DNA from: Allofustis seminis DSM 15817
Lineage (GTDB): Bacteria > Bacillota > Bacilli > Lactobacillales > Carnobacteriaceae_A
NCBI RefSeq assembly: GCF_000374325.1
Contig: NZ_KB894081.1
Location: forward strand, 1 to 64,000
Direction of reading: 5' to 3'
DNA: 64,000 nt
The translations under genes were made by a program, and so were the position numbers. Position 1 is the first letter of the stretch, and the number at the start of each line of letters is the position of its first letter. The notes beneath the pieces were generated by a model. That model did no database searches. It had not been told where the DNA came from and was given only the letters and a program-made list of their open reading frames with translations. Shown piece after piece: positions 1 through 64,000 of the stretch.

Positions 1-384
1 CCAGCAGATTTTCGGATGCTTGCTCCTATTGTATTGGAACAAGTCTTAAAAAAAGCTGGAACAGAATTGTTAGAGCCATATCTTAGTTTTAAAATTTATG
101 CGCCACAGGAATATCTTTCACGAGCATACAACGATGCTCCTAAATATTGTGCGAACATCGTAGACACTCAATTGAAAAATAATGAGGTCATTCTTAGTGG
201 AGAAATCCCTGCTCGGTGTATTCAAGAATATCGTAGTGATTTAACTTTCTTTACAAATGGACGTAGTGTTTGTTTAACAGAGTTAAAAGGGTACCATGTT
301 ACTACCGGTGAACCTGTTTGCCAGCCCCGTCGTCCAAATAGTCGGATAGATAAAGTACGATATATGTTCAATAAAATAACTTAG
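1..384 (+). CDS. tet(M): Tetracycline resistance ribosomal protection protein Tet(M), 3' end
   Basis: The frame is open from base 1 and stops at TAG 382-384, giving the last 127 residues of a protein that is about 639 residues long in the family. The tail matches Tet(M) as I know it, with CQPRRPNSR near the end and the terminus RYMFNKIT; Tet(O) and Tet(W) end differently. Tet(M) is an EF-G-like GTPase that removes tetracycline from the ribosome; this part is the C-terminal EF-G-like region, so no GTPase motif is in view. The two genes that follow are those found downstream of tet(M) in Tn916, which supports the call. Whether the full gene is intact lies outside the window. Confidence 0.93.
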
Positions 385-481
385 TGTATTTTATGTTGTT
401 ATATAAATATGGTTTCTTGTTAAATAAGATGAAATATTTTTTAATAAAGATTTGAATTAAAGTGTAAAGGAGGAGATAGTT

Positions 482-670
482 ATTATAAACTACAAGTGGA
501 TATTGTGTCCTGTATGTGGAAATAAAACACGATTAAAGATAAGGGAAGATACTGAATTAAAAAAATTCCCCCTCTATTGTCCGAAATGCAGACAAGAAAA
601 TTTAATTGAAATAAAGCAGTTCAAAGTAACTGTGATTACAGAGCCAGACGCAAAGACGCAGAGCCGATAA
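482..670 (+). CDS. Small cysteine-rich KTR protein, Tn916 orf6-like
   Basis: A 62-residue protein with two CPxC pairs (CPVCGNKTR and CPKCRQ), a zinc-ribbon layout. It matches the small protein downstream of tet(M) in Tn916 (orf6) and has no assigned function. There is no ATG, GTG or TTG in frame near the start. A strong AAAGGAGGAG at 466-475 sits seven bases before an ATT codon at 482, so I place the start there; an ATT start is rare and uncertain. The stop codon lies inside the left arm of the following terminator. Confidence 0.75.
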   Translation: MINYKWILCPVCGNKTRLKIREDTELKKFPLYCPKCRQENLIEIKQFKVTVITEPDAKTQSR

Positions 671-706
671 AATGAGATTAATACAATCTCATTTTATCGG
701 CTCTTT
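661..706 (+). terminator. Strong rho-independent terminator after the tet(M) operon
   Basis: A perfect 19-bp stem (661-679 with 685-703), a 5-base loop and a TTT run. It separates the rightward tet(M)/orf6 transcript from the convergent orf9-like gene. Confidence 0.9.
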
Positions 707-729
707 CCGTTATGTATGGATTCTTTTAA

Positions 730-1083
730 TTAGTCTTCGATGTTTCTTGCTTCGTTGATACCGCTGGCTAAAGATTCCATTAAGGATAGTTCTTTGTCTG
801 TAAAGCTATCCATGTATTTCTCTATCTGTAATCGTCGGGTGCTTTTTACCAAGTTATTAGCAGGTAAGAAAAATTCATCAACGGAAACATGAAGTAATGA
901 TACAAGGTCATAAAGAACTTGTATACTTGGGTGTTGCCCCTTATTTTCAATATTGGTTAAGTAACGTGGGTCAATTTCAATCAATGCTCCCACTTGTTCA
1001 CGAGTTAAACCTTGCTTCAATCGAGCTTCTTTAATGGCTAAACCAAAGGCTCTAAAATCATATCTATCTTCCTTTTTACGCAT
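730..1083 (-). CDS. XRE-family transcriptional regulator, Tn916 orf9-like
   Basis: A 117-residue protein with an N-terminal Cro/CI helix-turn-helix (about residues 14-70, including [20 protein letters not shown]) and a C-terminal helical segment ending [10 protein letters not shown]. It closely matches the orf9 product of Tn916, which lies reversed downstream of tet(M) and represses the orf7/orf8 regulatory genes there. Here orf7, orf8 and xis are absent and only an integrase fossil follows, so its usual target is gone. An AGGTGG-type ribosome site precedes the ATG at 1083. Confidence 0.9.
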
Positions 1084-1125
1084 AATAAACCACCTCTATA
1101 CATTTTACTGTTCCTATCAAATTAG

Positions 1126-1233
1126 AAACAGGATGTCACTCCAAACATTTTGAAACATACATTCTGTACTAACTATGTAAATGAAGGAATGGATACGAAA
1201 GCATTACGGTATATTATGGGTTCACAAGTATAA
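1126..1233 (+). pseudogene. Fossil of a tyrosine integrase C-terminus
   Basis: An open stretch without a start codon reads TPNILKHTFCTNYVNEGMD then KALRYIMG and a stop at 1231-1233. This is the active-site region of Tn916/phage-type tyrosine integrases (HxLRHTFCTN...ALQYIMGH), although the arginine before the histidine is lysine here and the sequence stops just after IMG. The catalytic tyrosine and everything upstream are missing. It is probably the scar of an integrase gene lost when the neighbouring elements recombined. Confidence 0.75.
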
Positions 1234-1238
1234 ACATG

Positions 1239-1280
1239 GCCTATCAAGGAGTACTTCTCTTTGGTAGGCTTTCTTTTTTT
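1239..1280 (+). terminator. Rho-independent terminator
   Basis: GCCTATCAA (1239-1247) pairs with TTGGTAGGC (1261-1269), followed by a run that is nearly all T. It insulates the Tn916 remnant from element 1. Confidence 0.75.
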
Positions 1281-1297
1281 CTAAACCGTCAGATTCT

Positions 1298-1359
1298 ATC
1301 ACCTCCCGAGGCTACTAGGTAGAGGGCAATAAATAAATCGCCCTTTGGAAAGAGGTGAT
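1298..1359 (+). promoter_or_regulatory. Leader RNA A, ribosome site can be sequestered
   Basis: ATCACCTC (1298-1305) is perfectly complementary to GAGGTGAT (1352-1359), which contains the ribosome binding site of the next gene. Between them lie GGCTACTAGGTAG (1310-1322) and a small GGGC/GCCC hairpin. The same 13-mer occurs in leader B (5604-5616), before the recombinase operon of the same element. The RNA fold and its regulatory role are inferred. Confidence 0.55.
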
Positions 1360-1363
1360 GGAT

Positions 1364-1582
1364 ATGAAACACAATCTCAAAATTAGTGTTTCTAAGAAAC
1401 CACAGACAGGCGGACTTGTTGCCTACCGTAATGTGTCCGTAAGGGAACGAATTCTTCGCTTTCTTTTAGGGAGTAAACAGCGTGTAACGATTGTGATCCC
1501 TGGAGATAGCATCGAGGAACTATCTATCTGTGAAATTACGAAAGGAGGAACTGACCTTGAGCAAAATAAAGTTACTGCTTGA
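1364..1582 (+). CDS. Small early phage protein, first gene of element 1 module
   Basis: A 72-residue protein of unknown function. I chose ATG 1364 because GAGGTG lies six bases upstream and because its homologue at 19901 starts at the same residue (MKHK/MKHN). The two proteins share a pattern around RxLRFxxG and PGxxIExxxIxE, so this is a conserved first gene of the module. It overlaps the next gene by 26 bases. Confidence 0.75.
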   Translation: MKHNLKISVSKKPQTGGLVAYRNVSVRERILRFLLGSKQRVTIVIPGDSIEELSICEITKGGTDLEQNKVTA

Positions 1583-1874
1583 CGTGGTCAATGATATGCG
1601 ATGTCTTGCTGACAGCATACAGGCAGTTTGCGATGCGATGACAGAAGGAGATCCTGCTCCAGGTGCAAAAGCTACAACTGAACAAGAACCAGTAAAAGAG
1701 CCGGATATCCCACTGGAAAAAGTGCGTATGGTACTTGCTGAGAAGAGCCAGATTGGGTTTACTGCCGAAGTGCGAGGACTCATTCAAAAGTATGGTGCAG
1801 ACAAGTTAAGTGCTGTTGATAAGACTTATTATGCTGACATCTTGAAAGATGCGGAGGGTCTTGGAAATGGGTAA
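1557..1874 (+). CDS. Conserved early phage protein
   Basis: A 105-residue protein of unknown function. An upstream ATG at 1530 exists, but AAAGGAGG (1541-1548) points to the TTG at 1557, which I take as the start. The C-terminal part, with GFTAEVRGLIQKYGADKLS and a VD..YY.D.LKD pattern, is shared with the protein at 20094, so it is the conserved core; the N-terminal half differs. It sits between the first early gene and the DUF2800 gene in both elements. Confidence 0.75.
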   Translation: MSKIKLLLDVVNDMRCLADSIQAVCDAMTEGDPAPGAKATTEQEPVKEPDIPLEKVRMVLAEKSQIGFTAEVRGLIQKYGADKLSAVDKTYYADILKDAEGLGNG

Positions 1875-3003
1875 TCATGCAATATTATCTGCATCTTCAT
1901 CCCACAGGTGGCTCAACTGCCTACCCTCTGCAAGACTTGAACAGGAGTTTGAAGACCAAAGTGGTGAGGCAGCCAAAGAAGGTACAGCGGCTCATGACCT
2001 GTGTGAACACAAACTGAAAAAGGCACTCCATATAAGGAGTAAGCGCCCTATATCAAAATATGACTCAGATGAGATGGAAGAATGCACAGATGACTATGTT
2101 GCCTTCATCATGGAGCAGGTGGAACTTGCGAGAAAGTCTTGCACAGATCCTATCGTTCTTATTGAACAACGTCTTGACTTCTCTTGTTATGTTCCAGATG
2201 GTTTTGGGACAGGAGACTGTGTAATCATTTCAGATGACAGACTTCACATCGTAGACTTTAAATATGGGCTGGGTGTGCTAGTCGATGCCGTGGACAATCC
2301 ACAGATGAAACTGTATGCCATAGGAGCACTTGGAATCTATGATCACCTGTACGACATTAAAGAAGTGTCCATGACGATCTTTCAGCCTAGAAGAGAGAAT
2401 GTCAGCACCTGGACAATACCGGTGGAAGAACTAAAAGGCTGGGCGGAAGAGGAACTAAAGCCTAGGGCGGTCAAGGCCTTCAACGGTGAGGGTGAATACA
2501 TCCCCGGTCCATGGTGTACCTTCTGTAAAGCGGCAAACAGATGTCGGGCCAGAGCCGAAGAAAAGCTAAAACTTGCAGAGAAAGAATTCAAGATGCCACC
2601 TCTGCTGACGGATGCTGAGATAGAAGAAATCTTACTTATTCTTCCCGACCTTACCAAGTGGGCGAATGAAATAACAGCCTATGCCACTGATGCAGCAGTC
2701 AATCACGGTAAAGAGTGGAACGGTTTTAAAGTTGTGGAAGGTCGCTCGGTTCGCAAGTACAAAGATGAAGGAGCCATTGCAGAAAAAGCCGTGGCAGGTG
2801 GATATAAGGACATTTACAGAAAGAGCCTTATTCCGCTGACAGAGATGCAAAAACTGATGGGTAAATCTAAGTTTGAGGAACTCCTCGGTGACCTCATTTA
2901 CAAACCACCGGGTAAGCCGACTCTTGTTCCAAACTCAGATAAAAGACCGGCAATGAACGTAGCAGATGCTAAAAACGAATTTAACGAAATTATGGAGGAT
3001 TAA
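1867..3003 (+). CDS. DUF2800 protein, PD-(D/E)xK nuclease-like
   Basis: A 378-residue protein of the DUF2800 family, usual in phages of this type and related in fold to Cas4/RecB nucleases. Visible features are the N-terminal LSASSSHRWLNC, the putative catalytic region GTGDCVI then LHIVDFKYG (Asp plus DFK, about residues 115-135), a QMKLYAIG segment, and a C-terminal cysteine cluster WCTFCKAANRC (about residues 217-227) like the iron-sulfur cluster ligands of Cas4/AddB. I chose ATG 1867 (MGNHAIL) over 1849 because CGGAGG precedes it and the homologue at 20375 starts equivalently. A role in replication or recombination is likely but inferred. Confidence 0.85.
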   Translation: MGNHAILSASSSHRWLNCLPSARLEQEFEDQSGEAAKEGTAAHDLCEHKLKKALHIRSKRPISKYDSDEMEECTDDYVAFIMEQVELARKSCTDPIVLIEQRLDFSCYVPDGFGTGDCVIISDDRLHIVDFKYGLGVLVDAVDNPQMKLYAIGALGIYDHLYDIKEVSMTIFQPRRENVSTWTIPVEELKGWAEEELKPRAVKAFNGEGEYIPGPWCTFCKAANRCRARAEEKLKLAEKEFKMPPLLTDAEIEEILLILPDLTKWANEITAYATDAAVNHGKEWNGFKVVEGRSVRKYKDEGAIAEKAVAGGYKDIYRKSLIPLTEMQKLMGKSKFEELLGDLIYKPPGKPTLVPNSDKRPAMNVADAKNEFNEIMED

Positions 3004-3008
3004 ATATT

Positions 3009-3560
3009 ATGGCAAATATGCAAAACAAAACAAAAGTTATCACAGGTGTAAACTCAAGATTTTCTTACTTCCACGGATGGGAGCCTGTATCTATTAATGG
3101 TGGTGCAGAAAAGTACAGCGTATCCGTCCTTATTCCAAAGGATGACAAGGAAACCATTAATGCCATCCATGCAGCAGTTGATGCTGCCATTGAGGAAGGT
3201 ATCGCAAAGTTTGGTGGTAAGAAACCAAATAAGGCAGCCATTAAACTACCGCTGCGTGATGGTGATGTAGAGCGTGATGATGAGGCTTATAAAGGCCATT
3301 ACTTCATCAATGCGAATAGCAAGACAGCGCCACAGATTGTAGACAAAAGTGTTAAGCCGATACTGGATCGTAGCGAGGTATACAGCGGTTGTTATGGCAG
3401 GGTTTCTCTTAACTTCTATGCTTTCAACTCAAATGGTAATAAAGGTGTAGCTTGTGGCCTTGGTAACATTCAAAAAATTAGAGACGGAGAACCTCTAGGT
3501 GGTAAGTCTTCTGCAATAGATGATTTTACGACTCTTGTCGATGATGACTTCCTTGCCTAA
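3009..3560 (+). CDS. DUF2815 family protein, probable phage ssDNA-binding protein
   Basis: A 183-residue DUF2815 protein. Family members sit between the DUF2800 and DNA polymerase genes and are thought to bind single-stranded DNA; that role is family knowledge, not visible here. The C-terminus ends in an acidic tail (DDFTTLVDDDFLA), as in many ssDNA-binding proteins. It is five bases after the DUF2800 stop and is clearly homologous to the gene at 21495 (shared RSEVYSG.YxRVSLNFYAFN). Confidence 0.8.
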   Translation: MANMQNKTKVITGVNSRFSYFHGWEPVSINGGAEKYSVSVLIPKDDKETINAIHAAVDAAIEEGIAKFGGKKPNKAAIKLPLRDGDVERDDEAYKGHYFINANSKTAPQIVDKSVKPILDRSEVYSGCYGRVSLNFYAFNSNGNKGVACGLGNIQKIRDGEPLGGKSSAIDDFTTLVDDDFLA

Positions 3561-3579
3561 TAGAAACAATAAACTTGAC

Positions 3580-3628
3580 GGTGGTGGAGGTCTTCCCTCT
3601 GCCACCTTTTTTCATTTAGGAAAGGTGG
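3580..3628 (+). promoter_or_regulatory. Terminator overlapping a ribosome-site hairpin before polymerase gene
   Basis: GGTGGTGGAGG (3580-3590) pairs with CCTCTGCCACC up to 3606, followed by six T: a terminator. The right arm CCACCTTT (3602-3609) is also complementary to AAAGGTGG (3621-3628), the ribosome site of the polymerase gene. The two folds exclude each other, which suggests attenuation or translational control; regulation is inferred. Confidence 0.6.
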
Positions 3629-3633
3629 TAGCT

Positions 3634-5574
3634 ATGAAAAACTTAGAAATTGATATCGAAACCTATTCATCTACCAATCTACAAAAGAGTGGTGTTTATC
3701 GTTATGTAGAAGCAGAGGACTTTGAGGTGATGCTGTTTGGTTATGCGGTTGATGGTGGTGAAGTTAAGGTCGTTGATTTGATGGATGGAGAAAAGATTCC
3801 AAAAGAAATCCTAGATGCTTTAACCGATGAAACCATTACGAAATGGGCATTTAATGCTCAGTTTGAGCGGGTATGCCTTTCACGTTATTTGGGCTACCCC
3901 ACGGGGACTTATCTAAACCCTTCCTCATGGAAATGCTCCATGGTTTGGTCTGCCTATATGGGTTTACCACTTTCTTTAGAAGGTGTAGGTGCAGTGCTGG
4001 GACTTGAAAAGCAAAAGCTGACGGAGGGCAAGGACTTGATACGATATTTTTGTCTTCCATGTGCTCCAACAAAAATAAATGGTAGTAGAACCCGTAACCT
4101 ACCCACTGATGAAATCGATAAGTGGCAGAAGTTCAAAGCATATAACAAGCGTGATGTGGAGGCAGAAATACAGATACAACAAAGATTGATCAAGTTTCCA
4201 GTACCAGAGGACATCTGGGATGAGTATCATCTCGACCAAGAAATCAACGATCGAGGCATAAAGGTGGATATGGATTTTGTTAAGCAGGCCATTGCCATGG
4301 ATGACATATCTCATGAAAAACTACTAACTGCCATGCAGCAGATAACAAATCTCGATAACCCAAACTCTGTACAACAGATGAAAAGCTGGCTTTGTGAAAA
4401 TGGTCTAGAGATGGAGACTCTCGGTAAAAAAGCTGTCGCTGAGAAACTTAAGGAAACCGATGGTGAACTAAAAGAAGTTCTTTCGCTACGTCAGCAACTG
4501 GCAAAATCCTCGGTAAAGAAATATACAGCAATGGAAAATGCGGTCTGTAGTGATTCTCGTGCCAGAGGTATGTTTCAGTTTTATGGAGCCAACAGAACCG
4601 GACGCTTTGCCGGAAGGCTTGTGCAATTGCAAAACCTCCCTCAAAACCATATGCCAGACTTAAAAGAGGCACGAAACATTATCAGAAATGGTGATGTTGA
4701 AACACTAGAACTGCTCTATGAAGATATACCCGATACCCTTTCACAACTGATTCGTACAGCCTTTGTACCAAGAGTTGGTCATAAGTTTATTGTTGCTGAC
4801 TTCTCAGCCATTGAAGCTCGTGTGCTTTCATGGCTTGCAGGCGAAACATGGCGAACAAAGGTATTTGCCAGTGGGGGTGATATCTACTGTGCATCTGCCT
4901 CCCAGATGTTTAAGGTCCCCGTTGAAAAGCATGGTGTGAACGGTCACTTGAGACAGAAGGGTAAAATCGCTGAATTGGCACTGGGTTATGGTGGTTCTGT
5001 TGGTGCGCTAAAAGCCATGGGTGCATTAGAGATGGGGCTTGAAGAGGAAGAGTTAAAACCGCTTGTGAATGCCTGGAGAATGTCTAATCCCAACATCACA
5101 CAGTTCTGGTGGGATGTAGATCGGGCGGCTAAACAATGCGTGAAGGAAAACAAATCACAAGAAACCCATGGCATCGAGTTTCATTGTTTTAGTGGCATGC
5201 TTTTTATCGTTCTTCCCTCCGGCAGAAGGCTTGCCTATGTAAAACCTCGAATTGGTGAGAATCAGTTTGGTGGTGAGTCTGTGACCTATGAAGGGGTAGG
5301 TGGAACAAAGAAATGGGAGCGTCTTGAAAGTTACGGTCCTAAGTTTGTAGAGAATATTGTTCAAGCCATCTCCCGTGATATTTTGATGTATTCAATGAAG
5401 ATGCTTAGTACTTATCGTATTGTGGCTCATGTCCATGATGAAGTCATTATTGAAGCGAATCCTCAAATATCTGTTACTGAAGTATGTAAACAGATGAGTC
5501 AAGTGCCACCTTGGGCAAAAGGGCTGCTTCTTGACGCCGATGGCTATGAATGTGAATTTTATCAAAAAGATTAA
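3634..5574 (+). CDS. Family-A DNA polymerase (phage type)
   Basis: A 646-residue polymerase I-like enzyme. The N-terminal 3'-5' exonuclease domain begins with IDIETYSS (D7, E9). The polymerase domain shows motif A ADFSAIEARVLSWLAG (near residue 389), motif B RQKGKIAELALGYGG (near 440) and motif C HVHDEV (near 600), all intact, so it should be active in element DNA replication. I chose ATG 3634 because of the AAAGGTGG upstream and the matching start of the homologue at 22178. Unlike that homologue it has no intein: ELA is followed directly by LGYGG. It is the last gene of the element 1 replication module; the genes that normally follow are missing. Confidence 0.93.
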   Translation: MKNLEIDIETYSSTNLQKSGVYRYVEAEDFEVMLFGYAVDGGEVKVVDLMDGEKIPKEILDALTDETITKWAFNAQFERVCLSRYLGYPTGTYLNPSSWKCSMVWSAYMGLPLSLEGVGAVLGLEKQKLTEGKDLIRYFCLPCAPTKINGSRTRNLPTDEIDKWQKFKAYNKRDVEAEIQIQQRLIKFPVPEDIWDEYHLDQEINDRGIKVDMDFVKQAIAMDDISHEKLLTAMQQITNLDNPNSVQQMKSWLCENGLEMETLGKKAVAEKLKETDGELKEVLSLRQQLAKSSVKKYTAMENAVCSDSRARGMFQFYGANRTGRFAGRLVQLQNLPQNHMPDLKEARNIIRNGDVETLELLYEDIPDTLSQLIRTAFVPRVGHKFIVADFSAIEARVLSWLAGETWRTKVFASGGDIYCASASQMFKVPVEKHGVNGHLRQKGKIAELALGYGGSVGALKAMGALEMGLEEEELKPLVNAWRMSNPNITQFWWDVDRAAKQCVKENKSQETHGIEFHCFSGMLFIVLPSGRRLAYVKPRIGENQFGGESVTYEGVGGTKKWERLESYGPKFVENIVQAISRDILMYSMKMLSTYRIVAHVHDEVIIEANPQISVTEVCKQMSQVPPWAKGLLLDADGYECEFYQKD

Positions 5575-5578
5575 AGGA

Positions 5579-5622
5579 ATCATCAGATTTCACCTCCTGC
5601 CGTGGCTACTAGGTAGGAGGTG
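5579..5622 (+). promoter_or_regulatory. Leader RNA B, ribosome site can be sequestered
   Basis: CACCTCCT (5591-5598) pairs perfectly with AGGAGGTG (5615-5622), which holds the ribosome site of the next gene; a T run follows, so it could also terminate. ATCAGATT and GGCTACTAGGTAG repeat leader A at 1288-1322. It lies before the SHOCT/recombinase genes. Function is inferred. Confidence 0.6.
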
Positions 5623-5629
5623 TTTTTCT

Positions 5630-5845
5630 ATGAACATTTATGAAGTAAAAGACGGCTGTCCTTTAAAGGGCAAGACCGAGCAGATGACAGAGGAAGAATT
5701 ACAAAAGGAATATGACTTTCACATAGCCGAGAGTATTGTCGCAAACCTATATAAAGAAGGCAAAATCACAGCGGATGAATTACACAAAATATCAGCCTTG
5801 AACAGGCAGAAATTCTCTCCCCGTTTAGCCGAGATTATGTCCTAA
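5630..5845 (+). CDS. SHOCT-like small protein preceding the recombinases
   Basis: A 71-residue protein. The segment LYKEGKITADELHKISALN is the short helical SHOCT-type motif seen in many small phage and conjugative-element proteins. I chose ATG 5630, nine bases after AGGAGG. A protein with the same layout precedes the recombinases of element 2 (53320), so it is a fixed partner of this recombinase cassette. No function is established; a regulatory or recombination-accessory role is a guess. Confidence 0.75.
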   Translation: MNIYEVKDGCPLKGKTEQMTEEELQKEYDFHIAESIVANLYKEGKITADELHKISALNRQKFSPRLAEIMS

Positions 5846-5903
5846 AAAGCTTGCTATTAATAGCTTTTAGAGTGATGTATGTAATGGGCGAAAGCGAGGT
5901 GAG

Positions 5904-7469
5904 ATGATGAAAAAGATAACAAAAATAGATGAACTGCCCCAAGGACAACTACCTAATACGAATCTTAGGGTTGCCGCCTATGCTAGAGTCTCAACCGATA
6001 GTGATGAACAACTTGAAAGCCTTAAGGCACAGCGTGAACACTATGAGCGCTATATTAAGTCTAATCCTGAATGGGAGTTTGCTGGTCTTTATTATGACGA
6101 AGGGATCTCCGGCACCAAGATGGAGAAACGGACTGAACTGCTCCGCCTGATACGAGATTGTAAGCAAGGTCGGATAGATTTTATTATCACCAAATCAATC
6201 AGCCGCTTTGCTCGTAATACAGTAGATTGCCTAGAGTTAGTAAGAAAGCTGATTGATATCGGTGTTTACATTTATTTTGAAAAAGAGAATCTAAATACGG
6301 GTGATATGGAAAGTGAGCTGATGCTTTCTATTCTTTCAGGATTTGCCGCAGAAGAGTCAGCATCTATTTCACAAAACTCAACATGGTCCATTCAAAAGAG
6401 ATTTCAAAATGGCAGTTATGTTGGTACTCCACCCTACGGCTACACCAATATAGATGGTGAAATGGTAATCGTCCCAGAAGAAGCAGAAATCATCAAACGT
6501 ATTTTTGCTGAGTGCCTTTCAGGAAAAGGTGGAGGTACTATAGCAAAAGGTTTGAACAAAGACAAAATCCCTGCAAGTCGAGGTAATCACTGGAGTGCAG
6601 GCACGGTGATAGACATGCTTCGAAATGAAAAATATATGGGTGATGTCCTACTACAAAAGACCTACACCGATAGCAACTACAATCGCCATCCAAATACAGG
6701 GGAAAAAGACCAGTACTATTACAAGGACAATCATGAACCTATTATAAGCAGAGAAGATTTTGCTAAGGTGCAAGATCTCATTGATGAAAGAGCCAAGATG
6801 AAGTGTAAGGGCATGAAAGAGAACATTTATCTTAATCGATATGCTTTAAGTGGCAAGATTGTCTGTGGAGAGTGTGGTCGCAATTTTAGGAGAAAGACAA
6901 ACTACTCAGCTGGTAGGAGTTACATTGCTTGGAGTTGCATCGGTCATATCGAAGACAAAGAGAGCTGTTCCATGTTGTTTCTGCGAGATGGGGAAATTAA
7001 AGCCACATTTACAACCATGATGAATAAGCTTGCTTTCAGTAACAAGCTAATCCTAGAGCCACTTTTCAAATCAATTAGCCAAATCGATGAAGAAAGCGAC
7101 CGTGAAAGAATGGATGCTATTGATAAGCGAATGGAGCAACTCATGGAAGAACGCAACACCCTTATTACACTGATGGCCAAAGGTTTCCTTGAGCCAGCTC
7201 TTTTTAATCAGGAACGAAATGTTTTAGATAGTGAGATGAAAAATCTTTCAACCGAAAAAACAAACCTTGTATCAAATTCCGCGAGTGGGGTTTTGCGAGC
7301 AAACGAGATAAAGGACCTCATTAATTATGTGTCAGCAGATAATTTTAATGGTGACTACACGGAAGAACTATTTGAAGAATTTGTAGTGAACATCATTGTA
7401 AATTCCAGGGATGAGCTGACATTCAATTTGAAATGCGGTCTTTCCCTGAAAGAAAAGGTGGTGAGATAA
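5904..7469 (+). CDS. Large serine recombinase 1
   Basis: A 521-residue large serine integrase. The resolvase domain has the catalytic serine in [11 protein letters not shown] (S30) and the [10 protein letters not shown] motif. A Recombinase domain follows (about 170-270), then a zinc ribbon (CGECGRNF ... SC.....SC, about 320-360) and a coiled-coil C-terminal region. Such enzymes integrate and excise DNA between att sites. It is first of three adjacent recombinase genes; the next gene starts directly at its stop. The order is the same at 53591. Confidence 0.93.
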   Translation: MMKKITKIDELPQGQLPNTNLRVAAYARVSTDSDEQLESLKAQREHYERYIKSNPEWEFAGLYYDEGISGTKMEKRTELLRLIRDCKQGRIDFIITKSISRFARNTVDCLELVRKLIDIGVYIYFEKENLNTGDMESELMLSILSGFAAEESASISQNSTWSIQKRFQNGSYVGTPPYGYTNIDGEMVIVPEEAEIIKRIFAECLSGKGGGTIAKGLNKDKIPASRGNHWSAGTVIDMLRNEKYMGDVLLQKTYTDSNYNRHPNTGEKDQYYYKDNHEPIISREDFAKVQDLIDERAKMKCKGMKENIYLNRYALSGKIVCGECGRNFRRKTNYSAGRSYIAWSCIGHIEDKESCSMLFLRDGEIKATFTTMMNKLAFSNKLILEPLFKSISQIDEESDRERMDAIDKRMEQLMEERNTLITLMAKGFLEPALFNQERNVLDSEMKNLSTEKTNLVSNSASGVLRANEIKDLINYVSADNFNGDYTEELFEEFVVNIIVNSRDELTFNLKCGLSLKEKVVR

Positions 7470-7886
7470 ATGGCATATATTCCATATGGATACAAAATTC
7501 AAGATGGAGTGGTTACTGTCGATGAAAAGGCAGCAGGTCAAGTAAAGGTATTCTTTGAGAAATACATATCAGGACTATCCCTTACAGTGGCTGGCGAACA
7601 GGCAGGTATTGAAAAGACACATTCTGTGATGGGGCGCATTTTGAAAAACGTCAACTACCTTGGAAATGATACGTATCCAGCAATTATTGATAAAGAGATA
7701 TTTGATAAAGCTGAAGAAGTTAGAGATAAACGTGCAAAGGATTTAGGACGAGTGGTAGAGCTTGCCGCTTTCACCTCTCCCCCTCCCAAAGAACGATTCA
7801 AAATGAAAAAGGCAGATAATAAGATGCCAGTTGATCCTTTTGAACGAGCAGAATACTTATATAGTCTGATAGAAAGCGAGGAATAA
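7470..7886 (+). CDS. Recombinase-domain protein lacking the catalytic domain
   Basis: A 138-residue protein made only of a Recombinase-type DNA-binding domain ([12 protein letters not shown]..., [32 protein letters not shown]). It has no resolvase domain and no catalytic serine. It begins on the base after the stop of recombinase 1 and ends one base before recombinase 3. The same short gene sits in the same place in element 2 (55144), so it is not a random truncation. It may be a DNA-binding partner of the two catalytic enzymes or a directionality factor; that is inference. Confidence 0.8.
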
Positions 7887-7887
7887 A

Positions 7888-9450
7888 GTGACAGAGAAAA
7901 ATATAATGGTTATTCCTGCTCGTAAAAGAGTAGGAAGTACAGCCGCAAAAGAAAAGATAAAGAAACTTCGTGTTGCTGCCTATTGCCGTGTTTCTACAGA
8001 AACAGAAGAACAAAATTCTAGTTATGAGGTTCAGGTCGCACACTATACAGAGTTTATAAAGAAAAATAATGAATGGGAGTTTGCCGGCATCTTTGCAGAT
8101 GATGGTATCTCCGGTACAAACACTAAAAAGCGTGACGAATTTAATCGTATGATTGCAGAGTGTATGGATGGTAACATCGACATGGTTATTACTAAATCCA
8201 TCAGCCGATTTGCACGTAACACCCTAGACTGCCTTCAATATATTAGACAGCTCAAAGATAAGAACATATCCGTCTACTTTGAAAAAGAGAATATCAACAC
8301 CATGGATGCCAAAGGTGAGGTTTTGCTGACTATTATGGCATCTTTGGCACAACAGGAAAGCCAGAGCCTTTCACAAAACGTTAAGCTTGGGCTACAGTAC
8401 CGATACCAACAAGGAAAGGTGCAGGTCAACCATAAGCGGTTTATGGGCTACACGAAAGATGAAGATGGAAATTTAATTATTGTCTCCGAAGAAGCTGAGA
8501 TTATCAAACGCATCTACCGAGAATACCTTGAAGGTCAGAGTCTAGTGCGCATTGGTCGAGGTCTTGAAAAGGATGGTATTTTAACAGCAGCAGGAAAACC
8601 AATATGGCGACCAGAATCCGTTAAGAAGATCCTTCAAAACGAAAAATACATCGGAGACGCCCTTCTGCAAAAGACTGTCACAGTAGATTTTCTTACCAAG
8701 AAACGAGTGAAGAACGAAGGTCATCTTCCTCAGTATTATGTTGAAAATAGCCATGAGGCTATCATTCCCAAAGAATTATTCTTACAGGTGCAGGAGGAAA
8801 TTCATCGAAGAAGCAATATCTACACAGGAGCAAGCAAGAACAAACGAATTTATAGTAGCAAGTACGCTTTAAGTGCCATCACCTTCTGTGGAGATTGTGG
8901 CGATATTTATAGGAGAACCTATTGGAATATTCATGGCAGAAAAGAATTTGTCTGGCGATGTGTGACTAGAATCGAGCAGGGTCCTGGGGTCTGTAAGAAC
9001 CGAACCGTAAAAGAAGATGAACTCTATGGTGCTGTAATGACCGCAATTAATAAGCTACTTGCAGGTGGCAACAACATGATAAAGACACTGGAAGAAAATA
9101 TTCATGCGGTGATTGGTGAAACGACAGAATACCAAATTTCAGAGATTAACAACTTACTGGAGGAAAAGCAAAAAGAACTCATCAAGCTGGCTAATAAGGG
9201 TCAAGATTATGAACATCTAGCAGATGAGATTGATGAGCTGAGAGACAAGCGACAGCTCCTTTTAGTAGAAGATGCCTCCCTCAGTGGCGAGAACGAGAGA
9301 ATCAATGAGCTGATTGAATTTATCCGCAAGAACAAATTCCGTACCTTAGAGTACGATGATAAGCTTGTAAGGAAGATAATCCAGAGCGTTACAGTCTATG
9401 AAGAACACTTCGTCATAGCCTTTAAATCTGGCATCGAAATGGAAATATGA
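7888..9450 (+). CDS. Large serine recombinase 3
   Basis: A 520-residue large serine recombinase with catalytic serine in [11 protein letters not shown] (S36), [14 protein letters not shown], a Recombinase domain, a zinc ribbon ([10 protein letters not shown] ... [12 protein letters not shown]) and a coiled coil. The start is GTG 7888, five bases after GCGAGGAA. It is closer to the third recombinase of element 2 (55565) than to its neighbour 5904, so the three-gene set evolved as a unit. Two catalytic recombinases resemble the ccrA/ccrB arrangement, although the proteins are not ccr. Confidence 0.93.
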
Positions 9451-9567
9451 AAAAGTTGTGATAATATGAAGATAAACTCACGATAAATTCAAGTCAAAAG
9501 TCAGAATTGATATAGAGTTGTAATCTTTAGAAAAAAACAGAAAAATCACAAAAGCAGAAAAATTATA

Positions 9568-9596
9568 TTGGATTTTTGAAGATAATATGATATAAT
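9568..9596 (+). promoter_or_regulatory. Sigma-A type promoter
   Basis: TTGGAT (9568-9573), a 17-base spacer and TATAAT (9591-9596). GGAGGTG follows almost at once (9607-9613), so the transcript would have a very short leader. Confidence 0.65.
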
Positions 9597-9604
9597 AAAA
9601 AGAC

Positions 9605-9718
9605 TTGGAGGTGGAAGAATGTATAACTTTTCTTGCTAATTATATGATGCATAATAAGATATTTAAAGAAACGGATATAGAACCGTTTGTTTTGTTGTGC
9701 AAATTGCAAGAAAGTTAA
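9605..9718 (+). pseudogene. Small frame, possibly frameshifted, downstream of promoter
   Basis: A 37-codon frame (TTG or GTG start, CITFLANYMMHNKIF ... PFVLLCKLQES, stop 9716-9718) follows the promoter. The well-placed ribosome site instead leads to ATG 9619, which encodes only six residues (MYNFSC). Either the longer frame is read from a weak start or a small gene has been frameshifted. No family was recognised. Confidence 0.3.
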
Positions 9719-9790
9719 GTATTCGACACTCAATAATACATTACAGTAACCTTATATATTACAAAAGGTAATAATAGTATTTGTTTTTGA

Positions 9791-9822
9791 GCCGTAAGAA
9801 TTTACTTTCTTGCGGCTTTTAA
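9791..9822 (+). terminator. Rho-independent terminator
   Basis: GCCGTAAGAA (9791-9800) pairs perfectly with TTCTTGCGGC (9807-9816), followed by four T. It separates the small frame from lsa(E). Confidence 0.8.
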
Positions 9823-9976
9823 TATTTGTAAAAGAAAGGAAGATAAATGTGATAGACAATAACACTATGCCATCCATGACAAAATCCATGCAGAGTTGGA
9901 TAACATTGTAGAGTAATTAATGCCGAAAACCAACTTTGCTTATAAAATTTTTATAATGTAAAGGAGGAAGAAATAC

Positions 9977-11461
9977 ATGTCTTTAATAAATGTTTCAAAT
10001 CTAACTTTTTCATATGAAGGAAGTTATGACAATATTTTTGAAAATGTAAGTTTTCAGATAGATACAGATTGGAAACTCGGTTTTATTGGAAGAAACGGAC
10101 GCGGAAAAACTACTTTCTTAAATTTATTGCTTGGCAAATATGCGTATTCCGGCAATATAAGTTCTACAGTTAAGTTTGAGTGTTTTCCTTACGATGTGGA
10201 AGATAAGAGTCTATATACAATTGAAGTAATGAAGAGTATTTGTACGGAATGTATGGATTGGGAGATTTTTCGTGAAATATCATTGCTTGATGTTCAAGAA
10301 GATGTTTTATATCGTCCGTTTAATACACTGTCAAATGGTGAGCAGACAAAGGTCCTTCTTGCATCTTTATTCCTTACAACGAGTTGTTTCCTGCTTATTG
10401 ATGAACCTACAAACCATCTTGACCTCGATGCACGTAATGTAGTGCAAAACTATTTGAAACGCAAGAAGGGGTTTATTTTGGTATCTCATGATAGGAGTCT
10501 ACTTGATCAATGTGTTGACCATATACTATCTATCAATAAAACGAATATCGAAATCCAAAAAGGAAACTTTACTTCTTGGTGGGAAAACAAAGCGTTACAA
10601 GATAATTTTGAACTGGCGGAAAACAAGAAACTCCTTAAAGAAATAGGAAGGTTGTCTTATGCAGCAAAACGTAGTTCAAATTGGTCAAATAAAGTAGAAA
10701 AAAGTAAATATGGAACAACAAATTCTGGCTCAAAACTGGATAAGGGCTATGTTGGACATAAAGCTGCAAAAGCGATGAAACGTGCCAAAAATATTGAGTC
10801 AAGACATCAGGAAGCTGTTTCACAAAAATCAGAGCTGCTCCACAACATCGAACAATATGACGACTTAAAAATTTCGCCACTTGAATTTCACAAAGAGTGC
10901 CTAATAGAAGCGAATGATTTATCATTGTCTTATGGAGATAAAGAAGTATGCAGTAATCTTAATTTCAGAATCAATATTGGTGATAGAGTTGCCATTATCG
11001 GAAAAAATGGGAGTGGTAAGTCTAGTATCCTAAAATTGATTAATGGAGATGATATTAAATTTACCGGAAATTTTATTTTAGCAAGTGGACTAAAAATTTC
11101 TTATATTTCGCAAGATACTTCATATTTAAAAGGTAATCTATCTGAGTTTGCCTATAATAATAAGATTGACGAAACTTTATTTAAAACGATTCTTCGTAAA
11201 CTGGATTTTAATAGAGAACAGTTTGATAAGAACGTGGAGGATTTTAGTGCTGGTCAGAAAAAGAAAGTACTAATTGCTAAAAGCCTGTGTGAAAGTGCAC
11301 ATTTGTATATATGGGATGAGCCATTGAACTATATTGATATTTTTTCACGTATCCAAATTGAAAAAATGATTTTAGAATATTGTCCTACACTATTGTTTGT
11401 GGAGCATGATGATGCTTTTTGCAATAATATTTGTACGAAAAATATCAATTTATGTCTATAG
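9977..11461 (+). CDS. lsa(E): ABC-F ribosomal protection protein Lsa(E)
   Basis: A 494-residue ABC-F protein with two nucleotide-binding domains: Walker A GRNGRGKTT (about 38) and GKNGSGKSS (about 340), signatures LSNGEQ and FSAGQKKK, and Walker B LLIDEPTNH. There is no membrane segment. ABC-F proteins bind the ribosome and dislodge antibiotics. Length and sequence match Lsa(E) as I remember it, which gives resistance to pleuromutilins, lincosamides and streptogramin A. AAAGGAGGAAG precedes the ATG. Its pairing with lnu(B) 53 bases downstream is the known lsa(E)-lnu(B) cluster; the usual upstream partners aadE and spw are absent here. In the second half the Walker B region reads IWDEPLNYID, a natural variant. 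Confidence 0.93.
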   Translation: MSLINVSNLTFSYEGSYDNIFENVSFQIDTDWKLGFIGRNGRGKTTFLNLLLGKYAYSGNISSTVKFECFPYDVEDKSLYTIEVMKSICTECMDWEIFREISLLDVQEDVLYRPFNTLSNGEQTKVLLASLFLTTSCFLLIDEPTNHLDLDARNVVQNYLKRKKGFILVSHDRSLLDQCVDHILSINKTNIEIQKGNFTSWWENKALQDNFELAENKKLLKEIGRLSYAAKRSSNWSNKVEKSKYGTTNSGSKLDKGYVGHKAAKAMKRAKNIESRHQEAVSQKSELLHNIEQYDDLKISPLEFHKECLIEANDLSLSYGDKEVCSNLNFRINIGDRVAIIGKNGSGKSSILKLINGDDIKFTGNFILASGLKISYISQDTSYLKGNLSEFAYNNKIDETLFKTILRKLDFNREQFDKNVEDFSAGQKKKVLIAKSLCESAHLYIWDEPLNYIDIFSRIQIEKMILEYCPTLLFVEHDDAFCNNICTKNINLCL

Positions 11462-11514
11462 AGATTTTGAGTTGCCACAATAACTAAAAGATATTTAGAT
11501 GAAAGGGTGAAGAA

Positions 11515-12318
11515 ATGTTAAAACAAAAAGAATTAATTGCAAATGTTAAGAATCTTACTGAGTCAGATGAACGAATTACAGCTTGTATGATGTATGGATC
11601 GTTTACCAAAGGAGAAGGTGACCAATACTCGGATATAGAGTTCTATATATTTTTGAAAGATAGCATAACCTCGAACTTTGATTCATCCAACTGGTTGTTT
11701 GACGTAGCTCCGTACTTGATGCTTTATAAAAATGAGTATGGAACAGAGGTAGTTATTTTTGATAATCTTATACGTGGGGAATTTCATTTCCTTTCTGAAA
11801 AAGATATGAACATAATCCCCTCGTTTAAAGATTCAGGTTATATTCCTGATATGAAGGATATGCTTATTTACGATGAAACAGGGCAATTAGAAAATTATTT
11901 ATTAGAGATAAGTGGTGCAAGACCAAATAGACTTACTGAAGAAAATGCTAATTTCTTGTTGTGTGATTTCTCTAATCTATGGTTGATGGGAATCAATGTT
12001 CTAAAAAGAGGAGAATATGCTCGTTCTTTAGAACTCTTATCACAGCTTCAAAAAAATATACTACAACTTATACGTATGGTAGAAAAAAATGCGGATAATT
12101 GGCTAAATATGAGTAAGAACCTTGAAAAAGAAATTAGCCTTGAAAATTATAAAAAGTTTGCAAAGACCACTGCTCGATTAGATAAGGTAGAATTATTTGA
12201 AGCCTATAAAAATTCCTTACTGTTAGTTATAGATTTGCGAAGTCACCTTCTTGAACAATACAACTTAAAAGTTACACATGATATTTTAGAAAGATTGTTG
12301 AATTACATTAGTGAATAG
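11515..12318 (+). CDS. lnu(B): Lincosamide nucleotidyltransferase Lnu(B)
   Basis: A 267-residue nucleotidyltransferase that adenylates lincosamides such as clindamycin in the cytoplasm. The N-terminal motif MMYGSFTKGEGDQYSDIEF is the GS-x(n)-DxE/D metal and nucleotide site of this superfamily. Length and sequence match Lnu(B). GAAAGGGTGAAG precedes the ATG. It is downstream of lsa(E) and probably cotranscribed, which widens lincosamide resistance. No terminator is obvious directly after it. Confidence 0.93.
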   Translation: MLKQKELIANVKNLTESDERITACMMYGSFTKGEGDQYSDIEFYIFLKDSITSNFDSSNWLFDVAPYLMLYKNEYGTEVVIFDNLIRGEFHFLSEKDMNIIPSFKDSGYIPDMKDMLIYDETGQLENYLLEISGARPNRLTEENANFLLCDFSNLWLMGINVLKRGEYARSLELLSQLQKNILQLIRMVEKNADNWLNMSKNLEKEISLENYKKFAKTTARLDKVELFEAYKNSLLLVIDLRSHLLEQYNLKVTHDILERLLNYISE

Positions 12319-12369
12319 AAGAGTAACGTTATTTAGAGCATTGGTTACTAAGAATTAACAGTATACCTC

Positions 12370-12531
12370 GGTTTTCAAAAAACAGCGAAGTCTATGGATA
12401 TGTTCCCACATACGCAAGCCCTCAGTGGATATCTTCCCTCAAAGACAATAATGTTCAAGTGACTAATTTTTGACAGCTATCCCCTCATCTCAAAACATGT
12501 GGAGACGATAGTATTGATGTCAAGAAAATAG
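12370..12531 (+). pseudogene. rlmD: Fragments of the rum (23S rRNA uracil methyltransferase) 3' end
   Basis: Three pieces of the conserved C-terminus of RumA-type enzymes (normally VDMFPHT followed within a few residues by HVETVVLMSRK) can be read: GFQKTAKSMDMFPHT at 12370-12414, SVDIFPQ at 12422-12442, and HVETIVLMSRK plus stop at 12496-12531. They are in different frames or separated by unrelated bases. Phages of the phi-m46.1 type integrate in this gene end, so these are best read as attachment-site remnants of successive insertions. A further copy lies at 57255. Confidence 0.7.
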
Positions 12532-12559
12532 AATAAAGGCTTTAAGAAGCGTTGAAATC

Positions 12560-12603
12560 AGGGGCTTTTAGGATTTTTGAATGAATCCTGAAAGCCCTCT
12601 TTT
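12560..12603 (+). terminator. Rho-independent terminator
   Basis: AGGGGCTTTTAGGAT and ATCCTGAAAGCCCT form a long stem with G-T pairs, followed by TCTTTT. It lies just after the rum-like stop codon. Confidence 0.75.
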
Positions 12604-12994
12604 GCTTTAAAAATGTTATTAGGAAACTGGCCAACTTTAAAAATTACTAGGGTGTGTAGACACTATGGATATTTAGAGGTTGAGTAGACAGGACGGATGT
12701 TTTTATTAGTTCGAATGAATTTCACTAGTATGGCTAGGATACAAACTTACCCAGAAAATCACCCGCTATCGTAAAACTTGCAAGCAAGCCTGGAAGGAAT
12801 AGTAGGGATATGTGGCGGATACTTCGTTTATATTATATTAAGATATTGTAGAAGGCACTGTTCTACCTTTCATATATTCTTGTTTGTTTTTTCGCTTTTA
12901 AGAATATGAAGCCGTTGTTTTTTCTTCGAGAGGAAAAGTTTCATATGTATTGTCATTCTACGCTATAAAAGCAAAAAAGAGACGCATCCGTTGC

Positions 12995-13046
12995 CATTAT
13001 AGACCCCATATGCTATTATTCAGTAATAAGGAGGGAGTCTATAATG
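12995..13046 (+). promoter_or_regulatory. Inverted repeat over the methyltransferase start, possible operator
   Basis: CATTATAGAC (12995-13004) and GTCTATAATG (13037-13046) form a perfect 10-bp inverted repeat. The right arm contains the start codon at 13044 and the ribosome site lies between the arms. As the encoded methyltransferase has its own HTH domain, autoregulation is plausible; this is inference. Confidence 0.5.
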
Positions 13047-14186
13047 ACTTATGATATCGCAACAGGTTTATACGATGTAAAAAGGTTAGCAGAATTACTT
13101 GATGTCAAGCCATCTACAATACGCTCAATGAAAGCACGAGGGACCTTGCCTTCACCTACTTGTAATGATATAAATGGAGGTGCCGTTTGGCTTAAGGAAA
13201 CTATTGATATTTATATTGCAGATAAAAAATACAACCTAGAATTAACAGAGCCTATCAATAAAAATTTACCTCAAGTAATAGATTTGTTTTCTGGTTGTGG
13301 TGGAATGTCTCTTGGTTTTCGAAAGGCAGGCTTTGATATTTTAGCAGGTTTTGACAATTGGGATAAAGCTTTGGAAACTTACAATGCTAACTTTGAGCAT
13401 CCTGCTTATCTTCTTGATTTAGGAGATATAGAAAAAAGCATTGAAACTTTAAAACCATACTTTATGGAAAGGAATAAACCAATTATAATAGGTGGTCCAC
13501 CATGCCAGGATTTCTCGTCAGCGGGGAAAAGACAGGAAGGTGCTAGAGCTGATTTAACAGAGAACTATGCGACCATAGTTTCAAAATTGCAACCATCATT
13601 TTTTGTTATGGAAAATGTAGCGAGAGCAGAAAAAGCAGCGGCGTATGGGAGAGCGTTGGAAATTTTTAAAGGAAATGGCTATTTTGTTGATCATATCGTT
13701 TTGAATGCTGCTAAAGCAGGTGTTCCTCAAAGAAGAAAAAGACTCTTTACCTTTGGTGCTAAAGATAAAGAGCTAATTTCTGAACTTATAAAAAAATTAG
13801 AAGAAAATTTATCATCTAAAGAAATGACAGTGCGAGATTGGTTTGGTGACAGATTAGATGTTGAATACTACTATAGACATCCGAGAAGCTATGCTAGAAG
13901 AGCTATTTTCTCAGTAGACGAACCATCTCCAACAATTCGCGGTGTTAATAGACCTATCCCTGAAGGATATGAAGGACACCCAGGTGATGCAGGACCTATT
14001 GAAAAAGCAAGACCTTTAACAACTCGAGAGCGGGCTAGTTTACAAACATTCCCAGATGAATTTGGATTCACAAGCTCAAAAACGAATAATGAGCAAATGA
14101 TTGGGAACGCTGTTCCTGTAGAGTTAGCAAGATATGTCGCTAGTCAAATTAAAGAAACTCTCAAATCTCATCAGTTTGAATTTTAA
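13044..14186 (+). CDS. C5-cytosine DNA methyltransferase with N-terminal HTH
   Basis: A 380-residue m5C methyltransferase. Residues 8-60 form an excisionase/MerR-like helix-turn-helix (VKRLAELLDVKPSTIRSMKARG). Catalytic motifs follow: I DLFSGCGG, IV GGPPCQDFS with the catalytic cysteine, VI FVMENV, VIII GVPQRRKRLF, then a recognition domain and motifs IX-X (RPLTTRERASLQTFPD, MIGNAVP). It should protect DNA from the convergent restriction enzyme at 14161, with which it overlaps by 26 bases. HTH-bearing m5C enzymes such as M.SsoII and M.EcoRII repress their own promoters. AAGGAGG precedes the ATG. Confidence 0.92.
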   Translation: MTYDIATGLYDVKRLAELLDVKPSTIRSMKARGTLPSPTCNDINGGAVWLKETIDIYIADKKYNLELTEPINKNLPQVIDLFSGCGGMSLGFRKAGFDILAGFDNWDKALETYNANFEHPAYLLDLGDIEKSIETLKPYFMERNKPIIIGGPPCQDFSSAGKRQEGARADLTENYATIVSKLQPSFFVMENVARAEKAAAYGRALEIFKGNGYFVDHIVLNAAKAGVPQRRKRLFTFGAKDKELISELIKKLEENLSSKEMTVRDWFGDRLDVEYYYRHPRSYARRAIFSVDEPSPTIRGVNRPIPEGYEGHPGDAGPIEKARPLTTRERASLQTFPDEFGFTSSKTNNEQMIGNAVPVELARYVASQIKETLKSHQFEF

Positions 14187-15270
14187 ATAGATGTTGAGTT
14201 AAAAGGGTACTATCTAATCTTCTTTCAGGCATAAGATACTCAAAAGCTGTTTCAGAAACAATATTTTCTAATTCGTTTCTAAGTATTCGCGGCTTTAAAA
14301 ACTCGTCACTCAATAGGTGTTCATAAGGGGCATCTCCAGCAAAAGCACCAGCTTTATCAGTTTGTGTACCGTATGTTATTCTTGAGTGATGCTTTGAAAA
14401 ATCTAAGGTATTTTGTGCAGCGTAGTCGAAAAGTGATGAAATCAACCAAATTGCTGATCTTTCTGGACGGGAAATACGTCTTTGAGAGTTAGCCGTTCGA
14501 CTGCGCATTTTATTGATAAAAAGTTGTAAGAATGCCATGTCTGTCCAAACGAAAACATCAAAAGCGTTACGTTCAAGTATAGGTTTTTGACCTTCAGTTC
14601 TCCAGATTGCTGTAAGAATAAATGGAGTTTGTGATTCTATACTGCTCTTAACAATTTCATCTGCCGCTTTAACTATGTTTGGGATTTTTGTTTTCATCCA
14701 ATCTTCATCATTCCAATGATAGTCCATTGGTGTTACAAGGCTGGCAGAAATTAATCTTAGGAGTTCAGAACGTCTAGATTGTCCATATGAATTAGCGATA
14801 GAAAAAGCTAATTGCTCAATTGAAGGTGGCCTGACAACCAATTCACAGGATTGCTCGTCGTGAGGTTTATTTGCCGTTTGTGAGTTCGGAACGACCATTA
14901 GTTTTACCTCCAAAGCCCTAGTATGAACTTCATTTTCGTCAGATATTACAATATCACTTTTGTTGGGTATACTATTTGTGTATGGCTTATAACCATTATA
15001 GGTTTCTTCAAACAAAAAATTAGCTGTTGTTGAGTCAGTGCCAATTATTTCATTCCACTGTAAATGTTCATGTTCAGTTATAATTTTATTATCATCATTT
15101 AAGGTGGCTTTAATCACAGGAATAGACACCTGTTTAAAATTAGATAAATATTGAGCTAATGAGATTGGAAAAGCATTAGTAAAAATATTTTTTCCTAATG
15201 ATTCTGGTTGGGTAAAATCATGTGATGCATTTTCCAAACCGTATATTAAAATGTTAGAATTACTACTCAA
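14161..15270 (-). CDS. HindVP-family type II restriction endonuclease
   Basis: A 369-residue protein resembling the HindVP family (characterised members cut GRCGYC): an N-terminal GLENASHDFTQPESLGKNIF segment, a likely catalytic core SDIVISDENEVHTRALEVKL (acidic residues followed by ExK) and CELVVRPPSIEQLAFSIA. The start is TTG 15270 with AGGAGG eight bases upstream; a weak start suits a toxic nuclease. It is transcribed toward its methyltransferase and ends inside that gene's 3' end. The GRCGYC specificity is only a family-based guess. Confidence 0.8.
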   Translation of the reverse strand: MSSNSNILIYGLENASHDFTQPESLGKNIFTNAFPISLAQYLSNFKQVSIPVIKATLNDDNKIITEHEHLQWNEIIGTDSTTANFLFEETYNGYKPYTNSIPNKSDIVISDENEVHTRALEVKLMVVPNSQTANKPHDEQSCELVVRPPSIEQLAFSIANSYGQSRRSELLRLISASLVTPMDYHWNDEDWMKTKIPNIVKAADEIVKSSIESQTPFILTAIWRTEGQKPILERNAFDVFVWTDMAFLQLFINKMRSRTANSQRRISRPERSAIWLISSLFDYAAQNTLDFSKHHSRITYGTQTDKAGAFAGDAPYEHLLSDEFLKPRILRNELENIVSETAFEYLMPERRLDSTLLTQHLFKIQTDEI

Positions 15271-15327
15271 AATATTTCCTCCTATATATTAACCTGATTA
15301 TATTATGCAATAATTTAGATTTACTAG

Positions 15328-15366
15328 CTTCTTCATGCTTTAGATAAGTGATGAAGAAGTTTTTTA
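15328..15366 (+). terminator. Terminator-like hairpin
   Basis: CTTCTTCAT (15328-15336) pairs perfectly with ATGAAGAAG (15351-15359), followed by six T on the plus strand. It lies between two minus-strand genes, so its direction is unexpected; it may block antisense transcription into the regulator gene. Confidence 0.45.
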
Positions 15367-15387
15367 TAACAAAGTGATTTCACTTCA

Positions 15388-15597
15388 TTATCTTGGTAGT
15401 GTCTCAACAATATCTTCTAACTTAACATCAATAGCTTCGCAGATTTTTAGCAATGAGCTAGTGTTTACATTTCCACCCTTACTCAATTTATTTAAAGTGG
15501 AAGAGCTTATACCTGCTTGCTTAATCAAATCTAATTTGCTCATATTTTTATCAATTAAAATTTTCCATAGCTTGTTATAGCTTAATTGTAGTTTCAA
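15388..15597 (-). CDS. Small XRE-family regulator of the defence operon
   Basis: A 69-residue Cro/CI-type DNA-binding protein (SYNKLWKILIDKNMSKLDLI, SSSTLNKLSKGGNV, LLKICEAIDVKLEDIVE). The start is TTG 15597; its ribosome site AGGAGG overlaps the stop of the ABC ATPase gene, so translation is probably coupled. It may control the ABC-3C genes or act as a controller for the HindVP enzyme downstream. A clear relative (SYNKLWKLLIDKNMKK) lies before the FokI-like system at 59581. Confidence 0.85.
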   Translation of the reverse strand: MKLQLSYNKLWKILIDKNMSKLDLIKQAGISSSTLNKLSKGGNVNTSSLLKICEAIDVKLEDIVETLPR

Positions 15598-15608
15598 AAT
15601 TTAACCTC

Positions 15609-17426
15609 CTAGTCTGTCACGCCTTCAAGAAATCCATAGCGACCAAAGCTTTCGTTTTTAGTAAACTCTACTGTATGAAGGCTATATTCCTTCCAGTCCA
15701 CTTTTGGTAAATTCTTATTATTATCTATCAATATGATTTGCTTGTGATTTCCTATTTCTATTAGGAATTTATAGAAAGCATATCTCATATTATAGAGGTT
15801 CGCTTCTGTAGCCTGTTTTTCTGCGATTGCCTCATCCAGACCTAATAAGGGAGTATCAACAATGAACAGTGGAATTGGATATCTGGCATTTATATCTAGA
15901 TATTCTAGCATGGATAAACTTACTATCGAATTTAAATAAGCACGATAACCCTTACCTTGACTAGATTTAGGTTCACCATTGATAACAACATCAAATGTGG
16001 TTTTATCAAATCTTGCAGAGCTTAAATGAGGAAACGAACATTTTTCAAGATTTGTTTCAAGAATAGTACTCATATTACGGAAGAATTCTTTAGGCAACCT
16101 ATCTAATGGTTTATATTTATTATCTTCAATTTTATCATCGTCATAATCACTAAGATCCTCATTCCACTCAGAAGCCATTTTTCTTAAAGTTGCTTTTTCC
16201 GTTTGTAAATTAAAATACGTATTGTATTCTCTTATGGTGTCTTCTAATTCTTTTATTGCGGGAGCTAGTATTTTATTAATTCGATAACTGTTTTGATTAA
16301 TTGTATTATGATTAGAATTAATCTTTTTCTCTAGAGCTATGTCCTCTTCTTCAAGAAGCTCTAGAGTTGCAGTCAAATCCTTTAATTTAATTTGTATATT
16401 TTTGAGCTCGGTAGCTACACTTTCTAAGTTTACTAAATCATCTTCTTTAGTCATCTTGGCATCGCAAAAAGGGCAAGAGGTTTCTTCTTCGTGAGTATGC
16501 ATCGGCTTGTGGCCTTCAACAATAAAAGATAGTCTGTTTAAATCAATCTTGTATTGAGCAATTAACTCTTTGAAGTTTCGAATACTTACGCTATTTTCTT
16601 CCCTTTCAACAAAAAGAGAAGTATTTTCTTCTGTAAGCCTTTTATTTTCCTGTGTAATTTTGGATAGTGCATCGTTATTATAGTTAACTTGATGTAAAGC
16701 ATCATTTAAATGCTTCTCAGCCTCTTCTTTGCTTATATTTTTTAGGTTTTCAGATATTTTAGACTCTTCTTCAGAAATCTTTTTAAGTTTATTATTTACA
16801 TATGCTCTAACTGCTTGATTTTTTAACTTTATGCTATCAGGAGATTCTTCTTTTTCTAAAGGGGCTTGATCTTCACCATTTATAAGAAATAAAAGAGAGG
16901 AACGAAAAGCGGTTAAAGAAGTATTTGTCTTTGAATCTAAAATAGAACCTTCTCGTAAAATTTCAGATTCTTTGAGAAAAAAGATGTGTAAGAAAGTTCG
17001 CCAAGTAAGATTTTGTGTTGCAAAATTTTCATTTTTAATTACTTTAATTGGAAGTTGGTCTATTCCAAGGAGAGTAAGGAATATATCGGAGAGAGTTGTT
17101 TTTGTTTTAGAAACTAGAGGATATTCTCCGCTTTCTATATCTGGAATAGAGCTTGTTAAATACACCTTATTCTTATTTTCTTCTAAATACCTTTTAATTT
17201 GAATAAAACCATTTTCACAAACAAGGTCTATAACTAAATAATCTTGATTATCTAAACCATCAACTTTACTTGCACCGAAAAGATAATCAATACATTTTAA
17301 GATTAAAGTCTTACCCGTGTTGGAAGGGCCATGGATAAGATTGAATCCATTAACAAAGTCAACTTTAGATATCTTGCCTTTCTTGCTAATGCTTTGAATT
17401 GATTTTATATAAAAATATTTAGCCAT
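15609..17426 (-). CDS. ABC-3C system ATPase (SMC/Rad50-like)
   Basis: A 605-residue SMC-like ATPase. Walker A GPSNTGKT lies near residue 35, a central coiled coil carries a zinc-hook-like CPFCDAK (about 305-311), and the Walker B region FIVDTPLLGLDE is near 520. Rad50-like ATPases of this kind act on DNA or sense invasion in bacterial conflict systems. ATG 17426 lies three bases after the stop of the middle-component gene, whose end contains its AGGAGG. With the two upstream genes it forms an ABC three-component (ABC-3C) operon as defined by comparative genomics; the anti-phage role is predicted for the class, not shown here. Confidence 0.85.
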   Translation of the reverse strand: MAKYFYIKSIQSISKKGKISKVDFVNGFNLIHGPSNTGKTLILKCIDYLFGASKVDGLDNQDYLVIDLVCENGFIQIKRYLEENKNKVYLTSSIPDIESGEYPLVSKTKTTLSDIFLTLLGIDQLPIKVIKNENFATQNLTWRTFLHIFFLKESEILREGSILDSKTNTSLTAFRSSLLFLINGEDQAPLEKEESPDSIKLKNQAVRAYVNNKLKKISEEESKISENLKNISKEEAEKHLNDALHQVNYNNDALSKITQENKRLTEENTSLFVEREENSVSIRNFKELIAQYKIDLNRLSFIVEGHKPMHTHEEETSCPFCDAKMTKEDDLVNLESVATELKNIQIKLKDLTATLELLEEEDIALEKKINSNHNTINQNSYRINKILAPAIKELEDTIREYNTYFNLQTEKATLRKMASEWNEDLSDYDDDKIEDNKYKPLDRLPKEFFRNMSTILETNLEKCSFPHLSSARFDKTTFDVVINGEPKSSQGKGYRAYLNSIVSLSMLEYLDINARYPIPLFIVDTPLLGLDEAIAEKQATEANLYNMRYAFYKFLIEIGNHKQIILIDNNKNLPKVDWKEYSLHTVEFTKNESFGRYGFLEGVTD

Positions 17427-17429
17427 CAC

Positions 17430-17873
17430 TTACATCCTCCTTTCACGTGAAATTCCATTAATATGATTCAAAACTTCAGTATCTGCGTACTCACTGAAGT
17501 AATCCTGTACATCAATTGCAATGTTCATATAGTTCATTGCATAGTCTAGCTTTAGTTCTCCTATAACTTCTTTCCCTATATCTGTGATTTTAAAGACAAA
17601 ACCTTTACTCGTTCCTGACACTGAAGCGAAACCTTTGGATACTAATGTTTTTAGAGCCTGTCTTCCTGATTTTAAACGAGTAGCAAGTTCCCCCAATCGA
17701 TAGGGGTTTTCTCCATGCAAGTCATAATCTCCAATCTTAAAAGTTTTAGAGTATAAGCTTAAATAATCTAAAGAAGAAATATAGTCTGCAGTTTTCTCTT
17801 CTCCATCAAGAACAAAAAGTTGTATAAGGATTCTAAGGGAGATCTCGTAGATAGAATTAAATAACTTACTCAT
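17430..17873 (-). CDS. ABC-3C system middle component
   Basis: A 147-residue protein matching the middle component 2 type: N-terminal MSKLFNSIYEISLRILIQL, then DLHGENPYRLGELATR and a winged-helix-like C-terminal half (ALKTLVSKGFASV, GFVFKITDIGKE). The start ATG 17873 overlaps the previous stop by eight bases and has GAGGAGG upstream; an in-frame longer start at 17909 lies inside the previous gene and is unlikely. It is thought to link the ATPase to the effector component. Confidence 0.8.
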   Translation of the reverse strand: MSKLFNSIYEISLRILIQLFVLDGEEKTADYISSLDYLSLYSKTFKIGDYDLHGENPYRLGELATRLKSGRQALKTLVSKGFASVSGTSKGFVFKITDIGKEVIGELKLDYAMNYMNIAIDVQDYFSEYADTEVLNHINGISRERRM

Positions 17874-18828
17874 CTTCCTCCTCCTCAACCCAGAATAATC
17901 GACTATCATTTACTAACATGTGGCAAAACCCACATTTTCTTTTTATGGTTACCAACTCTGGTAAGTGATATAGCTTTGAGCCATTGAGTTCAATTTTAGC
18001 TGCCTGCTCTAAAACAGATAGTAATCTATCATATCCATCAGAATATTTTTTTCTACTTGTACTTATAACACCATCATAGGTTTCATCTAGAAGTTTTTGA
18101 AATTCATCAGATTCTGAGGAAATGGTGTCTCTGGAAAAATTTTTCAAACTCTCAGCTTCATAAAAATTAACTCTTTGCTCTTGAAAGTTATCTCTATATT
18201 TCTTTTTGAAGGTAGTTCTATTTGAAATGTCAATATCAGTTTTTCCTGCATCATTGTAGGCATCAATTAAAGCACCAATATACTTTAATTTCATTTCATC
18301 TTCAGGGATGTCTTCTGAAGGTAAATCTGAAATTGGCATAGGTATTTTAGCATCTCCAAAAACTAACATTCCATTTTCTACTTTTACTTTACTTATATAG
18401 TCTTCAACATTTATAGGTTGGAGACTTTTTTTATTTCCTTTAGTAGCTATATCGGTAAGTATATTCGTAAGAAGCTCTGCTGCTTTACTACCTAAGTTAA
18501 AAAGATTAAGGCCATCAATTGAAAACTCAGACTGAAATAATTCATACATAGCTGAGCAAATTGAATCATCAGTGTCATCAATAAATTCCGCCAAGGCTTG
18601 CTCATCCTTGTATTTTAAAAGTTCTATAGCAACATCCTTTGAAATATTAGTCGATCCATAAGCATATTTCTTAATAGTAGAAGAGCTTCTCTCTACATCA
18701 GACATTCCTTCTTCGGTATAAGGCGTATAGATTTCAAATATCTTTTCCGTAAAATGTTCAATACTTTCTTTATTTTCTTTAAGTGGTCTTATACATTTTA
18801 TGAATTTAGAAAAAGGTGTTGTTCCCAT
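17866..18828 (-). CDS. ABC-3C system first component (likely effector or target-binding)
   Basis: A 320-residue protein encoded first in the three-gene set. The N-terminal part is a small helical region (FIKCIRPLKENKESIEHFTE); the C-terminal part has CGFCHMLVND near the end and finishes in an acidic tail (WVEEEEDE). I chose ATG 18828 (MGTTPFSKF), which has AGGAGG upstream. Position and layout fit the variable first component with an ABC-3C C-terminal domain. I recognise no enzymatic motif, so its biochemical role is unknown. Confidence 0.65.
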   Translation of the reverse strand: MGTTPFSKFIKCIRPLKENKESIEHFTEKIFEIYTPYTEEGMSDVERSSSTIKKYAYGSTNISKDVAIELLKYKDEQALAEFIDDTDDSICSAMYELFQSEFSIDGLNLFNLGSKAAELLTNILTDIATKGNKKSLQPINVEDYISKVKVENGMLVFGDAKIPMPISDLPSEDIPEDEMKLKYIGALIDAYNDAGKTDIDISNRTTFKKKYRDNFQEQRVNFYEAESLKNFSRDTISSESDEFQKLLDETYDGVISTSRKKYSDGYDRLLSVLEQAAKIELNGSKLYHLPELVTIKRKCGFCHMLVNDSRLFWVEEEEDE

Positions 18829-18845
18829 AATTTTCCTCCTTTCTG

Positions 18846-18890
18846 TGGTCCGATTAGACCATGGACTTTTCTGGACCAATTCCGACCATG
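18846..18890 (-). promoter_or_regulatory. Repeated palindrome upstream of the ABC-3C operon
   Basis: TGGTC (18846-18850), a 6-base gap and GACCA (18857-18861) form a palindrome. Related half-sites TGGACC and GACCATG follow to 18890. This is an operator-like cluster immediately upstream of the first ABC-3C gene, perhaps for the small XRE regulator; the binding protein is inferred. Confidence 0.45.
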
Positions 18891-19039
18891 TAAAAAGATC
18901 CAGTTTTGTAAAATAAATTCAGATATAAAGTTAGTTACTAATTAAATTATATCACAGCTTATTTCGTTTTACTAAAGACATTATTTAGAAAGGCGAATAA
19001 AAATAAGCTAAAAACGAAAATAATATTCTCAAGTCCGAG

Positions 19040-19140
19040 ATGCGCATTAGGACGTAGGGGATTACAAAAATAGCTAAAGAAGTTCACTGGACTTCTCTGA
19101 GCTTTTGATCTCTACGTTTCTTTTTAATGTGCATTTTTTG
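19040..19140 (+). ncRNA. Candidate structured RNA or attenuator
   Basis: A long imperfect hairpin: ATGCGCATTA (19040-19049) with TAATGTGCAT (19125-19134); ACGTAGGGG (19052-19060) with TCTCTACGT (19109-19117, with G-T pairs); inner AGAAGT (19078-19083) with ACTTCT (19091-19096). Six T follow the outer stem. It lies in the gap between the divergent defence operon and the phage sigma-like gene. Whether it is a separate RNA or a terminator is not known. Confidence 0.45.
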
Positions 19141-19208
19141 TGTCTAGAAAAGTATAGGTCAATTTTGTTTCCCCTGAGAATTAGCAAATTCACGGAGGAA
19201 ACGAAAAG

Positions 19209-19808
19209 ATGAAAACAAGAAAAACAAGAAGTGACAAGAGAAGAGACTATACCTATTCATTCAGTGATGGAAGAAAAGTGGTACTTAAGGTAGGAGAAGA
19301 TGGCGTAACGGAGATGGATATAAAAATGCTCCACTCGATGGATGATAGTGAAGTCTACTATAACAACAAGAATTTAAGACCCAATAGAAGCGATAAAGAA
19401 AAAGAAGAAATCCAAAAGTGGAAGAAGAAATATGTGGAAGATTTTAAAGCAAAACATGGATACGAGCCAAATCAAGTTGATGTAGATGAGATGGCAAATG
19501 AGGTCTTCCCCAGGAATTATAATCTTTCCTTAGATTATGACCAAGATGGAGAACTTGACTCAGATAAAAAAAGTATTAGTTATGAAACCAGTACCTTAGA
19601 TGACTATAGTGAGATTTTTTCTCCCTGGTCAGAGAAGATGGAGTCTTTATTAAAAGGGCTCACTGATAGGCAGAGAGAAATTCTTAACTTAAGGTATGTC
19701 GAAGGATATAAGCAAGTAGAAATTGCAAGGATGCTCGGCATATCATCAGCAGGTGTTAAAAAGCACCTAGACAAGGCTGAGGCCTTCATAAAAAAGAATT
19801 ATAAATAA
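19209..19808 (+). CDS. Sigma-70 region 4 type regulator
   Basis: A 199-residue protein whose last 60 residues form a sigma region 4 helix-turn-helix (LTDRQREILNLRYVEGYKQVEIARMLG then SAGVKKHLDKAE). The N-terminal 120 residues are charged and match no sigma region 2 that I can see, so it is a transcription regulator rather than a full sigma factor. CGGAGG precedes the ATG. It is the first gene of element 2 and has its own terminator, so it may switch on the early operon; that is inference. Element 1 has no equivalent. Confidence 0.8.
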   Translation: MKTRKTRSDKRRDYTYSFSDGRKVVLKVGEDGVTEMDIKMLHSMDDSEVYYNNKNLRPNRSDKEKEEIQKWKKKYVEDFKAKHGYEPNQVDVDEMANEVFPRNYNLSLDYDQDGELDSDKKSISYETSTLDDYSEIFSPWSEKMESLLKGLTDRQREILNLRYVEGYKQVEIARMLGISSAGVKKHLDKAEAFIKKNYK

Positions 19809-19814
19809 ATTTTT

Positions 19815-19842
19815 AGGGCGAGGTTAAAAACTCGTCCTTTTT
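19815..19842 (+). terminator. Rho-independent terminator after the sigma-like gene
   Basis: AGGGCGAG (19815-19822) pairs with CTCGTCCT (19831-19838), loop GTTAAAAA, followed by a T run. Its right half belongs to the block shared with leader D. Confidence 0.8.
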
Positions 19843-19900
19843 CTTTGCCTGTGATTTGTAAGGGAGACACCCTACAAATTTCAAGAAAGGAGGACAGGTC
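19821..19900 (+). promoter_or_regulatory. Leader RNA C before the early operon of element 2
   Basis: The block 19821-19855 (AGGTTAAAAAC then TTTGCCTGTGAT, same spacing) recurs at 53271-53305 before the recombinase operon. CCTGT (19848-19852) can pair with ACAGG (19894-19898), enclosing a 10-bp hairpin (19854-19879) and the ribosome site AAAGGAGG. It parallels leaders A and B of element 1. Function is inferred. Confidence 0.55.
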
Positions 19901-20092
19901 TTGAAACACAAGGTTGTAGTAAACGTAAGCCGTCCTAACGGCAAGAAAAAGAAGGTACTAGAAGCTGCAGAAATGAGTTTGCCTAAGAAAATTATTAGGT
20001 TTTTCTTTGGAGATTTTACACAAATCTACCTTTTAAAACCAGGTGAACAAATCGAGTCAGTAGATATTAAAGAAGTAAAGGAAGGTGAATGA
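19901..20092 (+). CDS. Small early phage protein
   Basis: A 63-residue protein of unknown function, homologous to the first gene of element 1 (1364), with shared KxIRFFFG and PGEQIESVDIKEV. It starts with TTG 19901, seven bases after AAAGGAGG. It is the first gene after leader C and ends two bases before the next start. Confidence 0.75.
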   Translation: MKHKVVVNVSRPNGKKKKVLEAAEMSLPKKIIRFFFGDFTQIYLLKPGEQIESVDIKEVKEGE

Positions 20093-20093
20093 G

Positions 20094-20378
20094 ATGGCAA
20101 GAATGAAAAGACTAAAAGAAATACACGAGAGCTTAGTAGAGATAACAGAGGATTTGGCAACGCTACTATATAGCGATGGCCAAGAAGTGACAGAAAAGAC
20201 AGAAAAGAAAGTAAGTATTGAGATTGAAGAGGTAAGACACACTCTGGCTAATAAGTCGAGAGCTGGCTTTACAGAGGATATAAAAGCCCTGCTTAAAAAG
20301 TATGGCTCAGACAAGCTATCTCAGGTTGACCCAAAAGACTATGAGAGTCTCTTAAAAGATGTGGAGGCACTGAAATGA
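20094..20378 (+). CDS. Conserved early phage protein
   Basis: A 94-residue protein of unknown function. The C-terminal half (GFTEDIKALLKKYGSDKLS, VDPKDYESLLKDVEAL) matches the protein at 1557. ATG 20094 follows AAAGGAAGG; the GTG at 20085 lies inside the preceding gene. The stop overlaps the next start (ATGA). Confidence 0.75.
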   Translation: MARMKRLKEIHESLVEITEDLATLLYSDGQEVTEKTEKKVSIEIEEVRHTLANKSRAGFTEDIKALLKKYGSDKLSQVDPKDYESLLKDVEALK

Positions 20379-21493
20379 GCCATGCCCTATTATCCCCATC
20401 CTCATCTGAGAGATGGATTAATTCACCAGCTAGTGTCAAGTATCAAATCCTCTTTCAAGAGGAGCGTTCACCTTATGCACAGGAAGGATCGGAGGCTCAC
20501 TTATATGCAGAGCACCTCCTTAAAAAGAATCTAGGAATGAAAACCAGAAATCCTAAAAACAAGCTGGAGTTTTACTCTAAGGAAATGGAAGAGTGTGCAG
20601 AAGGCTATGTGGTCTATATTAATGAAATCATGGCAAGTCTTACTAAGCCAAAAGTATATGTAGAAGAAAAGCTTAATTTGTCCATGTATATCCCAGAAGC
20701 CTATGGAACAGCCGATGCCATTATTGCAGGTGGTGAGGAACTTCACATCGTAGATTTCAAATATGGCTTAGGTATCCAAGTTGATGCTAGAAACAATAGT
20801 CAACTGATGATTTATGCCCTAGGTGCCTTATATCTCTTTGATGGGATTTACGACTTTACTAAGGTCACCATGCATATCTACCAGCCAAGACGTACCAATA
20901 TCTCATCTTTTTCAATGACTCCTAAAGACTTATACAAGTGGGCTGAAGAGGTGTTAAAGCCTAAAGCTTTAGAGGCCATCAATGGTCAAGGTGAATTTAA
21001 AGATGGCCCATGGATGAGATTTTGGCCAGCAAAAAGTCGAGGAAGAAGAAGGGCTGAGTATGTACTGGAATGCTTAAAGTATGACTTTAAGAAACCAGAA
21101 CTACTGATGGATTCAGAAATTGAGGACATCCTAGCTATCATTCCAAGTCTTGAGTCTTGGATAGTAGACGTTAAAGAATACGCCTTAGAAGAGGCCCAGC
21201 TAGGAAAAACATGGCAGAACTTCAAACTCGTTGAAGGCAGGTCAACACGTAAATACGGCGATGAAGAAAAGATTGTAGAAACCGTTAAGAAACTGGGCTA
21301 TGACCCTTATGAGAAAAAACTTCTTGGTATTACCAAGATGACAAAACTCCTAGGCAAGGAAGAATTTGACAAACACCTATCGCCCTATATTAGTAAACCA
21401 CAGGGCAAACCAATCCTTGTACCAAGGTCAGATAGTCGTCCAGAAATTGCAAATGCAAAAGATGAATTTTCAAAGATAGAAGGAGAAGAATAA
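20375..21493 (+). CDS. DUF2800 protein without the cysteine cluster
   Basis: A 372-residue homologue of the protein at 1867, with the same opening (LSPSSSERW) and nuclease-like core (GTADAIIAGGEELHIVDFKYG). Where the element 1 copy has WCTFCKAANRC, this copy reads WMRFWPAKSRG, so all three cysteines are replaced. The rest of the region is well conserved. If the cysteines hold an iron-sulfur cluster in the family, this copy cannot. ATG 20375 overlaps the previous stop. Confidence 0.85.
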   Translation: MSHALLSPSSSERWINSPASVKYQILFQEERSPYAQEGSEAHLYAEHLLKKNLGMKTRNPKNKLEFYSKEMEECAEGYVVYINEIMASLTKPKVYVEEKLNLSMYIPEAYGTADAIIAGGEELHIVDFKYGLGIQVDARNNSQLMIYALGALYLFDGIYDFTKVTMHIYQPRRTNISSFSMTPKDLYKWAEEVLKPKALEAINGQGEFKDGPWMRFWPAKSRGRRRAEYVLECLKYDFKKPELLMDSEIEDILAIIPSLESWIVDVKEYALEEAQLGKTWQNFKLVEGRSTRKYGDEEKIVETVKKLGYDPYEKKLLGITKMTKLLGKEEFDKHLSPYISKPQGKPILVPRSDSRPEIANAKDEFSKIEGEE

Positions 21494-21494
21494 A

Positions 21495-22049
21495 ATGACA
21501 AATTTAAATCAAACAAAAGTAACAACAGGAAAAGTAAGACTTAGCTATGCCAATGTATGGGAGCCAAAATCAATTAATGGTGGCAAGGAAAAGTACTCTT
21601 GTTCCATCATCATTCCAAAAACTGATACGAGAACCATTGAAAAAATCGAGCGAGCCATTAAAGCTGCAATTGAAAGAGACTTAGGTAAATTTGGTGGGAA
21701 AATGCCAAACATGAATGCAATTAAACTGCCCCTTCGTGACGGCGATATTGAGAAAGATGACGGGGCTTACAGGGATGCCTACTTTGTTAATGCCAATTCC
21801 TTAACAGCACCTCAAATCGTGGATAGAAATGTCGAGCCAATTATCGATAGAAGTGAAGTTTACTCAGGTGTCTATGCTCGTGTGAGCTTAAACTTTTACG
21901 CCTTTAACGTCAATGGGAACAGGGGAGTTGCCTGTGGACTTGGGAACATTCAAAAGCTTTCTGATGGTGATCCACTCGGTGGACGTTTTAATGCAAGTGA
22001 TGACTTTGATATTTACGGCGATGATGACGAAGAAGACTTTTTATCTTAG
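21495..22049 (+). CDS. DUF2815 family protein, probable phage ssDNA-binding protein
   Basis: A 184-residue homologue of the protein at 3009, with shared NVWEPKSINGGKEKYS-type and RSEVYSGVYARVSLNFYAFN segments. It ends in an acidic tail (YGDDDEEDFLS), typical of ssDNA-binding proteins that recruit partners. It follows the DUF2800 gene by one base. The ssDNA-binding role comes from the family context. Confidence 0.8.
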   Translation: MTNLNQTKVTTGKVRLSYANVWEPKSINGGKEKYSCSIIIPKTDTRTIEKIERAIKAAIERDLGKFGGKMPNMNAIKLPLRDGDIEKDDGAYRDAYFVNANSLTAPQIVDRNVEPIIDRSEVYSGVYARVSLNFYAFNVNGNRGVACGLGNIQKLSDGDPLGGRFNASDDFDIYGDDDEEDFLS

Positions 22050-22059
22050 GAGGTAAATC

Positions 22060-22212
22060 ATGAAAACTATTATTTCCATTCTACTTCTGATTATTTTATC
22101 TCAAATTATCTTCTTTCTAATCCAAGCAAACATCGATGCGATTACAGAAAGAAGATATAGGAGAGAGGATAGGGAAAATGAAAAACTTGATGATGGACAT
22201 CGAGACCTATAG
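22060..22212 (+). CDS. Small single-span membrane protein
   Basis: A 50-residue protein starting at ATG 22060 after TAGGAGG. Residues 4-23 form one hydrophobic segment (IISILLLIILSQIIFFLI), followed by a highly charged tail (ITERRYRRED). It overlaps the first 35 bases of the polymerase gene in another frame, so translation may be coupled. No equivalent lies before the element 1 polymerase. Function unknown. Confidence 0.65.
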   Translation: MKTIISILLLIILSQIIFFLIQANIDAITERRYRREDRENEKLDDGHRDL

Positions 22213-25033
22213 CTCAAGAGACTTAAGAAAATCAGGTGTGTATAAGTATGCCGAGAGTGAGGATTTTGAGATCCTCCTCTTTGCATACGCTATCGATGAT
22301 GAAGATATACAAGTGATTGATTTAGCTAATGGTGAAGAAATCCCAGAAGAAATCTTACATGCTTTAGAAGATGACAAAGTGGAGAAGTGGGCTTTTAATG
22401 CAAACTTTGAACGAGTTTGTCTGTCTAGGTATTTAGGAAGAAGGCTAAATCCAAAGTCCTGGTATTGTTCGATGGTTTGGTCTGCTTACTTAGGTCTTCC
22501 TTTATCTCTTGAAAAGGTAGCAGAGGTATTAAGATTTGATACAAAGAAAATGTCGGAAGGAAGAAGTCTCATTCGCACCTTTTCTATTCCCGTTACTCCA
22601 ACTAAGTCAAATGGTTACAAAAGCAGATTAACCAAAGCTGATGAGCCAGAAAAGTGGGAGCTTTTTAAGGAATATAACAAGAGGGATGTGGAAGTAGAAA
22701 GAGCCATCAATAAAAAATTATCAGCCTTTCCTATACCAGATTTTGAATGGGAGAACTATCATATCGACCAAGTGATTAATGACCGTGGTATCTGTGTAGA
22801 TTTAGACCTTGTAAAGGGTGCTGTAGATATTGATGAAAAGCTCTATGAGAAAAATATGAAAAGAGCAATGGATTTAACAGGACTAGAAAATCCGAACTCA
22901 CCTTTACAGCTACGTGAATGGTTAAAAAAAGAGGGACTAGAAATGGACTCTCTTGCTAAGAAGGAAGTGGATAAAGCCATCAAAGAGTCAACGGGTAAGG
23001 TTCGAGAGGCCCTTTTATTAAGAAGACAGCTTTCTAAGTCTTCTATTAGAAAGTTTAATGCCATAGAAAATGTAGCAACGAAGGATAAAAAGGTAAGAGG
23101 GCTCATCCAGTTTTATGGAGCAAATAGGACAGGACGCTATGCAGGAAGACTTATCCAGGTGCAAAACCTAAGAAGAAACAATCTTGATGATTTAGAGCTT
23201 GCAAGATCTATCGTAAAAGATGGTGACTACGAACTATTGAGTCTTTTATATGATTCACCTGCTGATGTCTTATCACAGCTTATTCGTACAGCTTTTGTTC
23301 CAAGTAAAGGTCGAGTTTTAGTGGTTTCAGACTTCACAGCTATCGAAGCAAGGGTGTTAGCATGGCTCTCTGGCGAGACTTGGAGGATGGATGCATTTAA
23401 TAGAGGGGTCGATATTTACTGTGAGTCAGCCTCTCAGATGTTTAGTGTACCAGTAGAAAAGCATGGTATTAATGGTCATCTTAGACAAAAAGGAAAAATA
23501 GCTGAGCTTGCCTGTATTGCAGAAGGTGAACTAGTCCTAACAAATCGAGGCCTTGTTCCTATTGAAGAAGTTAAGCTATATCACAAATTATGGGATGGAA
23601 ATTCATGGGTGACCCACGAAGGGGTCGTTTATAAAGGAATAAGAGAGGTGATTGAATATGAAGGACTCAGAGCAACAAAAGATCACCTCGTATGGATTGA
23701 GGGGCAACAGAGGCCGATACACTTTGGACAAGCCTCCAATAGCGGAGCACATCTCTTACAAACAGGAGATGGTAGGAGAGAGATACGGCTGGGTGAAAAT
23801 TATAAGCCCAGAAAAAAGATGGTCAAAAAATTGGAACAGCTGTTACGTACTCACTCAATGTCAAGGATGTGGAAGTGTTCAATGGCAAGACAGAGGAAAT
23901 CTAACATCAGGTCAGTCAATGGGGTGTCAGTCATGCTCTCAACCAAGACAAATACCAAAGTGGCTAAATCGGCGATTAACAGCAGCAAAGCAAAGATGCG
24001 AAAACAAGAAGGACCCGCAGTACAAGAATTATGGGCAAAGAGGAATAAAATTCAAATTCAAAAGCATTCTAGAAGCGGGCCTGTATTTAATAGAAAAATA
24101 TGGGATACCCTCAAGAAAATTAGAAATAGACAGAATAGACAACAATGGGCACTACCAAAAGGGAAATATTCGATTTGTAGATCATTCAAAAAACAACTCA
24201 AACAAAAGGTCTACAGTACTGACGGAATTTCATCAAAAGTATTGGCCTTATGCGAGAAGTGTGGTTATAAGAAAACTATCTCAAGGCCTATCAAGAAAAG
24301 AAGTCATCCAGGATGCCAGAACTGCTGTAGAGGAAAAAAGGAAAAACTGGCGATTGATAGAGGCAAGGCTAGAGTTTATGACATACGAAATGCCGGACCA
24401 CATCATCGTTTTACCGTATCAGGAAAACTAGTCCATAACTGTGGCTATCAAGGCTCTGTCGGGGCACTTAAGGCCATGGGAGGACTTGAGATGGGTCTTT
24501 CAGAAGATGAGCTTCAGTCCGTCGTAGATTCTTGGAGAGAGGCTAATCCCAATATTGTAAACCTTTGGTATGAAATCGACCGAATCGTTAAATCAGTGAT
24601 TAAGTCTAGAGGAAGAGAAAGATACAAAAATCTTTTATTTTCTATGGAAAAAGGGATTCTCTTTATTACACTCCCATCGAAAAGAAGACTTGCCTATATG
24701 AGGCCAGGGATTGGTATGAATCGTTTTGGTGGCGAGTCCATCACTTATGAGTTTACTTCTACAGGAGGCAAGTGGGAAAGACAAGAATCCTATGGTGGGA
24801 AATTTGTAGAGAATATCGTTCAGGCCATAGCTAGAGATATTTTAGCAAGTAGCCTTAAGCGTTTAAATAAAAAATACGAAATTGTCATGCACGTTCATGA
24901 TGAGGTGGTGATTGATGGCTACCCAAAGGATCTAGAAGACATCAATAAGATTATGTGCCAAAACCCCTCATGGGCTAAGGGACTGGTCCTTGATGCTGAG
25001 GGCTTTGTCTGTGATTTTTATAGAAAGGATTAG
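22178..25033 (+). CDS. Family-A DNA polymerase interrupted by an intein
   Basis: A 951-residue precursor; without the intein (residues 446-754) the polymerase is 642 residues, close to the 646 of its element 1 homologue. Exonuclease start MDIETYSS, motif A SDFTAIEARVLAWLSG (near 384), motif B RQKGKIAELA then, after the intein, CGYQGSVGALKAMG, and motif C HVHDEV (near 906). The intein splits motif B, so the polymerase is inactive until splicing. I chose ATG 22178 (MKNLMMDIE) by alignment with the element 1 copy. The residue after the intein is cysteine, where the homologue has leucine. Confidence 0.93.
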   Translation: MKNLMMDIETYSSRDLRKSGVYKYAESEDFEILLFAYAIDDEDIQVIDLANGEEIPEEILHALEDDKVEKWAFNANFERVCLSRYLGRRLNPKSWYCSMVWSAYLGLPLSLEKVAEVLRFDTKKMSEGRSLIRTFSIPVTPTKSNGYKSRLTKADEPEKWELFKEYNKRDVEVERAINKKLSAFPIPDFEWENYHIDQVINDRGICVDLDLVKGAVDIDEKLYEKNMKRAMDLTGLENPNSPLQLREWLKKEGLEMDSLAKKEVDKAIKESTGKVREALLLRRQLSKSSIRKFNAIENVATKDKKVRGLIQFYGANRTGRYAGRLIQVQNLRRNNLDDLELARSIVKDGDYELLSLLYDSPADVLSQLIRTAFVPSKGRVLVVSDFTAIEARVLAWLSGETWRMDAFNRGVDIYCESASQMFSVPVEKHGINGHLRQKGKIAELACIAEGELVLTNRGLVPIEEVKLYHKLWDGNSWVTHEGVVYKGIREVIEYEGLRATKDHLVWIEGQQRPIHFGQASNSGAHLLQTGDGRREIRLGENYKPRKKMVKKLEQLLRTHSMSRMWKCSMARQRKSNIRSVNGVSVMLSTKTNTKVAKSAINSSKAKMRKQEGPAVQELWAKRNKIQIQKHSRSGPVFNRKIWDTLKKIRNRQNRQQWALPKGKYSICRSFKKQLKQKVYSTDGISSKVLALCEKCGYKKTISRPIKKRSHPGCQNCCRGKKEKLAIDRGKARVYDIRNAGPHHRFTVSGKLVHNCGYQGSVGALKAMGGLEMGLSEDELQSVVDSWREANPNIVNLWYEIDRIVKSVIKSRGRERYKNLLFSMEKGILFITLPSKRRLAYMRPGIGMNRFGGESITYEFTSTGGKWERQESYGGKFVENIVQAIARDILASSLKRLNKKYEIVMHVHDEVVIDGYPKDLEDINKIMCQNPSWAKGLVLDAEGFVCDFYRKD
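23513..24439 (+). other. Intein in the DNA polymerase (309 residues)
   Basis: The intein begins with cysteine (CIAEGELVLTNRGLVPIEEV, block A), has block B as GLRATKDHLVW, and ends with block F VYDIRNAGPHHRFTVSG and block G KLVHN followed by cysteine. All standard splice residues (C1, T..H in block B, terminal HN, +1 C) are present, so it should splice. The roughly 230 residues between blocks B and F are rich in K, R, S and Q and look like an out-of-frame translation: they are the shadow of a second gene (23658) in the +1 frame. No endonuclease domain is visible in the intein frame itself. Confidence 0.92.
23658..24431 (+). CDS. Homing-endonuclease-like protein nested in the intein, +1 frame
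   Basis: A 257-residue protein encoded wholly inside the intein in the +1 frame relative to the polymerase. It has its own ribosome site (GAGAGGTG, 23643-23650) seven bases before ATG 23658; a TTG at 23652 is less likely. The N-terminal part carries a zinc-ribbon-like CQGCG ... GCQSC region, the middle has KQRCENKKDPQYKNYGQRGI, and about residues 153-170 read EIDRIDNNGHYQKGNIRFV, the signature of phage HNH-like/EDxHD homing endonucleases. The stop TAG 24429-24431 falls within the codons for the last intein residues, so intein blocks B, F and G are dual coding. It presumably cuts inteinless polymerase genes. Confidence 0.88.
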   Translation: MKDSEQQKITSYGLRGNRGRYTLDKPPIAEHISYKQEMVGERYGWVKIISPEKRWSKNWNSCYVLTQCQGCGSVQWQDRGNLTSGQSMGCQSCSQPRQIPKWLNRRLTAAKQRCENKKDPQYKNYGQRGIKFKFKSILEAGLYLIEKYGIPSRKLEIDRIDNNGHYQKGNIRFVDHSKNNSNKRSTVLTEFHQKYWPYARSVVIRKLSQGLSRKEVIQDARTAVEEKRKNWRLIEARLEFMTYEMPDHIIVLPYQEN

Positions 25034-25037
25034 AATA

Positions 25038-25808
25038 ATGAATTTAGAAATATATAAACATGAAGAATTTGAAGATATAAGAACAATGCTTATAGATAAT
25101 GAGCCATGGTTTGTAGGAAAAGATATCGCTCAGAACTTGGGATATAGCAATACACGAAAAGCGATCCTTGATCACGTTGATAAAGAAGACAAAAAAGATG
25201 GGGTAACGATTCGTGACTCCATGGGAAGAAAGCAAACGCCAATATTTATCAACGAATCAGGTCTCTATAGCCTTATCTTATCCAGTAAGCTTCCCTCAGC
25301 GAAAAAGTTTAAAAGATGGGTGACTAGTGAAGTCCTACCTTCTATTCGAAAAAGAGGGCTTTATGCTACTGATGAGATACTAAATAACCCTGATTTAATG
25401 ATTGCAGTCCTTGAAGAATTAAAGAAGGAAAGAGAAGAAAAGGCCATATTAAAACAACAGAACTTAGAGCTTAAACCCAAAGCCTCATATTACGATGTGG
25501 TTTTAAACTGCAAGGAGGCAGTCGCCATTTCTGTGATTGCTAAAGATTATGGTTGGTCTGCTAGAAGAATGAATAAACTTCTTCATAATTTAGGCGTTCA
25601 ATACAAACAGGGAAGAATCTGGCTTTTATATCAAGACTATGCAGCAGAAGGTTATACCTGCACGAAGACTCATGCCTATCCAAAAGGAAATGGAGAGATG
25701 GGTTCTAAAGTTCATACCTATTGGACTCAAAAGGGTAGACTATTTATCTATGACCTACTTAAAAGTGAAGGCTATGTTCCTCTTATTGAAAAGAAAGAGG
25801 TAGCCTAA
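25038..25808 (+). CDS. Phage antirepressor, Bro-N plus ANT domains
   Basis: A 256-residue antirepressor. Residues 1-110 form a Bro-N domain (WFVGKDIAQNLGYSN, ESGLYSLILSSKLPSAKKFK) and residues 145-250 a KilA-C/ANT-type domain (SVIAKDYGWSARRMNKLLH, YWTQKGRLFIYDLLK). I chose ATG 25038, because the longer start lies inside the polymerase gene. Such proteins inactivate a prophage repressor. No obvious CI-type repressor gene is present in element 2 itself, which is unusual. Confidence 0.85.
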   Translation: MNLEIYKHEEFEDIRTMLIDNEPWFVGKDIAQNLGYSNTRKAILDHVDKEDKKDGVTIRDSMGRKQTPIFINESGLYSLILSSKLPSAKKFKRWVTSEVLPSIRKRGLYATDEILNNPDLMIAVLEELKKEREEKAILKQQNLELKPKASYYDVVLNCKEAVAISVIAKDYGWSARRMNKLLHNLGVQYKQGRIWLLYQDYAAEGYTCTKTHAYPKGNGEMGSKVHTYWTQKGRLFIYDLLKSEGYVPLIEKKEVA

Positions 25809-26104
25809 TGCTTGTATATATCGCCAGTCCCTTTCGAGGAGATATTGAGACCAATATAAAAATAGCTAGAAAGTATTCGAGATATGCGATGGAGGAGGGT
25901 TCTGTCCCTCTTGCACCTCATCTTCTTTTCCCTCAATTTATGGATGAAGAAAGTGAAAGAGACCTGGCCCTAGCTCTTAATATTGAGGTCTTAAAAGCTT
26001 GTAAGGAAATCTGGGTCTGTGGGGCATTCACTACGGAAGGAATGGCTTTTGAAATCAAAAAAGCAAAAGAGCTAGGCATTCCAATAAGGGAGGTTATGTT
26101 ATGA
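25808..26104 (+). CDS. DUF4406 protein, nucleoside deoxyribosyltransferase-like
   Basis: A 98-residue protein with YIASPFRGDIETN at the start, PLAPHLLFPQF in the middle and CKEIWVCGAFTTEGM near the end. This is the fold of DUF4406 and related nucleoside 2-deoxyribosyltransferase-like proteins, which bind nucleotide-like ligands. It overlaps its neighbours at both ends, so it belongs to the replication operon. Its ligand is unknown; nucleotide salvage or signal degradation are possibilities. Confidence 0.7.
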   Translation: MLVYIASPFRGDIETNIKIARKYSRYAMEEGSVPLAPHLLFPQFMDEESERDLALALNIEVLKACKEIWVCGAFTTEGMAFEIKKAKELGIPIREVML

Positions 26105-28320
26105 AACTTTTCCACTCAGATACAAGAGGTAATGAGAAAAACACACTTTACCCTCATGAGATCAAGGTGACAGATATTAGGTCTTTTGAAAAACTAGCAT
26201 CTTATGACCACGTTATGGCCAAGTATAAAAACAATAAAAGATCCAATGATAATTTTTTAGAATCTGACTGTATTGCCATGGATATAGATAATTCAGGAAC
26301 GGATGATACTTCAAAGTGGGTTGGTATCCGTGATATCAAGAAAGACTTTGATGGGATTAAATTTGGGATTTGTTACAGCAGAAACCATATGAAAGAAAAA
26401 GGCACGGAGTCTGCTAGGCCAAGATTTCACATCTACTTTCCTATTCCTAAGGTTTACGATTTAGAAACTTATGTCTCTTATAAGGAAAAGCTCGCCTTAT
26501 TTTTCCCATACTTTGACCAGAATGCCTTAGATGGAGCTAGGTTTTTCTATGGGGTAGATGGGCCAGTCGTTGAGATTATAAGAGGTAGAAATTATGTCAC
26601 AAGTCTTTTACATGATGATTTTGAAGACTTAGACAAGATAAAACAAGGCAGTAGAAATACGACCATGAGTCGATTTGCAGGTTCGATTCTTGTACGCTTA
26701 GGAGAAAGTGAAAAGGCTAAAAAACTCTTTTATGAAAAAGCTGAACAATGCGTGCCACCTTTAGATGATGACGAATTAAATCAAATTTGGAGGTCTGCAT
26801 TAGGTTTTTATTCCAAGATTAAAAAATCACCTAGCTATATCCCACCAGAAGATTATGAGAAGAGTTTAAGGCCTGATCCTTTTTCTGATTTAGGACAAGC
26901 GAGTGTATTGGTAGGAGAATATGAGGATATTTTAAAATATTCAAAAGCGACCAACTTCATGGTTTATACAGGAAAACTCTGGGAGGAGTCAGACCTAAAG
27001 GCCCAGCTTTTATCTCAAGAATTAGTAAAAAAGCAGATGGAAGAGGCGCAAGCCTCTATTCAAAAGATAAAAGATAAGGTGATAAAGCTTGGTATCTATG
27101 AGAAGATGGCGGGCTTATCCAAGGCAAAGGCAATGGCCCTTTTATCCAGTGATGAAAAAAGACTTTTAAATCTTTTGGAAGAAGAAGAAAAGTATTTAGC
27201 CTATGCCATTAAAAGAGGCGATTCAAGAGCGATTAATGCCACACTTAAGGAGGCTATGCCTATGGTAGAAGTCGACCCCAGTATCTTTGATAGGGATGAA
27301 TTCTTACTGAATTGTCACCATGGGGTAGTCAACTTAAAAACTGGTGAAAGCTTGGACCATGAGCCTAGTTTGTACCTAAGTAAGATGACAAACACAAAGC
27401 CCTCAAATAAAGGAAAAGACATCTGGCTTGATGCCTTGGATACTTTCTTTTTGAAGGATAAGGATTTAATTGATTATGTTCAAAAGATTGTAGGCCTTGC
27501 TGCGATTGGAAAAGTCTATCTTGAAGCCCTTATTATTGCTTACGGTGATGGGAAAAACGGCAAGTCAACCTTTTGGAATGTGATTGCTAGGGTCTTAGGT
27601 TCCTACAGTGGGACTATTTCCTCTGATATTTTGTCGGCGAATAATACGAGAAATATTAAACCAGAAATCGCTGAGACCAAGGGAAAAAGGCTTCTTATTG
27701 CAGCAGAGCTTGAAGAAGGAATGAGACTATCAACCTCAATCATCAAACAGCTCTGTTCTACTGATGAAGTAAATGCGGAGAAAAAATTCAAGGCACCCTT
27801 TAAGTTTACCCCAACCCATACCCTGGTCCTTTACACAAACCACCTACCAAAGGTTGGTGCTATTGATGATGGTACCTGGCGAAGACTGATTGTCATTCCC
27901 TTTTTAGCCAAGATTAAGGCCAAGGATGATATCAAAAATTATGGCGATTATCTATACAAGGAGTCTTCAGAATATATCTTACAGTGGATTATTGATGGGG
28001 CAAAAAAGGCCATTGCTTTAGATTTTAAATTCAAACGACCAAGAAAAGTCGAAGATGCCATCAATAAATACAAGGAAGACAATGACTGGCTAGGAAAGTT
28101 CATCGAGGATTGCTGTGAGCTAGATGAGGATTTTGTTCAAAAGTCTGGGGTCTTTTATCAAGAATATAGGGCTTATTGCATGCGTACAGGAGAGCATATC
28201 CGTAGTACGACTGACTTTTACAATGCTCTTGATATAGAAGGTTTTATTCGTAGAAAGACAAATAAGGGAAGTTTCATCCATGGTGTGAGGCTAAAAGATG
28301 ATGAGTTCTCTGTGGTGTAG
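26101..28320 (+). CDS. Primase-helicase, prim-pol plus D5/P4-type ATPase
   Basis: A 739-residue replication initiator. The N-terminal part carries an archaeo-eukaryotic primase pattern (DCIAMDIDNSG, then PRFHIYF, about residues 57-125). The C-terminal half is a D5/P4-family superfamily 3 helicase with Walker A YGDGKNGKST (near 482) and sensor region LYTNHLPKVGAIDDGTWRR (near 578). It should prime and unwind the element origin. ATG 26101 overlaps the previous stop. Element 1 lacks this gene, so it probably cannot replicate alone by this route. The likely origin follows directly. Confidence 0.9.
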   Translation: MKLFHSDTRGNEKNTLYPHEIKVTDIRSFEKLASYDHVMAKYKNNKRSNDNFLESDCIAMDIDNSGTDDTSKWVGIRDIKKDFDGIKFGICYSRNHMKEKGTESARPRFHIYFPIPKVYDLETYVSYKEKLALFFPYFDQNALDGARFFYGVDGPVVEIIRGRNYVTSLLHDDFEDLDKIKQGSRNTTMSRFAGSILVRLGESEKAKKLFYEKAEQCVPPLDDDELNQIWRSALGFYSKIKKSPSYIPPEDYEKSLRPDPFSDLGQASVLVGEYEDILKYSKATNFMVYTGKLWEESDLKAQLLSQELVKKQMEEAQASIQKIKDKVIKLGIYEKMAGLSKAKAMALLSSDEKRLLNLLEEEEKYLAYAIKRGDSRAINATLKEAMPMVEVDPSIFDRDEFLLNCHHGVVNLKTGESLDHEPSLYLSKMTNTKPSNKGKDIWLDALDTFFLKDKDLIDYVQKIVGLAAIGKVYLEALIIAYGDGKNGKSTFWNVIARVLGSYSGTISSDILSANNTRNIKPEIAETKGKRLLIAAELEEGMRLSTSIIKQLCSTDEVNAEKKFKAPFKFTPTHTLVLYTNHLPKVGAIDDGTWRRLIVIPFLAKIKAKDDIKNYGDYLYKESSEYILQWIIDGAKKAIALDFKFKRPRKVEDAINKYKEDNDWLGKFIEDCCELDEDFVQKSGVFYQEYRAYCMRTGEHIRSTTDFYNALDIEGFIRRKTNKGSFIHGVRLKDDEFSVV

Positions 28321-28555
28321 GTCAAGACCCTCACACTGTCACTCGACTATCACTTCTTGAAAGGAAGTAACCATAAGGGTTTAAGAGCTATATGTAAGTG
28401 GTGATAGTCTATTACTATTAATAATAAAAATAAAATAAAATAAAATAATAAATTTTATTATATATATAAAAGGTTACTAAAAGAGTGTCTTGGGCACCAC
28501 TTTCCCATAAAATCAATGTTTGTAGAGGTTTTTTAGTGAAAGTTAGTGAGGGTCA
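28321..28555. other. Candidate replication origin
   Basis: A 235-base gap directly after the primase-helicase gene. Nested inverted repeats flank an A/T-only core: GACCCTCAC (28326-28334) with GTGAGGGTC (28546-28554), and GACTATCAC (28345-28353) with GTGATAGTC (28401-28409). Between them 28411-28470 is almost pure A and T with TAAAA repeats. Related AGTGA half-sites recur on the right. The layout suits helicase binding plus DNA unwinding; origin function is inferred. Confidence 0.5.
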
Positions 28556-28852
28556 ATGGAGAAAAAACGGATGTTAGAGAAAGAAATTGAAGAAAAATTA
28601 GTAGAAAAGGTAAGGGGATTAGATGGTCTGTGCTTAAAATTTACCTCCCCCTCCCTGACGGGAGTACCTGATCGTATGATTCTACTTCCAAGGGGGAAGA
28701 TTGGATTTGTTGAAGTAAAAAGAAAAGGACAAAGACCAAGAAAGATTCAAGAGCTTAGGATAAAACAACTTAAAGACTTAGGCTTTCTAGTCTTTGTCCT
28801 AGATGATAGAGAAAAGATTGAGGAGATACTAGATGAAATACAAGCCACATAA
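28556..28852 (+). CDS. VRR-NUC domain nuclease
   Basis: A 98-residue stand-alone VRR-NUC protein of the PD-(D/E)xK class. Visible motif: GVPDRMILLPRGKIGFVEVK, with the catalytic Asp and ExK, then RPRKIQELRIKQLKDLGF. Such phage proteins act as structure-specific nucleases in replication or recombination. GAGGGTC, part of the origin-region repeat, serves as its ribosome site. It overlaps the SNF2-type helicase gene by 20 bases. Confidence 0.88.
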   Translation: MEKKRMLEKEIEEKLVEKVRGLDGLCLKFTSPSLTGVPDRMILLPRGKIGFVEVKRKGQRPRKIQELRIKQLKDLGFLVFVLDDREKIEEILDEIQAT

Positions 28853-30176
28853 GTATCAGGAATATGCAAGCAAATATATCGAAGACCATGAGATAGCTGC
28901 TATTTTTTTAGACTTAGGTCTTGGAAAGACGGTCATTAGTCTAACAGCGATTAATAATCTACTCTTTGACTCTTTTGAGGTATCCAAGGTCTTAATTATT
29001 GCTCCCTTGAGAGTTGCAAGAGATACCTGGAAAGATGAGATAGAAAAATGGGATCACTTATCCTTACTTGAGTATTCTGTTGTGGTTGGCTCTCAAAAAG
29101 AAAGAGAGAAGGCTTTAGAGAAAAAAGCCGATATCTATATTATTAATCGAGAAAATGTGGTCTGGCTGATTGAAAATTATGCCTTTAACTATGACATGGT
29201 GGTCATTGATGAGCTAACTTCTTTTAAATCTCACAGGGCAAAAAGATTCAAGGCTTTGATAAAGGTAAGACCTAAAGTGAAAAGAATGGTGGGTCTAACA
29301 GGAACGCCTTCCTCAAATGGACTGATGGATTTATGGGCACAGTTTAGACTCCTTGATATGGGTGACAGGTTGGGAAAATTTATCTCCTATTACCGAGAAG
29401 TTTATTTTAAGCCAGATAAGAGAAATGGTCATATCATATACTCCTATAAACCCTTGCCAGACTCGGAGGAGAAGATTTATCAAAAGATAGCAGACATTAC
29501 GGTATCCATGAAGGCAAAGGACTTTATTGAAATGCCTGAGAAAATAATAAGTGACGTCAAGGTAAAGATGAGTCCTAAGGAAAAAGAGCTTTATGATGAC
29601 TTTAAAAAAGAGATGGTCTTGGAGCTTAAAAATGAAGAGATAGATGCCGTCAATGCGGCAGTTCTTTCCAACAAACTACTTCAATTAGCAAGCGGGGCAA
29701 TTTATACAAAGGATAAAGACTATGTCGTCTTACATGAGAAAAAGCTCGATGCCCTGGAGGATTTAATTGAGGCAGCTAATGGAAAGCCCGTCCTTATTGT
29801 CTATAACTTTAAGCATGACCTGGAAAGAATCAAAAAGCGTTTTGATGTAAGAGAACTAAGGACTAGTGAGGCTTTTAAAAGATGGAACGAGGGAGAAATT
29901 CCTTTAGCTATGATTCATCCTCAATCAGCAGGCCATGGGCTTAATCTTCAACATGGGGGTTCAACCATCATCTGGTTTTCCTTGACTTGGTCTTTAGAAT
30001 TTTACGAGCAGACCAATGCTAGGCTTTTTAGGCAAGGGCAGAAGGATACTGTAGTCATCCATCACATTTTATGCGAAGAAACCATCGATGAAGATGTGGT
30101 TATGGCTCTTAAGAACAAGAGTAAAATCCAAGAGGCCTTATTAAAGGCAGTAAAAGCAAATATGGAGGTGGGATGA
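28833..30176 (+). CDS. SNF2-type DEAD/H helicase
   Basis: A 447-residue superfamily 2 ATPase. Motif I LDLGLGKT (about 30), motif II VIDELTSFKS, motif III GLTGTPSSNG, and motif VI TNARLFRQGQKDTVVIH near the end are all present, as in SNF2-family phage helicases. It probably remodels or translocates DNA during replication or recombination and partners the VRR-NUC protein encoded just upstream, a pairing common in phages of this type. Confidence 0.9.
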   Translation: MKYKPHKYQEYASKYIEDHEIAAIFLDLGLGKTVISLTAINNLLFDSFEVSKVLIIAPLRVARDTWKDEIEKWDHLSLLEYSVVVGSQKEREKALEKKADIYIINRENVVWLIENYAFNYDMVVIDELTSFKSHRAKRFKALIKVRPKVKRMVGLTGTPSSNGLMDLWAQFRLLDMGDRLGKFISYYREVYFKPDKRNGHIIYSYKPLPDSEEKIYQKIADITVSMKAKDFIEMPEKIISDVKVKMSPKEKELYDDFKKEMVLELKNEEIDAVNAAVLSNKLLQLASGAIYTKDKDYVVLHEKKLDALEDLIEAANGKPVLIVYNFKHDLERIKKRFDVRELRTSEAFKRWNEGEIPLAMIHPQSAGHGLNLQHGGSTIIWFSLTWSLEFYEQTNARLFRQGQKDTVVIHHILCEETIDEDVVMALKNKSKIQEALLKAVKANMEVG

Positions 30177-30607
30177 TGAAGGCAAAGGAATACTTACAAC
30201 AGGCCTTTCATTTAGATAAAAGAATCAACTCAAAGCTAGAACAGCTGGAGTCATTAAATGCCCTAGCTACTAAAGCATCATCTACCCTATCGGATATGCC
30301 AAAGAGTCCAAATCGAGGAACATCAAGACTTGAAGATACGATTGTTAAAATTATAGACCTTCAAGAAGAGATTAATAGGGATATCGATAGGCTGGTCGAT
30401 TTAAAAAGAGAGATAGTAGAAATCATAAAGCAAGTGGAAAATAAGGAACTGCAAGCCTTACTTGAAAAGAGATATCTTTGTTTTGAAACCTGGGAGGAGA
30501 TAGCAGTCGATATGAACTATTCCATCCAGCATATTTTTAGGCTTCATAGTAAGGCTTTAGATGATGTTCAATTAAAGTTGAGAGTAGATGTGATAGAAAG
30601 AGAGTAG
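30173..30607 (+). CDS. DUF1492-type protein, probable late-gene regulator
   Basis: A 144-residue protein with a coiled-coil N-terminal half and a C-terminal region resembling sigma region 4 (LLEKRYLCFETWEEIAVDMNY then IFRLHSKAL). This is typical of DUF1492/ArpU-like phage proteins encoded just before the packaging genes, which activate late transcription. ATG 30173 overlaps the helicase stop. It is the last gene of the early operon and is followed by a terminator. The activator role is inferred from position and HTH. Confidence 0.75.
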   Translation: MMKAKEYLQQAFHLDKRINSKLEQLESLNALATKASSTLSDMPKSPNRGTSRLEDTIVKIIDLQEEINRDIDRLVDLKREIVEIIKQVENKELQALLEKRYLCFETWEEIAVDMNYSIQHIFRLHSKALDDVQLKLRVDVIERE

Positions 30608-30651
30608 GCTATTGTAGTATTGTTAGGATAGGAAAAAAGAATAAAAGTTTT

Positions 30652-30681
30652 AAGCCTTGGGAGAAGTCTCAGGGCTTTTTG
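30652..30681 (+). terminator. Rho-independent terminator ending the early operon
   Basis: AAGCCTTGGGA (30652-30662) pairs with TCTCAGGGCTT (with two G-T pairs), followed by TTTTT. It separates replication genes from the packaging genes. Confidence 0.75.
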
Positions 30682-30695
30682 TATGGAGTGATAAT

Positions 30696-31043
30696 ATGCC
30701 AAGAAAACCAAAACGTCCATGTAGGTATCAAGGTTGCCCCAACCTATCAGATGATGTCTACTGCGATGAACATAAAAAGTTAATGACTAAACACTATGAG
30801 TCTTTTACTCGTGGCTACTCATCAGGGAAAAGATATGGAAGAAGCTGGCGAAAGATAAGGGAGCGCTATGTAAGGATGCATCCTCTTTGTGAGATGTGTC
30901 TAAAAGAAGGAAAATCCACCCTAGTAGAGGAAATCCACCATATCCTTCCTTTATCTGAGGGAGGAAATCACGAGGAAAATAATCTGATGAGCTTGTGTAA
31001 ATCTTGCCATGAGAAAATTCACCGTGATCGAGGAGACCGTTAA
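30696..31043 (+). CDS. HNH endonuclease of the packaging module
   Basis: A 115-residue HNH nuclease with CEMC ... VEEIHHILPLSEGG ... NNLMSLCKSCHEKIH, which gives the zinc cysteines and the H-N-H residues. I chose ATG 30696 (MPRKPKRPC); the longer frame runs into the terminator. HNH proteins next to a P27/HK97-type terminase cooperate with it in cutting cos sites, which fits the GC-rich gap that follows. Confidence 0.9.
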   Translation: MPRKPKRPCRYQGCPNLSDDVYCDEHKKLMTKHYESFTRGYSSGKRYGRSWRKIRERYVRMHPLCEMCLKEGKSTLVEEIHHILPLSEGGNHEENNLMSLCKSCHEKIHRDRGDR

Positions 31044-31154
31044 AGGGCAGGGGGAGGGGAAATCTCTAAAAGCTTAGCCCCTGGACAACGGCGGCCCCTC
31101 TCACGCACAAAAAAGGGAAATCAAAGGGGGTATTAACCCCACTTCAGAAATGGG
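31044..31154. other. GC-rich gap, candidate cos site
   Basis: Between the HNH and small terminase genes the sequence turns unusually GC-rich (GGGGGAGGGG, GCCCCTGGACAACGG, GGCCCCTCTCACGC). Near the right end GGGG TATTAA CCCC and CCCC...GGGG give alternative hairpins over the terminase ribosome site. Cohesive-end sites of HNH/P27-terminase phages lie at this place. No exact cut site can be defined. Confidence 0.45.
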
Positions 31155-31700
31155 GTGATAGAAATAGCAAAAGATGGAACAAGAAGAGGTGGGAAAAGAG
31201 CGGGAGCTGGTAGAAAATCTAAACCCTTAATTGAAAAGATAAATGCAGGCCTAGATGCCAAGGTGATTGACCTACCAGAGACAGAAGATTTAAGTGGAGC
31301 CGATATGCCACTTGTAAAAGATTACATGAAAAGAAAACAAAGAGATGGAAGTGACCTTTATGCAGAAGAAATCTATACAGAAACATGGGATTGGCTTAAA
31401 AAGTTCTCTTGTGAACAGCTCGTTGGGACTCAGCTTTTAAACCAATACGCCATGAGTGTTTCAAGATGGATTCAGTGCGAGGAGGCTATTTCTGAATTTG
31501 GCTTTTTAGCAAAACATCCAACAACAGGTCAAGCCATAGCATCTCCTTATGTCAGCATGAGTCAGAATTATATGAAGCAAGTCAATCAGATTTGGTATCA
31601 GATTTATGACATTGTAAAAGAAAACTCATCCATCGACTATGAGGGCGCAACACCACAAGATGATGTGATGGAAAGATTACTAAGAACAAGAAAGAGGTAG
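31155..31700 (+). CDS. P27-type terminase small subunit
   Basis: A 181-residue protein with the basic start KDGTRRGGKRAGAGRKSK typical of P27-family small terminases, followed by a helical region (YTETWDWLKKF, LNQYAMSVSRWIQCEEAI, PYVSMSQNYMKQVNQI). It recognises the packaging site and feeds DNA to the large subunit. The start is uncertain: GTG 31155 is used here, but the family usually begins at the equivalent of IAKDG, which would need an ATA start at 31164. The large subunit is 4 kb downstream, separated by modification genes. Confidence 0.82.
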   Translation: MIEIAKDGTRRGGKRAGAGRKSKPLIEKINAGLDAKVIDLPETEDLSGADMPLVKDYMKRKQRDGSDLYAEEIYTETWDWLKKFSCEQLVGTQLLNQYAMSVSRWIQCEEAISEFGFLAKHPTTGQAIASPYVSMSQNYMKQVNQIWYQIYDIVKENSSIDYEGATPQDDVMERLLRTRKR

Positions 31701-31705
31701 AAAAT

Positions 31706-32488
31706 ATGATAGAAAAAGTAAACCCAATGCATCCAGATAAACTAGCCGACAGGATAGCAGGTGCAATTGTTGATTTAGCCTATAAAAAGGAGCAAGACCC
31801 TAAAATAGCTGTTGAAGTGTTAATTGGTCATGGCACTTGCCATGTCATCATAGAGACAGGCACTAGGCTAAAGTTTAGGGAAATTAAGTCCATTATTCAA
31901 AGGATTGCTGGAGATATAAAAAAAGATATTGCCATTTTCCCTCAAGATATTAGCCTCTCTCATAACCAAGAGGAAAAAATGAAGTGTGGAGACAATGGCA
32001 TATTTAGGGGAGCACCTTTAAGTGAAGAAGATAAAAAGCTAAGTAAAATAGCAAGAGATATCTACTCAAAATATCCCTTTGATGGTAAATACATACTTGA
32101 TAAGGATAGGCTGATTATCTGCCAATCTCATGCAGAAAAAGAAGACTTACAAGCCTTGTATCCAAAAGCAGAGATTAATCCTCTAGGCTATTGGACAGGT
32201 GGACCCAATGTTGATACTGGTGCAACCAACAGAAAACTTGGTTCAGATATGGCTGATTCTGTAACGGGTGGTGGCCTTCATGGAAAAGACCTATCTAAGG
32301 CAGATGTATCCGTGAACATCTACGCTTTTTTAAAGGCACAAGAAACGGGGAGGCCTGTAGAACTTTCCTGTGCAATTGGAGATGAAGAAGTGGACGGTAG
32401 GCCTTACAAGCAAATTGTAGAAATAGCAAGAAAGTATATCGATTCCCTTGGTGGCTTTGAGAAGTTTGCCGAGTGGGGTCTTTTTTAA
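31706..32488 (+). CDS. metK: Reduced S-adenosylmethionine synthetase
   Basis: A 260-residue MetK homologue, much shorter than the roughly 390-residue cellular enzyme. Retained motifs are NPMHPDKLADRIAGAIVD (ATP/Met site), CGDNGIFRGAP, and the C-terminal GGPNVDTGATNRKLGSDM, then TGGGLHGKDLSKADVSVNI (phosphate loop). The middle domain is mostly lost. It would make SAM from ATP and methionine. It sits directly before two DNA methyltransferase genes, so a dedicated methyl-donor supply is the natural reading. Catalytic competence is not proven. Confidence 0.85.
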   Translation: MIEKVNPMHPDKLADRIAGAIVDLAYKKEQDPKIAVEVLIGHGTCHVIIETGTRLKFREIKSIIQRIAGDIKKDIAIFPQDISLSHNQEEKMKCGDNGIFRGAPLSEEDKKLSKIARDIYSKYPFDGKYILDKDRLIICQSHAEKEDLQALYPKAEINPLGYWTGGPNVDTGATNRKLGSDMADSVTGGGLHGKDLSKADVSVNIYAFLKAQETGRPVELSCAIGDEEVDGRPYKQIVEIARKYIDSLGGFEKFAEWGLF

Positions 32489-32499
32489 TGGGAGGATGT

Positions 32500-33738
32500 A
32501 TGGATATTCAAAAGAAAAAGATAAAAGGCCTTATTCCAGCTGACTACAATCCAAGAAAAGACTTAAAGCCAGGTGATGAAGAGTATGAAAAACTTAAAAA
32601 ATCGATTGAAACTTTTGGTTATGTTGAACCTGTTATATGGAATGAAAAGACGGGGCAGGTAGTTGGTGGCCATCAGAGACTAAAAGTGTTGGAAGACTTA
32701 GGCTATAAAGAAATTGACTGTGTGGTCATTTCTATGGATGAAACCCAGGAGAAGGCCTTAAATATTGCCTTAAACAAAATATCGGGTGATTGGGATAAAG
32801 AAAAATTGATGCTTTTAATCACTGATTTAGAGTCAGAAGCTTTTGATGTTTCACTAACTGGCTTTGACCTTCCTGAACTTGATGATTTGTTTAAAGATAG
32901 TCTTTCAGATGGAATTAAGGATGATGATTTCGATGTTGAAAAAGAACTAGAAAAGCCAGCTCTATCAAAGTTAGGCGACTTATGGACTTTAGGACGACAT
33001 AAGCTTTTAGTAGGTGATGCAACCAAGGAAAAATCCTATCAAAAATTAATGGGAGAGGTGAAGGCCAATCTGGTAGTTACTGATCCTCCTTATAACGTCA
33101 ACTATGAAGGAAAAGCTGGGAAAATAAAAAATGACCATATGGATCAGGGTTCGTTTTATGAGTTTCTACTTGCTGCCTTTAGAAATATGGAACATGTTAT
33201 GGCAGATGACGCTAGTATCTATGTCTTTCATGCAGACACAGAAGGCTTAAATTTTAGAAGGGCCTTTGAAGATGCAGGCTTTTATTTGTCGGGCACATGT
33301 ATTTGGAAGAAGCAGTCCCTAGTTCTAGGTAGAAGTCCTTACCAATGGCAACATGAGCCCATACTTTTTGGCTGGAAGAAAAAGGGCAAGCATAAATGGT
33401 ATACAGGAAGAAAAGAATCAACCATCTGGGAGTTTGATAAACCTAAGAAGAATCAGGACCACCCAACCATGAAACCTATACCACTAGTGGCCTATCCCAT
33501 TATGAACTCATCTCTTACTAATTCAGTAATATTGGATTGTTTTGGTGGTAGTGGATCAAGTCTTATTGCTTGTGAACAGACAGATAGGATCTGCTACACA
33601 ATGGAGCTTGATGAAAAGTACGCTGATGTGATTGTAAAAAGATATATCGAGCAAGTGGGTAAAGTGGATGACGTTTCTGTTGAAAGGGATGGAGTCCGAT
33701 TCTCCTATACTGAAGTGGTGAATTTTAATGACGAGTAA
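32500..33738 (+). CDS. ParB-domain DNA methyltransferase (N6A/N4C type)
   Basis: A 412-residue fusion. Residues 1-90 are ParB/Srx-like (GLIPADYNPRKDLKPGDEEY, VVGGHQRLKVLEDLG). Residues 165-400 are a beta-class methyltransferase with VVTDPPYNVNYEG (motif IV, about 192) and DCFGGSGSSLIACEQ (motif I, near 348). I chose ATG 32500, preceded by GGGAGG; the longer start lies within metK. It is a typical phage orphan methyltransferase and probably protects element DNA from host restriction. Its target sequence cannot be deduced. Confidence 0.9.
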   Translation: MDIQKKKIKGLIPADYNPRKDLKPGDEEYEKLKKSIETFGYVEPVIWNEKTGQVVGGHQRLKVLEDLGYKEIDCVVISMDETQEKALNIALNKISGDWDKEKLMLLITDLESEAFDVSLTGFDLPELDDLFKDSLSDGIKDDDFDVEKELEKPALSKLGDLWTLGRHKLLVGDATKEKSYQKLMGEVKANLVVTDPPYNVNYEGKAGKIKNDHMDQGSFYEFLLAAFRNMEHVMADDASIYVFHADTEGLNFRRAFEDAGFYLSGTCIWKKQSLVLGRSPYQWQHEPILFGWKKKGKHKWYTGRKESTIWEFDKPKKNQDHPTMKPIPLVAYPIMNSSLTNSVILDCFGGSGSSLIACEQTDRICYTMELDEKYADVIVKRYIEQVGKVDDVSVERDGVRFSYTEVVNFNDE

Positions 33739-35176
33739 TTTAACCCTAGGTTCTTTATTCGATGGGTCTGGTGGTTTTTCCTTAGCAGCTAAACTTAATG
33801 GTATTAAGCCTATATGGGCAAGTGAAATTGAACCCTTTCCCATAAGAGTAACCACTAAGAGATTACCGGAAGTAAAACATTTAGGTGATATCAGAGAAAT
33901 TAAAGGCGAGAAGATAGAGCCTGTTGATATCATAAGCTTCGGTTCTCCCTGTCAAGACCTATCTATTGCAGGGAAAAGGGGTGGCTTGAAAGGAGAACAA
34001 TCAAATCTTTTTTTTGAAGCCATAAGGATTATTAAGGAAATGAGGTGGAAGACTAATGAAAAATATCCAAGATACATCCTGTGGGAAAATGTCCCAGGAG
34101 CCTTCTCCTCAAACAAAGGAGAAGATTTTAGAAGAGTCCTTGATGAAATTATATCCATCAAAGGAGCGTATCCCTCAGTGCCTATGCCTAGTCAAGGCAA
34201 ATGGCCCTATGCCGATCTACTTATGGGAGAAGAATTTAGCCTTGCTTGGAGGGTTCTTGATGCAAAATACTTCGGAGTGCCCCAGCGAAGGAGAAGAATC
34301 TTTCTTATCGCAGATTTTGGAGGAAGAAGTGCCGGACAAATACTATTTGACCAAGAAGGCCTGCCTTGGAATCTTAAAAAGAGCAAGGAAAAAAGGAAAA
34401 GAAATCCCTGGGCCACTAAAAACTGCACTGGAAAAGCAATCTGTTTAAATGACCAAGGTGGCCAGAGAATAGATATTAGAAATGAAGAATCAGGAACTTT
34501 AAGAGCAAAGGCAGGAAGCCCTCCCTTAGTTTTTGAAAACCACGGCCAAGACAGCCGATTTAAGGGACCTTTGGAGGAGTCACCGACCCTTTTATCTACT
34601 CTTGGAACAGGAGGAAATAACCAGCCTTTGGTGGCCTACGATATAAGACAAACATCAGAAAACACAAAAAATGAAAGACATCATATTTATAAATGTAATC
34701 TTGCAAGGACGGTTGATACGAGTGGCAATCCACCTACAAGAAACCAAGGTGGAGTAGCAGTGATTCGAGATATTTATTCACTTAGTAAGAACTCCCACTT
34801 TACAAACACACAGGTCAATGAAACATCCTCACTGGTTGCAACTGATTATAAAGATCCACCTCTTGTTTTTAATAAGTATATAAGAAGACTTACTCCTACA
34901 GAGTGTGGGAGGTTACAAGGCTTTCCTGATGATTGGTGTCAAAACTTAGAGACAGAAAATCCAACAGAAGAAGAGATGGTCTTTTGGAGAAAGGTCTTTA
35001 AAACAGACACTAAAATTAGAAGATTAAAGAAAGAGAAGACCGATAGGCAAATAAGAAAATGGCTTAAAGACCCGCATACAGATTCGGCTGAGTACAAAAT
35101 GTGGGGCAACGGAATCGCCCTACCATGTGCAGTCTATATTTTTGAGAAATTAGTGAAGGTAGACTATTCCACTTAA
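33728..35176 (+). CDS. C5-cytosine DNA methyltransferase (phage orphan)
   Basis: A 482-residue m5C methyltransferase with motif I LGSLFDGSGGFSLAA, IV FGSPCQDLSIAGKRGGL, VI WENVPGAF, VIII GVPQRRRRIFLIADFGG, a long variable target-recognition region (about 215-385) and IX-X RRLTPTECGRLQGFPDDW and MWGNGIALPCA. It overlaps the previous gene by 11 bases. No restriction partner is nearby, so it is likely an anti-restriction enzyme. The long target region suggests more than one target, which is speculative. Confidence 0.9.
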   Translation: MTSNLTLGSLFDGSGGFSLAAKLNGIKPIWASEIEPFPIRVTTKRLPEVKHLGDIREIKGEKIEPVDIISFGSPCQDLSIAGKRGGLKGEQSNLFFEAIRIIKEMRWKTNEKYPRYILWENVPGAFSSNKGEDFRRVLDEIISIKGAYPSVPMPSQGKWPYADLLMGEEFSLAWRVLDAKYFGVPQRRRRIFLIADFGGRSAGQILFDQEGLPWNLKKSKEKRKRNPWATKNCTGKAICLNDQGGQRIDIRNEESGTLRAKAGSPPLVFENHGQDSRFKGPLEESPTLLSTLGTGGNNQPLVAYDIRQTSENTKNERHHIYKCNLARTVDTSGNPPTRNQGGVAVIRDIYSLSKNSHFTNTQVNETSSLVATDYKDPPLVFNKYIRRLTPTECGRLQGFPDDWCQNLETENPTEEEMVFWRKVFKTDTKIRRLKKEKTDRQIRKWLKDPHTDSAEYKMWGNGIALPCAVYIFEKLVKVDYST

Positions 35177-35263
35177 TCGATTCTTTTTGAAATATAGAGC
35201 AAAGAAACCTCCTCTAAGCGCTATTTATAGCCATTATTCTTTGAAATTGTCTTGACTTCCTTT

Positions 35264-35307
35264 TGGACCTACGGGAATATGTAGACACAAAAGCAAGGAG
35301 GTCAAAG
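35264..35307 (+). promoter_or_regulatory. Possible leader E with ribosome-site pairing
   Basis: GACCT near 35265 can pair with AGGTC (35298-35302) that carries the ribosome site, enclosing a CTAC/GTAG hairpin. TTGACT lies just upstream (about 35248) and could be a -35 box. The layout resembles leaders A and B, and again a SHOCT-like gene follows. The evidence is weak. Confidence 0.3.
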
Positions 35308-35570
35308 ATGACAAACAAAGAATTAAAAAGACAAACATTTTTAGAAGCTACAAAAAGATATAAAGAACAAAAAAGAGGACTTTATGAGAGAGAGCCAGAA
35401 AGAGAACTTTACGATAATGGGAAAATTGGCTGGAATGAATACGTAAAGCTTAGTAAAAAGAGAAAAGACCAAGAAAGAGAAAAATATCAAAGGGCAATAA
35501 AAACTATGAGCTTTATGATGACGGCCTCATTACCTATGATGAGTTTTTAGAATTAAATGGAGGAAACTAA
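35308..35570 (+). CDS. SHOCT-like small protein with a -1 frameshift
   Basis: ATG 35308 (MTNKELKRQ) follows AAGGAGG. In the zero frame it gives 80 residues and stops at 35550 with a meaningless tail (TMSFMMTASLPMMSF). A -1 shift at the A-run 35499-35503 continues the protein as NYELYDDGLITYDEFLELN and ends at 35570. That tail repeats the SHOCT-like unit already seen earlier in the protein (LYDNGKIGWNEYVKLS). Either programmed frameshifting or a single-base indel explains this. The function is unknown. Confidence 0.65.
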
Positions 35571-35571
35571 G

Positions 35572-35877
35572 ATGGCTTACAAGTTCACGAAAACTCAAAG
35601 AGACCTAAACGATTTAATTCAATCATCAGCTATTACCATGGTTGGCTTAGTGGAAGGAGAAGAGGGAGATTTAGCATTCCAAGAGTACTTAAAAGAATAT
35701 TTAGAAGATGACACTATATACGTTACCGAAGGCAGAGTTATTAATGAATTTTATGGGACTGATTTTAAGGATGATTTAAGAATCGTTAGCCTTAAGTATA
35801 ATAAGCTAGGAAGACTTCCTTTGATAAGGCTTGAAATTGGAGCCAAGTGGTTTGATGACTTTATAGACAACTTATAA
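35572..35877 (+). CDS. Hypothetical phage protein
   Basis: A 101-residue acidic protein (MAYKFTKTQRDLNDLIQS ... EIGAKWFDDFIDNL) with no family I recognise. I chose ATG 35572 because GGAGG lies nine bases upstream, inside the end of the frameshifted SHOCT-like frame. It lies between the methyltransferase cluster and the large terminase gene. Confidence 0.7.
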   Translation: MAYKFTKTQRDLNDLIQSSAITMVGLVEGEEGDLAFQEYLKEYLEDDTIYVTEGRVINEFYGTDFKDDLRIVSLKYNKLGRLPLIRLEIGAKWFDDFIDNL

Positions 35878-35924
35878 AAGATAATAAAAAGACAAAAGGA
35901 CTAGGCTCTTTTTGTCGTGGTAAA

Positions 35925-35949
35925 AGTCACAGTAATGTGGCTATTTTTT
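35925..35949 (+). terminator. Terminator-like hairpin before the large terminase
   Basis: AGTCACA (35925-35931) pairs with TGTGGCT (35936-35942), followed by ATTTTTT. It covers the GTG at 35937, which argues against that codon as the terminase start. Confidence 0.6.
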
Positions 35950-35972
35950 ATGCCAATTTTCAAAAGAGGGAG

Positions 35973-37583
35973 GTGAAGATTATCAGAAAGTTAAAAAATT
36001 ATAAGCCAACCAGGTTTATGAAGGAAGATTCTTTCTATGATAAAGAAAGGGCTGATTATGCAGTAACTTTTATTGAATGTTTAACACACACAAAAGGCAA
36101 ATGGGCAGGCAAGCCTTTTGAACTAATGGATTGGCAAGAAAGAATTATAAGGGACTTATTTGGAGTAATAAAACCAAATGGATATAGACAATTTAATACG
36201 GCTTATATAGAAATTCCTAAAAAACAAGGCAAGTCTGAGTTAGCTGCTGCTGTAGCTCTTCTTTTAACTTGTGGAGACTTTGAAGAAAGAGCAGAGGTTT
36301 ATGGCTGCGCTGCAGATAGACAGCAAGCGACCATTGTATTTGATGTTGCAGCCGACATGGTAAGAATGTGCCCTGCCTTAAACAAGAGGGTGAAGATTCT
36401 TCAATCTCAAAAACGAATTATCTATAGGCCGACTAACTCTTTCTATCAAGTTTTATCTGCAGAGGCTTATTCCAAGCACGGCTTTAACATCCACGGAGTA
36501 GTATTTGATGAACTTCACACTCAACCAAATAGAAAACTCTTTGATGTAATGACGAAAGGCTCTGGGGATGCAAGAACACAGCCTTTGTATTTTTTAATTA
36601 CAACAGCAGGAACGGACACCAAGTCCATCTGTTATGAGACCCACCAAAAGGCGGTCGATATCATTGATGGAAGAAAGACCGATCCTAGCTTTTATCCAGT
36701 GATTTATGGAGCTGATATGGATGATGATTGGACAGATGAGGAGGTTTGGAAGAAGGCAAATCCATCTCTTGGAGTAACGGTTCATATTGACAAGGTAAGG
36801 CAAGCCTGTGAATCGGCTAAACAAAATCCGACAGAAGAAAATGCCTTCAGGCAATTACGACTCAATCAATGGGTTAAACAATCCATTAGGTGGATGCCAA
36901 TGGATAAGTGGGATGAATGTGCTTTTAAGATTGATCCTAAAGAGCTTGAAGGTAAGGTTTGTTATGGCGGTTTAGATTTATCATCAACATCAGATATGAC
37001 CTCTTTTGTCTTGGTATTTCCCCCAGAGGATGCAGATGATAAGTACCATATCCTACCTTACTTTTGGCTACCAGAAGAGACCTTATCTCTACGTGTTGCA
37101 AGAGACCATGTAAATTACGATATATGGGAAAAAGAAGGCTATTTGCAAACAACGGAAGGAAATGTGGTTCATTATGGTTTTATTGAGAAATTCATAGAAG
37201 ATTTGGGAGAAAAGTATAACATTCGTGAAATTGCCTTTGATAGGTGGGGTGCTATACAAATGGTTCAAAACCTTGAAGGTATGGGCTTTACAGTGGTTCC
37301 CTTTGGTCAAGGTTTTAAGGATATGAGTCCACCAACTAAGGAGTTAATGAAGTTAACCCTAGAGAAGAAAATTGCCCATGGAGGTCATCCTGTACTTAGG
37401 TGGAATATGGATAATATCTTTATTCGAACTGACCCAGCAGGAAATATTAAACCAGATAAGGAAAAGTCTACAGAAAAAATCGATGGCGTTATAGCCACCA
37501 TTATGGCACTTGATCGAGCAATACGCTATGGAAATGATAATAGTGAATCAGTATATGAAAGTAGAGGTCTTTTACTAATTTAA
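35973..37583 (+). CDS. Terminase large subunit
   Basis: A protein of about 536 residues with an ATPase domain (Walker A IEIPKKQGKSE, Walker B VVFDELH near 180) and a C-terminal nuclease domain (YGGLDLSSTSDMTSF, FDRWGA). It packages DNA into proheads. No good ATG exists: GTG 35973 is used here, and ATT 35979, better spaced from AGGGAGGTG, is an alternative. An eight-codon frame (ATG 35950 to TGA) overlaps the start, so translation may be coupled to it. Confidence 0.9.
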   Translation: MKIIRKLKNYKPTRFMKEDSFYDKERADYAVTFIECLTHTKGKWAGKPFELMDWQERIIRDLFGVIKPNGYRQFNTAYIEIPKKQGKSELAAAVALLLTCGDFEERAEVYGCAADRQQATIVFDVAADMVRMCPALNKRVKILQSQKRIIYRPTNSFYQVLSAEAYSKHGFNIHGVVFDELHTQPNRKLFDVMTKGSGDARTQPLYFLITTAGTDTKSICYETHQKAVDIIDGRKTDPSFYPVIYGADMDDDWTDEEVWKKANPSLGVTVHIDKVRQACESAKQNPTEENAFRQLRLNQWVKQSIRWMPMDKWDECAFKIDPKELEGKVCYGGLDLSSTSDMTSFVLVFPPEDADDKYHILPYFWLPEETLSLRVARDHVNYDIWEKEGYLQTTEGNVVHYGFIEKFIEDLGEKYNIREIAFDRWGAIQMVQNLEGMGFTVVPFGQGFKDMSPPTKELMKLTLEKKIAHGGHPVLRWNMDNIFIRTDPAGNIKPDKEKSTEKIDGVIATIMALDRAIRYGNDNSESVYESRGLLLI

Positions 37584-37689
37584 TCTCGCCAAACATGTTT
37601 TATTAACGCCAAATAACAAATAATGGCTAAGATGATTCTCGCCAAAGTTGAATATTCATAGCCAAATAAGGTATAATGGCTAAGAAAGA
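37584..37689 (+). promoter_or_regulatory. Fic promoter with a 53-bp tandem operator repeat
   Basis: Two 53-bp imperfect tandem repeats start at 37584 and 37637, each with TCTCGCCAAA then GCCAAATAA...TAATGGCTAAGA. The 25-bp cores at 37608-37632 and 37661-37685 differ at three bases and contain AGCCA/TGGCT inverted halves. The second unit holds the promoter: TTGAAT (37648-37653), an 18-base spacer and TATAAT (37672-37677). This suggests autorepression of the Fic gene. Confidence 0.65.
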
Positions 37690-37697
37690 GGTGGCAT

Positions 37698-38741
37698 ATG
37701 AGAGAATTCAATTACAGTAAATTACTTAATCTAAATCTCCCGGTGGATATATATAAATTGATAGCCGGAATTTATGAATGTAAAGGTAAACAAGAATTAT
37801 ACGTTGCAAATTATCCTGACGTATTAGAAAAAATGATAGAAGTAGCCAAGATTCAAAGTACAAAAGCTTCAAACGCAATAGAAGGTATTTCTACAAGTGA
37901 TGGGCGTTTAGGTGAACTAATGAGTAAAAAATCTGAACCTAAAAACAGAAATGAGGAAGAAATTTATGGGTATAGAGTGGTTTTGGATATAATTCATGAC
38001 AATTATGAAAATATCGAACTCAACAAGAATAACATCTTAACTCTGCATAGTAGACTTTATTCCTATTCTTATGAATCACATAGAGGAAAATTTAAAAGCA
38101 TGGATAATGCTATTGTAGAAAGAAATGCGTTGGGAGAGGAAAAAATCATATTTAGCCCTGTATCTAGTTTTGAGACAGAAAAATATATAAATGAATGGCT
38201 AAATGCTTTCAATGAGGCACTTAAAATAGAAGTACCACCACTGCTATTAGTGCCGACATTTATTCATGATTTTTTATGCATTCACCCATTTAATGATGGA
38301 AATGGTAGAATGTCAAGACTCTTAACCTTACTTCTACTATATAGATTTGGATTTTTTGTAGGCAGATATATCAGTTTAGAAATGATAATAGAAGAAAGCA
38401 AAGATGATTACTATAGTGAACTTCAAGCATCAAGTGAAAATTGGCACGAGGGGACAAATGATGAACTACCATTCATTAGGTATATGTTATCTGTTATTCT
38501 AAAGGCATATAGGATATGTGATGAAAGGTTTTTATTAATAAGTGAACAAAGCTTAAGTTCATCAGAAAGGGTTATGCATGTTTTTAATAACTCTTTAGAA
38601 CCTTTATCTAAGTCGGATTTAATGATTCTATGTCCTGATATATCTCAAAGGACAATAGAAAGGGCATTAAAAGAACTTCAAGATAATAACTTGATTCAAA
38701 AGATTGGAAAAGGACGAAGTACCAGATATATAAAAAAATAG
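37698..38741 (+). CDS. Fic-domain protein (AMPylase type) moron
   Basis: A 347-residue Fic protein. The active-site motif is HPFNDGNGRMSRL (near 195). The inhibitory-helix motif SNAIEG (near 60, S/TxxxE-G/N type) shows that it is self-inhibited. The C-terminal 70 residues form a winged helix (SKSDLMILCPDISQRTIERAL). Fic enzymes attach AMP or similar groups to proteins. It is inserted between the large terminase and portal genes, with its own promoter and terminator and more A+T-rich DNA, as for a lysogeny cargo gene. Its target is unknown. Confidence 0.9.
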   Translation: MREFNYSKLLNLNLPVDIYKLIAGIYECKGKQELYVANYPDVLEKMIEVAKIQSTKASNAIEGISTSDGRLGELMSKKSEPKNRNEEEIYGYRVVLDIIHDNYENIELNKNNILTLHSRLYSYSYESHRGKFKSMDNAIVERNALGEEKIIFSPVSSFETEKYINEWLNAFNEALKIEVPPLLLVPTFIHDFLCIHPFNDGNGRMSRLLTLLLLYRFGFFVGRYISLEMIIEESKDDYYSELQASSENWHEGTNDELPFIRYMLSVILKAYRICDERFLLISEQSLSSSERVMHVFNNSLEPLSKSDLMILCPDISQRTIERALKELQDNNLIQKIGKGRSTRYIKK

Positions 38742-38750
38742 GAACATATT

Positions 38751-38778
38751 AAGCATCTACATTGGTAGGTGCTTTTTT
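38751..38778 (+). terminator. Rho-independent terminator after the Fic gene
   Basis: AAGCATCTAC (38751-38760) pairs with GTAGGTGCTT (38765-38774), followed by six T. It closes the moron unit. Confidence 0.85.
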
Positions 38779-38802
38779 AATGCAAAAGGATGGAGGTGAA
38801 AA

Positions 38803-40041
38803 ATGAATTTAATCGAAAGAATAAAAAAGCGATTTGAAAAATCGAAACCGAAAAATGAATACATCTCATCGAATAGGTTTTTCTTTGGACGTACCACAGC
38901 AGGAAAGGTGGTCAATGAGCAATCGGCCATGCAGATGACGGCTGTCTATGCCTGTGTGAGGATCTTATCAGAATCTGTGGCAAGCCTACCCCTTCATCTT
39001 TATAGGACAAATGGAGCTGGTAATAAGGAAAGGGCAAGAGACCATCCCTTATACTTTATCCTTCACGATGAACCAAATCCCGAGATGACTTCCTTCATTT
39101 TAAGGGAAACCTTGATGAGCCATCTTTTACTTTGGGGTAATGCCTATGCCCAGCTTATAAGAAATGGGAAGGGAGAAGTCATAGCTGTATATCCTTTAAT
39201 GCCAAATAAGATGAGAGTAAAAAGAGATGATGATACAAAAGAGATAATCTATGAATACCGTCATGAAAAGGGAACAATTAACTTATCTTCATACGATGTT
39301 CTTCATATTCCAGGACTAGGTTTTGACGGGCTAATAGGCTACTCTCCCATTGCTATGGCAAAAAATGCCATTGGTATGGCCATTGCTACAGAAGAGTATG
39401 GAGCGAAGTTTTTTGCTAATGGAGCACAGCCTGGTGGAGTTTTAGAGCATCCAGGGATTATTAAAGACCCAGAAAGGATTAGACAGTCTTGGTCTCAGAC
39501 CTTTGGTGGTTCTTCTAATTCAAATAAGATAGCCGTTTTGGAAGAAGGAATGAAGTACACTCCTATATCCATTTCACCTGAACAAGCTCAGTTTTTAGAA
39601 ACGAGGAAGTTTCAGATTAATGAGATCGCCCGTATCTTTAGGGTGCCACCCCATATGGTGGGAGACCTAGATAAATCAAGCTTTTCTAATATTGAACAGC
39701 AATCTTTAGAGTTTGTGAAGTATACCTTAGATCCTTGGATTATCCGCTGGGAGCAGGCCCTAAACAAATCCCTTTTAAGGCCAGATGATAAGAAAGAATA
39801 TTTTATTAAATTCAATGTAGATGGCTTACTTCGTGGAGATTATGAATCCAGGATGAATGGCTATGCCGTTGCAAGGCAAAATGGCTGGATGAGTGCTAAT
39901 GATATTAGGACTTTAGAAAATTTAGATTTAATTCCAAAGGAAGAAGGCGGGGATATGTATCTCGTTAACGGGAATATGCTTCCTTTAGATAAGGCAGGAA
40001 GTTTTTATAATGACCAAACCCAACAAGCTGAAAGCGACTAG
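38803..40041 (+). CDS. HK97-family portal protein
   Basis: A 412-residue portal protein: AMQMTAVYACVRILSESVA near the start, LMSHLLLWGNAYAQLIRN, and the conserved FQINEIARIFRVPPHMVGDL near 275. It forms the dodecameric DNA gate of the capsid. TGGAGGTGAAAA precedes the ATG. It begins the HK97-type head cluster portal-protease-capsid. Confidence 0.92.
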   Translation: MNLIERIKKRFEKSKPKNEYISSNRFFFGRTTAGKVVNEQSAMQMTAVYACVRILSESVASLPLHLYRTNGAGNKERARDHPLYFILHDEPNPEMTSFILRETLMSHLLLWGNAYAQLIRNGKGEVIAVYPLMPNKMRVKRDDDTKEIIYEYRHEKGTINLSSYDVLHIPGLGFDGLIGYSPIAMAKNAIGMAIATEEYGAKFFANGAQPGGVLEHPGIIKDPERIRQSWSQTFGGSSNSNKIAVLEEGMKYTPISISPEQAQFLETRKFQINEIARIFRVPPHMVGDLDKSSFSNIEQQSLEFVKYTLDPWIIRWEQALNKSLLRPDDKKEYFIKFNVDGLLRGDYESRMNGYAVARQNGWMSANDIRTLENLDLIPKEEGGDMYLVNGNMLPLDKAGSFYNDQTQQAESD

Positions 40042-40061
40042 TAAGGAGGAGAATAGTTTGA

Positions 40062-40772
40062 ATGAAAAATAAAAGATTTTGGTCTTGGAATAAAGATACA
40101 GGAGAGTCAGATAAAAGGACTCTCTTTTTTAATGGAACGATTGCTGAGGAATCTTGGTTCGATGACGATATCACACCCAAGATGTTTAAAGAGGAACTGG
40201 AAAAAGATAGTGGTGATATCGACATTTGGATTAATTCACCAGGTGGCGACTGTATAGCTGCTGCTCAAATCTATAACATGCTCATGGACTATCAAGGCAA
40301 TATCACAGTAAAAGTGGATGGAATTGCAGCATCGGCTGCATCAGTCATAGCTATGGCAGGAGATGAAGTCTTAATGAGCCCCGTATCTATGCTTATGATT
40401 CATAACCCGATGACCATTGCCATTGGTGATGAGGAGGAAATGACCAAGGCCCATCAGATGCTTTTAAGTGTTAAGGCTTCCATCATTAATGCCTATGAAA
40501 AGAAAACAGGACTTAGTCGAGAGGAATTATCTAACTTAATGGATGCTGAGACCTGGATGGATGTGAACATGGCGAAAGAATATGGCTTTTGTGATGGTCT
40601 TCTTGAAAGAAAAGAGATGAGTCCATCAAGCAATAGGATAAGTTCAAATGCCATGATTTTTTCAAGAAGGGCTGTAACCAATTCACTACTTGAAAAGCTA
40701 AGAAAGACCGAAGGAAAACCAGTAAGTGAAGTCTTAGAAAGACTGGAAACAATAAAAAATAATTGGAGGTAA
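40062..40772 (+). CDS. ClpP-like prohead protease
   Basis: A 236-residue serine protease of the ClpP fold with NSPGGDCIAAAQIYNML, the catalytic serine in GIAASAASVIAMAG (about 87-100), the histidine in SMLMIHNP, and an Asp-containing helix later (MDAETWMD). It matures the capsid by cleaving the delta domain of the major capsid protein. It lies between the portal and capsid genes, as expected. Confidence 0.9.
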   Translation: MKNKRFWSWNKDTGESDKRTLFFNGTIAEESWFDDDITPKMFKEELEKDSGDIDIWINSPGGDCIAAAQIYNMLMDYQGNITVKVDGIAASAASVIAMAGDEVLMSPVSMLMIHNPMTIAIGDEEEMTKAHQMLLSVKASIINAYEKKTGLSREELSNLMDAETWMDVNMAKEYGFCDGLLERKEMSPSSNRISSNAMIFSRRAVTNSLLEKLRKTEGKPVSEVLERLETIKNNWR

Positions 40773-40777
40773 ATTGT

Positions 40778-41968
40778 ATGACTATTAAGGAACTTATCGA
40801 AAAGAGAACTCAGGCTTGGAATAAGGCCAAGACCTTTGCTGAAGAAAACAAGCAGGATAATGGAACCTTGTCTGATGAAGATTATAAGACATATGAGGGA
40901 ATGGAAAAAGAAATCCATAACTATACCCGTGAAATTGAACGCTTAGAAAGAGAAAGCAAGATGGAGGATCAGTTGAATATGCCAATGAACAAACCAATTA
41001 CATCAAATCCTAATAACACCGTAGGAGAAGAAAAAACAGGTAGGGCAAGCAATGAATATAAGAAGTCCATGCTACAGGCTCTTCGTACAAACTTTAGACA
41101 AGTCTCAAATATTCTACAAGAAGGGATTGATGGGCAAGGAGGCTATCTAGTACCAGAAGAATATGATGAACGACTGATTCAAGGTTTAGAAGAAGAAAAT
41201 ATCCTAAGAAAACTAGGAACAACGATTACAACAAGTGGAGAGCACAAGATTAATATTGCAGGTTCTAAACCAGCGGCTGCTTGGATTGAAGAAGGTGCAG
41301 CACTTAGCTTTGGTGATGCAAGCTTTGACCAGATTGTCTTAGATGCCCATAAACTTCATGTAGCAATTAAAGTAACAGAAGAGCTTTTATATGATAGTGC
41401 CTTTAATCTTGAAGAGTATATTCTATCAAGCTTTTCAAAGGCTTTAGCCAATGCGGAAGAAGACGCCTTCTTAAATGGGGATGGCCAAAATAAGCCTCTA
41501 GGAATCTTTGTAAAAACAGGAGGCGGAGAGCTAGGAGTCACCTCTGCCAATGAGAAGATTACTTCAGATGAAATCCTATCTCTTGTTTATTCATTAAAAA
41601 GACCTTACAGGAAAAATGCTGCCTTTATCTTAAATGACTCCTCTCTAGCAATCATTAGAAAGCTGAAGGACGGTAACGGGGCTTATATCTGGCAACCTTC
41701 CTACCAACAAGGAGAGCCAGACAAAATCTTAGGCTATCCCGTTTATACCTCAGCCTATGCGCCTGAGATTGCAAAAGGAAAGCCTGCGATTGCCTTTGGG
41801 GACTTCTCATATTACAACATTGGAGACAGAGGAACTCGTTCTTTCCAAGAATTAAAAGAGCTCTTTGCAGGTAATGGCATGGTCGGTTTTGTAGCTAAGG
41901 AAAGAGTCGATGGAAAACTTGTTCTTCCTGAAGCAGTTAAAATCCTTAAAGTAGGAGGAACAGCCTAA
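40778..41968 (+). CDS. HK97-family major capsid protein
   Basis: A 396-residue protein with an N-terminal coiled coil of about 100 residues (the delta/scaffold domain), followed by the HK97 fold beginning near QEGIDGQGGYLVPEEY. Later LHVAIKVTEELLYDS and the NGDGQNKPLGIF segment are typical. I chose ATG 40778 with GGAGG upstream. The delta domain should be removed by the protease encoded just before. Confidence 0.92.
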   Translation: MTIKELIEKRTQAWNKAKTFAEENKQDNGTLSDEDYKTYEGMEKEIHNYTREIERLERESKMEDQLNMPMNKPITSNPNNTVGEEKTGRASNEYKKSMLQALRTNFRQVSNILQEGIDGQGGYLVPEEYDERLIQGLEEENILRKLGTTITTSGEHKINIAGSKPAAAWIEEGAALSFGDASFDQIVLDAHKLHVAIKVTEELLYDSAFNLEEYILSSFSKALANAEEDAFLNGDGQNKPLGIFVKTGGGELGVTSANEKITSDEILSLVYSLKRPYRKNAAFILNDSSLAIIRKLKDGNGAYIWQPSYQQGEPDKILGYPVYTSAYAPEIAKGKPAIAFGDFSYYNIGDRGTRSFQELKELFAGNGMVGFVAKERVDGKLVLPEAVKILKVGGTA

Positions 41969-41979
41969 GGAGGGAGTAG

Positions 41980-42252
41980 ATGTTAACACTAGAAGAGGCG
42001 AAGAGATATCTTAGGGTGGATGATGATTCTGAAGATTACTTAATTGAACATTTAATTGAAGTCGCTTGCGAAATTTGTCTTGATGTAGCAAGGCTGGAAG
42101 ATATCAAAGCGATAGAAAAATATCCTTACCTAGATATCGCCATGCTTTATACGGTAGCCTATCTCTATGAGCATAGAGAAGAAGCGGACCATAAAGAACT
42201 TACCCTTAGTTTAAGAGCCCTTCTATTTGGAGTAAGACAGGAGGGCTTTTAA
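41980..42252 (+). CDS. Head-tail connector protein, gp6-like
   Basis: A 90-residue acidic helical protein (MLTLEEAKRYLRVDDDSEDYLIEHLI) of the HK97 gp6/gp15-like connector family. It is placed directly after the capsid gene with AAGGAGGGAG upstream. It probably forms a ring under the portal. Confidence 0.85.
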   Translation: MLTLEEAKRYLRVDDDSEDYLIEHLIEVACEICLDVARLEDIKAIEKYPYLDIAMLYTVAYLYEHREEADHKELTLSLRALLFGVRQEGF

Positions 42253-42591
42253 GTGAAAATAAATAAGCTAAGAGTACGGATTCAGATTCAAAAGGATAGG
42301 CCTATACAAGATGCGATGGGAGTTTACACAAGTAACTGGAGAGATTTTTATCATTGTCGTGCTAGTGTTGATTCTCGTGGACAAGCTGGTGGTGAAATGC
42401 AGGTAGCAGGAATGACGGTAGATCATAGTGATTTAATTTTTACGATTCGATATGCTCCAAGGCTTGCCAGTCTCACTACTAATGATTATCGCATCGTATT
42501 TAAAGGAGACATCTATGACATTAAAGGAATTGACTTTATGAACTATGAGAAAAAGGCTATAAAACTTTATGCAAAGAAGGTGAAAAGATGA
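42253..42591 (+). CDS. Head-tail adaptor / stopper protein
   Basis: A 112-residue protein of the SPP1 gp16 / head-closure type (KLRVRIQIQKDRPIQDAMG, YRIVFKGDIYDIKGIDF). It starts at GTG 42253, directly after the previous stop, and overlaps the next gene by four bases. It closes the head after DNA packaging. Confidence 0.82.
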   Translation: MKINKLRVRIQIQKDRPIQDAMGVYTSNWRDFYHCRASVDSRGQAGGEMQVAGMTVDHSDLIFTIRYAPRLASLTTNDYRIVFKGDIYDIKGIDFMNYEKKAIKLYAKKVKR

Positions 42592-42968
42592 AAAAGGTAA
42601 GCGTTGATGATATGGCAGATGAAATTGCAAAGGGTCTAGAAGAATATGCCAAACTTACGACCGATGGAATGAAAAAAGCTGTAACTGGTGCTGGTAGGAC
42701 TGTGAGAAAAGAAATACAAGCAAAAGCCCCAGTAGATACAGGAGCCTATAAAAAGTCCTGGTTAGTAAAAAAAGATAAGGAGACTGCTAGCACCCTACAG
42801 CTAATTGTTCATTCTAGAAACAGATATCAACTAGCCCACCTTCTAGAGCACGGCCATGTCAAAAGAGGAGGTGGACGAGTAGCAGGTAAGGCTCACATTA
42901 AACCTGCTGAGGATATAGGTATACAGAAGCTAGAAGAAGATATTCAAAAAGCGATAAGGAGGATTTGA
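42588..42968 (+). CDS. HK97 gp10-like tail-joining protein
   Basis: A 126-residue protein with the family pattern RKEIQAKAPVDTGAYKKSW and QLAHLLEHGHVKRGGG. HK97 gp10-family proteins act in head-tail joining. It overlaps both neighbours by a few bases, as usual in phage head-tail operons. Confidence 0.88.
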   Translation: MKKVSVDDMADEIAKGLEEYAKLTTDGMKKAVTGAGRTVRKEIQAKAPVDTGAYKKSWLVKKDKETASTLQLIVHSRNRYQLAHLLEHGHVKRGGGRVAGKAHIKPAEDIGIQKLEEDIQKAIRRI

Positions 42969-43288
42969 TGAAAGACATACTAAAAGAGATAGGTCTTCCT
43001 TTTGCCTACCATCATTTTGCTGAAGGAAAATCACCTAAGCCTCCTTTTCTTATTTACTATTATCCAAGAAGTGAGAATTTCTCGGCAGATGGGCTGGCCT
43101 ACTACAAAATACAAGTGATTCATTTGGAGCTATATACAGATAATAAAAATTTTATAGAAGAAGAAAGAATTGAAACCGTGCTAGATAGACACGGTATTTT
43201 TTATGACAAGCTAGAGACCTATATAGAATCAGAAAAGCTCTATGAGGTTTTATATATTTTTGAAGGGGAGGAAAATTATGGCAAATAA
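42968..43288 (+). CDS. Tail terminator / completion protein
   Basis: A 106-residue protein (MKDILKEIGLPFAYHHFAEG, PPFLIYYYP) in the position of the tail terminator, just before the major tail protein. I chose ATG 42968 with GGAGG upstream. The family assignment rests mainly on gene order. It overlaps the next gene by 11 bases. Confidence 0.7.
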   Translation: MKDILKEIGLPFAYHHFAEGKSPKPPFLIYYYPRSENFSADGLAYYKIQVIHLELYTDNKNFIEEERIETVLDRHGIFYDKLETYIESEKLYEVLYIFEGEENYGK

Positions 43289-43862
43289 AATTAAATACAA
43301 CTTAAAGAATGTCCATGTGGCGAAATTAACCGAAAGTAGGGGTTCTTATACCTATGAAACACCTGTAAGTATACCAGGTGCTGTGAGTATTAGCCTAGAT
43401 GCTGAAGGCGAATCTACGCCTTTTTATGCAGATGGGATTGTTTATTTTAGGTCACTAGCCAATAACGGCTACAGTGGTGATTTGGAAATGGCTCTTATTC
43501 CTGAATGGTTTCGAGTCAATATCTTAAAAGAAACTCTTGATGCCAATTCAGTCTTAGTTGAGAATGCAGGCATTGCAGAGACAGAGAAGTTTGCTTTACT
43601 TTTTGAATTTGATGGGGATGTAAATGCCATTCGTCACGTGCTATATAACTGCTCTGCATCTAGACCTTCTATCGAATCAGAAACCAAGGAAGACACTATA
43701 GAGCCAGGAACAGAAACCCTAAGCTTAACAGCAGATCCAAGAGAAGACGGTCTAGTGAAATCAAGAACAGGGGACAGCACAAAGGATGAGGTTTATAAAA
43801 ACTGGTATAAGAAGGTTTATATTCCTCAAGAGGCAAGCCCAGTATCTAGTTCAAGACCATAG
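43278..43862 (+). CDS. Major tail tube protein
   Basis: A 194-residue phi13-type major tail protein (YNLKNVHVAKLTE, SISLDAEGESTPFYADGIVYF, LFEFDGDVNAIRH). I chose ATG 43278, preceded by GGAGG; the longer frame lies inside the previous gene. It polymerises into the siphovirus tail tube. Confidence 0.87.
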   Translation: MANKIKYNLKNVHVAKLTESRGSYTYETPVSIPGAVSISLDAEGESTPFYADGIVYFRSLANNGYSGDLEMALIPEWFRVNILKETLDANSVLVENAGIAETEKFALLFEFDGDVNAIRHVLYNCSASRPSIESETKEDTIEPGTETLSLTADPREDGLVKSRTGDSTKDEVYKNWYKKVYIPQEASPVSSSRP

Positions 43863-43873
43863 GAGGAAAAGAC

Positions 43874-44239
43874 ATGATTGAAAAAACAGTACAAGTTGGA
43901 AGTAAAGAGGTTAGGTTTAAGGCATCAGCTAGCATACCAAGACTGTATCGAGCAAAGTTTAAAAGGGATATCTTTCAAGATTTACTGAAACTAGAAAAGT
44001 CCTTTAATAAAAAAGACGGAAACTTTGAAATTGAAGATTTAGAAATATTTGAAAATGTTGCCTATATTATGGCCTATCATGCGGACAAAACGATACCTCC
44101 AACGATTGAGGAGTGGCTGGAAGACTTTGAGATGTTTTCTATTTATGAGATTTTACCTGAGATATTAGAACTATGGGGTGTAAACATGCAGACGGAAGTA
44201 GAATCTAAAAAAAAGTTGAAAAAAGCACAAGGGAAATGA
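43874..44239 (+). CDS. Tail assembly chaperone, gpG-like
   Basis: A 121-residue protein (VQVGSKEVRFKASASIPRLYRAKFKRDIF) between the major tail and tape-measure genes. It ends shortly after an A AAA AAG heptamer (44209-44215), the classical -1 slippery sequence. In siphophages a fraction of ribosomes shift here to make the longer gpGT chaperone, which is required for tail assembly. The -1 frame is open from 44209 to the stop at 44400. Confidence 0.88.
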   Translation: MIEKTVQVGSKEVRFKASASIPRLYRAKFKRDIFQDLLKLEKSFNKKDGNFEIEDLEIFENVAYIMAYHADKTIPPTIEEWLEDFEMFSIYEILPEILELWGVNMQTEVESKKKLKKAQGK

Positions 44240-44400
44240 CAACCCCACTCTTTCTCTTACGATGCTTAGAAATTGGTTTAAGCATAGGAGATTTAGATTT
44301 TGTAACCATTGGATTGGTTTTGGATATTTGGACAGAAAAATCAAATGATGATGTGAAGTATCAGAGGCTGGCTGGCCAAGCAGAGTTTGATAAATTTTAA
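44209..44400 (+). CDS. T part of the gpGT tail chaperone, reached by -1 frameshift
   Basis: This frame begins just after a TAA at 44206, is reached from the upstream gene by slipping on A AAA AAG, and ends at TAA 44398-44400. It reads VEKSTREM then TTPLFLLRCLEIGLSIGDLD and ends AGQAEFDKF. An ATG at 44236 exists, but no separate ribosome site is clear. The -1 direction and position match gpG/gpGT in other tailed phages. Confidence 0.82.
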   Translation, partial: KKVEKSTREMTTPLFLLRCLEIGLSIGDLDFVTIGLVLDIWTEKSNDDVKYQRLAGQAEFDKF

Positions 44401-44410
44401 GATACCTATG

Positions 44411-44436
44411 AGCCTATATATCATAGGCTTTTTTTA
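44411..44436 (+). terminator. Rho-independent terminator before the tape measure gene
   Basis: AGCCTAT (44411-44417) pairs with ATAGGCT (44423-44429), followed by seven T. It probably lowers expression of the tape measure relative to the tail tube. Confidence 0.7.
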
Positions 44437-44456
44437 TTTAGAAAGGAGGGAATTTA

Positions 44457-47400
44457 TTGTCTAGAAGAATTAGGGGCATTACCGTTGAAATCGGTGGAGA
44501 TACGACTGGTTTAGATAAGGCCTTAAAATCAGTTAACACTTCTATAAGAAATACGCAAGCAGGTCTACGTGATGTAAATAGACTTTTAAAGCTAGACCCA
44601 ACCAATAGCAACTTGCTAGCACAAAAACAAAAACTACTACAAAAAGAAATTAATGAGACATCAGAAAAGCTAAAGACTTTAAAAGAAGCGGACAAACAAG
44701 CTAAGGCTCAATTAGAACGTGGCGAATTAGGTCAAGATAAATATGATGCCCTACAACGTGAAATCATAGAGACAGAAGAAAAACTAAAATCCCTCCAACT
44801 CCAATCAGAAACCACGAACTCTACCCTAGCTAAAATGGGCGAAGTGGGCTCAAAGATAGAAAGTGCTGGGGATAAAATCTCTGATGTTGGTAAAAAAGTC
44901 ATGCCAGCAAGTCTTGCAGTAACAGGTCTTGGTTTTAGTGCAGTTAAAATGTCTTCTGACTTTGATACCTCCATGAGCAAGGTCTCTGCCATCTCAGGGA
45001 CAACTGGTGAGGCCTTTGAAAAGCTAAGAGATAAGGCAAGAGAGATGGGAGCCAAAACCAAATTCTCTGCTACAGATGCAGCTGATGCTATGACCTATAT
45101 GGCTATGGCGGGTTGGAAGACTGAGGATATGCTACATGGTATTGATGGGATTATGAACCTTGCTGCTGCAAGTGGCGAGGATTTAGCCCTAACCTCTGAT
45201 ATAGTAACGGATGCTTTAACAGGCTTTGGTTTAACAGCAAAAGACTCGGCTCATTTTGCAGATGTTTTAGCGGCCGCATCTTCAAATTCCAACACGAATG
45301 TAGCCTTGATGGGTGAAACCTTTAAGTATGTAGCCCCGATTGCTGGGGCCTTGGGCTTTACTGCTGAGGATACGGCAGAGGCGATCGGTCTTATGGCCAA
45401 CTCTGGTATTAAAGGATCTCAAGCAGGTACATCTCTTAGAAATATCATGACCAACTTATCAAAAGACTTTGAGATAAGTGGTAAAGCTATCGGTGAGGTT
45501 ACAATCCAAACAACCAATGCAGACGGTAGCATGAGATCTTTGTCTGAAATCTTAGGCGACTGCAGGGAGGCCTTTAGTAAGTTAACCGAGGCAGAAAAAG
45601 CCCATGTAGCAGAACAGCTCGTTGGAAAACAGGCAATGTCAGGCTTTTTAGCCCTTATGAATGCCGCCCCAGCAGATGTCGACAAGCTATCTCAAGCGAT
45701 TAAAAATGCAGATGGGACGGCTGAGTCAATGGCAAAAACCATGCAGGATAACTTAGGTGGTCAACTGGAAGAATTATCCTCCGCTGCAGAAGAGTTAGCG
45801 ATATCATTTGGGGATATGATGGTTCCTGTGATTCGAAAAGTAGTGGAGGGCATACAAGCCTTTATTGATAAGCTCAATGGGATGAGTGAGGAGCAAAAAC
45901 AAGTCGTTTTAACGATAGGACTTATAGTTGCTGCCCTTGGTCCTTTTTTAGTTATTCTTGGAACAGTAATATCCAAGGTGGGTATTGCTATGCAGGCCTT
46001 TGTCAAGCTAGCAGGGGGTTTTTCAAAGTTTAAGCTTGTCTTAACAGGTAGCTCAGGCGTAGTTGGAAAACTTGCCACGGCTCTTACAGGCATCACTGCA
46101 CCAATAACGGCCGTCATTGGTGTAGTAGCTGGACTAGTTGCAGCCTTTGTCACTCTTTGGAATACCAATGAAGAATTTAGAAATTCTATGATAGAGATAT
46201 GGACGAGTATTCAAAACACCATATCCTCCTTTGTTCAAGGAATCAAAGAAAGACTTGAAGCATTAAATATTGATTTTACAGGCTTAGTAGAAACGTTAAA
46301 AGCTTTATGGATGGGGTTATGTGATTTACTAGCCCCTCTTTTTGAGGGGGCTTTTTTACTAATAGCAACGATTCTTGAGACGACTCTAGGGGCTTTAACA
46401 GGAATTCTTGATGTTTTTATCGGTCTATTTACAGGCAACTGGGAGCAGGCTTGGACTGGGGTAAAAGAAATCTTTTCTTCCCTTTGGGAGGGAATAAAGG
46501 GTGTATTTGAGACTGTCATTAATACGATTCAAAATTTAGCGGATACTATTTTATCCTGGTTTGGCACCTCATGGAATGAGGCCTGGACAGGTATTAGTGA
46601 ATTCTTTATAGGGATTTGGACAGGAATCAGTGAGTTTTTATCAAATACCTGGGAGACCATTAAAAATGTGGTCCAAGTTGGTGTTATGGCCATTGGTGAA
46701 ATCCTTAATGCTGCAATTACGATTATTACCTTGCCTTTCCAGTTTGTTTGGGAGAATTGTAAGGATATCTTGATACCAATTTGGGATTTTATGAAGACCC
46801 ATATCTCAAATGCGATTAATGGCATCAAGTCTGTTATTGAGACGGTATTAAATACGATCCATACGATTTTTTCCACTATCTGGAATCAAATAAAAACAGT
46901 GGTATCTAGTGTACTGGAAGCAATAAAGTCAGTAGTATCTTCCGTTTGGTCACAAATATCATCCACTATAAAGGGTGTGATGGATGGGATTAAAAATACC
47001 TTATCTGGTATTTGGAATTCGATAAAATCAACGGTTTCCTCTACTTTAAATGGCATTAAAAGTACTGTGAGTTCTGTATTTAATAGTATTAAATCAACTG
47101 CTACCAATGTATGGAATGGTATTAAGTCAGCTATTACTGGACCAATTGATAGCGCGAAGAACTTTGTGAAAGGTGCTATTGATAAAATGAAGGGGTTCTT
47201 TAATTTCAAATGGTCACTTCCAAAGATAAAGCTACCCCACTTTTCTATTAAAGGAAAATTTTCATTGGCTCCTCCTTCTATCCCAAAGTTTTCTGTGGAT
47301 TGGTATAAAAAAGCAATGAACAAGCCCATGCTTTTAAATGGTGCGACCATCTTTGGGCAAAAAGGAAATACCCTTCTAGGTGGAGGGGAAAAAGGTCCTG

Positions 47401-47621
47401 AAGTGATAATGGGACTATCTACATTAGAAAGTATGACTCAAAATAATAATCAAGCCTCACTTGAGTTAATGGGGCAAATTTTTAATGTCATGCTTGAGTA
47501 CTTTCCACAGTTTGCAAATAACTCTATATACATTGACTCAAAAGAATTAGCCAGCAAAATGGCCAGCTCCATGGATATTGAACTAAATAAATTATCGATG
47601 AGAAAACAAAAAGGATGGTAG
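44457..47621 (+). CDS. Tape measure protein
   Basis: A 1054-residue tail tape measure protein. Residues 1-130 are coiled coil, followed by the conserved TP901-type domain (MGAKTKFSATDAADAMTYMA, about 195-215), hydrophobic membrane-like segments (about 480-570 and 620-660), and about 790-930 a run of short repeats built on xxIKSTVSSVxNxI. It starts at TTG 44457 after AAGGAGGG. Its length sets the tail length; by the usual 1.5 angstrom per residue rule the tail would be about 150 nm. Confidence 0.93.
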   Translation: MSRRIRGITVEIGGDTTGLDKALKSVNTSIRNTQAGLRDVNRLLKLDPTNSNLLAQKQKLLQKEINETSEKLKTLKEADKQAKAQLERGELGQDKYDALQREIIETEEKLKSLQLQSETTNSTLAKMGEVGSKIESAGDKISDVGKKVMPASLAVTGLGFSAVKMSSDFDTSMSKVSAISGTTGEAFEKLRDKAREMGAKTKFSATDAADAMTYMAMAGWKTEDMLHGIDGIMNLAAASGEDLALTSDIVTDALTGFGLTAKDSAHFADVLAAASSNSNTNVALMGETFKYVAPIAGALGFTAEDTAEAIGLMANSGIKGSQAGTSLRNIMTNLSKDFEISGKAIGEVTIQTTNADGSMRSLSEILGDCREAFSKLTEAEKAHVAEQLVGKQAMSGFLALMNAAPADVDKLSQAIKNADGTAESMAKTMQDNLGGQLEELSSAAEELAISFGDMMVPVIRKVVEGIQAFIDKLNGMSEEQKQVVLTIGLIVAALGPFLVILGTVISKVGIAMQAFVKLAGGFSKFKLVLTGSSGVVGKLATALTGITAPITAVIGVVAGLVAAFVTLWNTNEEFRNSMIEIWTSIQNTISSFVQGIKERLEALNIDFTGLVETLKALWMGLCDLLAPLFEGAFLLIATILETTLGALTGILDVFIGLFTGNWEQAWTGVKEIFSSLWEGIKGVFETVINTIQNLADTILSWFGTSWNEAWTGISEFFIGIWTGISEFLSNTWETIKNVVQVGVMAIGEILNAAITIITLPFQFVWENCKDILIPIWDFMKTHISNAINGIKSVIETVLNTIHTIFSTIWNQIKTVVSSVLEAIKSVVSSVWSQISSTIKGVMDGIKNTLSGIWNSIKSTVSSTLNGIKSTVSSVFNSIKSTATNVWNGIKSAITGPIDSAKNFVKGAIDKMKGFFNFKWSLPKIKLPHFSIKGKFSLAPPSIPKFSVDWYKKAMNKPMLLNGATIFGQKGNTLLGGGEKGPEVIMGLSTLESMTQNNNQASLELMGQIFNVMLEYFPQFANNSIYIDSKELASKMASSMDIELNKLSMRKQKGW

Positions 47622-47624
47622 GAG

Positions 47625-48284
47625 ATGAAGTATGAAGTAAAAATAGGAGAGATCCATTTATATAAAGACTTGGGGTTGGTTATTACCTCTAAGCCCATTA
47701 TTAATCTTCCAAGTCCTAGATTTTCATATATTGAAATTCCAGGAGTTCAGGGTGCGATTGAGTTGGAAGATAAGGAAGAAGTCCTATACGCTACCCGAGA
47801 AGGAAGTTTAGAATTTATGATTTCTGATATTGAGAAATTTGAACCTGCCTATCAAAACTTACTAAATGAGGTTCATGGACAAAAGCGAACGCTCATGGTT
47901 GATGACAAATATTTTTATTATGGTAGGTTTCAAGTTGATGGGTTAAGTACAGACAAGAACTACAGCTTTATTAAGATTTCTTATGTTCTTGATCCTTACA
48001 AGTATTTCCAGGAAGACATCGAGAGATTAGGTGTAAGGATCATTCAAAGCGTTAAATCAAGGACTGCAGCTAGAATCCACTTGAATGAAGAAATGAATAT
48101 GCTTATTAAGCCTAGTTTTACGGTGAGGGAGTCATCGAATTTGAGAGTGTTATTTAATGAGAAAGAATATAAGCTCTATGATGGAGAAAATATCATCCCT
48201 CAAATAAAAGGTAAAAATAAAGTGACTCTTTCCTTTAAAGGAAGAGGAGAGATAGAAATATCCTATAAAAGGGGTGATTTATAA
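47625..48284 (+). CDS. Distal tail protein (Dit-like)
   Basis: A 219-residue protein in the Dit position after the tape measure gene. It has an N-terminal region typical of siphovirus distal tail proteins (PRFSYIEIPGVQGAIELE, EGSLEFMISDIE) and a C-terminal galectin-like part. It should form the hub at the tail tip. It overlaps the next gene by one base. Confidence 0.85.
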   Translation: MKYEVKIGEIHLYKDLGLVITSKPIINLPSPRFSYIEIPGVQGAIELEDKEEVLYATREGSLEFMISDIEKFEPAYQNLLNEVHGQKRTLMVDDKYFYYGRFQVDGLSTDKNYSFIKISYVLDPYKYFQEDIERLGVRIIQSVKSRTAARIHLNEEMNMLIKPSFTVRESSNLRVLFNEKEYKLYDGENIIPQIKGKNKVTLSFKGRGEIEISYKRGDL

Positions 48285-50245
48285 TGTATGAAATTAAATA
48301 CGATGAGAAGACACTTTTCTATCCTAATGATGAAAGGTGTTTTTTAATTGATCCAGAACTTAAATTAGAATTAAATACAGCAGGTGTTTTGGAATTTACC
48401 ATATCGAAAGACCACTTCTTATATGAAGAAATTCAAAATCGATTAGGGATTATTAGCGTTTATAAAAAAGAAAAGAAGATTTTTCATGGTGACATCAGAA
48501 CCATTGAAAAGGATATGAATGGCCAGAAGAAGGTCACATGCGCTGGTGCATTAAGTTATTTAGCCGATTCCATTCAACCACAGAGGACCTATCAAAATAT
48601 CTCTGTTTTTGAATTTCTAAAAAGCCTACTTAGGGAGCACAATTTTCAAGTGGAAGATAAAAAGAAGATGGAACTGGGTGTTGTAACAGTGACTGACACA
48701 AACGACTCCTTATATCGAATGACCAATTATGAAACCACCTTTGAAGCGATCAAGTCAAAGCTAATCGATAGGCTAGGTGGTTTTTTACGTCTTCGATTTG
48801 TAGAAGATAAGCTCCTTCTTGACTATATCAATATTAGCGATTACGGAAAGCTGTCAAATCAAACGATACAGTTTGGCCATAACCTTATGGACTATTCAGA
48901 TAACTTATCCTCAGAGGAACTGGTCACGGCAATTTTGCCACTAGGAGCAGAAATAGAAACTGGGGAGGATGAAGCTTATAGCGTTTTAACAAAATATGTC
49001 AATGTGTCATCGGTTAATAATGGCGATTATTTTGTCAAATCAAACGATGCAATAGATCGATTTGGTTTTATTGCCAAAGTGGTCAATTGGCAAAATGTCA
49101 CCCTTCCCTCTAATTTACAGCGTAAGGCAAAGGAGTATCTTTCAACAAGCCAGTTTGAACGCTTAACTTTAAATCTTACGGCACTCGATCTTTCAGAACT
49201 TGGCTATCCATATGACTCAATAGAAATCGGTGATAGGATACGATGCATTTCTAAAGATTATGGGATGGATAAAGTATTCCCACTTCTTAAGCAAACCATC
49301 CCCCTTCAAAGACCAGGAGATATGAGACTTGCTTTAGGTGAATCAAGAGAGGTTGGTTTTACACAAAGTGTAAGTTTTAACTACTCAACTATGATGAACG
49401 AAATCAATCAAAAAAGGACAGAGGATTACTCAAAAATTAAATCCATGATTGATGAATTAAATCGTCAAATGACCACATCGGCTGGGGGATATAAGCTTAC
49501 AGAATATGATGAAAATGGCAGGTGGTTAAGAGATTTATACATGGATACCATGGATAAAGAAACGGCTACTAAAATTCTTCAAATTAATATGAATGGTATC
49601 GCTGGTTCTACCAATGGTTATAAAGGACCTTACACAGTGGGGATGACTCTTGATGGCATGATTAATGGAGACAGGATTGGTGCTAAATCCATTACTGCAG
49701 ATAAACTAGCATCCGATGTTGGTTCAAGTTTGGATTTATCCTCCAATGTTTCCATTACTCAGACTGTAAAAAAAGATTTTGTCACAAAGGAGGACCATCA
49801 ATCTTCTAAAGAGCAAAGTGAAGCTCTCCTTGCTCAAAAGGTATCCATTCCTGATTACAATGCCAACAATGAAGCGATAAACAAGCGTATTACTAGATTT
49901 GAACAGAATGAGGCAAACTTTGAGTTACTCTTTTCAAGCCTTAAGCAAAATATAGAAAACAACAGGGTCAACATCGAAGAATTATCAGCAAAGATTGTCA
50001 GTGGAATGGATGAGAGAGGAAACACCTATACTGAATGGGGCTCATCTGGGGATTTAAATAAGGTGAGGGTTGGAAGTGACGGGATATCTATCGTTTCTAA
50101 TGAACAAGAAACTATGACATTTAAAGATGGAAATGTTGAAGCTACTTCTTTATATGTCACAAAAACCATCGGTTTTGGAAACCATACAGCGGATAAGTAT
50201 GGCAGTGAATTTACGATATTTAGATGGACAGGAGGTGTTTTATAA
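48284..50245 (+). CDS. Tail-associated protein, prophage endopeptidase type
   Basis: A 653-residue protein whose first 380 residues match the phage tail endopeptidase / Tal N-terminal family (LDPELKLELNTAGVLEFTI-type start, KKIFHGDIRTIEKDMNGQKK, RPGDMRLALG). The C-terminal part contains coiled coil (KRITRFEQNEANFELLFSSL) and probably links to the receptor-binding protein encoded next. No catalytic motif is certain. Confidence 0.85.
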   Translation: MYEIKYDEKTLFYPNDERCFLIDPELKLELNTAGVLEFTISKDHFLYEEIQNRLGIISVYKKEKKIFHGDIRTIEKDMNGQKKVTCAGALSYLADSIQPQRTYQNISVFEFLKSLLREHNFQVEDKKKMELGVVTVTDTNDSLYRMTNYETTFEAIKSKLIDRLGGFLRLRFVEDKLLLDYINISDYGKLSNQTIQFGHNLMDYSDNLSSEELVTAILPLGAEIETGEDEAYSVLTKYVNVSSVNNGDYFVKSNDAIDRFGFIAKVVNWQNVTLPSNLQRKAKEYLSTSQFERLTLNLTALDLSELGYPYDSIEIGDRIRCISKDYGMDKVFPLLKQTIPLQRPGDMRLALGESREVGFTQSVSFNYSTMMNEINQKRTEDYSKIKSMIDELNRQMTTSAGGYKLTEYDENGRWLRDLYMDTMDKETATKILQINMNGIAGSTNGYKGPYTVGMTLDGMINGDRIGAKSITADKLASDVGSSLDLSSNVSITQTVKKDFVTKEDHQSSKEQSEALLAQKVSIPDYNANNEAINKRITRFEQNEANFELLFSSLKQNIENNRVNIEELSAKIVSGMDERGNTYTEWGSSGDLNKVRVGSDGISIVSNEQETMTFKDGNVEATSLYVTKTIGFGNHTADKYGSEFTIFRWTGGVL

Positions 50246-51597
50246 TGGCAAAGAGTGGCTCAATCAAATCAAATTCATGGCGTTATGATTCTTACAGTAA
50301 CAGTGTCCATGTTCAACTGGACTGGAACACCGTGTCACAGGATAAGGTAAAAAAGACCAGCACCATATATTGGCAGCTAAAAGTCGGAGGAATGCCTTAT
50401 AGTGCTTCTTGGTATGTGTTTTATAACTCAAAAGTAGTGATTAACGGTTCTGTCGTCCACTCAAGTTCCTATTATGGTAAGGCATATAATGGGACCGTCC
50501 TTGCAAGTGGAAATACGACGATTACTCATAATGCTGATGGGACAAAATCTGTCCCAATATCCATAGAGGCTGGTGCTTATTGGTCGGGAACTTACAATTT
50601 AAAAGGAACTGGTACAGCAGTACTCGATAAAATTCATACAACACCTCCAGTGATTTACGATGGAGGTGTTACGGTATCAGGGCAGAATCAAGCTTTACTT
50701 GGGAACTCTTTATATGGCGTGCAAAATGTTCATGCCGTTAATATATATGTCTCTGCATATGGAAGAGATGGGGCGACGATAAGAAATTTTAATGTGGCAT
50801 TTCAAGGGAATACATATAATTCCCAAAGTGTCTCTGCCAAAATAACAAAATCTGGTTCACTTCCCGTCACGGTGACAGTAACTGATGATAGAGGGAATCA
50901 AACAACAAAAACGATAGCGACCGTTATATCAAGGTCTTATGCTAGTCCTAAGCTTCAAAATTTTTCTGTAAAAAGATATACCAACTCAATTGAAGATCCT
51001 ATGGGACCTACTTTAAGGGCTGTAGGTTATTTAGAAATCACTGCAGTGAAAGATGCATCAGGACAAAACATTAATGCACCCCATTGGAAAATCGGCGATG
51101 ACGGTAAGACAAGAAGGAGTTTATCAATAAGTTTTACTAAAGCTAGGGTCCCTATTACAAGGAGTGAAAATTGGACAATTACTTATGGGGATCAATTCTC
51201 TACCATATCTACCGTTGTATCAACACCGAAAGGAGAACCAGCCTTCGTTATTGGTAAAAAATCTGTTGGGATAGGCACCATTCCAGAATCGAATGCAGAA
51301 GGTTTATGGTTAAATCCTTCAAGGATAAATGGTTATGATTTTATAAAGTATATAAGCCTTTATACAGCTCCGGGCGAAGTTAGCTCTGGTGATTATATCG
51401 GAGTAGTGAAGAAATATTGGGATTCTAAAGTCCCAACAGGCATATCGATTGCTCACATCTATGCATCAACACAAGGTGTAGCAATCATTCACAAATATAC
51501 TGGTGGAAATCATGGGTCGGTGCTCATGTTTGGTTATAACAATACACCGATGAAATCTTATCGATATAATTCTGGGTCGTGGTTGCAAACAGGTTAG
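50245..51597 (+). CDS. DUF859-type minor structural / receptor-binding protein
   Basis: A 450-residue protein with the DUF859 pattern found in streptococcal and related phages: MAKSGSIKSNSWRYDSYSNS, many beta-type repeats (GNTTITHNADGTKSV), and a conserved segment FVIGKKSVGIGTIPE near 360. It is likely a baseplate or host-recognition protein. I chose ATG 50245, which overlaps the previous stop by one base and has AGGAGG upstream. Confidence 0.85.
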   Translation: MAKSGSIKSNSWRYDSYSNSVHVQLDWNTVSQDKVKKTSTIYWQLKVGGMPYSASWYVFYNSKVVINGSVVHSSSYYGKAYNGTVLASGNTTITHNADGTKSVPISIEAGAYWSGTYNLKGTGTAVLDKIHTTPPVIYDGGVTVSGQNQALLGNSLYGVQNVHAVNIYVSAYGRDGATIRNFNVAFQGNTYNSQSVSAKITKSGSLPVTVTVTDDRGNQTTKTIATVISRSYASPKLQNFSVKRYTNSIEDPMGPTLRAVGYLEITAVKDASGQNINAPHWKIGDDGKTRRSLSISFTKARVPITRSENWTITYGDQFSTISTVVSTPKGEPAFVIGKKSVGIGTIPESNAEGLWLNPSRINGYDFIKYISLYTAPGEVSSGDYIGVVKKYWDSKVPTGISIAHIYASTQGVAIIHKYTGGNHGSVLMFGYNNTPMKSYRYNSGSWLQTG

Positions 51598-51605
51598 GAG
51601 GGAAA

Positions 51606-51767
51606 ATGAAAGAAATAGAAAGGGAATTGATTGAAAAAGAAAAGCAAAAGGATGAAGCCTTAGAAATGTTAGATGCTTTAAATCATGACATTTTCAAAGT
51701 GTACAAACTGTTGGATCAGTTGGATATAGAAATCAGTAATTTAAAAGAAAGAATGGCTGCCAAGTAA
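51606..51767 (+). CDS. Small coiled-coil phage protein
   Basis: A 53-residue, highly charged, helical protein (MKEIERELIEKEKQKDEALE). ATG 51606 follows TTAGGAGGG. It lies between the tail fibre-type and holin genes, where small proteins of unknown function are usual. A terminator overlaps its 3' end. Confidence 0.65.
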   Translation: MKEIERELIEKEKQKDEALEMLDALNHDIFKVYKLLDQLDIEISNLKERMAAK

Positions 51768-51779
51768 GGCAGCTTTTTT
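51756..51779 (+). terminator. Rho-independent terminator before the lysis genes
   Basis: GCTGCC (51756-51761) pairs with GGCAGC (51768-51773), followed by six T. It overlaps the end of the preceding small gene and may attenuate entry into the lysis genes. Confidence 0.75.
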
Positions 51780-51800
51780 ATTTTTAAGGAGGAGTTGAAT

Positions 51801-52214
51801 ATGAAAGAGTACTGGAAAACATTCCAAATTATATTAGCTGGAATTGGTGGGTATGTAGGTTATTTTTTAGGAGGTGTGGATGGTCTCATTCATGGCTTAA
51901 TTGCCTTTGTTCTTATTGACTATATTACAGGGGTCATGTGTGCTATCACTGATAAAAGGCTATCTAGCGCTATTGGTTTCAAGGGGATCTTTAGAAAGAT
52001 CCTTATTTTTTTGCTTGTAGGTATTGCCAATATTTTGGATGTGAAAGTGATAGGAAGTGGGAGCGCCCTTCGAACAGTGGTCATTGTCTTTTATCTATCC
52101 AATGAGGGAATTTCTATTTTAGAAAATGCGGCCCATTTAGGTCTACCTATTCCTGAAAAGTTAAAGGCAATTTTGAAGCAGTTACGAGACAAGGAGGATA
52201 AAGATGAGCAATAG
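51801..52214 (+). CDS. Phage holin (toxin secretion / lysis holin family)
   Basis: A 137-residue membrane protein with three or four hydrophobic segments (IILAGIGGYVGYFLGG, GLIAFVLIDYITGVMCAIT, ILIFLLVGIANILDV, RTVVIVFYLSNEG) and the conserved DYITGVM motif of this holin family, followed by a charged C-terminus. It permeabilises the membrane for the endolysin. AAGGAGGAG precedes ATG 51801. It overlaps the endolysin gene by 11 bases. Confidence 0.9.
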   Translation: MKEYWKTFQIILAGIGGYVGYFLGGVDGLIHGLIAFVLIDYITGVMCAITDKRLSSAIGFKGIFRKILIFLLVGIANILDVKVIGSGSALRTVVIVFYLSNEGISILENAAHLGLPIPEKLKAILKQLRDKEDKDEQ

Positions 52215-53172
52215 TCCACTCGTTAATTTAGTAAATTATAGTCCTAACCACAGTGGGAAAAGGACTCATCCCATCACAAAGATTGCTATCCATCATACAG
52301 CAGGTGCTGTTAGTGCAGCAACCATTGGTCATATCTTTAAGCCAAGGGCAAGACAGGCATCTTGTAATTATGGAATTGGCAATGACAATAAGGTGATTTT
52401 AGTCGTTGATGAGAAAAATAGATCCTGGTGTACTTCAAGTGCGTGGTGTGATAATAGGGCTGTTACCATCGAAGTCGCCAACTCAAGAAACGGCGGTAAT
52501 TGGCCAGTAAGTGATAGAGTTTTAGCTACTCTTATTGATTTGGTGACAGACATTTGTAGGCGTAATGGTATTAAGGATTGTAGCTATACAGGTGGTAAAG
52601 ACGGAGTACTTCAAAAACACGAATGGTATTCAAACACTAATTGTCCAGGTCCTTATCTTGGAAGTCTCTTCCCATATATTTCAAGGGAAGTGAATAAGAG
52701 ATTGAGGGGTAATACTCAAGCACCTAACTCTATAAAATCTAATCAGCTATATCGTGTAAGAAAGACCTGGCAGGATGCTAAGAGTCAAAAGGGGGCTTTT
52801 AGAAACTTAAATAACGCGAAGGCCTGTGTCAATAAGTATAAAGGCTATAGGGTGTTTGATGGTAGTGGAAGGCAAGTTTACCCTGTAGAAAAGACTAAGA
52901 AGTCGATTGATGCGATTGCTAGAGAAGTGATAAATGGTAAGTGGGGTAACGGGGATGAGAGAAAGAGGAGATTAAGCCAGGCTGGTTATGACTACAACAC
53001 CGTTCAGGAAAAAGTGAATGAAATCATCTCTGTAGGAAAGAAATCGGTCGACATCATTGCTAGAGAAGTCATCAACGGGAAATGGGGTAATGGCGTGGAA
53101 AGAAAAAGGAGATTAACGCAGGCGGGTTATAATTACAATCAAATACAAAAAAAAGTGAATGAACTACTTTAA
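52204..53172 (+). CDS. Endolysin, N-acetylmuramoyl-L-alanine amidase with two CW_7 repeats
   Basis: A 322-residue lysin. Residues 20-160 are an Amidase_2 domain (IAIHHTAGAVS, zinc histidines, QKHEWYSNTNCPGPYLG). A SPOR-like or linker region follows (YRVRKTWQDAKSQKGAF). Two tandem CW_7 cell-wall-binding repeats end the protein, each with AREVINGKWGNG and ERKRRL. CW_7 repeats were first described in the Cpl-7 lysin of a pneumococcal phage. It cleaves peptidoglycan at the end of the lytic cycle. Confidence 0.93.
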   Translation: MSNSPLVNLVNYSPNHSGKRTHPITKIAIHHTAGAVSAATIGHIFKPRARQASCNYGIGNDNKVILVVDEKNRSWCTSSAWCDNRAVTIEVANSRNGGNWPVSDRVLATLIDLVTDICRRNGIKDCSYTGGKDGVLQKHEWYSNTNCPGPYLGSLFPYISREVNKRLRGNTQAPNSIKSNQLYRVRKTWQDAKSQKGAFRNLNNAKACVNKYKGYRVFDGSGRQVYPVEKTKKSIDAIAREVINGKWGNGDERKRRLSQAGYDYNTVQEKVNEIISVGKKSVDIIAREVINGKWGNGVERKRRLTQAGYNYNQIQKKVNELL

Positions 53173-53182
53173 ATATAAATTT

Positions 53183-53217
53183 GCCTAGTGGGGTTGTTTC
53201 CTTGCTAGGCTTTTTTT
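53183..53217 (+). terminator. Rho-independent terminator after the lysis genes
   Basis: GCCTAG (53183-53188) pairs with CTAGGC (53205-53210), followed by seven T. It ends the late operon. Confidence 0.8.
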
Positions 53218-53270
53218 ATTTGCTCAAAAACCTCCCACTCGGTCTAGAGAAATAAAAGGCAAAGAACTAC

Positions 53271-53316
53271 AGGTTAAAAACATGGCGTTTTCTTTTGCCT
53301 GTGATACAGGAGGTAT
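53271..53316 (+). promoter_or_regulatory. Leader RNA D before the recombinase operon of element 2
   Basis: The block 53271-53305 matches leader C (AGGTTAAAAAC and TTTGCCTGTGAT at identical spacing). CCTGT (53298-53302) pairs with ACAGG (53306-53310), which runs into the ribosome site CAGGAGG. An upstream ACAGG (53269-53273) could compete for the same CCTGT. This resembles a two-state translational switch; function is inferred. Confidence 0.55.
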
Positions 53317-53319
53317 ATT

Positions 53320-53529
53320 ATGCGAGTAGAAAAGTTAAATAGTAAAAAAGAAATAAGCCCTCAGGGATATACAAGGGAGGAACTCGATTCTGAACTTGAC
53401 TTTTTTCTTAGTCAAAAACTAATAGAAGAACTTTTCCTGTTAGGGGAGATTAGTTTAGAAGAATACCGAAAAATCAGGAATGAAAACATGAAGGCATTCG
53501 CTCCTTTCCTTGCTCCCTTATATCAATAG
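53320..53529 (+). CDS. SHOCT-like small protein preceding the recombinases
   Basis: A 69-residue protein with LFLLGEISLEEYRKIRNEN in the same place as the SHOCT-like motif of the element 1 protein at 5630. It lies between leader D and the first recombinase. Both elements keep this gene in front of the recombinases, so it is likely functional; its role is unknown. Confidence 0.75.
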   Translation: MRVEKLNSKKEISPQGYTREELDSELDFFLSQKLIEELFLLGEISLEEYRKIRNENMKAFAPFLAPLYQ

Positions 53530-53590
53530 AAAACTTGATAAATAGCTATTTGTACGGGAATATAGCATCAAAAGAAAGGGGGTGGAGCGA

Positions 53591-55147
53591 ATGAAAAAGA
53601 TAACAAAGATAAAGCCAAAACGTGCAGAGAAAAAGAAATTAAAAGTGGCTGCATACGCTAGGGTATCTACTGGCAATGAAGATCAGCTAATGAGCCTTGA
53701 AGCACAAAAAGCTCATTATGAAAAGCTGATTGAAAAAGAACCAGACTGGATTTATGCTGGACTTTTTTTCGATGAAGGAATTAGTGGAACAAAAAAGAAA
53801 GGAAGAGACGGGCTATCAGCTTTATTACAAGCTTGCAAAGATAGACAGGTTGACTTTATATTGACTAAATCAATTTCAAGGCTTGCAAGAAATACAATAG
53901 ACTCTCTTGAAATAGTAAGGGAGCTTATAGAACTCGATACTGGCATTTATTTTGAAAAGGAAAGAATAAACACAAAGTCAATGGAAAGTGAACTCATGCT
54001 ATCGATTCTCTCCTCTTTAGCAGAAAGTGAGTCCAAGTCAATATCAGCAAATCAAAAGTGGTCGATAAAGAAAAGATTTCAGAATGGTACCTTTGTTATT
54101 GTCTATCCGCCTTATGGATATGAAAACTGTGATGGGAAAATGGTCATTCACGAAGAACAAGCAAAAATTGTAAAAGAGATTTTTGCTTCATATCTTTCAG
54201 GAAAAGGAGTACATGACATTGCTAAATTACTAAATGAAAAGCAGATTTCAAGCAAGAGAGGAGGGAAGTGGAGTGGAACTACAATACGTGACATGTTGAA
54301 AAATGAAAAGTATATAGGCGATGTACTTTTTCAAAAAACTTATACAGATGACCAATTCAAAAGGCATAGAAATAAGGGTGAAAAGGATCGGTATCTTATC
54401 AAAAATAATCACCAAGCTATTATATCTCGAGAGGACTACGAAAAAGCACAAAGATTACTAGGGCAAAAAGCAAGGGAGAAAGGCAATGGTGATAATACAA
54501 GCAAATACCAAAACCGATATGAATTTTCAGGAAAAATCAGATGTTCTGAATGTGGTGGAACTTTTAGAAGAAGACATCACTACAAGCCAAGTGGAAATTT
54601 TATAGCATGGGCTTGTAACGAGCATATAAAAGACATCAATAAGTGTTCTATGAAATACGTTAAAGATGAAGATGTTAAGTGGTGTTTTACTACGATGATA
54701 AACAAACTTATCTTTGGCCATGAGAAGATTCTGCTTCCCTTATTGCAGGCTTTAAAGAACAGCAAAACGGAAGATGCAGTAGAGAGATTAGCAAAACTAA
54801 ATGAAGAGCTAGAAAAAATAAGTGAAAGAAAGCAAACGTTAGTAACCTTGATAACAAGTGGGTTATTGGAACCATCCATTTATTCAAAGGAAAAAGCAGA
54901 GATAGACCAAGAATATAAGTTGCTTGAGGAAAGAAAAGACCATCTTGAAAATTCCTTTTTAGGAAACAAAAAACATGTAGAGGAATTAGAGAAACTTATA
55001 AGCTATACGAAAAAAGCAAATATGCATCAAGATTATCCAGAGGAGATTTTTAAAGAAGTAGTTGATGAAATTCTAGTTATTGACAGGAAAAGCTTTGAAT
55101 TTAAACTGAAGTGTGGTCTTTCTTTAAGAGAGGAGATGATTGAGTGA
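53591..55147 (+). CDS. Large serine recombinase 1 of element 2
   Basis: A 518-residue serine recombinase with catalytic serine in YARVSTGNEDQ (S26), TKSISRLARN, a Recombinase domain, a zinc ribbon (CSECGGTFRR ... C.....KCS) and a C-terminal coiled coil. I chose ATG 53591, six bases after GGGGGTGG. It is homologous to the recombinase at 5904 and overlaps the next gene (GTGA). Confidence 0.93.
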   Translation: MKKITKIKPKRAEKKKLKVAAYARVSTGNEDQLMSLEAQKAHYEKLIEKEPDWIYAGLFFDEGISGTKKKGRDGLSALLQACKDRQVDFILTKSISRLARNTIDSLEIVRELIELDTGIYFEKERINTKSMESELMLSILSSLAESESKSISANQKWSIKKRFQNGTFVIVYPPYGYENCDGKMVIHEEQAKIVKEIFASYLSGKGVHDIAKLLNEKQISSKRGGKWSGTTIRDMLKNEKYIGDVLFQKTYTDDQFKRHRNKGEKDRYLIKNNHQAIISREDYEKAQRLLGQKAREKGNGDNTSKYQNRYEFSGKIRCSECGGTFRRRHHYKPSGNFIAWACNEHIKDINKCSMKYVKDEDVKWCFTTMINKLIFGHEKILLPLLQALKNSKTEDAVERLAKLNEELEKISERKQTLVTLITSGLLEPSIYSKEKAEIDQEYKLLEERKDHLENSFLGNKKHVEELEKLISYTKKANMHQDYPEEIFKEVVDEILVIDRKSFEFKLKCGLSLREEMIE

Positions 55148-55575
55148 TAAGAAAAATAGCCTATGGCTATGAAATTAAAGATGGAGAATATGTAGTTAAA
55201 GAAGATGAAGCTGAGCAAGTAAAAGTGCTTTTTCAAACCTACCTAGAAGGATGTAGTCAACAGGAGTCGTTGAAGAAGGCAGGAATTAAAGGAAATCATG
55301 CAAAAGCTAGAAGAATGCTGAAGAACAAAAGATATATTGGCGAACATGGCTATCCTGAAATTATCGATAAAGAGACTTTTCAACAGGCAGAACAAATGCT
55401 TGAAGAAAGAGCTAACGCTTTAGGAAAGGTAGGAGTTTTGAAGAAAGACAAAGTATCACCAATACCTACAAAGTTTAAATATGACAAAGTTGAGATCCTA
55501 CCAGACTTGCCCATTGAAAGAGCGATAAAGCAATATGAACTGATTAAGATAGTAGGTGATGGATATGGACAGTAA
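55144..55575 (+). CDS. Recombinase-domain protein lacking the catalytic domain
   Basis: A 143-residue counterpart of the gene at 7470 ([44 protein letters not shown]). It has no resolvase domain. It starts at GTG 55144, overlapping the previous stop, with AGGAG upstream. Conservation of size and position in both elements argues for a real accessory function, perhaps DNA binding at att sites. Confidence 0.8.
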
Positions 55576-57127
55576 GGTCATTGTTATTCCAGCCAAGAAG
55601 AAAATAGGGAACACGATTACTAAAGAGGAAACAAAGAAATTAAAAGTTGCTGCCTATGCAAGGGTGTCAACAGATAGCGATGAACAAGCAACAAGCTATG
55701 AGGCACAAGTCGAGCATTACACTTCTTTTATAAAGAAGAATCCCGAATGGGAGTTTGCTGGTGTTTTTGCTGATGAGGGTGTAAGTGGAACTTATACGAA
55801 GAAAAGAGAAGGCTTTAATCGAATGATTGAAGAGGCCTTAAAAGGCAACATTGACTATATAATTACTAAGTCAATTAGTCGATTTGCACGAAACACCCTA
55901 GACTGTTTAAAATACATCCGCAAACTAAAAGAACATAATATTCCTGTTTACTTTGAAAAAGAGAACATCAACACCATGGATGCTAAAGGAGAGGTTCTTA
56001 TTACTATCATGGCTTCCCTTGCACAACAGGAAAGTCAATCCCTATCGCAAAACGTTAAACTAGGCTTTCAATACCGATTCCAGCAAGGACAGATAACTGT
56101 AAATCACAACAGATTTCTAGGCTACACTAAGGACGAAGATGGTAAACTGGTTATTGTTCCTGAAGAAGAAAAGATAATAAAAAGGATTTATAGGGAGTAC
56201 CTGGAAGGAAGTAGCCTACGAGATATAAAAGAAGGACTAGAAAAAGATAAAATTTTAAATGGAGCAGGGAATAAAAAGTGGCACATTTCAAATTTAGACC
56301 AAATTCTAACCAATGAAAAGTATATGGGCGATGCCCTTTTACAAAAGACCTATACGGTTGATTTCTTAAACAAAAAGAGAGTAGTGAATGATGGAATCGC
56401 CCCTCAATATTATGTAGAAAACAGCCATGAAGCGATTATTCCTAAAGAAATCTTTATGAGAGTTCAGGAAGAAAAGCTAAGACGTGCAAATATGACAAGT
56501 GGCAAAGGTAAAAGAAGAGTCTATTCAAGTAAATATGCACTTTCTAGTATTGTTTATTGTTCCAATTGTGGCGATATCTACAGAAGAATAAAATGGAATA
56601 ATAGGGGGAAGAAATCTACAGTTTGGCGCTGTTGTACCAGAGTTCAACAAGGACCGAAGGCCTGTAACGCTGACACAATTAAAGAAGAAGACCTCCATCA
56701 AGTAACAATTGATGCCATTAACAGACTGATTGAGGAAAAGATAGAATTAAAAGAAATAGTTAACAAGAACATCGAGAAAGTGATTTCAAAAGATCCAGAA
56801 GGGAAAATTGAGGAAATAGATAATGAAATGTTAGAGGTGCAAGAGGAACTGTTGAAGGTAGCAAATGCTAAAGAAGACTATAGTCACCTAGCAAATCGAG
56901 TGCAAGAATTAAGAGAGGAAAAAGAAAATATTCTACTAGGACTAGCTGAAGAACAGGCTACTCAAAACCGATTGCAGGAGATGAAAGTCTTCCTTAATCA
57001 GCAAAAAATGATTCTATATGAATATGATGAAAGCCTAGTAAGAAAATTGATTGAGAGAATAGAAGTCTATGAAGAGGAGTTTAAGGTAATCTTTAAATCA
57101 GGCCTAGAGGTTGAAATAGACAGATAG
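55565..57127 (+). CDS. Large serine recombinase 3 of element 2
   Basis: A 520-residue serine recombinase with catalytic serine in [11 protein letters not shown] (S35), [14 protein letters not shown], a Recombinase domain, a zinc ribbon ([10 protein letters not shown] ... [12 protein letters not shown]) and a coiled coil. I chose ATG 55565 with TAGGTG six bases upstream; it overlaps the previous gene by 11 bases. It is the ortholog of the protein at 7888. The rum-tail attachment site follows 130 bases downstream. Confidence 0.93.
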
Positions 57128-57131
57128 CAGG

Positions 57132-57163
57132 AGACAGCTTTGTAGGATTCAAGGCTGTCTTTT
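57132..57163 (+). terminator. Rho-independent terminator after the recombinases
   Basis: AGACAGC (57132-57138) pairs with GCTGTCT (57154-57160), followed by TTT. It ends element 2 transcription. Confidence 0.75.
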
Positions 57164-57254
57164 GTATTGCTTTGCTTGGTATAATAAACAATAGTCGACA
57201 AGTTACCAAGAACTAGCTTTCTTAAAAAATCAAAATATTATCCATACCGTTCAC

Positions 57255-57296
57255 TCGAGCCATGTAGAGACTATAGCGTTGATACAAAAGATGTAA
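57255..57296 (+). pseudogene. rlmD: rum 3'-end copy, attachment-site remnant
   Basis: SSHVETIALIQKM followed by a stop matches the last residues of RumA-type 23S rRNA (uracil-C5) methyltransferases (HVETVVLMSRK). It also matches the copy at 12496: CATGTxGAGACxATAGxxTTGAT is shared at 19 of 23 bases. It lies just outside the recombinase genes, where attR is expected. Confidence 0.7.
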
Positions 57297-57463
57297 ACTT
57301 AGAAATCCTGCATTTTAAGCAGTTTTATAAGCATTTTGTCTTTGATAAAGATGAAGAAGGATACGTCAAAAAGACTCAAAAAAACTACATGGATGTAAGA
57401 GTAGTTTTGAGACTAGTATGAGGAAACACAAAAAATATAATTAACTCATTTTGTACTTTCTAC

Positions 57464-57492
57464 AAGAGTAGCTTAAAAGGCTGCTCTTTTTT
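57464..57492 (+). terminator. Rho-independent terminator
   Basis: AAGAGTAGC (57464-57472) pairs with GCTGCTCTT (57480-57488, with one G-T pair), followed by a T run to 57492. It lies between the rum copy and the AbiE promoter. Confidence 0.75.
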
Positions 57493-57552
57493 ATTGAAGG
57501 GAGTAAGGATTCGTTACATCCTTTTCAAAATATAAATTACTCATAGCCCAGC

Positions 57553-57588
57553 TTTACATATTCGCTTTTATAACATATAATAAAAGCG
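57553..57588 (+). promoter_or_regulatory. AbiE promoter with overlapping operator
   Basis: TTTACA (57553-57558), a 17-base spacer and TATAAT (57576-57581). A 9-bp inverted repeat, CGCTTTTAT (57563-57571) with ATAAAAGCG (57580-57588), covers the -10 box. AbiEi antitoxins repress their own promoter through inverted repeats, which fits. Confidence 0.75.
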
Positions 57589-57608
57589 TAAACGAGAGGG
57601 GGCGGACT

Positions 57609-58196
57609 ATGGATACACTTAAAGAATATATACAAGAAAATTTAGTAATAACTAACAAAGAAGCAGAAGAACTTGGATATACTAGGCATAATTTATCAGA
57701 ATTAACAAAAATCGGACAATTAGAAAGATTAAGACCAGGACTATATCAATTAAAAGGAAAAGTTATAGACGATTTTGTTTTAATATCATCAAATAGTAAT
57801 CGAATTATATTTTCCCATCAAACAGCCCTCTACCTTCATGACCTATCAGACAGAACTCCAAATGTATTTCATATATCTGTCCCCCAAGGTTACAATGCAA
57901 GCCATATCAAAAAAAGATATGAAGATCTACAAGTTCACTATGTAAAAAAAGATTTATACAAATTTGGAAAGACAGAAATAAAATCACCACAAGGCAACCT
58001 TATTCCGGTTTACGATATAGATCGAACAATTTGCGATATCATAATCGAAAGAGAAAAAATAGATAAGCAAATTTTTACAGAAGCCATAAAAAGATACTTT
58101 AAATCACAAAATAAAAACCTAAGACGACTCATAAAATACAGTAGATTATTTAAAATAGAAGATGAAATTAGGAAATATATGGAGGTATTATCGTGA
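57609..58196 (+). CDS. abiEi: AbiEi antitoxin (type IV toxin-antitoxin)
   Basis: A 195-residue AbiEi-type protein. The N-terminal winged helix (ITNKEAEELGYTRHNLSEL, RLRPGLYQL) binds DNA; the rest (FSHQTALYLHDLSDRTP, VYDIDRTICDIIIER) is the conserved antitoxin domain. In type IV systems it counteracts the toxin without stable binding and represses the operon. It overlaps the toxin gene by four bases. Confidence 0.9.
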   Translation: MDTLKEYIQENLVITNKEAEELGYTRHNLSELTKIGQLERLRPGLYQLKGKVIDDFVLISSNSNRIIFSHQTALYLHDLSDRTPNVFHISVPQGYNASHIKKRYEDLQVHYVKKDLYKFGKTEIKSPQGNLIPVYDIDRTICDIIIEREKIDKQIFTEAIKRYFKSQNKNLRRLIKYSRLFKIEDEIRKYMEVLS

Positions 58197-59035
58197 TTAA
58201 TATCGAGAGTATAAAGGGCAAGATAAGAAGTCTGGCAAAAAAGAAAAATCTGAAATCCCAAGAAGTTCTGCAAATATATTTTTTCGAAAGATTTTTAGAA
58301 AGGCTATCTAAATCAAAGTACAAAAATAATTTTATAATAAAGGGAGGATTTCTTATATCTTCTTTAATCGGGATAGAAAATAGAACAACTATGGACATGG
58401 ACACAACCATTAAAGGCATAGCCCTAAAAGAAGAAAAAATAAAAGAAATCGTAGAAGAAATTATAAATATCAATGTAGATGATGGAATAAAATTTGAAAT
58501 AAAAGACATCAGCTATATTAGGGAAGAGGACGAGTACGAAAACTTTAGAATTTCACTAATAGCTAATGTTGGGAAGACTAAAAATCCTATGAAACTAGAC
58601 CTAACAACAGGAGATGCAATAACACCAAGGGAAATAGAATATACCTATCCTTGTATCTTTAGTAAAGAAGATATAAAAATAATGGCATACCCATTAGAAA
58701 CAATTTTAGCTGAAAAATACGAAACCATATTCAGAAGAAATATAACAACAACACGAATGAGAGACTTTTACGACCTATACACCCTCTACAAGTTAAAAAA
58801 AGATGATATAGATTATAAAATTTTAAAAGAAGCAATAGAAAGAACTTCCCACAAAAGAGGAAGTCAGGAGATAATGAAAGACTATAAGGAAATAATCGAG
58901 GACATAAAAGAAGATTCATACCTGAGATCCTTGTGGGTAGTATATCTCGGTGAAAATAAGTATATTGGAGATCTTACCTTTGATAAGATTCTTGGTGTAG
59001 TGATAATTATTTCAAATAGGATTAATGAGATGTAA
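58193..59035 (+). CDS. abiEii: AbiEii toxin, nucleotidyltransferase
   Basis: A 280-residue AbiEii/AbiGii-type nucleotidyltransferase. Core motifs are FIIKGGFLISSLIG and TMDMDTTIKG (GG...and DxD, about 48-72), then PMKLDLTTGD and LETILAEKYET, RMRDFYDLY. AbiE toxins modify tRNA ends and cause growth arrest upon phage infection. It starts at GTG 58193, seven bases after GGAGG, overlapping the antitoxin stop. A terminator follows at 59085. Confidence 0.9.
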   Translation: MINIESIKGKIRSLAKKKNLKSQEVLQIYFFERFLERLSKSKYKNNFIIKGGFLISSLIGIENRTTMDMDTTIKGIALKEEKIKEIVEEIININVDDGIKFEIKDISYIREEDEYENFRISLIANVGKTKNPMKLDLTTGDAITPREIEYTYPCIFSKEDIKIMAYPLETILAEKYETIFRRNITTTRMRDFYDLYTLYKLKKDDIDYKILKEAIERTSHKRGSQEIMKDYKEIIEDIKEDSYLRSLWVVYLGENKYIGDLTFDKILGVVIIISNRINEM

Positions 59036-59084
59036 TTTAACAGACACTGTCTGGCAAATTATAGATAAGAAAATATTAAGGATT

Positions 59085-59117
59085 AAAGAAGTGGAATTAC
59101 TCTGCTTCTTTTTTTTA
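59085..59117 (+). terminator. Rho-independent terminator after abiEii
   Basis: AAAGAAG (59085-59091) pairs with CTTCTTT (59105-59111), followed by a T run. Confidence 0.75.
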
Positions 59118-59156
59118 CTTAAAGGTTAGAGAATTTTAGAATAAATATGTTTTTGA

Positions 59157-59330
59157 AAATTGTTTTTTCTAGGAAATCAGATTAAAGATTTAGGGAACTT
59201 AAAACAAGGAGATTTTGTTAAAATATTTGGACAAGTAAAAACAAGCATTGATAGCAATGGAAAGGAACATAAGAATGTCCATATTTTGTCTTCTAAGCTC
59301 TTAAAAGCAAAAGAACAAGTAAAAGAGTAA
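59157..59330 (+). pseudogene. 3' remnant of an unidentified gene
   Basis: An open frame without a start codon reads FFLGNQIKDLGNLKQGDF, then VKIFGQVKTSIDSNGKEH and NVHILSSKLLKAKEQ to TAA 59330. The pattern GDFVKIFGQV resembles an OB-fold strand, as in ssDNA-binding or conjugation-related proteins, but no family can be named. The rest of the gap 59036-59580 holds terminators at each side and the promoter of the next gene. Confidence 0.45.
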
Positions 59331-59438
59331 AGATAAAGATAAAAAGCCTATATTATGGCAAATAAAAAGCTTTAAGGCAGATGACAAAAGTAAGTCAAAT
59401 AAGAAAGACCATAACAAAGGTACAGAGAAATAAATATC

Positions 59439-59463
59439 GGCAGTTTTCGGACTGCCTTTATTC
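59439..59463 (+). terminator. Rho-independent terminator
   Basis: GGCAGT (59439-59444) pairs with ACTGCC (59451-59456), followed by TTTATTCTTTT. It ends the remnant region. Confidence 0.7.
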
Positions 59464-59497
59464 TTTTCTGTTCAGTTTAACGCGGTAAATCATATAA

Positions 59498-59527
59498 TTG
59501 AAAGGAATCTGTGTTATATGCTATAAT
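59498..59527 (+). promoter_or_regulatory. Promoter of the FokI-like system
   Basis: TTGAAA (59498-59503), an 18-base spacer and TATAAT (59522-59527), about 54 bases before the start of the XRE regulator gene. Confidence 0.65.
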
Positions 59528-59580
59528 TAGGTAGTTAATCTATACATTTAGAAAGGTAAAATATAGAATTGGAGAATGAT

Positions 59581-59802
59581 ATGGGATTTTCATATAATAA
59601 ATTATGGAAGTTATTAATAGATAAAAATATGAAGAAAACAGACTTACAATGTGCAATAGAAACTACACCCAAGACAATTGCAAAAATGGGAAGAGACGAA
59701 AAAGTAAGTTTGGAAACATTAGGAAAGATTTGTGAGTATTTTCAATGTGATATTGGAGATATTATTGAATACAAAAGAAAGAACGAAGAGGAAATCAAAT
59801 GA
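59581..59802 (+). CDS. XRE-family controller of the FokI-like system
   Basis: A 73-residue Cro/CI-type regulator (SYNKLWKLLIDKNMKKTDL, KMGRDEKVSLETLGKICEYF). I chose ATG 59581 with GGAG six bases upstream. It is the first gene of the restriction-modification operon and overlaps the first methyltransferase (ATGA). It is a relative of the regulator at 15388 in the other defence block. A controller role, delaying restriction until DNA is methylated, is likely but inferred. Confidence 0.85.
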   Translation: MGFSYNKLWKLLIDKNMKKTDLQCAIETTPKTIAKMGRDEKVSLETLGKICEYFQCDIGDIIEYKRKNEEEIK

Positions 59803-60827
59803 GATTTATTGGTGGCAAAACGCTGATTATACCATATATAATAGAGTTAATTAAAGAAAAAACAATAGATGTGAAAAGTATATCAGATGTATTTGCTGGT
59901 TCAGGAGTAGTTTCTCGTGAATTTAAAAATTTCGGATATGATGTTATATCTAACGATTTGATGTATTTTTCTTATGTTCTATTAAGAGGAACAGTTGGGA
60001 TAAATTCTAAATTAGAGTTTAAAAGTCTAGGTGTATCAGACCCAATAGCGTATTTAAATAATCTTAGTTCGGGAAATATGAACATAAACCAATCAAAATG
60101 TTTTATATACCAAAATTATAGTCCTAAGAGTGGAAGGATGTATTTCACAGAAGAAAATGCTTTAAAAATTGATTTAATTAGGGTTCAAATTGAAAATTGG
60201 TATAACGATTCTCTTATCAATGAAGACGAGTATTTTTATTTACTTACGTGTCTTATAGAAGCAGTACCTTATGTAAGTAATATAACTGGTGTATATGGAG
60301 CTTATTTAAAGCACTGGGATAAAAGAGCATTAAATAATTTAGAATTAAAAAATGTAGATTTATCAATTAATAATTCAGTAGGACAAGCATATAATGAAGA
60401 TTCTAATAAATTAATTGAAAATATAAAAACAGATTTAGCCTACTTCGATCCACCATATAATCAAAGACAGTACTTGCCCAATTATCATGTATTAGAAACA
60501 ATAGCTAAATATGATTCTCCTAAAATAAAAGGAGTAACTGGATTAAGAGATTATTCTGAACAAAAAAGTGACTATTGTAGAAAAGATTCGGTTTTAAATG
60601 CTTTTGACGATTTAATTAGGAAGACTAATTCAAGATATATTATTCTTAGTTATAACACAGAGGGATTATTATCCCATGATGATATTATTAGTATTTTAGA
60701 AAAATATGGAAAGAAAAGTACTATGGGCTATAAATTTATAGATTACAGAAGATATAAGAATGCCCAAACAAATAAGAATAAAAACTTGAAAGAAGTATTA
60801 TATTTTGTAGAAAAGGAGCAACTATGA
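59799..60827 (+). CDS. D12-class adenine methyltransferase, first of two
   Basis: A 342-residue N6-adenine methyltransferase: SAM motif DVFAGSGVVSREFKNFGY (near 28) and catalytic DLAYFDPPYNQRQY (near 213). The opening RFIGGKTLIIPYI and the DPPYNxRQY motif match the N-terminal half of M.FokI. In FokI and StsI two such domains are fused in one protein, each methylating one strand of an asymmetric site; here they are separate genes. It overlaps both neighbours by four bases. Confidence 0.88.
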   Translation: MRFIGGKTLIIPYIIELIKEKTIDVKSISDVFAGSGVVSREFKNFGYDVISNDLMYFSYVLLRGTVGINSKLEFKSLGVSDPIAYLNNLSSGNMNINQSKCFIYQNYSPKSGRMYFTEENALKIDLIRVQIENWYNDSLINEDEYFYLLTCLIEAVPYVSNITGVYGAYLKHWDKRALNNLELKNVDLSINNSVGQAYNEDSNKLIENIKTDLAYFDPPYNQRQYLPNYHVLETIAKYDSPKIKGVTGLRDYSEQKSDYCRKDSVLNAFDDLIRKTNSRYIILSYNTEGLLSHDDIISILEKYGKKSTMGYKFIDYRRYKNAQTNKNKNLKEVLYFVEKEQL

Positions 60828-61672
60828 GTGAAAATTATATAAAATCACCATTCAATTATATTGGAAATAAACATAGATTATTAGCTCAAATATTGCCTTT
60901 GTTTCCTCAAAATATAGATACTTTCTATGATGTATTTTGTGGTGGTCTAGATGTTTCTGTTAATGTTAAAGCTGATAGAAAAATAGCTAATGATATAAAC
61001 TATTTTGTAATTGAAATTTTAGAAATGTTTAAAAGGACTGATAGCAAAGAGCTGTTAAGAAATATTGATAATGTAATAAGTGAATTTAATCTATCTAAAG
61101 AAAATAAAGAATCATATTATGAATTTAGAGAATATTACAATAAAAACAAAGACCCGCTTTTGCTATATGTTTTGATGTGTTATTCCTTTAATTACCAGTT
61201 TAGGTTTAATTCAAATCATGACTATAATAACCCCGCTGGAACTAATAGGAGTAGTTTTAATGAAAATATGAAAAATAGACTTACTTCTTTTAGAGATAAT
61301 CTTTTCAATATAGAATTTAGCAATAAAAACTTTAAAGAATTTGATTTCTCTAAGATTAAAGGTTCAGACTTTGTATATTGTGACCCCCCTTATAGAAGCT
61401 CTGTAGGTTCATATAATGATGGTAAAAGAGGGTTTGAAGGCTGGACTCTTGATGATGATCTAGCTTTATTTGAGATATTAGATGAATTAAATGATAGAAA
61501 AATTAAGTTTGCATTATCAAATGTATTTTTTAATAATGGATTAGCTAATAAAGAGTTACAAAAGTGGAGTGGAAAATACAAAGTTCACTTGTTAAAGATA
61601 AATTACTCAAACAGTAATTATCAACGTAATAAGCTAGGTGAAACCAAAGAAGTTTTGATTACAAATTACTAG
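60824..61672 (+). CDS. D12-class adenine methyltransferase, second of two (Dam-like)
   Basis: A 282-residue Dam/DpnM-like methyltransferase: SPFNYIGNKHRLL at the start, DVFCGGLDVSVNVKA (SAM motif) and DFVYCDPPY (near 185). It resembles the C-terminal half of M.FokI. It overlaps the first methyltransferase gene (ATGA) and ends eight bases before the endonuclease gene. Together the two would protect both strands of the target. Confidence 0.88.
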   Translation: MSENYIKSPFNYIGNKHRLLAQILPLFPQNIDTFYDVFCGGLDVSVNVKADRKIANDINYFVIEILEMFKRTDSKELLRNIDNVISEFNLSKENKESYYEFREYYNKNKDPLLLYVLMCYSFNYQFRFNSNHDYNNPAGTNRSSFNENMKNRLTSFRDNLFNIEFSNKNFKEFDFSKIKGSDFVYCDPPYRSSVGSYNDGKRGFEGWTLDDDLALFEILDELNDRKIKFALSNVFFNNGLANKELQKWSGKYKVHLLKINYSNSNYQRNKLGETKEVLITNY

Positions 61673-61680
61673 GAGGAAAT

Positions 61681-63450
61681 ATGGCAGAAAGAACATTAGG
61701 CTGGATACAAAATCCATCAAGTTTTGAAAATTTAAAAAATGTAGTTTCTGTTTTTGATAAAAATTCTGATATATACAAGGAAATCTTAAATACTAAACTT
61801 CCTAAATTAGTAAAAGATTTAGATTTACAAAATAAACTTATTTCAGAATTGGAAAAAGATCCACTTGAAATGGACTATGTTTTATTAAAAGGTCATGGTA
61901 TAAAATCAGGTCAGAAAAGAGCTGATGCAGAGTGTAGTGGTATTGTTCAAGCTGCCATTACAACACAAGGCGGTAGAGCTTATACAGATGATTGGACTGC
62001 TGATGGATTTTTAAGATGGGGAATATCCATCGGACTTTTAGATTATGATACAGAAAAAGATACAGTCTCTATAACAAAACTAGGAGAAAAGTTTGTAAAA
62101 TCTAATTCTGAAGACCCAGATAAAGAAATATTAATTTCAGCTTTTTTGTCATATCCACCAGCCGTAAGAATTTTAACTTTACTGGAAAATGGAGACCATC
62201 TAACAAAATTTGAACTTGGTAAGCAATTAGGAGGACTTGGAGAAGCTGGTTTTACATCAATTCCTCAAGATTTATATATCCAAGCAATAGAATTAGCAGC
62301 TGATAAAGACAAAGCAAGTATTCGTTCAAATACAGAAGGGTCAGCAGATAAGTATGCAAGAATGATTTCAGGCTGGCTATCTAAGGTTGGGCTTGTGCAA
62401 AGAGTTACAAAAGAAGTATCAACAAAAATAGGTAATATTGAGTATAAAATTAATATAGGTCATTCATTTAGAATTACTTTACTGGGTATTAAAGAACTTA
62501 AAAGAGCAAGGGGATTATCTTCATATCCAAAGACAGATAAAATAGTATATTGGCAAATGCTAGCTACTAAGGGTAAAGATAGAGATTATATTAGAAATAG
62601 ACGTGGGCACATAATTAAAGCAATTAATAACAGAGAAAGAAATTTGGAAAATATAAAATCCTATTTATTAGAAAATGATATTAAAGAGAACATCACAACT
62701 ATAGAAGATGAGCTTAAAGTCATTGAAGCTATTGGTCTATCACTAAAACATAGTAGAAATGGCTATGTGATAGATGACAATATAATAAAATTAGAAATAC
62801 CTAGAACAAAAATTTCTAAGACAAATGTATTAGAACTAAAGGATAAAGTAAGAAATAAATTAAAATATGTTGACCACAGATATCTAGCTCTAATTGACTT
62901 AGCTTATGACGGAACTGCAAATAGAGATTTTGAAATTCAAACAATCGATCTTTTAATAAATGAGCTTAAGTTTAAGGGTGTGCGTCTAGGAGAAAGCAGA
63001 AAGCCAGATGGAATTATATCTTATGATATAAATGGCGTAATCATTGATAACAAGTCTTACTCTACTGGATATAATTTACCTATTAATCAAGCAGATGAAA
63101 TGATTAGATATATCGAAGAAAATCAAACTAGAGATGAAAAAATAAATTCAAATAAATGGTGGGAAAGCTTTGATGAGAAGGTAAAAGACTTTAATTATTT
63201 ATTTGTATCATCTTTCTTTAAGGGAAACTTTAAAAACAATTTGAAGCATATAGCTAATAGAACTGGAGTAAATGGTGGAGCTATAAATGTAGAAAACTTA
63301 CTTTATTTTGCAGAAGAATTAAAATCTGGGAGACTATCTTATGTTGATTCATTTACGATGTATGATAATGATGAGATATATGTAGGTAGTTTTACGGATT
63401 ACAGTAATGTTAAAATTGCTGCTGAAGAAGAAAGTCATTATTCGATTTAA
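61681..63450 (+). CDS. FokI-like type IIS restriction endonuclease
   Basis: A 589-residue protein that aligns along most of its length with FokI (about 583 residues). The recognition half has TLGWIQNPSSFENLKNVV, SYPPAVRILTLLE, HLTKFELGKQLGG and GSADKYARMISGWL. The nuclease half has KLKYVDHRYLALIDLA, then SRKPDGIISYDINGVIIDNK with the catalytic PD...DxK (about 442-457), and YSTGYNLPINQADEM, YIEENQTR. FokI recognises GGATG and cuts at a distance as a dimer; recognition of the same site here is likely but unproven. AGGAGG precedes the ATG. Confidence 0.95.
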   Translation: MAERTLGWIQNPSSFENLKNVVSVFDKNSDIYKEILNTKLPKLVKDLDLQNKLISELEKDPLEMDYVLLKGHGIKSGQKRADAECSGIVQAAITTQGGRAYTDDWTADGFLRWGISIGLLDYDTEKDTVSITKLGEKFVKSNSEDPDKEILISAFLSYPPAVRILTLLENGDHLTKFELGKQLGGLGEAGFTSIPQDLYIQAIELAADKDKASIRSNTEGSADKYARMISGWLSKVGLVQRVTKEVSTKIGNIEYKINIGHSFRITLLGIKELKRARGLSSYPKTDKIVYWQMLATKGKDRDYIRNRRGHIIKAINNRERNLENIKSYLLENDIKENITTIEDELKVIEAIGLSLKHSRNGYVIDDNIIKLEIPRTKISKTNVLELKDKVRNKLKYVDHRYLALIDLAYDGTANRDFEIQTIDLLINELKFKGVRLGESRKPDGIISYDINGVIIDNKSYSTGYNLPINQADEMIRYIEENQTRDEKINSNKWWESFDEKVKDFNYLFVSSFFKGNFKNNLKHIANRTGVNGGAINVENLLYFAEELKSGRLSYVDSFTMYDNDEIYVGSFTDYSNVKIAAEEESHYSI

Positions 63451-63477
63451 TAAAGTTAAATATGGAAAGGAGGGTAT

Positions 63478-64000
63478 ATGAACTTAGAAGAATATTATAT
63501 GGCACTTCCTAAAGATTTATCTGGAAGCATAACAAAAAATAGATTCAGGATGGAATTATTATGGGGTGTAAGTAAAATTATTGATGCCCATAAAGAAAGT
63601 GAAGATTATTCGGTAATATTTGATTTTAAATGTGATATTGAATTACACAAAGAACAAGAGATGTTTTTTTATCAAATAAAAACAAGAAAATCTGGAAGTT
63701 TTAATGAAAATAATTTGTGCAAAATAAATAATAAAGAAAATAATTCTATTTTAGGCAAGTTATATGCTCTTTACTCTCCTAATCAAAATATAAAATTGGC
63801 TATAGTGTGTAATAAACCGCTTAAAATAAGAAAAAAAGATATTGATTTTTACGAAAAACGTTTTGGAGAAATTGACAAAGATGCAATTGATGAAATAAAA
63901 AATAAGTTGCGTATAGAATTAAACATAGAATCAGTAAATATAGATAATGTATTTTATATATTTGATGAGATGGATTTTCAACACCCTGAAGATGCAATTA
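63478..64000 (+). CDS. DUF4297 (Cap4-like) nuclease, 5' part
   Basis: The frame starts at ATG 63478, with GGAGGG just upstream, and is open to the window edge (174 codons). The N-terminal region RFRMELLWGVSKIIDAH, then VIFDFKCDIELHKEQEMFFY and QIKTRKSG is the DUF4297 double-strand DNA nuclease pattern (Asp ... QxK). This domain is found in Cap4 effectors of CBASS and in other defence genes. The C-terminal sensor, which would tell what triggers it, is outside the window. Confidence 0.75.
   Translation, partial: MNLEEYYMALPKDLSGSITKNRFRMELLWGVSKIIDAHKESEDYSVIFDFKCDIELHKEQEMFFYQIKTRKSGSFNENNLCKINNKENNSILGKLYALYSPNQNIKLAIVCNKPLKIRKKDIDFYEKRFGEIDKDAIDEIKNKLRIELNIESVNIDNVFYIFDEMDFQHPEDAI

What the first reader, a model, noticed from the sequence alone, without database searches (positions are those of the whole stretch)
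23513..24439. Polymerase intein with a homing endonuclease nested in the +1 reading frame
The intein frame carries intact splicing blocks A, B, F and G, but the sequence between B and F is a low-complexity K/R/S/Q translation. In the +1 frame the same DNA encodes a 257-residue protein with its own ribosome site and the IDRIDNNGHY...GN.RFV signature of phage homing endonucleases. Its ATG lies just before the block B codons and its stop lies four codons before the intein end, so essential splicing blocks are dual coding. Ordinary inteins carry the endonuclease in frame as part of the intein. Here the nuclease is freed from the splicing protein while both frames stay open for about 770 bases, which implies selection on two frames.
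Basis: partly seen in the sequence, partly recalled or inferred. Interest (0 to 1): 0.95.

Follow-up and report, generated by a model that had tools for sequence, protein, structure and literature searches.

The report
Nuclease gene hidden inside an intein
A phage DNA polymerase gene carries a self-splicing protein insert (an intein), and the same DNA read one base later encodes a separate DNA-cutting enzyme that probably spreads the insert; related phages keep both readings open, so one stretch of DNA appears to make two proteins.

Summary
A polA-type gene (22178-25033) contains a 309-codon intein (23513-24439), and a 257-aa HNH-family nuclease is encoded in its +1 frame (23658-24431). I held 101 full-length loci of this layout (four are copies of the window's own). 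Of 95 aligned without gaps, 93 keep the intein frame open, 93 the nuclease frame and 91 both; the third frame has 8-27 stops. In 47 non-redundant elements, shuffling the nuclease's synonymous codons predicts 406 intein-frame stops; none is seen. dN/dS on 20 disjoint pairs gives three zones: both frames are under purifying selection at the splicing blocks (0.31/0.32 and 0.45/0.19, intein/nuclease); in the middle only the nuclease is (0.09), the intein frame drifting as an open spacer (1.03). A ribosome site and start codon are kept inside the intein. Five distinct loci lost the nuclease core and keep mini-inteins of 124-168 aa. Other polymerase inteins hold HNH genes in the +2 frame or at another site, so the layout probably arose at least twice. 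Closest in print: the ShiLan element (2025), without splicing domains. A 2025 preprint and a 1998 paper on non-canonical inteins could not be read. No activity was tested.

The parts
22178..25033 (+). Phage family A DNA polymerase gene (951 aa with the intein), interrupted at its KIAELA/CGY motif
   Evidence: PF00476 2e-18; phrog_17 7.5e-133 and phrog_10285 1.4e-109
23513..24439 (+). Intein, 309 codons, Cys1 to Asn309, followed by Cys +1
   Evidence: Blocks read directly; a fixed 927-base slice around the nuclease begins with Cys in 93 of 95 loci and ends in His-Asn in 95 of 95; model of residues 1-85 and 276-309 matches solved inteins, 4kl5 first, prob 1.00, E 1.4e-3
23513..23767 (+). N-terminal splicing half, intein residues 1-85 (blocks A and B)
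   Evidence: pLDDT about 90; C1, T55, H58 invariant in 44 sequences
24338..24439 (+). C-terminal splicing half, intein residues 276-309 (blocks F and G)
   Evidence: pLDDT about 90; Y289, D290, H308, N309 invariant in 44 sequences
23795..24337 (+). Intein-frame spacer, residues 95-275: unconserved, must only stay open
   Evidence: dN/dS 1.03 (0.88-1.26); pLDDT under 50 for 94-275; largely absent from five distinct natural mini-inteins
23658..24431 (+). HNH-family nuclease gene nested in the +1 frame (257 aa plus stop TAG)
   Evidence: phrog_374 HNH endonuclease 1.2e-23; dN/dS 0.09 (0.07-0.12) in the spacer zone
23643..23652 (+). Shine-Dalgarno-like GAGAGGTGAT before ATG 23658
   Evidence: Sequence; intein Glu45, inside this site, is GAG in 38 of 45 elements against 59 of 228 other Glu codons of residues 1-48, Fisher p 1.7e-13
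23859..23936 (+). Cys pairs of the nuclease (C68, C71, C90, C93), zinc-ribbon-like
   Evidence: C68, C90 and C93 invariant and C71 nearly so in 45 sequences; zinc binding is inferred
24123..24179 (+). Nuclease core signature EIDRIDNNGHYQKGNIRFV (residues 156-174)
   Evidence: E156, D158, R159, Y166, N170 invariant in 45 sequences
3634..5571 (+). Related polymerase without the intein in the same window: an empty-site allele, with Leu where the intein allele has Cys +1; insertion point after base 4980
   Evidence: 59% and 57% identity on the two sides; flanks aligned

Best explanation
This is a mobile intein whose homing nuclease is carried in an overlapping frame, not inside the splicing protein. 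Shown from sequence: one reading gives polymerase N-part, splicing domain (residues 1 to about 93 and about 276-309) joined by an open, unselected spacer, then polymerase C-part. The same DNA one base later encodes a full HNH-family protein that starts at an internal ATG with a ribosome site, keeps its core and Cys residues, and overlaps splicing block B at its start and F and part of G at its end. Inferred: ribosomes on the polymerase mRNA make the precursor, which splices itself to active polymerase; others start at ATG 23658 and make the nuclease; the nuclease cuts polymerase genes that lack the intein, and repair copies in intein, nuclease and the Cys +1 codon together. When the nuclease is lost, the intein shrinks to a mini-intein. 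Origin (inferred): a phage HNH gene entered a mini-intein out of frame and took its start and end from intein DNA; this probably happened at least twice in polymerase inteins.
For: Both frames open in 91 of 95 ungapped loci, third frame with 8-27 stops. 0 intein-frame stops against 405.6 expected, and 0 nuclease-frame stops against 168.0, in 47 elements. dN/dS by zone on 20 disjoint pairs. Start site kept: ATG in 91 of 95; of nine loci without it (four ungapped, five gapped), eight have an in-frame ATG 12 or 39-42 bases upstream behind a purine-rich site, L116 being the ninth; SD codon bias p 1.7e-13. Intein half-models match solved inteins, and the intein profile aligns with two other polymerase intein groups. 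Nuclease matches phage HNH endonuclease families. Natural mini-inteins of 168, 155, 137, 135 and 124 aa. Mobility, indirect: 78 of 78 recognised empty alleles have Leu at +1, 52 of 53 recognised intein alleles have Cys and one is unreadable; in 263 of 741 pairs the nuclease is more similar than the exteins by over 0.10. Two further groups with out-of-frame HNH genes in polymerase inteins.
Against: No activity was measured. The nuclease model has no significant Foldseek match (best E 0.54); PacI at Z 5.5 over 73 residues is only suggestive. The intein model's best Foldseek E is 1.4e-3, none at or under 1e-3. Pfam does not call the window nuclease or any of 44 inteins; NCBIfam's intein N-terminal model matches 11 of 44, best 0.0088, and not the window's. 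Per-element SD energy reaches P under 0.05 in only 4 of 47 (median 0.22), though the mean is better than random. The nuclease is on average more conserved than the exteins (0.65 against 0.57) and the two correlate (Spearman 0.41), so part of the extein excess may be rate, not transfer. Stop avoidance in the +2 group is weak one by one (P 0.0025-0.33). L030 and L061 have a stop in the nuclease frame.
Confidence: 0.87

Rival explanations
1. The insert is a ShiLan-like out-of-frame HNH gene that stays in the polymerase; the intein-like blocks do not splice.
For: Out-of-frame HNH insertions without splicing domains are in print (PMC11855218; abstract, passages and sections read), and library intein models are weak here: TIGR01445 matches 11 of 44 members at best 0.0088, Pfam none.
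Against: C1, block B T/H, H308, N309 and Cys +1 are kept; both halves model as a known intein fold; mini-inteins keep just these parts; the site lies inside a polymerase motif shared by empty alleles.
Confidence: 0.05
2. The nuclease is not started separately but is reached by a programmed frameshift from the polymerase/intein frame, giving an N-extein/N-intein/nuclease fusion.
For: Same mRNA, frames overlap around block B, and phages use frameshifts elsewhere (general knowledge). No slippery site was searched for.
Against: Conserved ATG in 91 of 95 with a ribosome site favoured against local codon preference; in eight of nine loci that lack this ATG another lies upstream behind a purine-rich site; a stop codon lies three codons before the window ATG.
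Confidence: 0.06
3. Only one frame is real and the other is a fossil or a by-product of codon bias.
For: The spacer of the intein frame shows no amino-acid constraint.
Against: Permuting each frame's codons predicts many stops in the other, and none is seen in 47 elements; both frames are under purifying selection at both ends.
Confidence: 0.02

Closest known systems
ShiLan element and Pacc40 gp60 insertion (Arsenault, Gosselin, Gogarten 2025, PMC11855218)
   Same: HNH gene out of frame in an insertion that leaves the host ORF open; phage-borne; homing-like distribution as the authors describe it. My tree places the Pacc40 HNH next to group C (97/82).
   Different: By the paper those insertions have no splicing domains, and it reports no detectable ribosome site near the HNH; here intein splicing blocks and a ribosome site are present and the two frames share the splicing blocks.
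Canonical bifunctional inteins with an in-frame homing endonuclease (recalled; PI-SceI type)
   Same: Splicing domain in two halves around a homing nuclease; conserved insertion motif; nuclease loss gives mini-inteins.
   Different: The nuclease is not part of the splicing polypeptide; it is read from another frame and start site.
Split-intein fractured genes with a free homing endonuclease gene between the halves (recalled, Dassa et al. 2009, not read)
   Same: Nuclease encoded separately from the splicing protein.
   Different: Here the host gene is continuous and the intein is cis-splicing in layout; the nuclease overlaps it instead of lying between split halves.
Free-standing phage HNH endonucleases (phrog_374, phrog_3377)
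   Same: Same protein family, E 1.2e-23 and 5e-18.
   Different: The two ends of the protein are encoded by intein DNA in another frame.
Gosselin, Arsenault, Gogarten 2025 preprint 10.1101/2025.01.02.630785, and Gorbalenya 1998 Non-canonical inteins (seen in a reference list only; look-ups failed)
   Same: Titles concern non-canonical inteins, and PMC11855218 cites both for overlapping reading frames in actinobacteriophages; they may describe this arrangement.
   Different: Unknown, not read.

Membership tests
Intein (Hint-fold protein splicing element) | Nucleophile at residue 1, block B T..H, C-terminal HN, nucleophile at +1 | tested here: met
   C1 in 93 of 95, HN in 95 of 95; T55 and H58 invariant in 44; Cys +1 in 52 of 53, one unreadable
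Intein (Hint-fold protein splicing element) | Hint fold | tested here: met
   The 50 Foldseek rows shown are inteins or intein-like domains, top eight with prob 1.00, E 1.4e-3 to 1e-2; a predicted model, and no E at or under 1e-3
Intein (Hint-fold protein splicing element) | In-frame insertion at a conserved site, with empty alleles | tested here: met
   Empty alleles, including one in the window
Intein (Hint-fold protein splicing element) | Splicing activity | not testable with these tools
   Needs expression
Canonical bifunctional intein | Endonuclease domain in the intein's own frame | tested here: not met
   Intein-frame residues 94-275 are largely unconserved, pLDDT under 50, and no nuclease family matches that frame; the HNH lies in +1
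Phage HNH endonuclease family | Sequence membership | tested here: met
   phrog_374 1.2e-23, phrog_3377 5e-18; Pfam HNH_3 in only 6 of 45, best 0.0026
Phage HNH endonuclease family | HNH (beta-beta-alpha metal) fold | tested here: inconclusive
   PacI Z 5.5, rmsd 2.9, 73 residues; Foldseek best E 0.54, not an HNH enzyme
Phage HNH endonuclease family | Site-specific cutting of the empty allele | not testable with these tools
   Needs protein
ShiLan-type insertion | Out-of-frame HNH with the host frame open | tested here: met
ShiLan-type insertion | No splicing domains in the host frame | tested here: not met
   Splicing blocks and intein fold are present
Group I or II intron | Recognisable intron RNA | tested here: not met
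   No Rfam match at E up to 1 in 22000-25400, and the host frame runs through

The most novel reading that the evidence does not exclude
Out-of-frame inteins are a recurrent class of mobile element. Phage polymerase inteins acquired a homing nuclease in an overlapping frame at least twice (groups A/B and C), and within A/B one inherited intein-nuclease pair switched the nuclease between the +1 and the +2 frame while both proteins stayed functional.
Probability: 0.5. Interest if true: 0.88.

Novelty: new variant of a known kind. Interest (0 to 1): 0.8.

Why it matters
It separates the two jobs of an intein, splicing and homing, into two proteins made from one stretch of DNA, so each can be expressed and lost on its own terms. 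It gives a clean natural test of overlapping-gene evolution, with zones where both frames are selected and one where only one is. It also shows that nucleases can hide in phage genes annotated simply as DNA polymerase, and it raises a testable question: how often do inteins judged to lack an endonuclease carry one in another frame?

Tried and rejected
Intron: no Rfam match. Chance ORF: rejected by permutation and conservation. One-frame-only reading: rejected by zone-wise dN/dS. An earlier run with other zone limits on 20 pairs that share loci gave 0.95 (intein) and 0.07 (nuclease) in the middle, 0.29 and 0.19 in the N zone, and in the C zone 0.77 (CI 0.36-1.62) for the intein frame and 0.16 for the nuclease. 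PDB sequence search: nothing for the nuclease, one weak intein hit, 4kl6, E 0.33. Foldseek with the nuclease: no HNH enzyme among the 50 rows shown. Plasmids: one weak hit. Own family: 2 of 27 genomes match, the window's and G025 (E 1.1e-11), whose match is a 175-aa ORF of its own. SS3e and SE2 were not used in frame tests because their polymerase is split in the records. Of 16 loci only L092 is a close +2 relative; 13 of the other 15 have no containing ORF in another frame and two were not matched. Literature: nine searches (listings capped, only 25 of 74, 20 of 77 and 25 of 79 papers shown) showed only PMC11855218 and the announcement PMC12613952 (listing and start of abstract only) on out-of-frame HNH genes. 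PMC11855218 is the only paper I opened: abstract, passages, part 1 of 6 of the text, sections 17-19.

Rows left out: of 101 full-length loci, 5 with gaps and 1 with a short flank are not among the 95. The 95 include four copies of the window locus and other close copies, hence 50 representatives; L049, L116 and L061 were left out of the 47 used for permutation and dN/dS. The extein comparison used 39 of 50 representatives. L088 and L090 (apparent nuclease loss) and L135 and L136 could not be measured as inteins. The tree used 18 HNH proteins taken as free-standing; L105, L107, L229 and L231 among them were not checked for a containing frame, and denser sampling could separate groups A and B.
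Full report
Anatomy. The polymerase ORF of the window (22178-25033, 951 aa) is interrupted in its KIAELA/CGY motif by a 309-codon intein (23513-24439). In the +1 frame, ATG 23658 to TAG 24429-24431 encodes 257 aa. The protein matches phage HNH endonucleases (phrog_374, 1.2e-23; phrog_3377, 5e-18); it matches no Pfam family on its own. A GAGAGGTGAT site precedes the ATG.

Relatives. One genome scan and three viral-contig scans, with phage records, gave 101 full-length loci with this layout, four of them copies of the window locus. They lie in phages or genomes whose records name Peptoniphilus, Anaerococcus, Streptococcus, Gardnerella, Lachnospiraceae, Ruminococcus, Selenomonas, Allobaculum, Spirochaetaceae, Synergistaceae and others. 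Of 95 aligned without gaps, 93 keep the polymerase frame open over the intein, 93 the nuclease frame through codon 242, and 91 both; the third frame has 8-27 stops; a fixed 927-base slice starts with Cys in 93 and ends in His-Asn in 95. The four exceptions: L049 differs from its near relative by one base of length upstream of the nuclease start, L116 has different DNA in the 5' part, and L030 and L061 have a stop inside the nuclease. A few others (for example L051, L121, L123, L125, L132) end the nuclease at codon 243-249.

Selection. The 95 fall into 50 groups at 95% identity; 47 were tested. Permuting synonymous codons of the nuclease (codons 51-218) predicts 405.6 stops in the intein frame against 0 seen; the reverse predicts 168.0 against 0. 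On 20 disjoint pairs, dN/dS intein/nuclease is 0.31 (0.16-0.53)/0.32 (0.17-0.56) over intein residues 49-85, 1.03 (0.88-1.26)/0.09 (0.07-0.12) over 95-275, and 0.45 (0.21-0.83)/0.19 (0.08-0.38) over 276-305. So both proteins are selected where they share splicing blocks, and the middle of the intein frame is only kept open. The method is a simple counting one without codon-bias correction; an earlier run with other zone limits left the intein frame of the C zone undecided (0.77, 0.36-1.62).

Initiation. The nuclease starts with ATG at the same codon in 91 of 95. Nine loci lack it: L020, L077, L122, L124 and L126 have an in-frame ATG 12 bases upstream behind AAAGGAG; L045, L109 and L078 have ATGs 39-42 bases upstream behind a GGAGAGGAG-like stretch; L116 differs there. 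The Glu45 codon inside the ribosome site is GAG in 38 of 45 against 59 of 228 for other Glu codons of residues 1-48 (p 1.7e-13); relatedness of the sequences is not corrected for. The per-element hybridisation test is weaker: mean -9.6 against -7.5 kcal/mol, P under 0.05 in 4 of 47.

Structure. With 44 sequences, the intein model is confident at 1-85 and 276-309 and under 50 at 94-275; the 50 Foldseek rows shown are inteins or intein-like domains, NpuDnaE first (E 1.4e-3). The nuclease model has mean pLDDT 80.5, with residues 1-16 and 254-257 low; Foldseek finds nothing significant, and the second look puts PacI, an HNH enzyme, first at Z 5.5 over 73 residues, a level that can be chance.

Loss of the nuclease. 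Five distinct loci (S. porci, held three times as L023, L028 and L091; L085; L086; L087; L089) lack the HNH core but keep recognisable nuclease ends and inteins of 168, 155, 137, 135 and 124 aa with blocks A, B, F and G in frame. L133 and L134 have a shortened 263-aa intein and a truncated nuclease.

Mobility (indirect). The window carries an intein-free polymerase at 3634-5571, 59% and 57% identical on the two sides, with Leu at the position that is Cys in the intein allele. Of 226 loci then held, 133 showed a junction that my pattern recognised: 78 empty, all with Leu, 53 with this intein, 52 of them with Cys and one unreadable, and two with group B inteins. The loci were fetched as relatives of the empty gene and capped at 80, so this is no frequency. 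Nuclease identity averages 0.65 and extein identity 0.57 over 741 pairs, Spearman 0.41; in 263 pairs the nuclease leads by over 0.10, while in the eight pairs printed at the other end it trails by 0.08-0.10. L046 stands out: exteins 0.36-0.46, nuclease 0.62-0.74 in its 13 printed pairs, which suggests transfer between distant polymerases.

Other cases. Group B: Vibrio phage 97.13, Pseudomonas MR14, L092, EBPR siphovirus 2, and Salmonella and E. coli phages have an HNH ORF in the +2 frame of a polymerase intein of 285-299 codons, at the same motif or a few residues upstream. In all ten loci tested no stop interrupts the polymerase frame in the middle, though single tests give P 0.0025-0.33 and six of the ten are near copies. 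The Ent3 record annotates this intein as encoding splicing domains only. Group C: Shewanella phage SFCi1 and APSE-7 have an HNH ORF in +1 of an intein at another polymerase region. The intein profiles of B and C match that of A at 99.7-99.8% probability. In a tree of 47 HNH proteins, A and B are sisters (99/96) and C lies elsewhere, beside the Pacc40 HNH (97/82). Hence most simply at least two origins; and either a frame switch between A and B or two entries by close relatives. Sampling of free-standing HNH proteins was sparse (18).

Comparison. The ShiLan paper (PMC11855218; parts read) describes out-of-frame HNH genes in phage methylases without splicing domains and without a detectable ribosome site. 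Nine searches of the held library showed, among the rows listed, no paper on an intein with its nuclease in another frame. The preprint 10.1101/2025.01.02.630785 and Gorbalenya 1998, cited there, were not readable and may bear on priority.

Verdict. A real dual-coding element, most likely a mobile intein with its nuclease out of frame; new variant of a known kind on what I could read. Splicing, translation of the nuclease and cleavage are inferred.

Noticed in passing
1849-5574 and 20375-25033: Two similar gene runs (two upstream ORFs of like size, then a family A polymerase) lie about 19 kb apart in the window; one polymerase has the intein, the other does not. The IMG/VR contig that gave L002 and L146 holds both.
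   Followed up: partly
L051 and L086: One Pelotomaculum MAG (SL1-B34.2) holds both a full-length element and a nuclease-deleted 137-aa mini-intein, on two contigs.
   Followed up: no
L009 and L010: A single 214-kb viral contig carries two copies of the element about 67 kb apart, 3% divergent over the overlap.
   Followed up: no
L116:3452-5331: The 5' part of the polymerase/intein differs from all relatives and the nuclease-frame ORF runs for 439 codons, so the nuclease frame is intact where the polymerase frame is not.
   Followed up: partly
L226:4673-5624: The Ent3 helicase gene is annotated with a LAGLIDADG-type intein near the polymerase intein, so one phage region holds an in-frame and an out-of-frame type.
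   Followed up: no
L141 and L144: In the SS3e and SE2 records the polymerase is annotated as separate ORFs around the HNH region; whether real or a sequencing matter was not tested.
   Followed up: no
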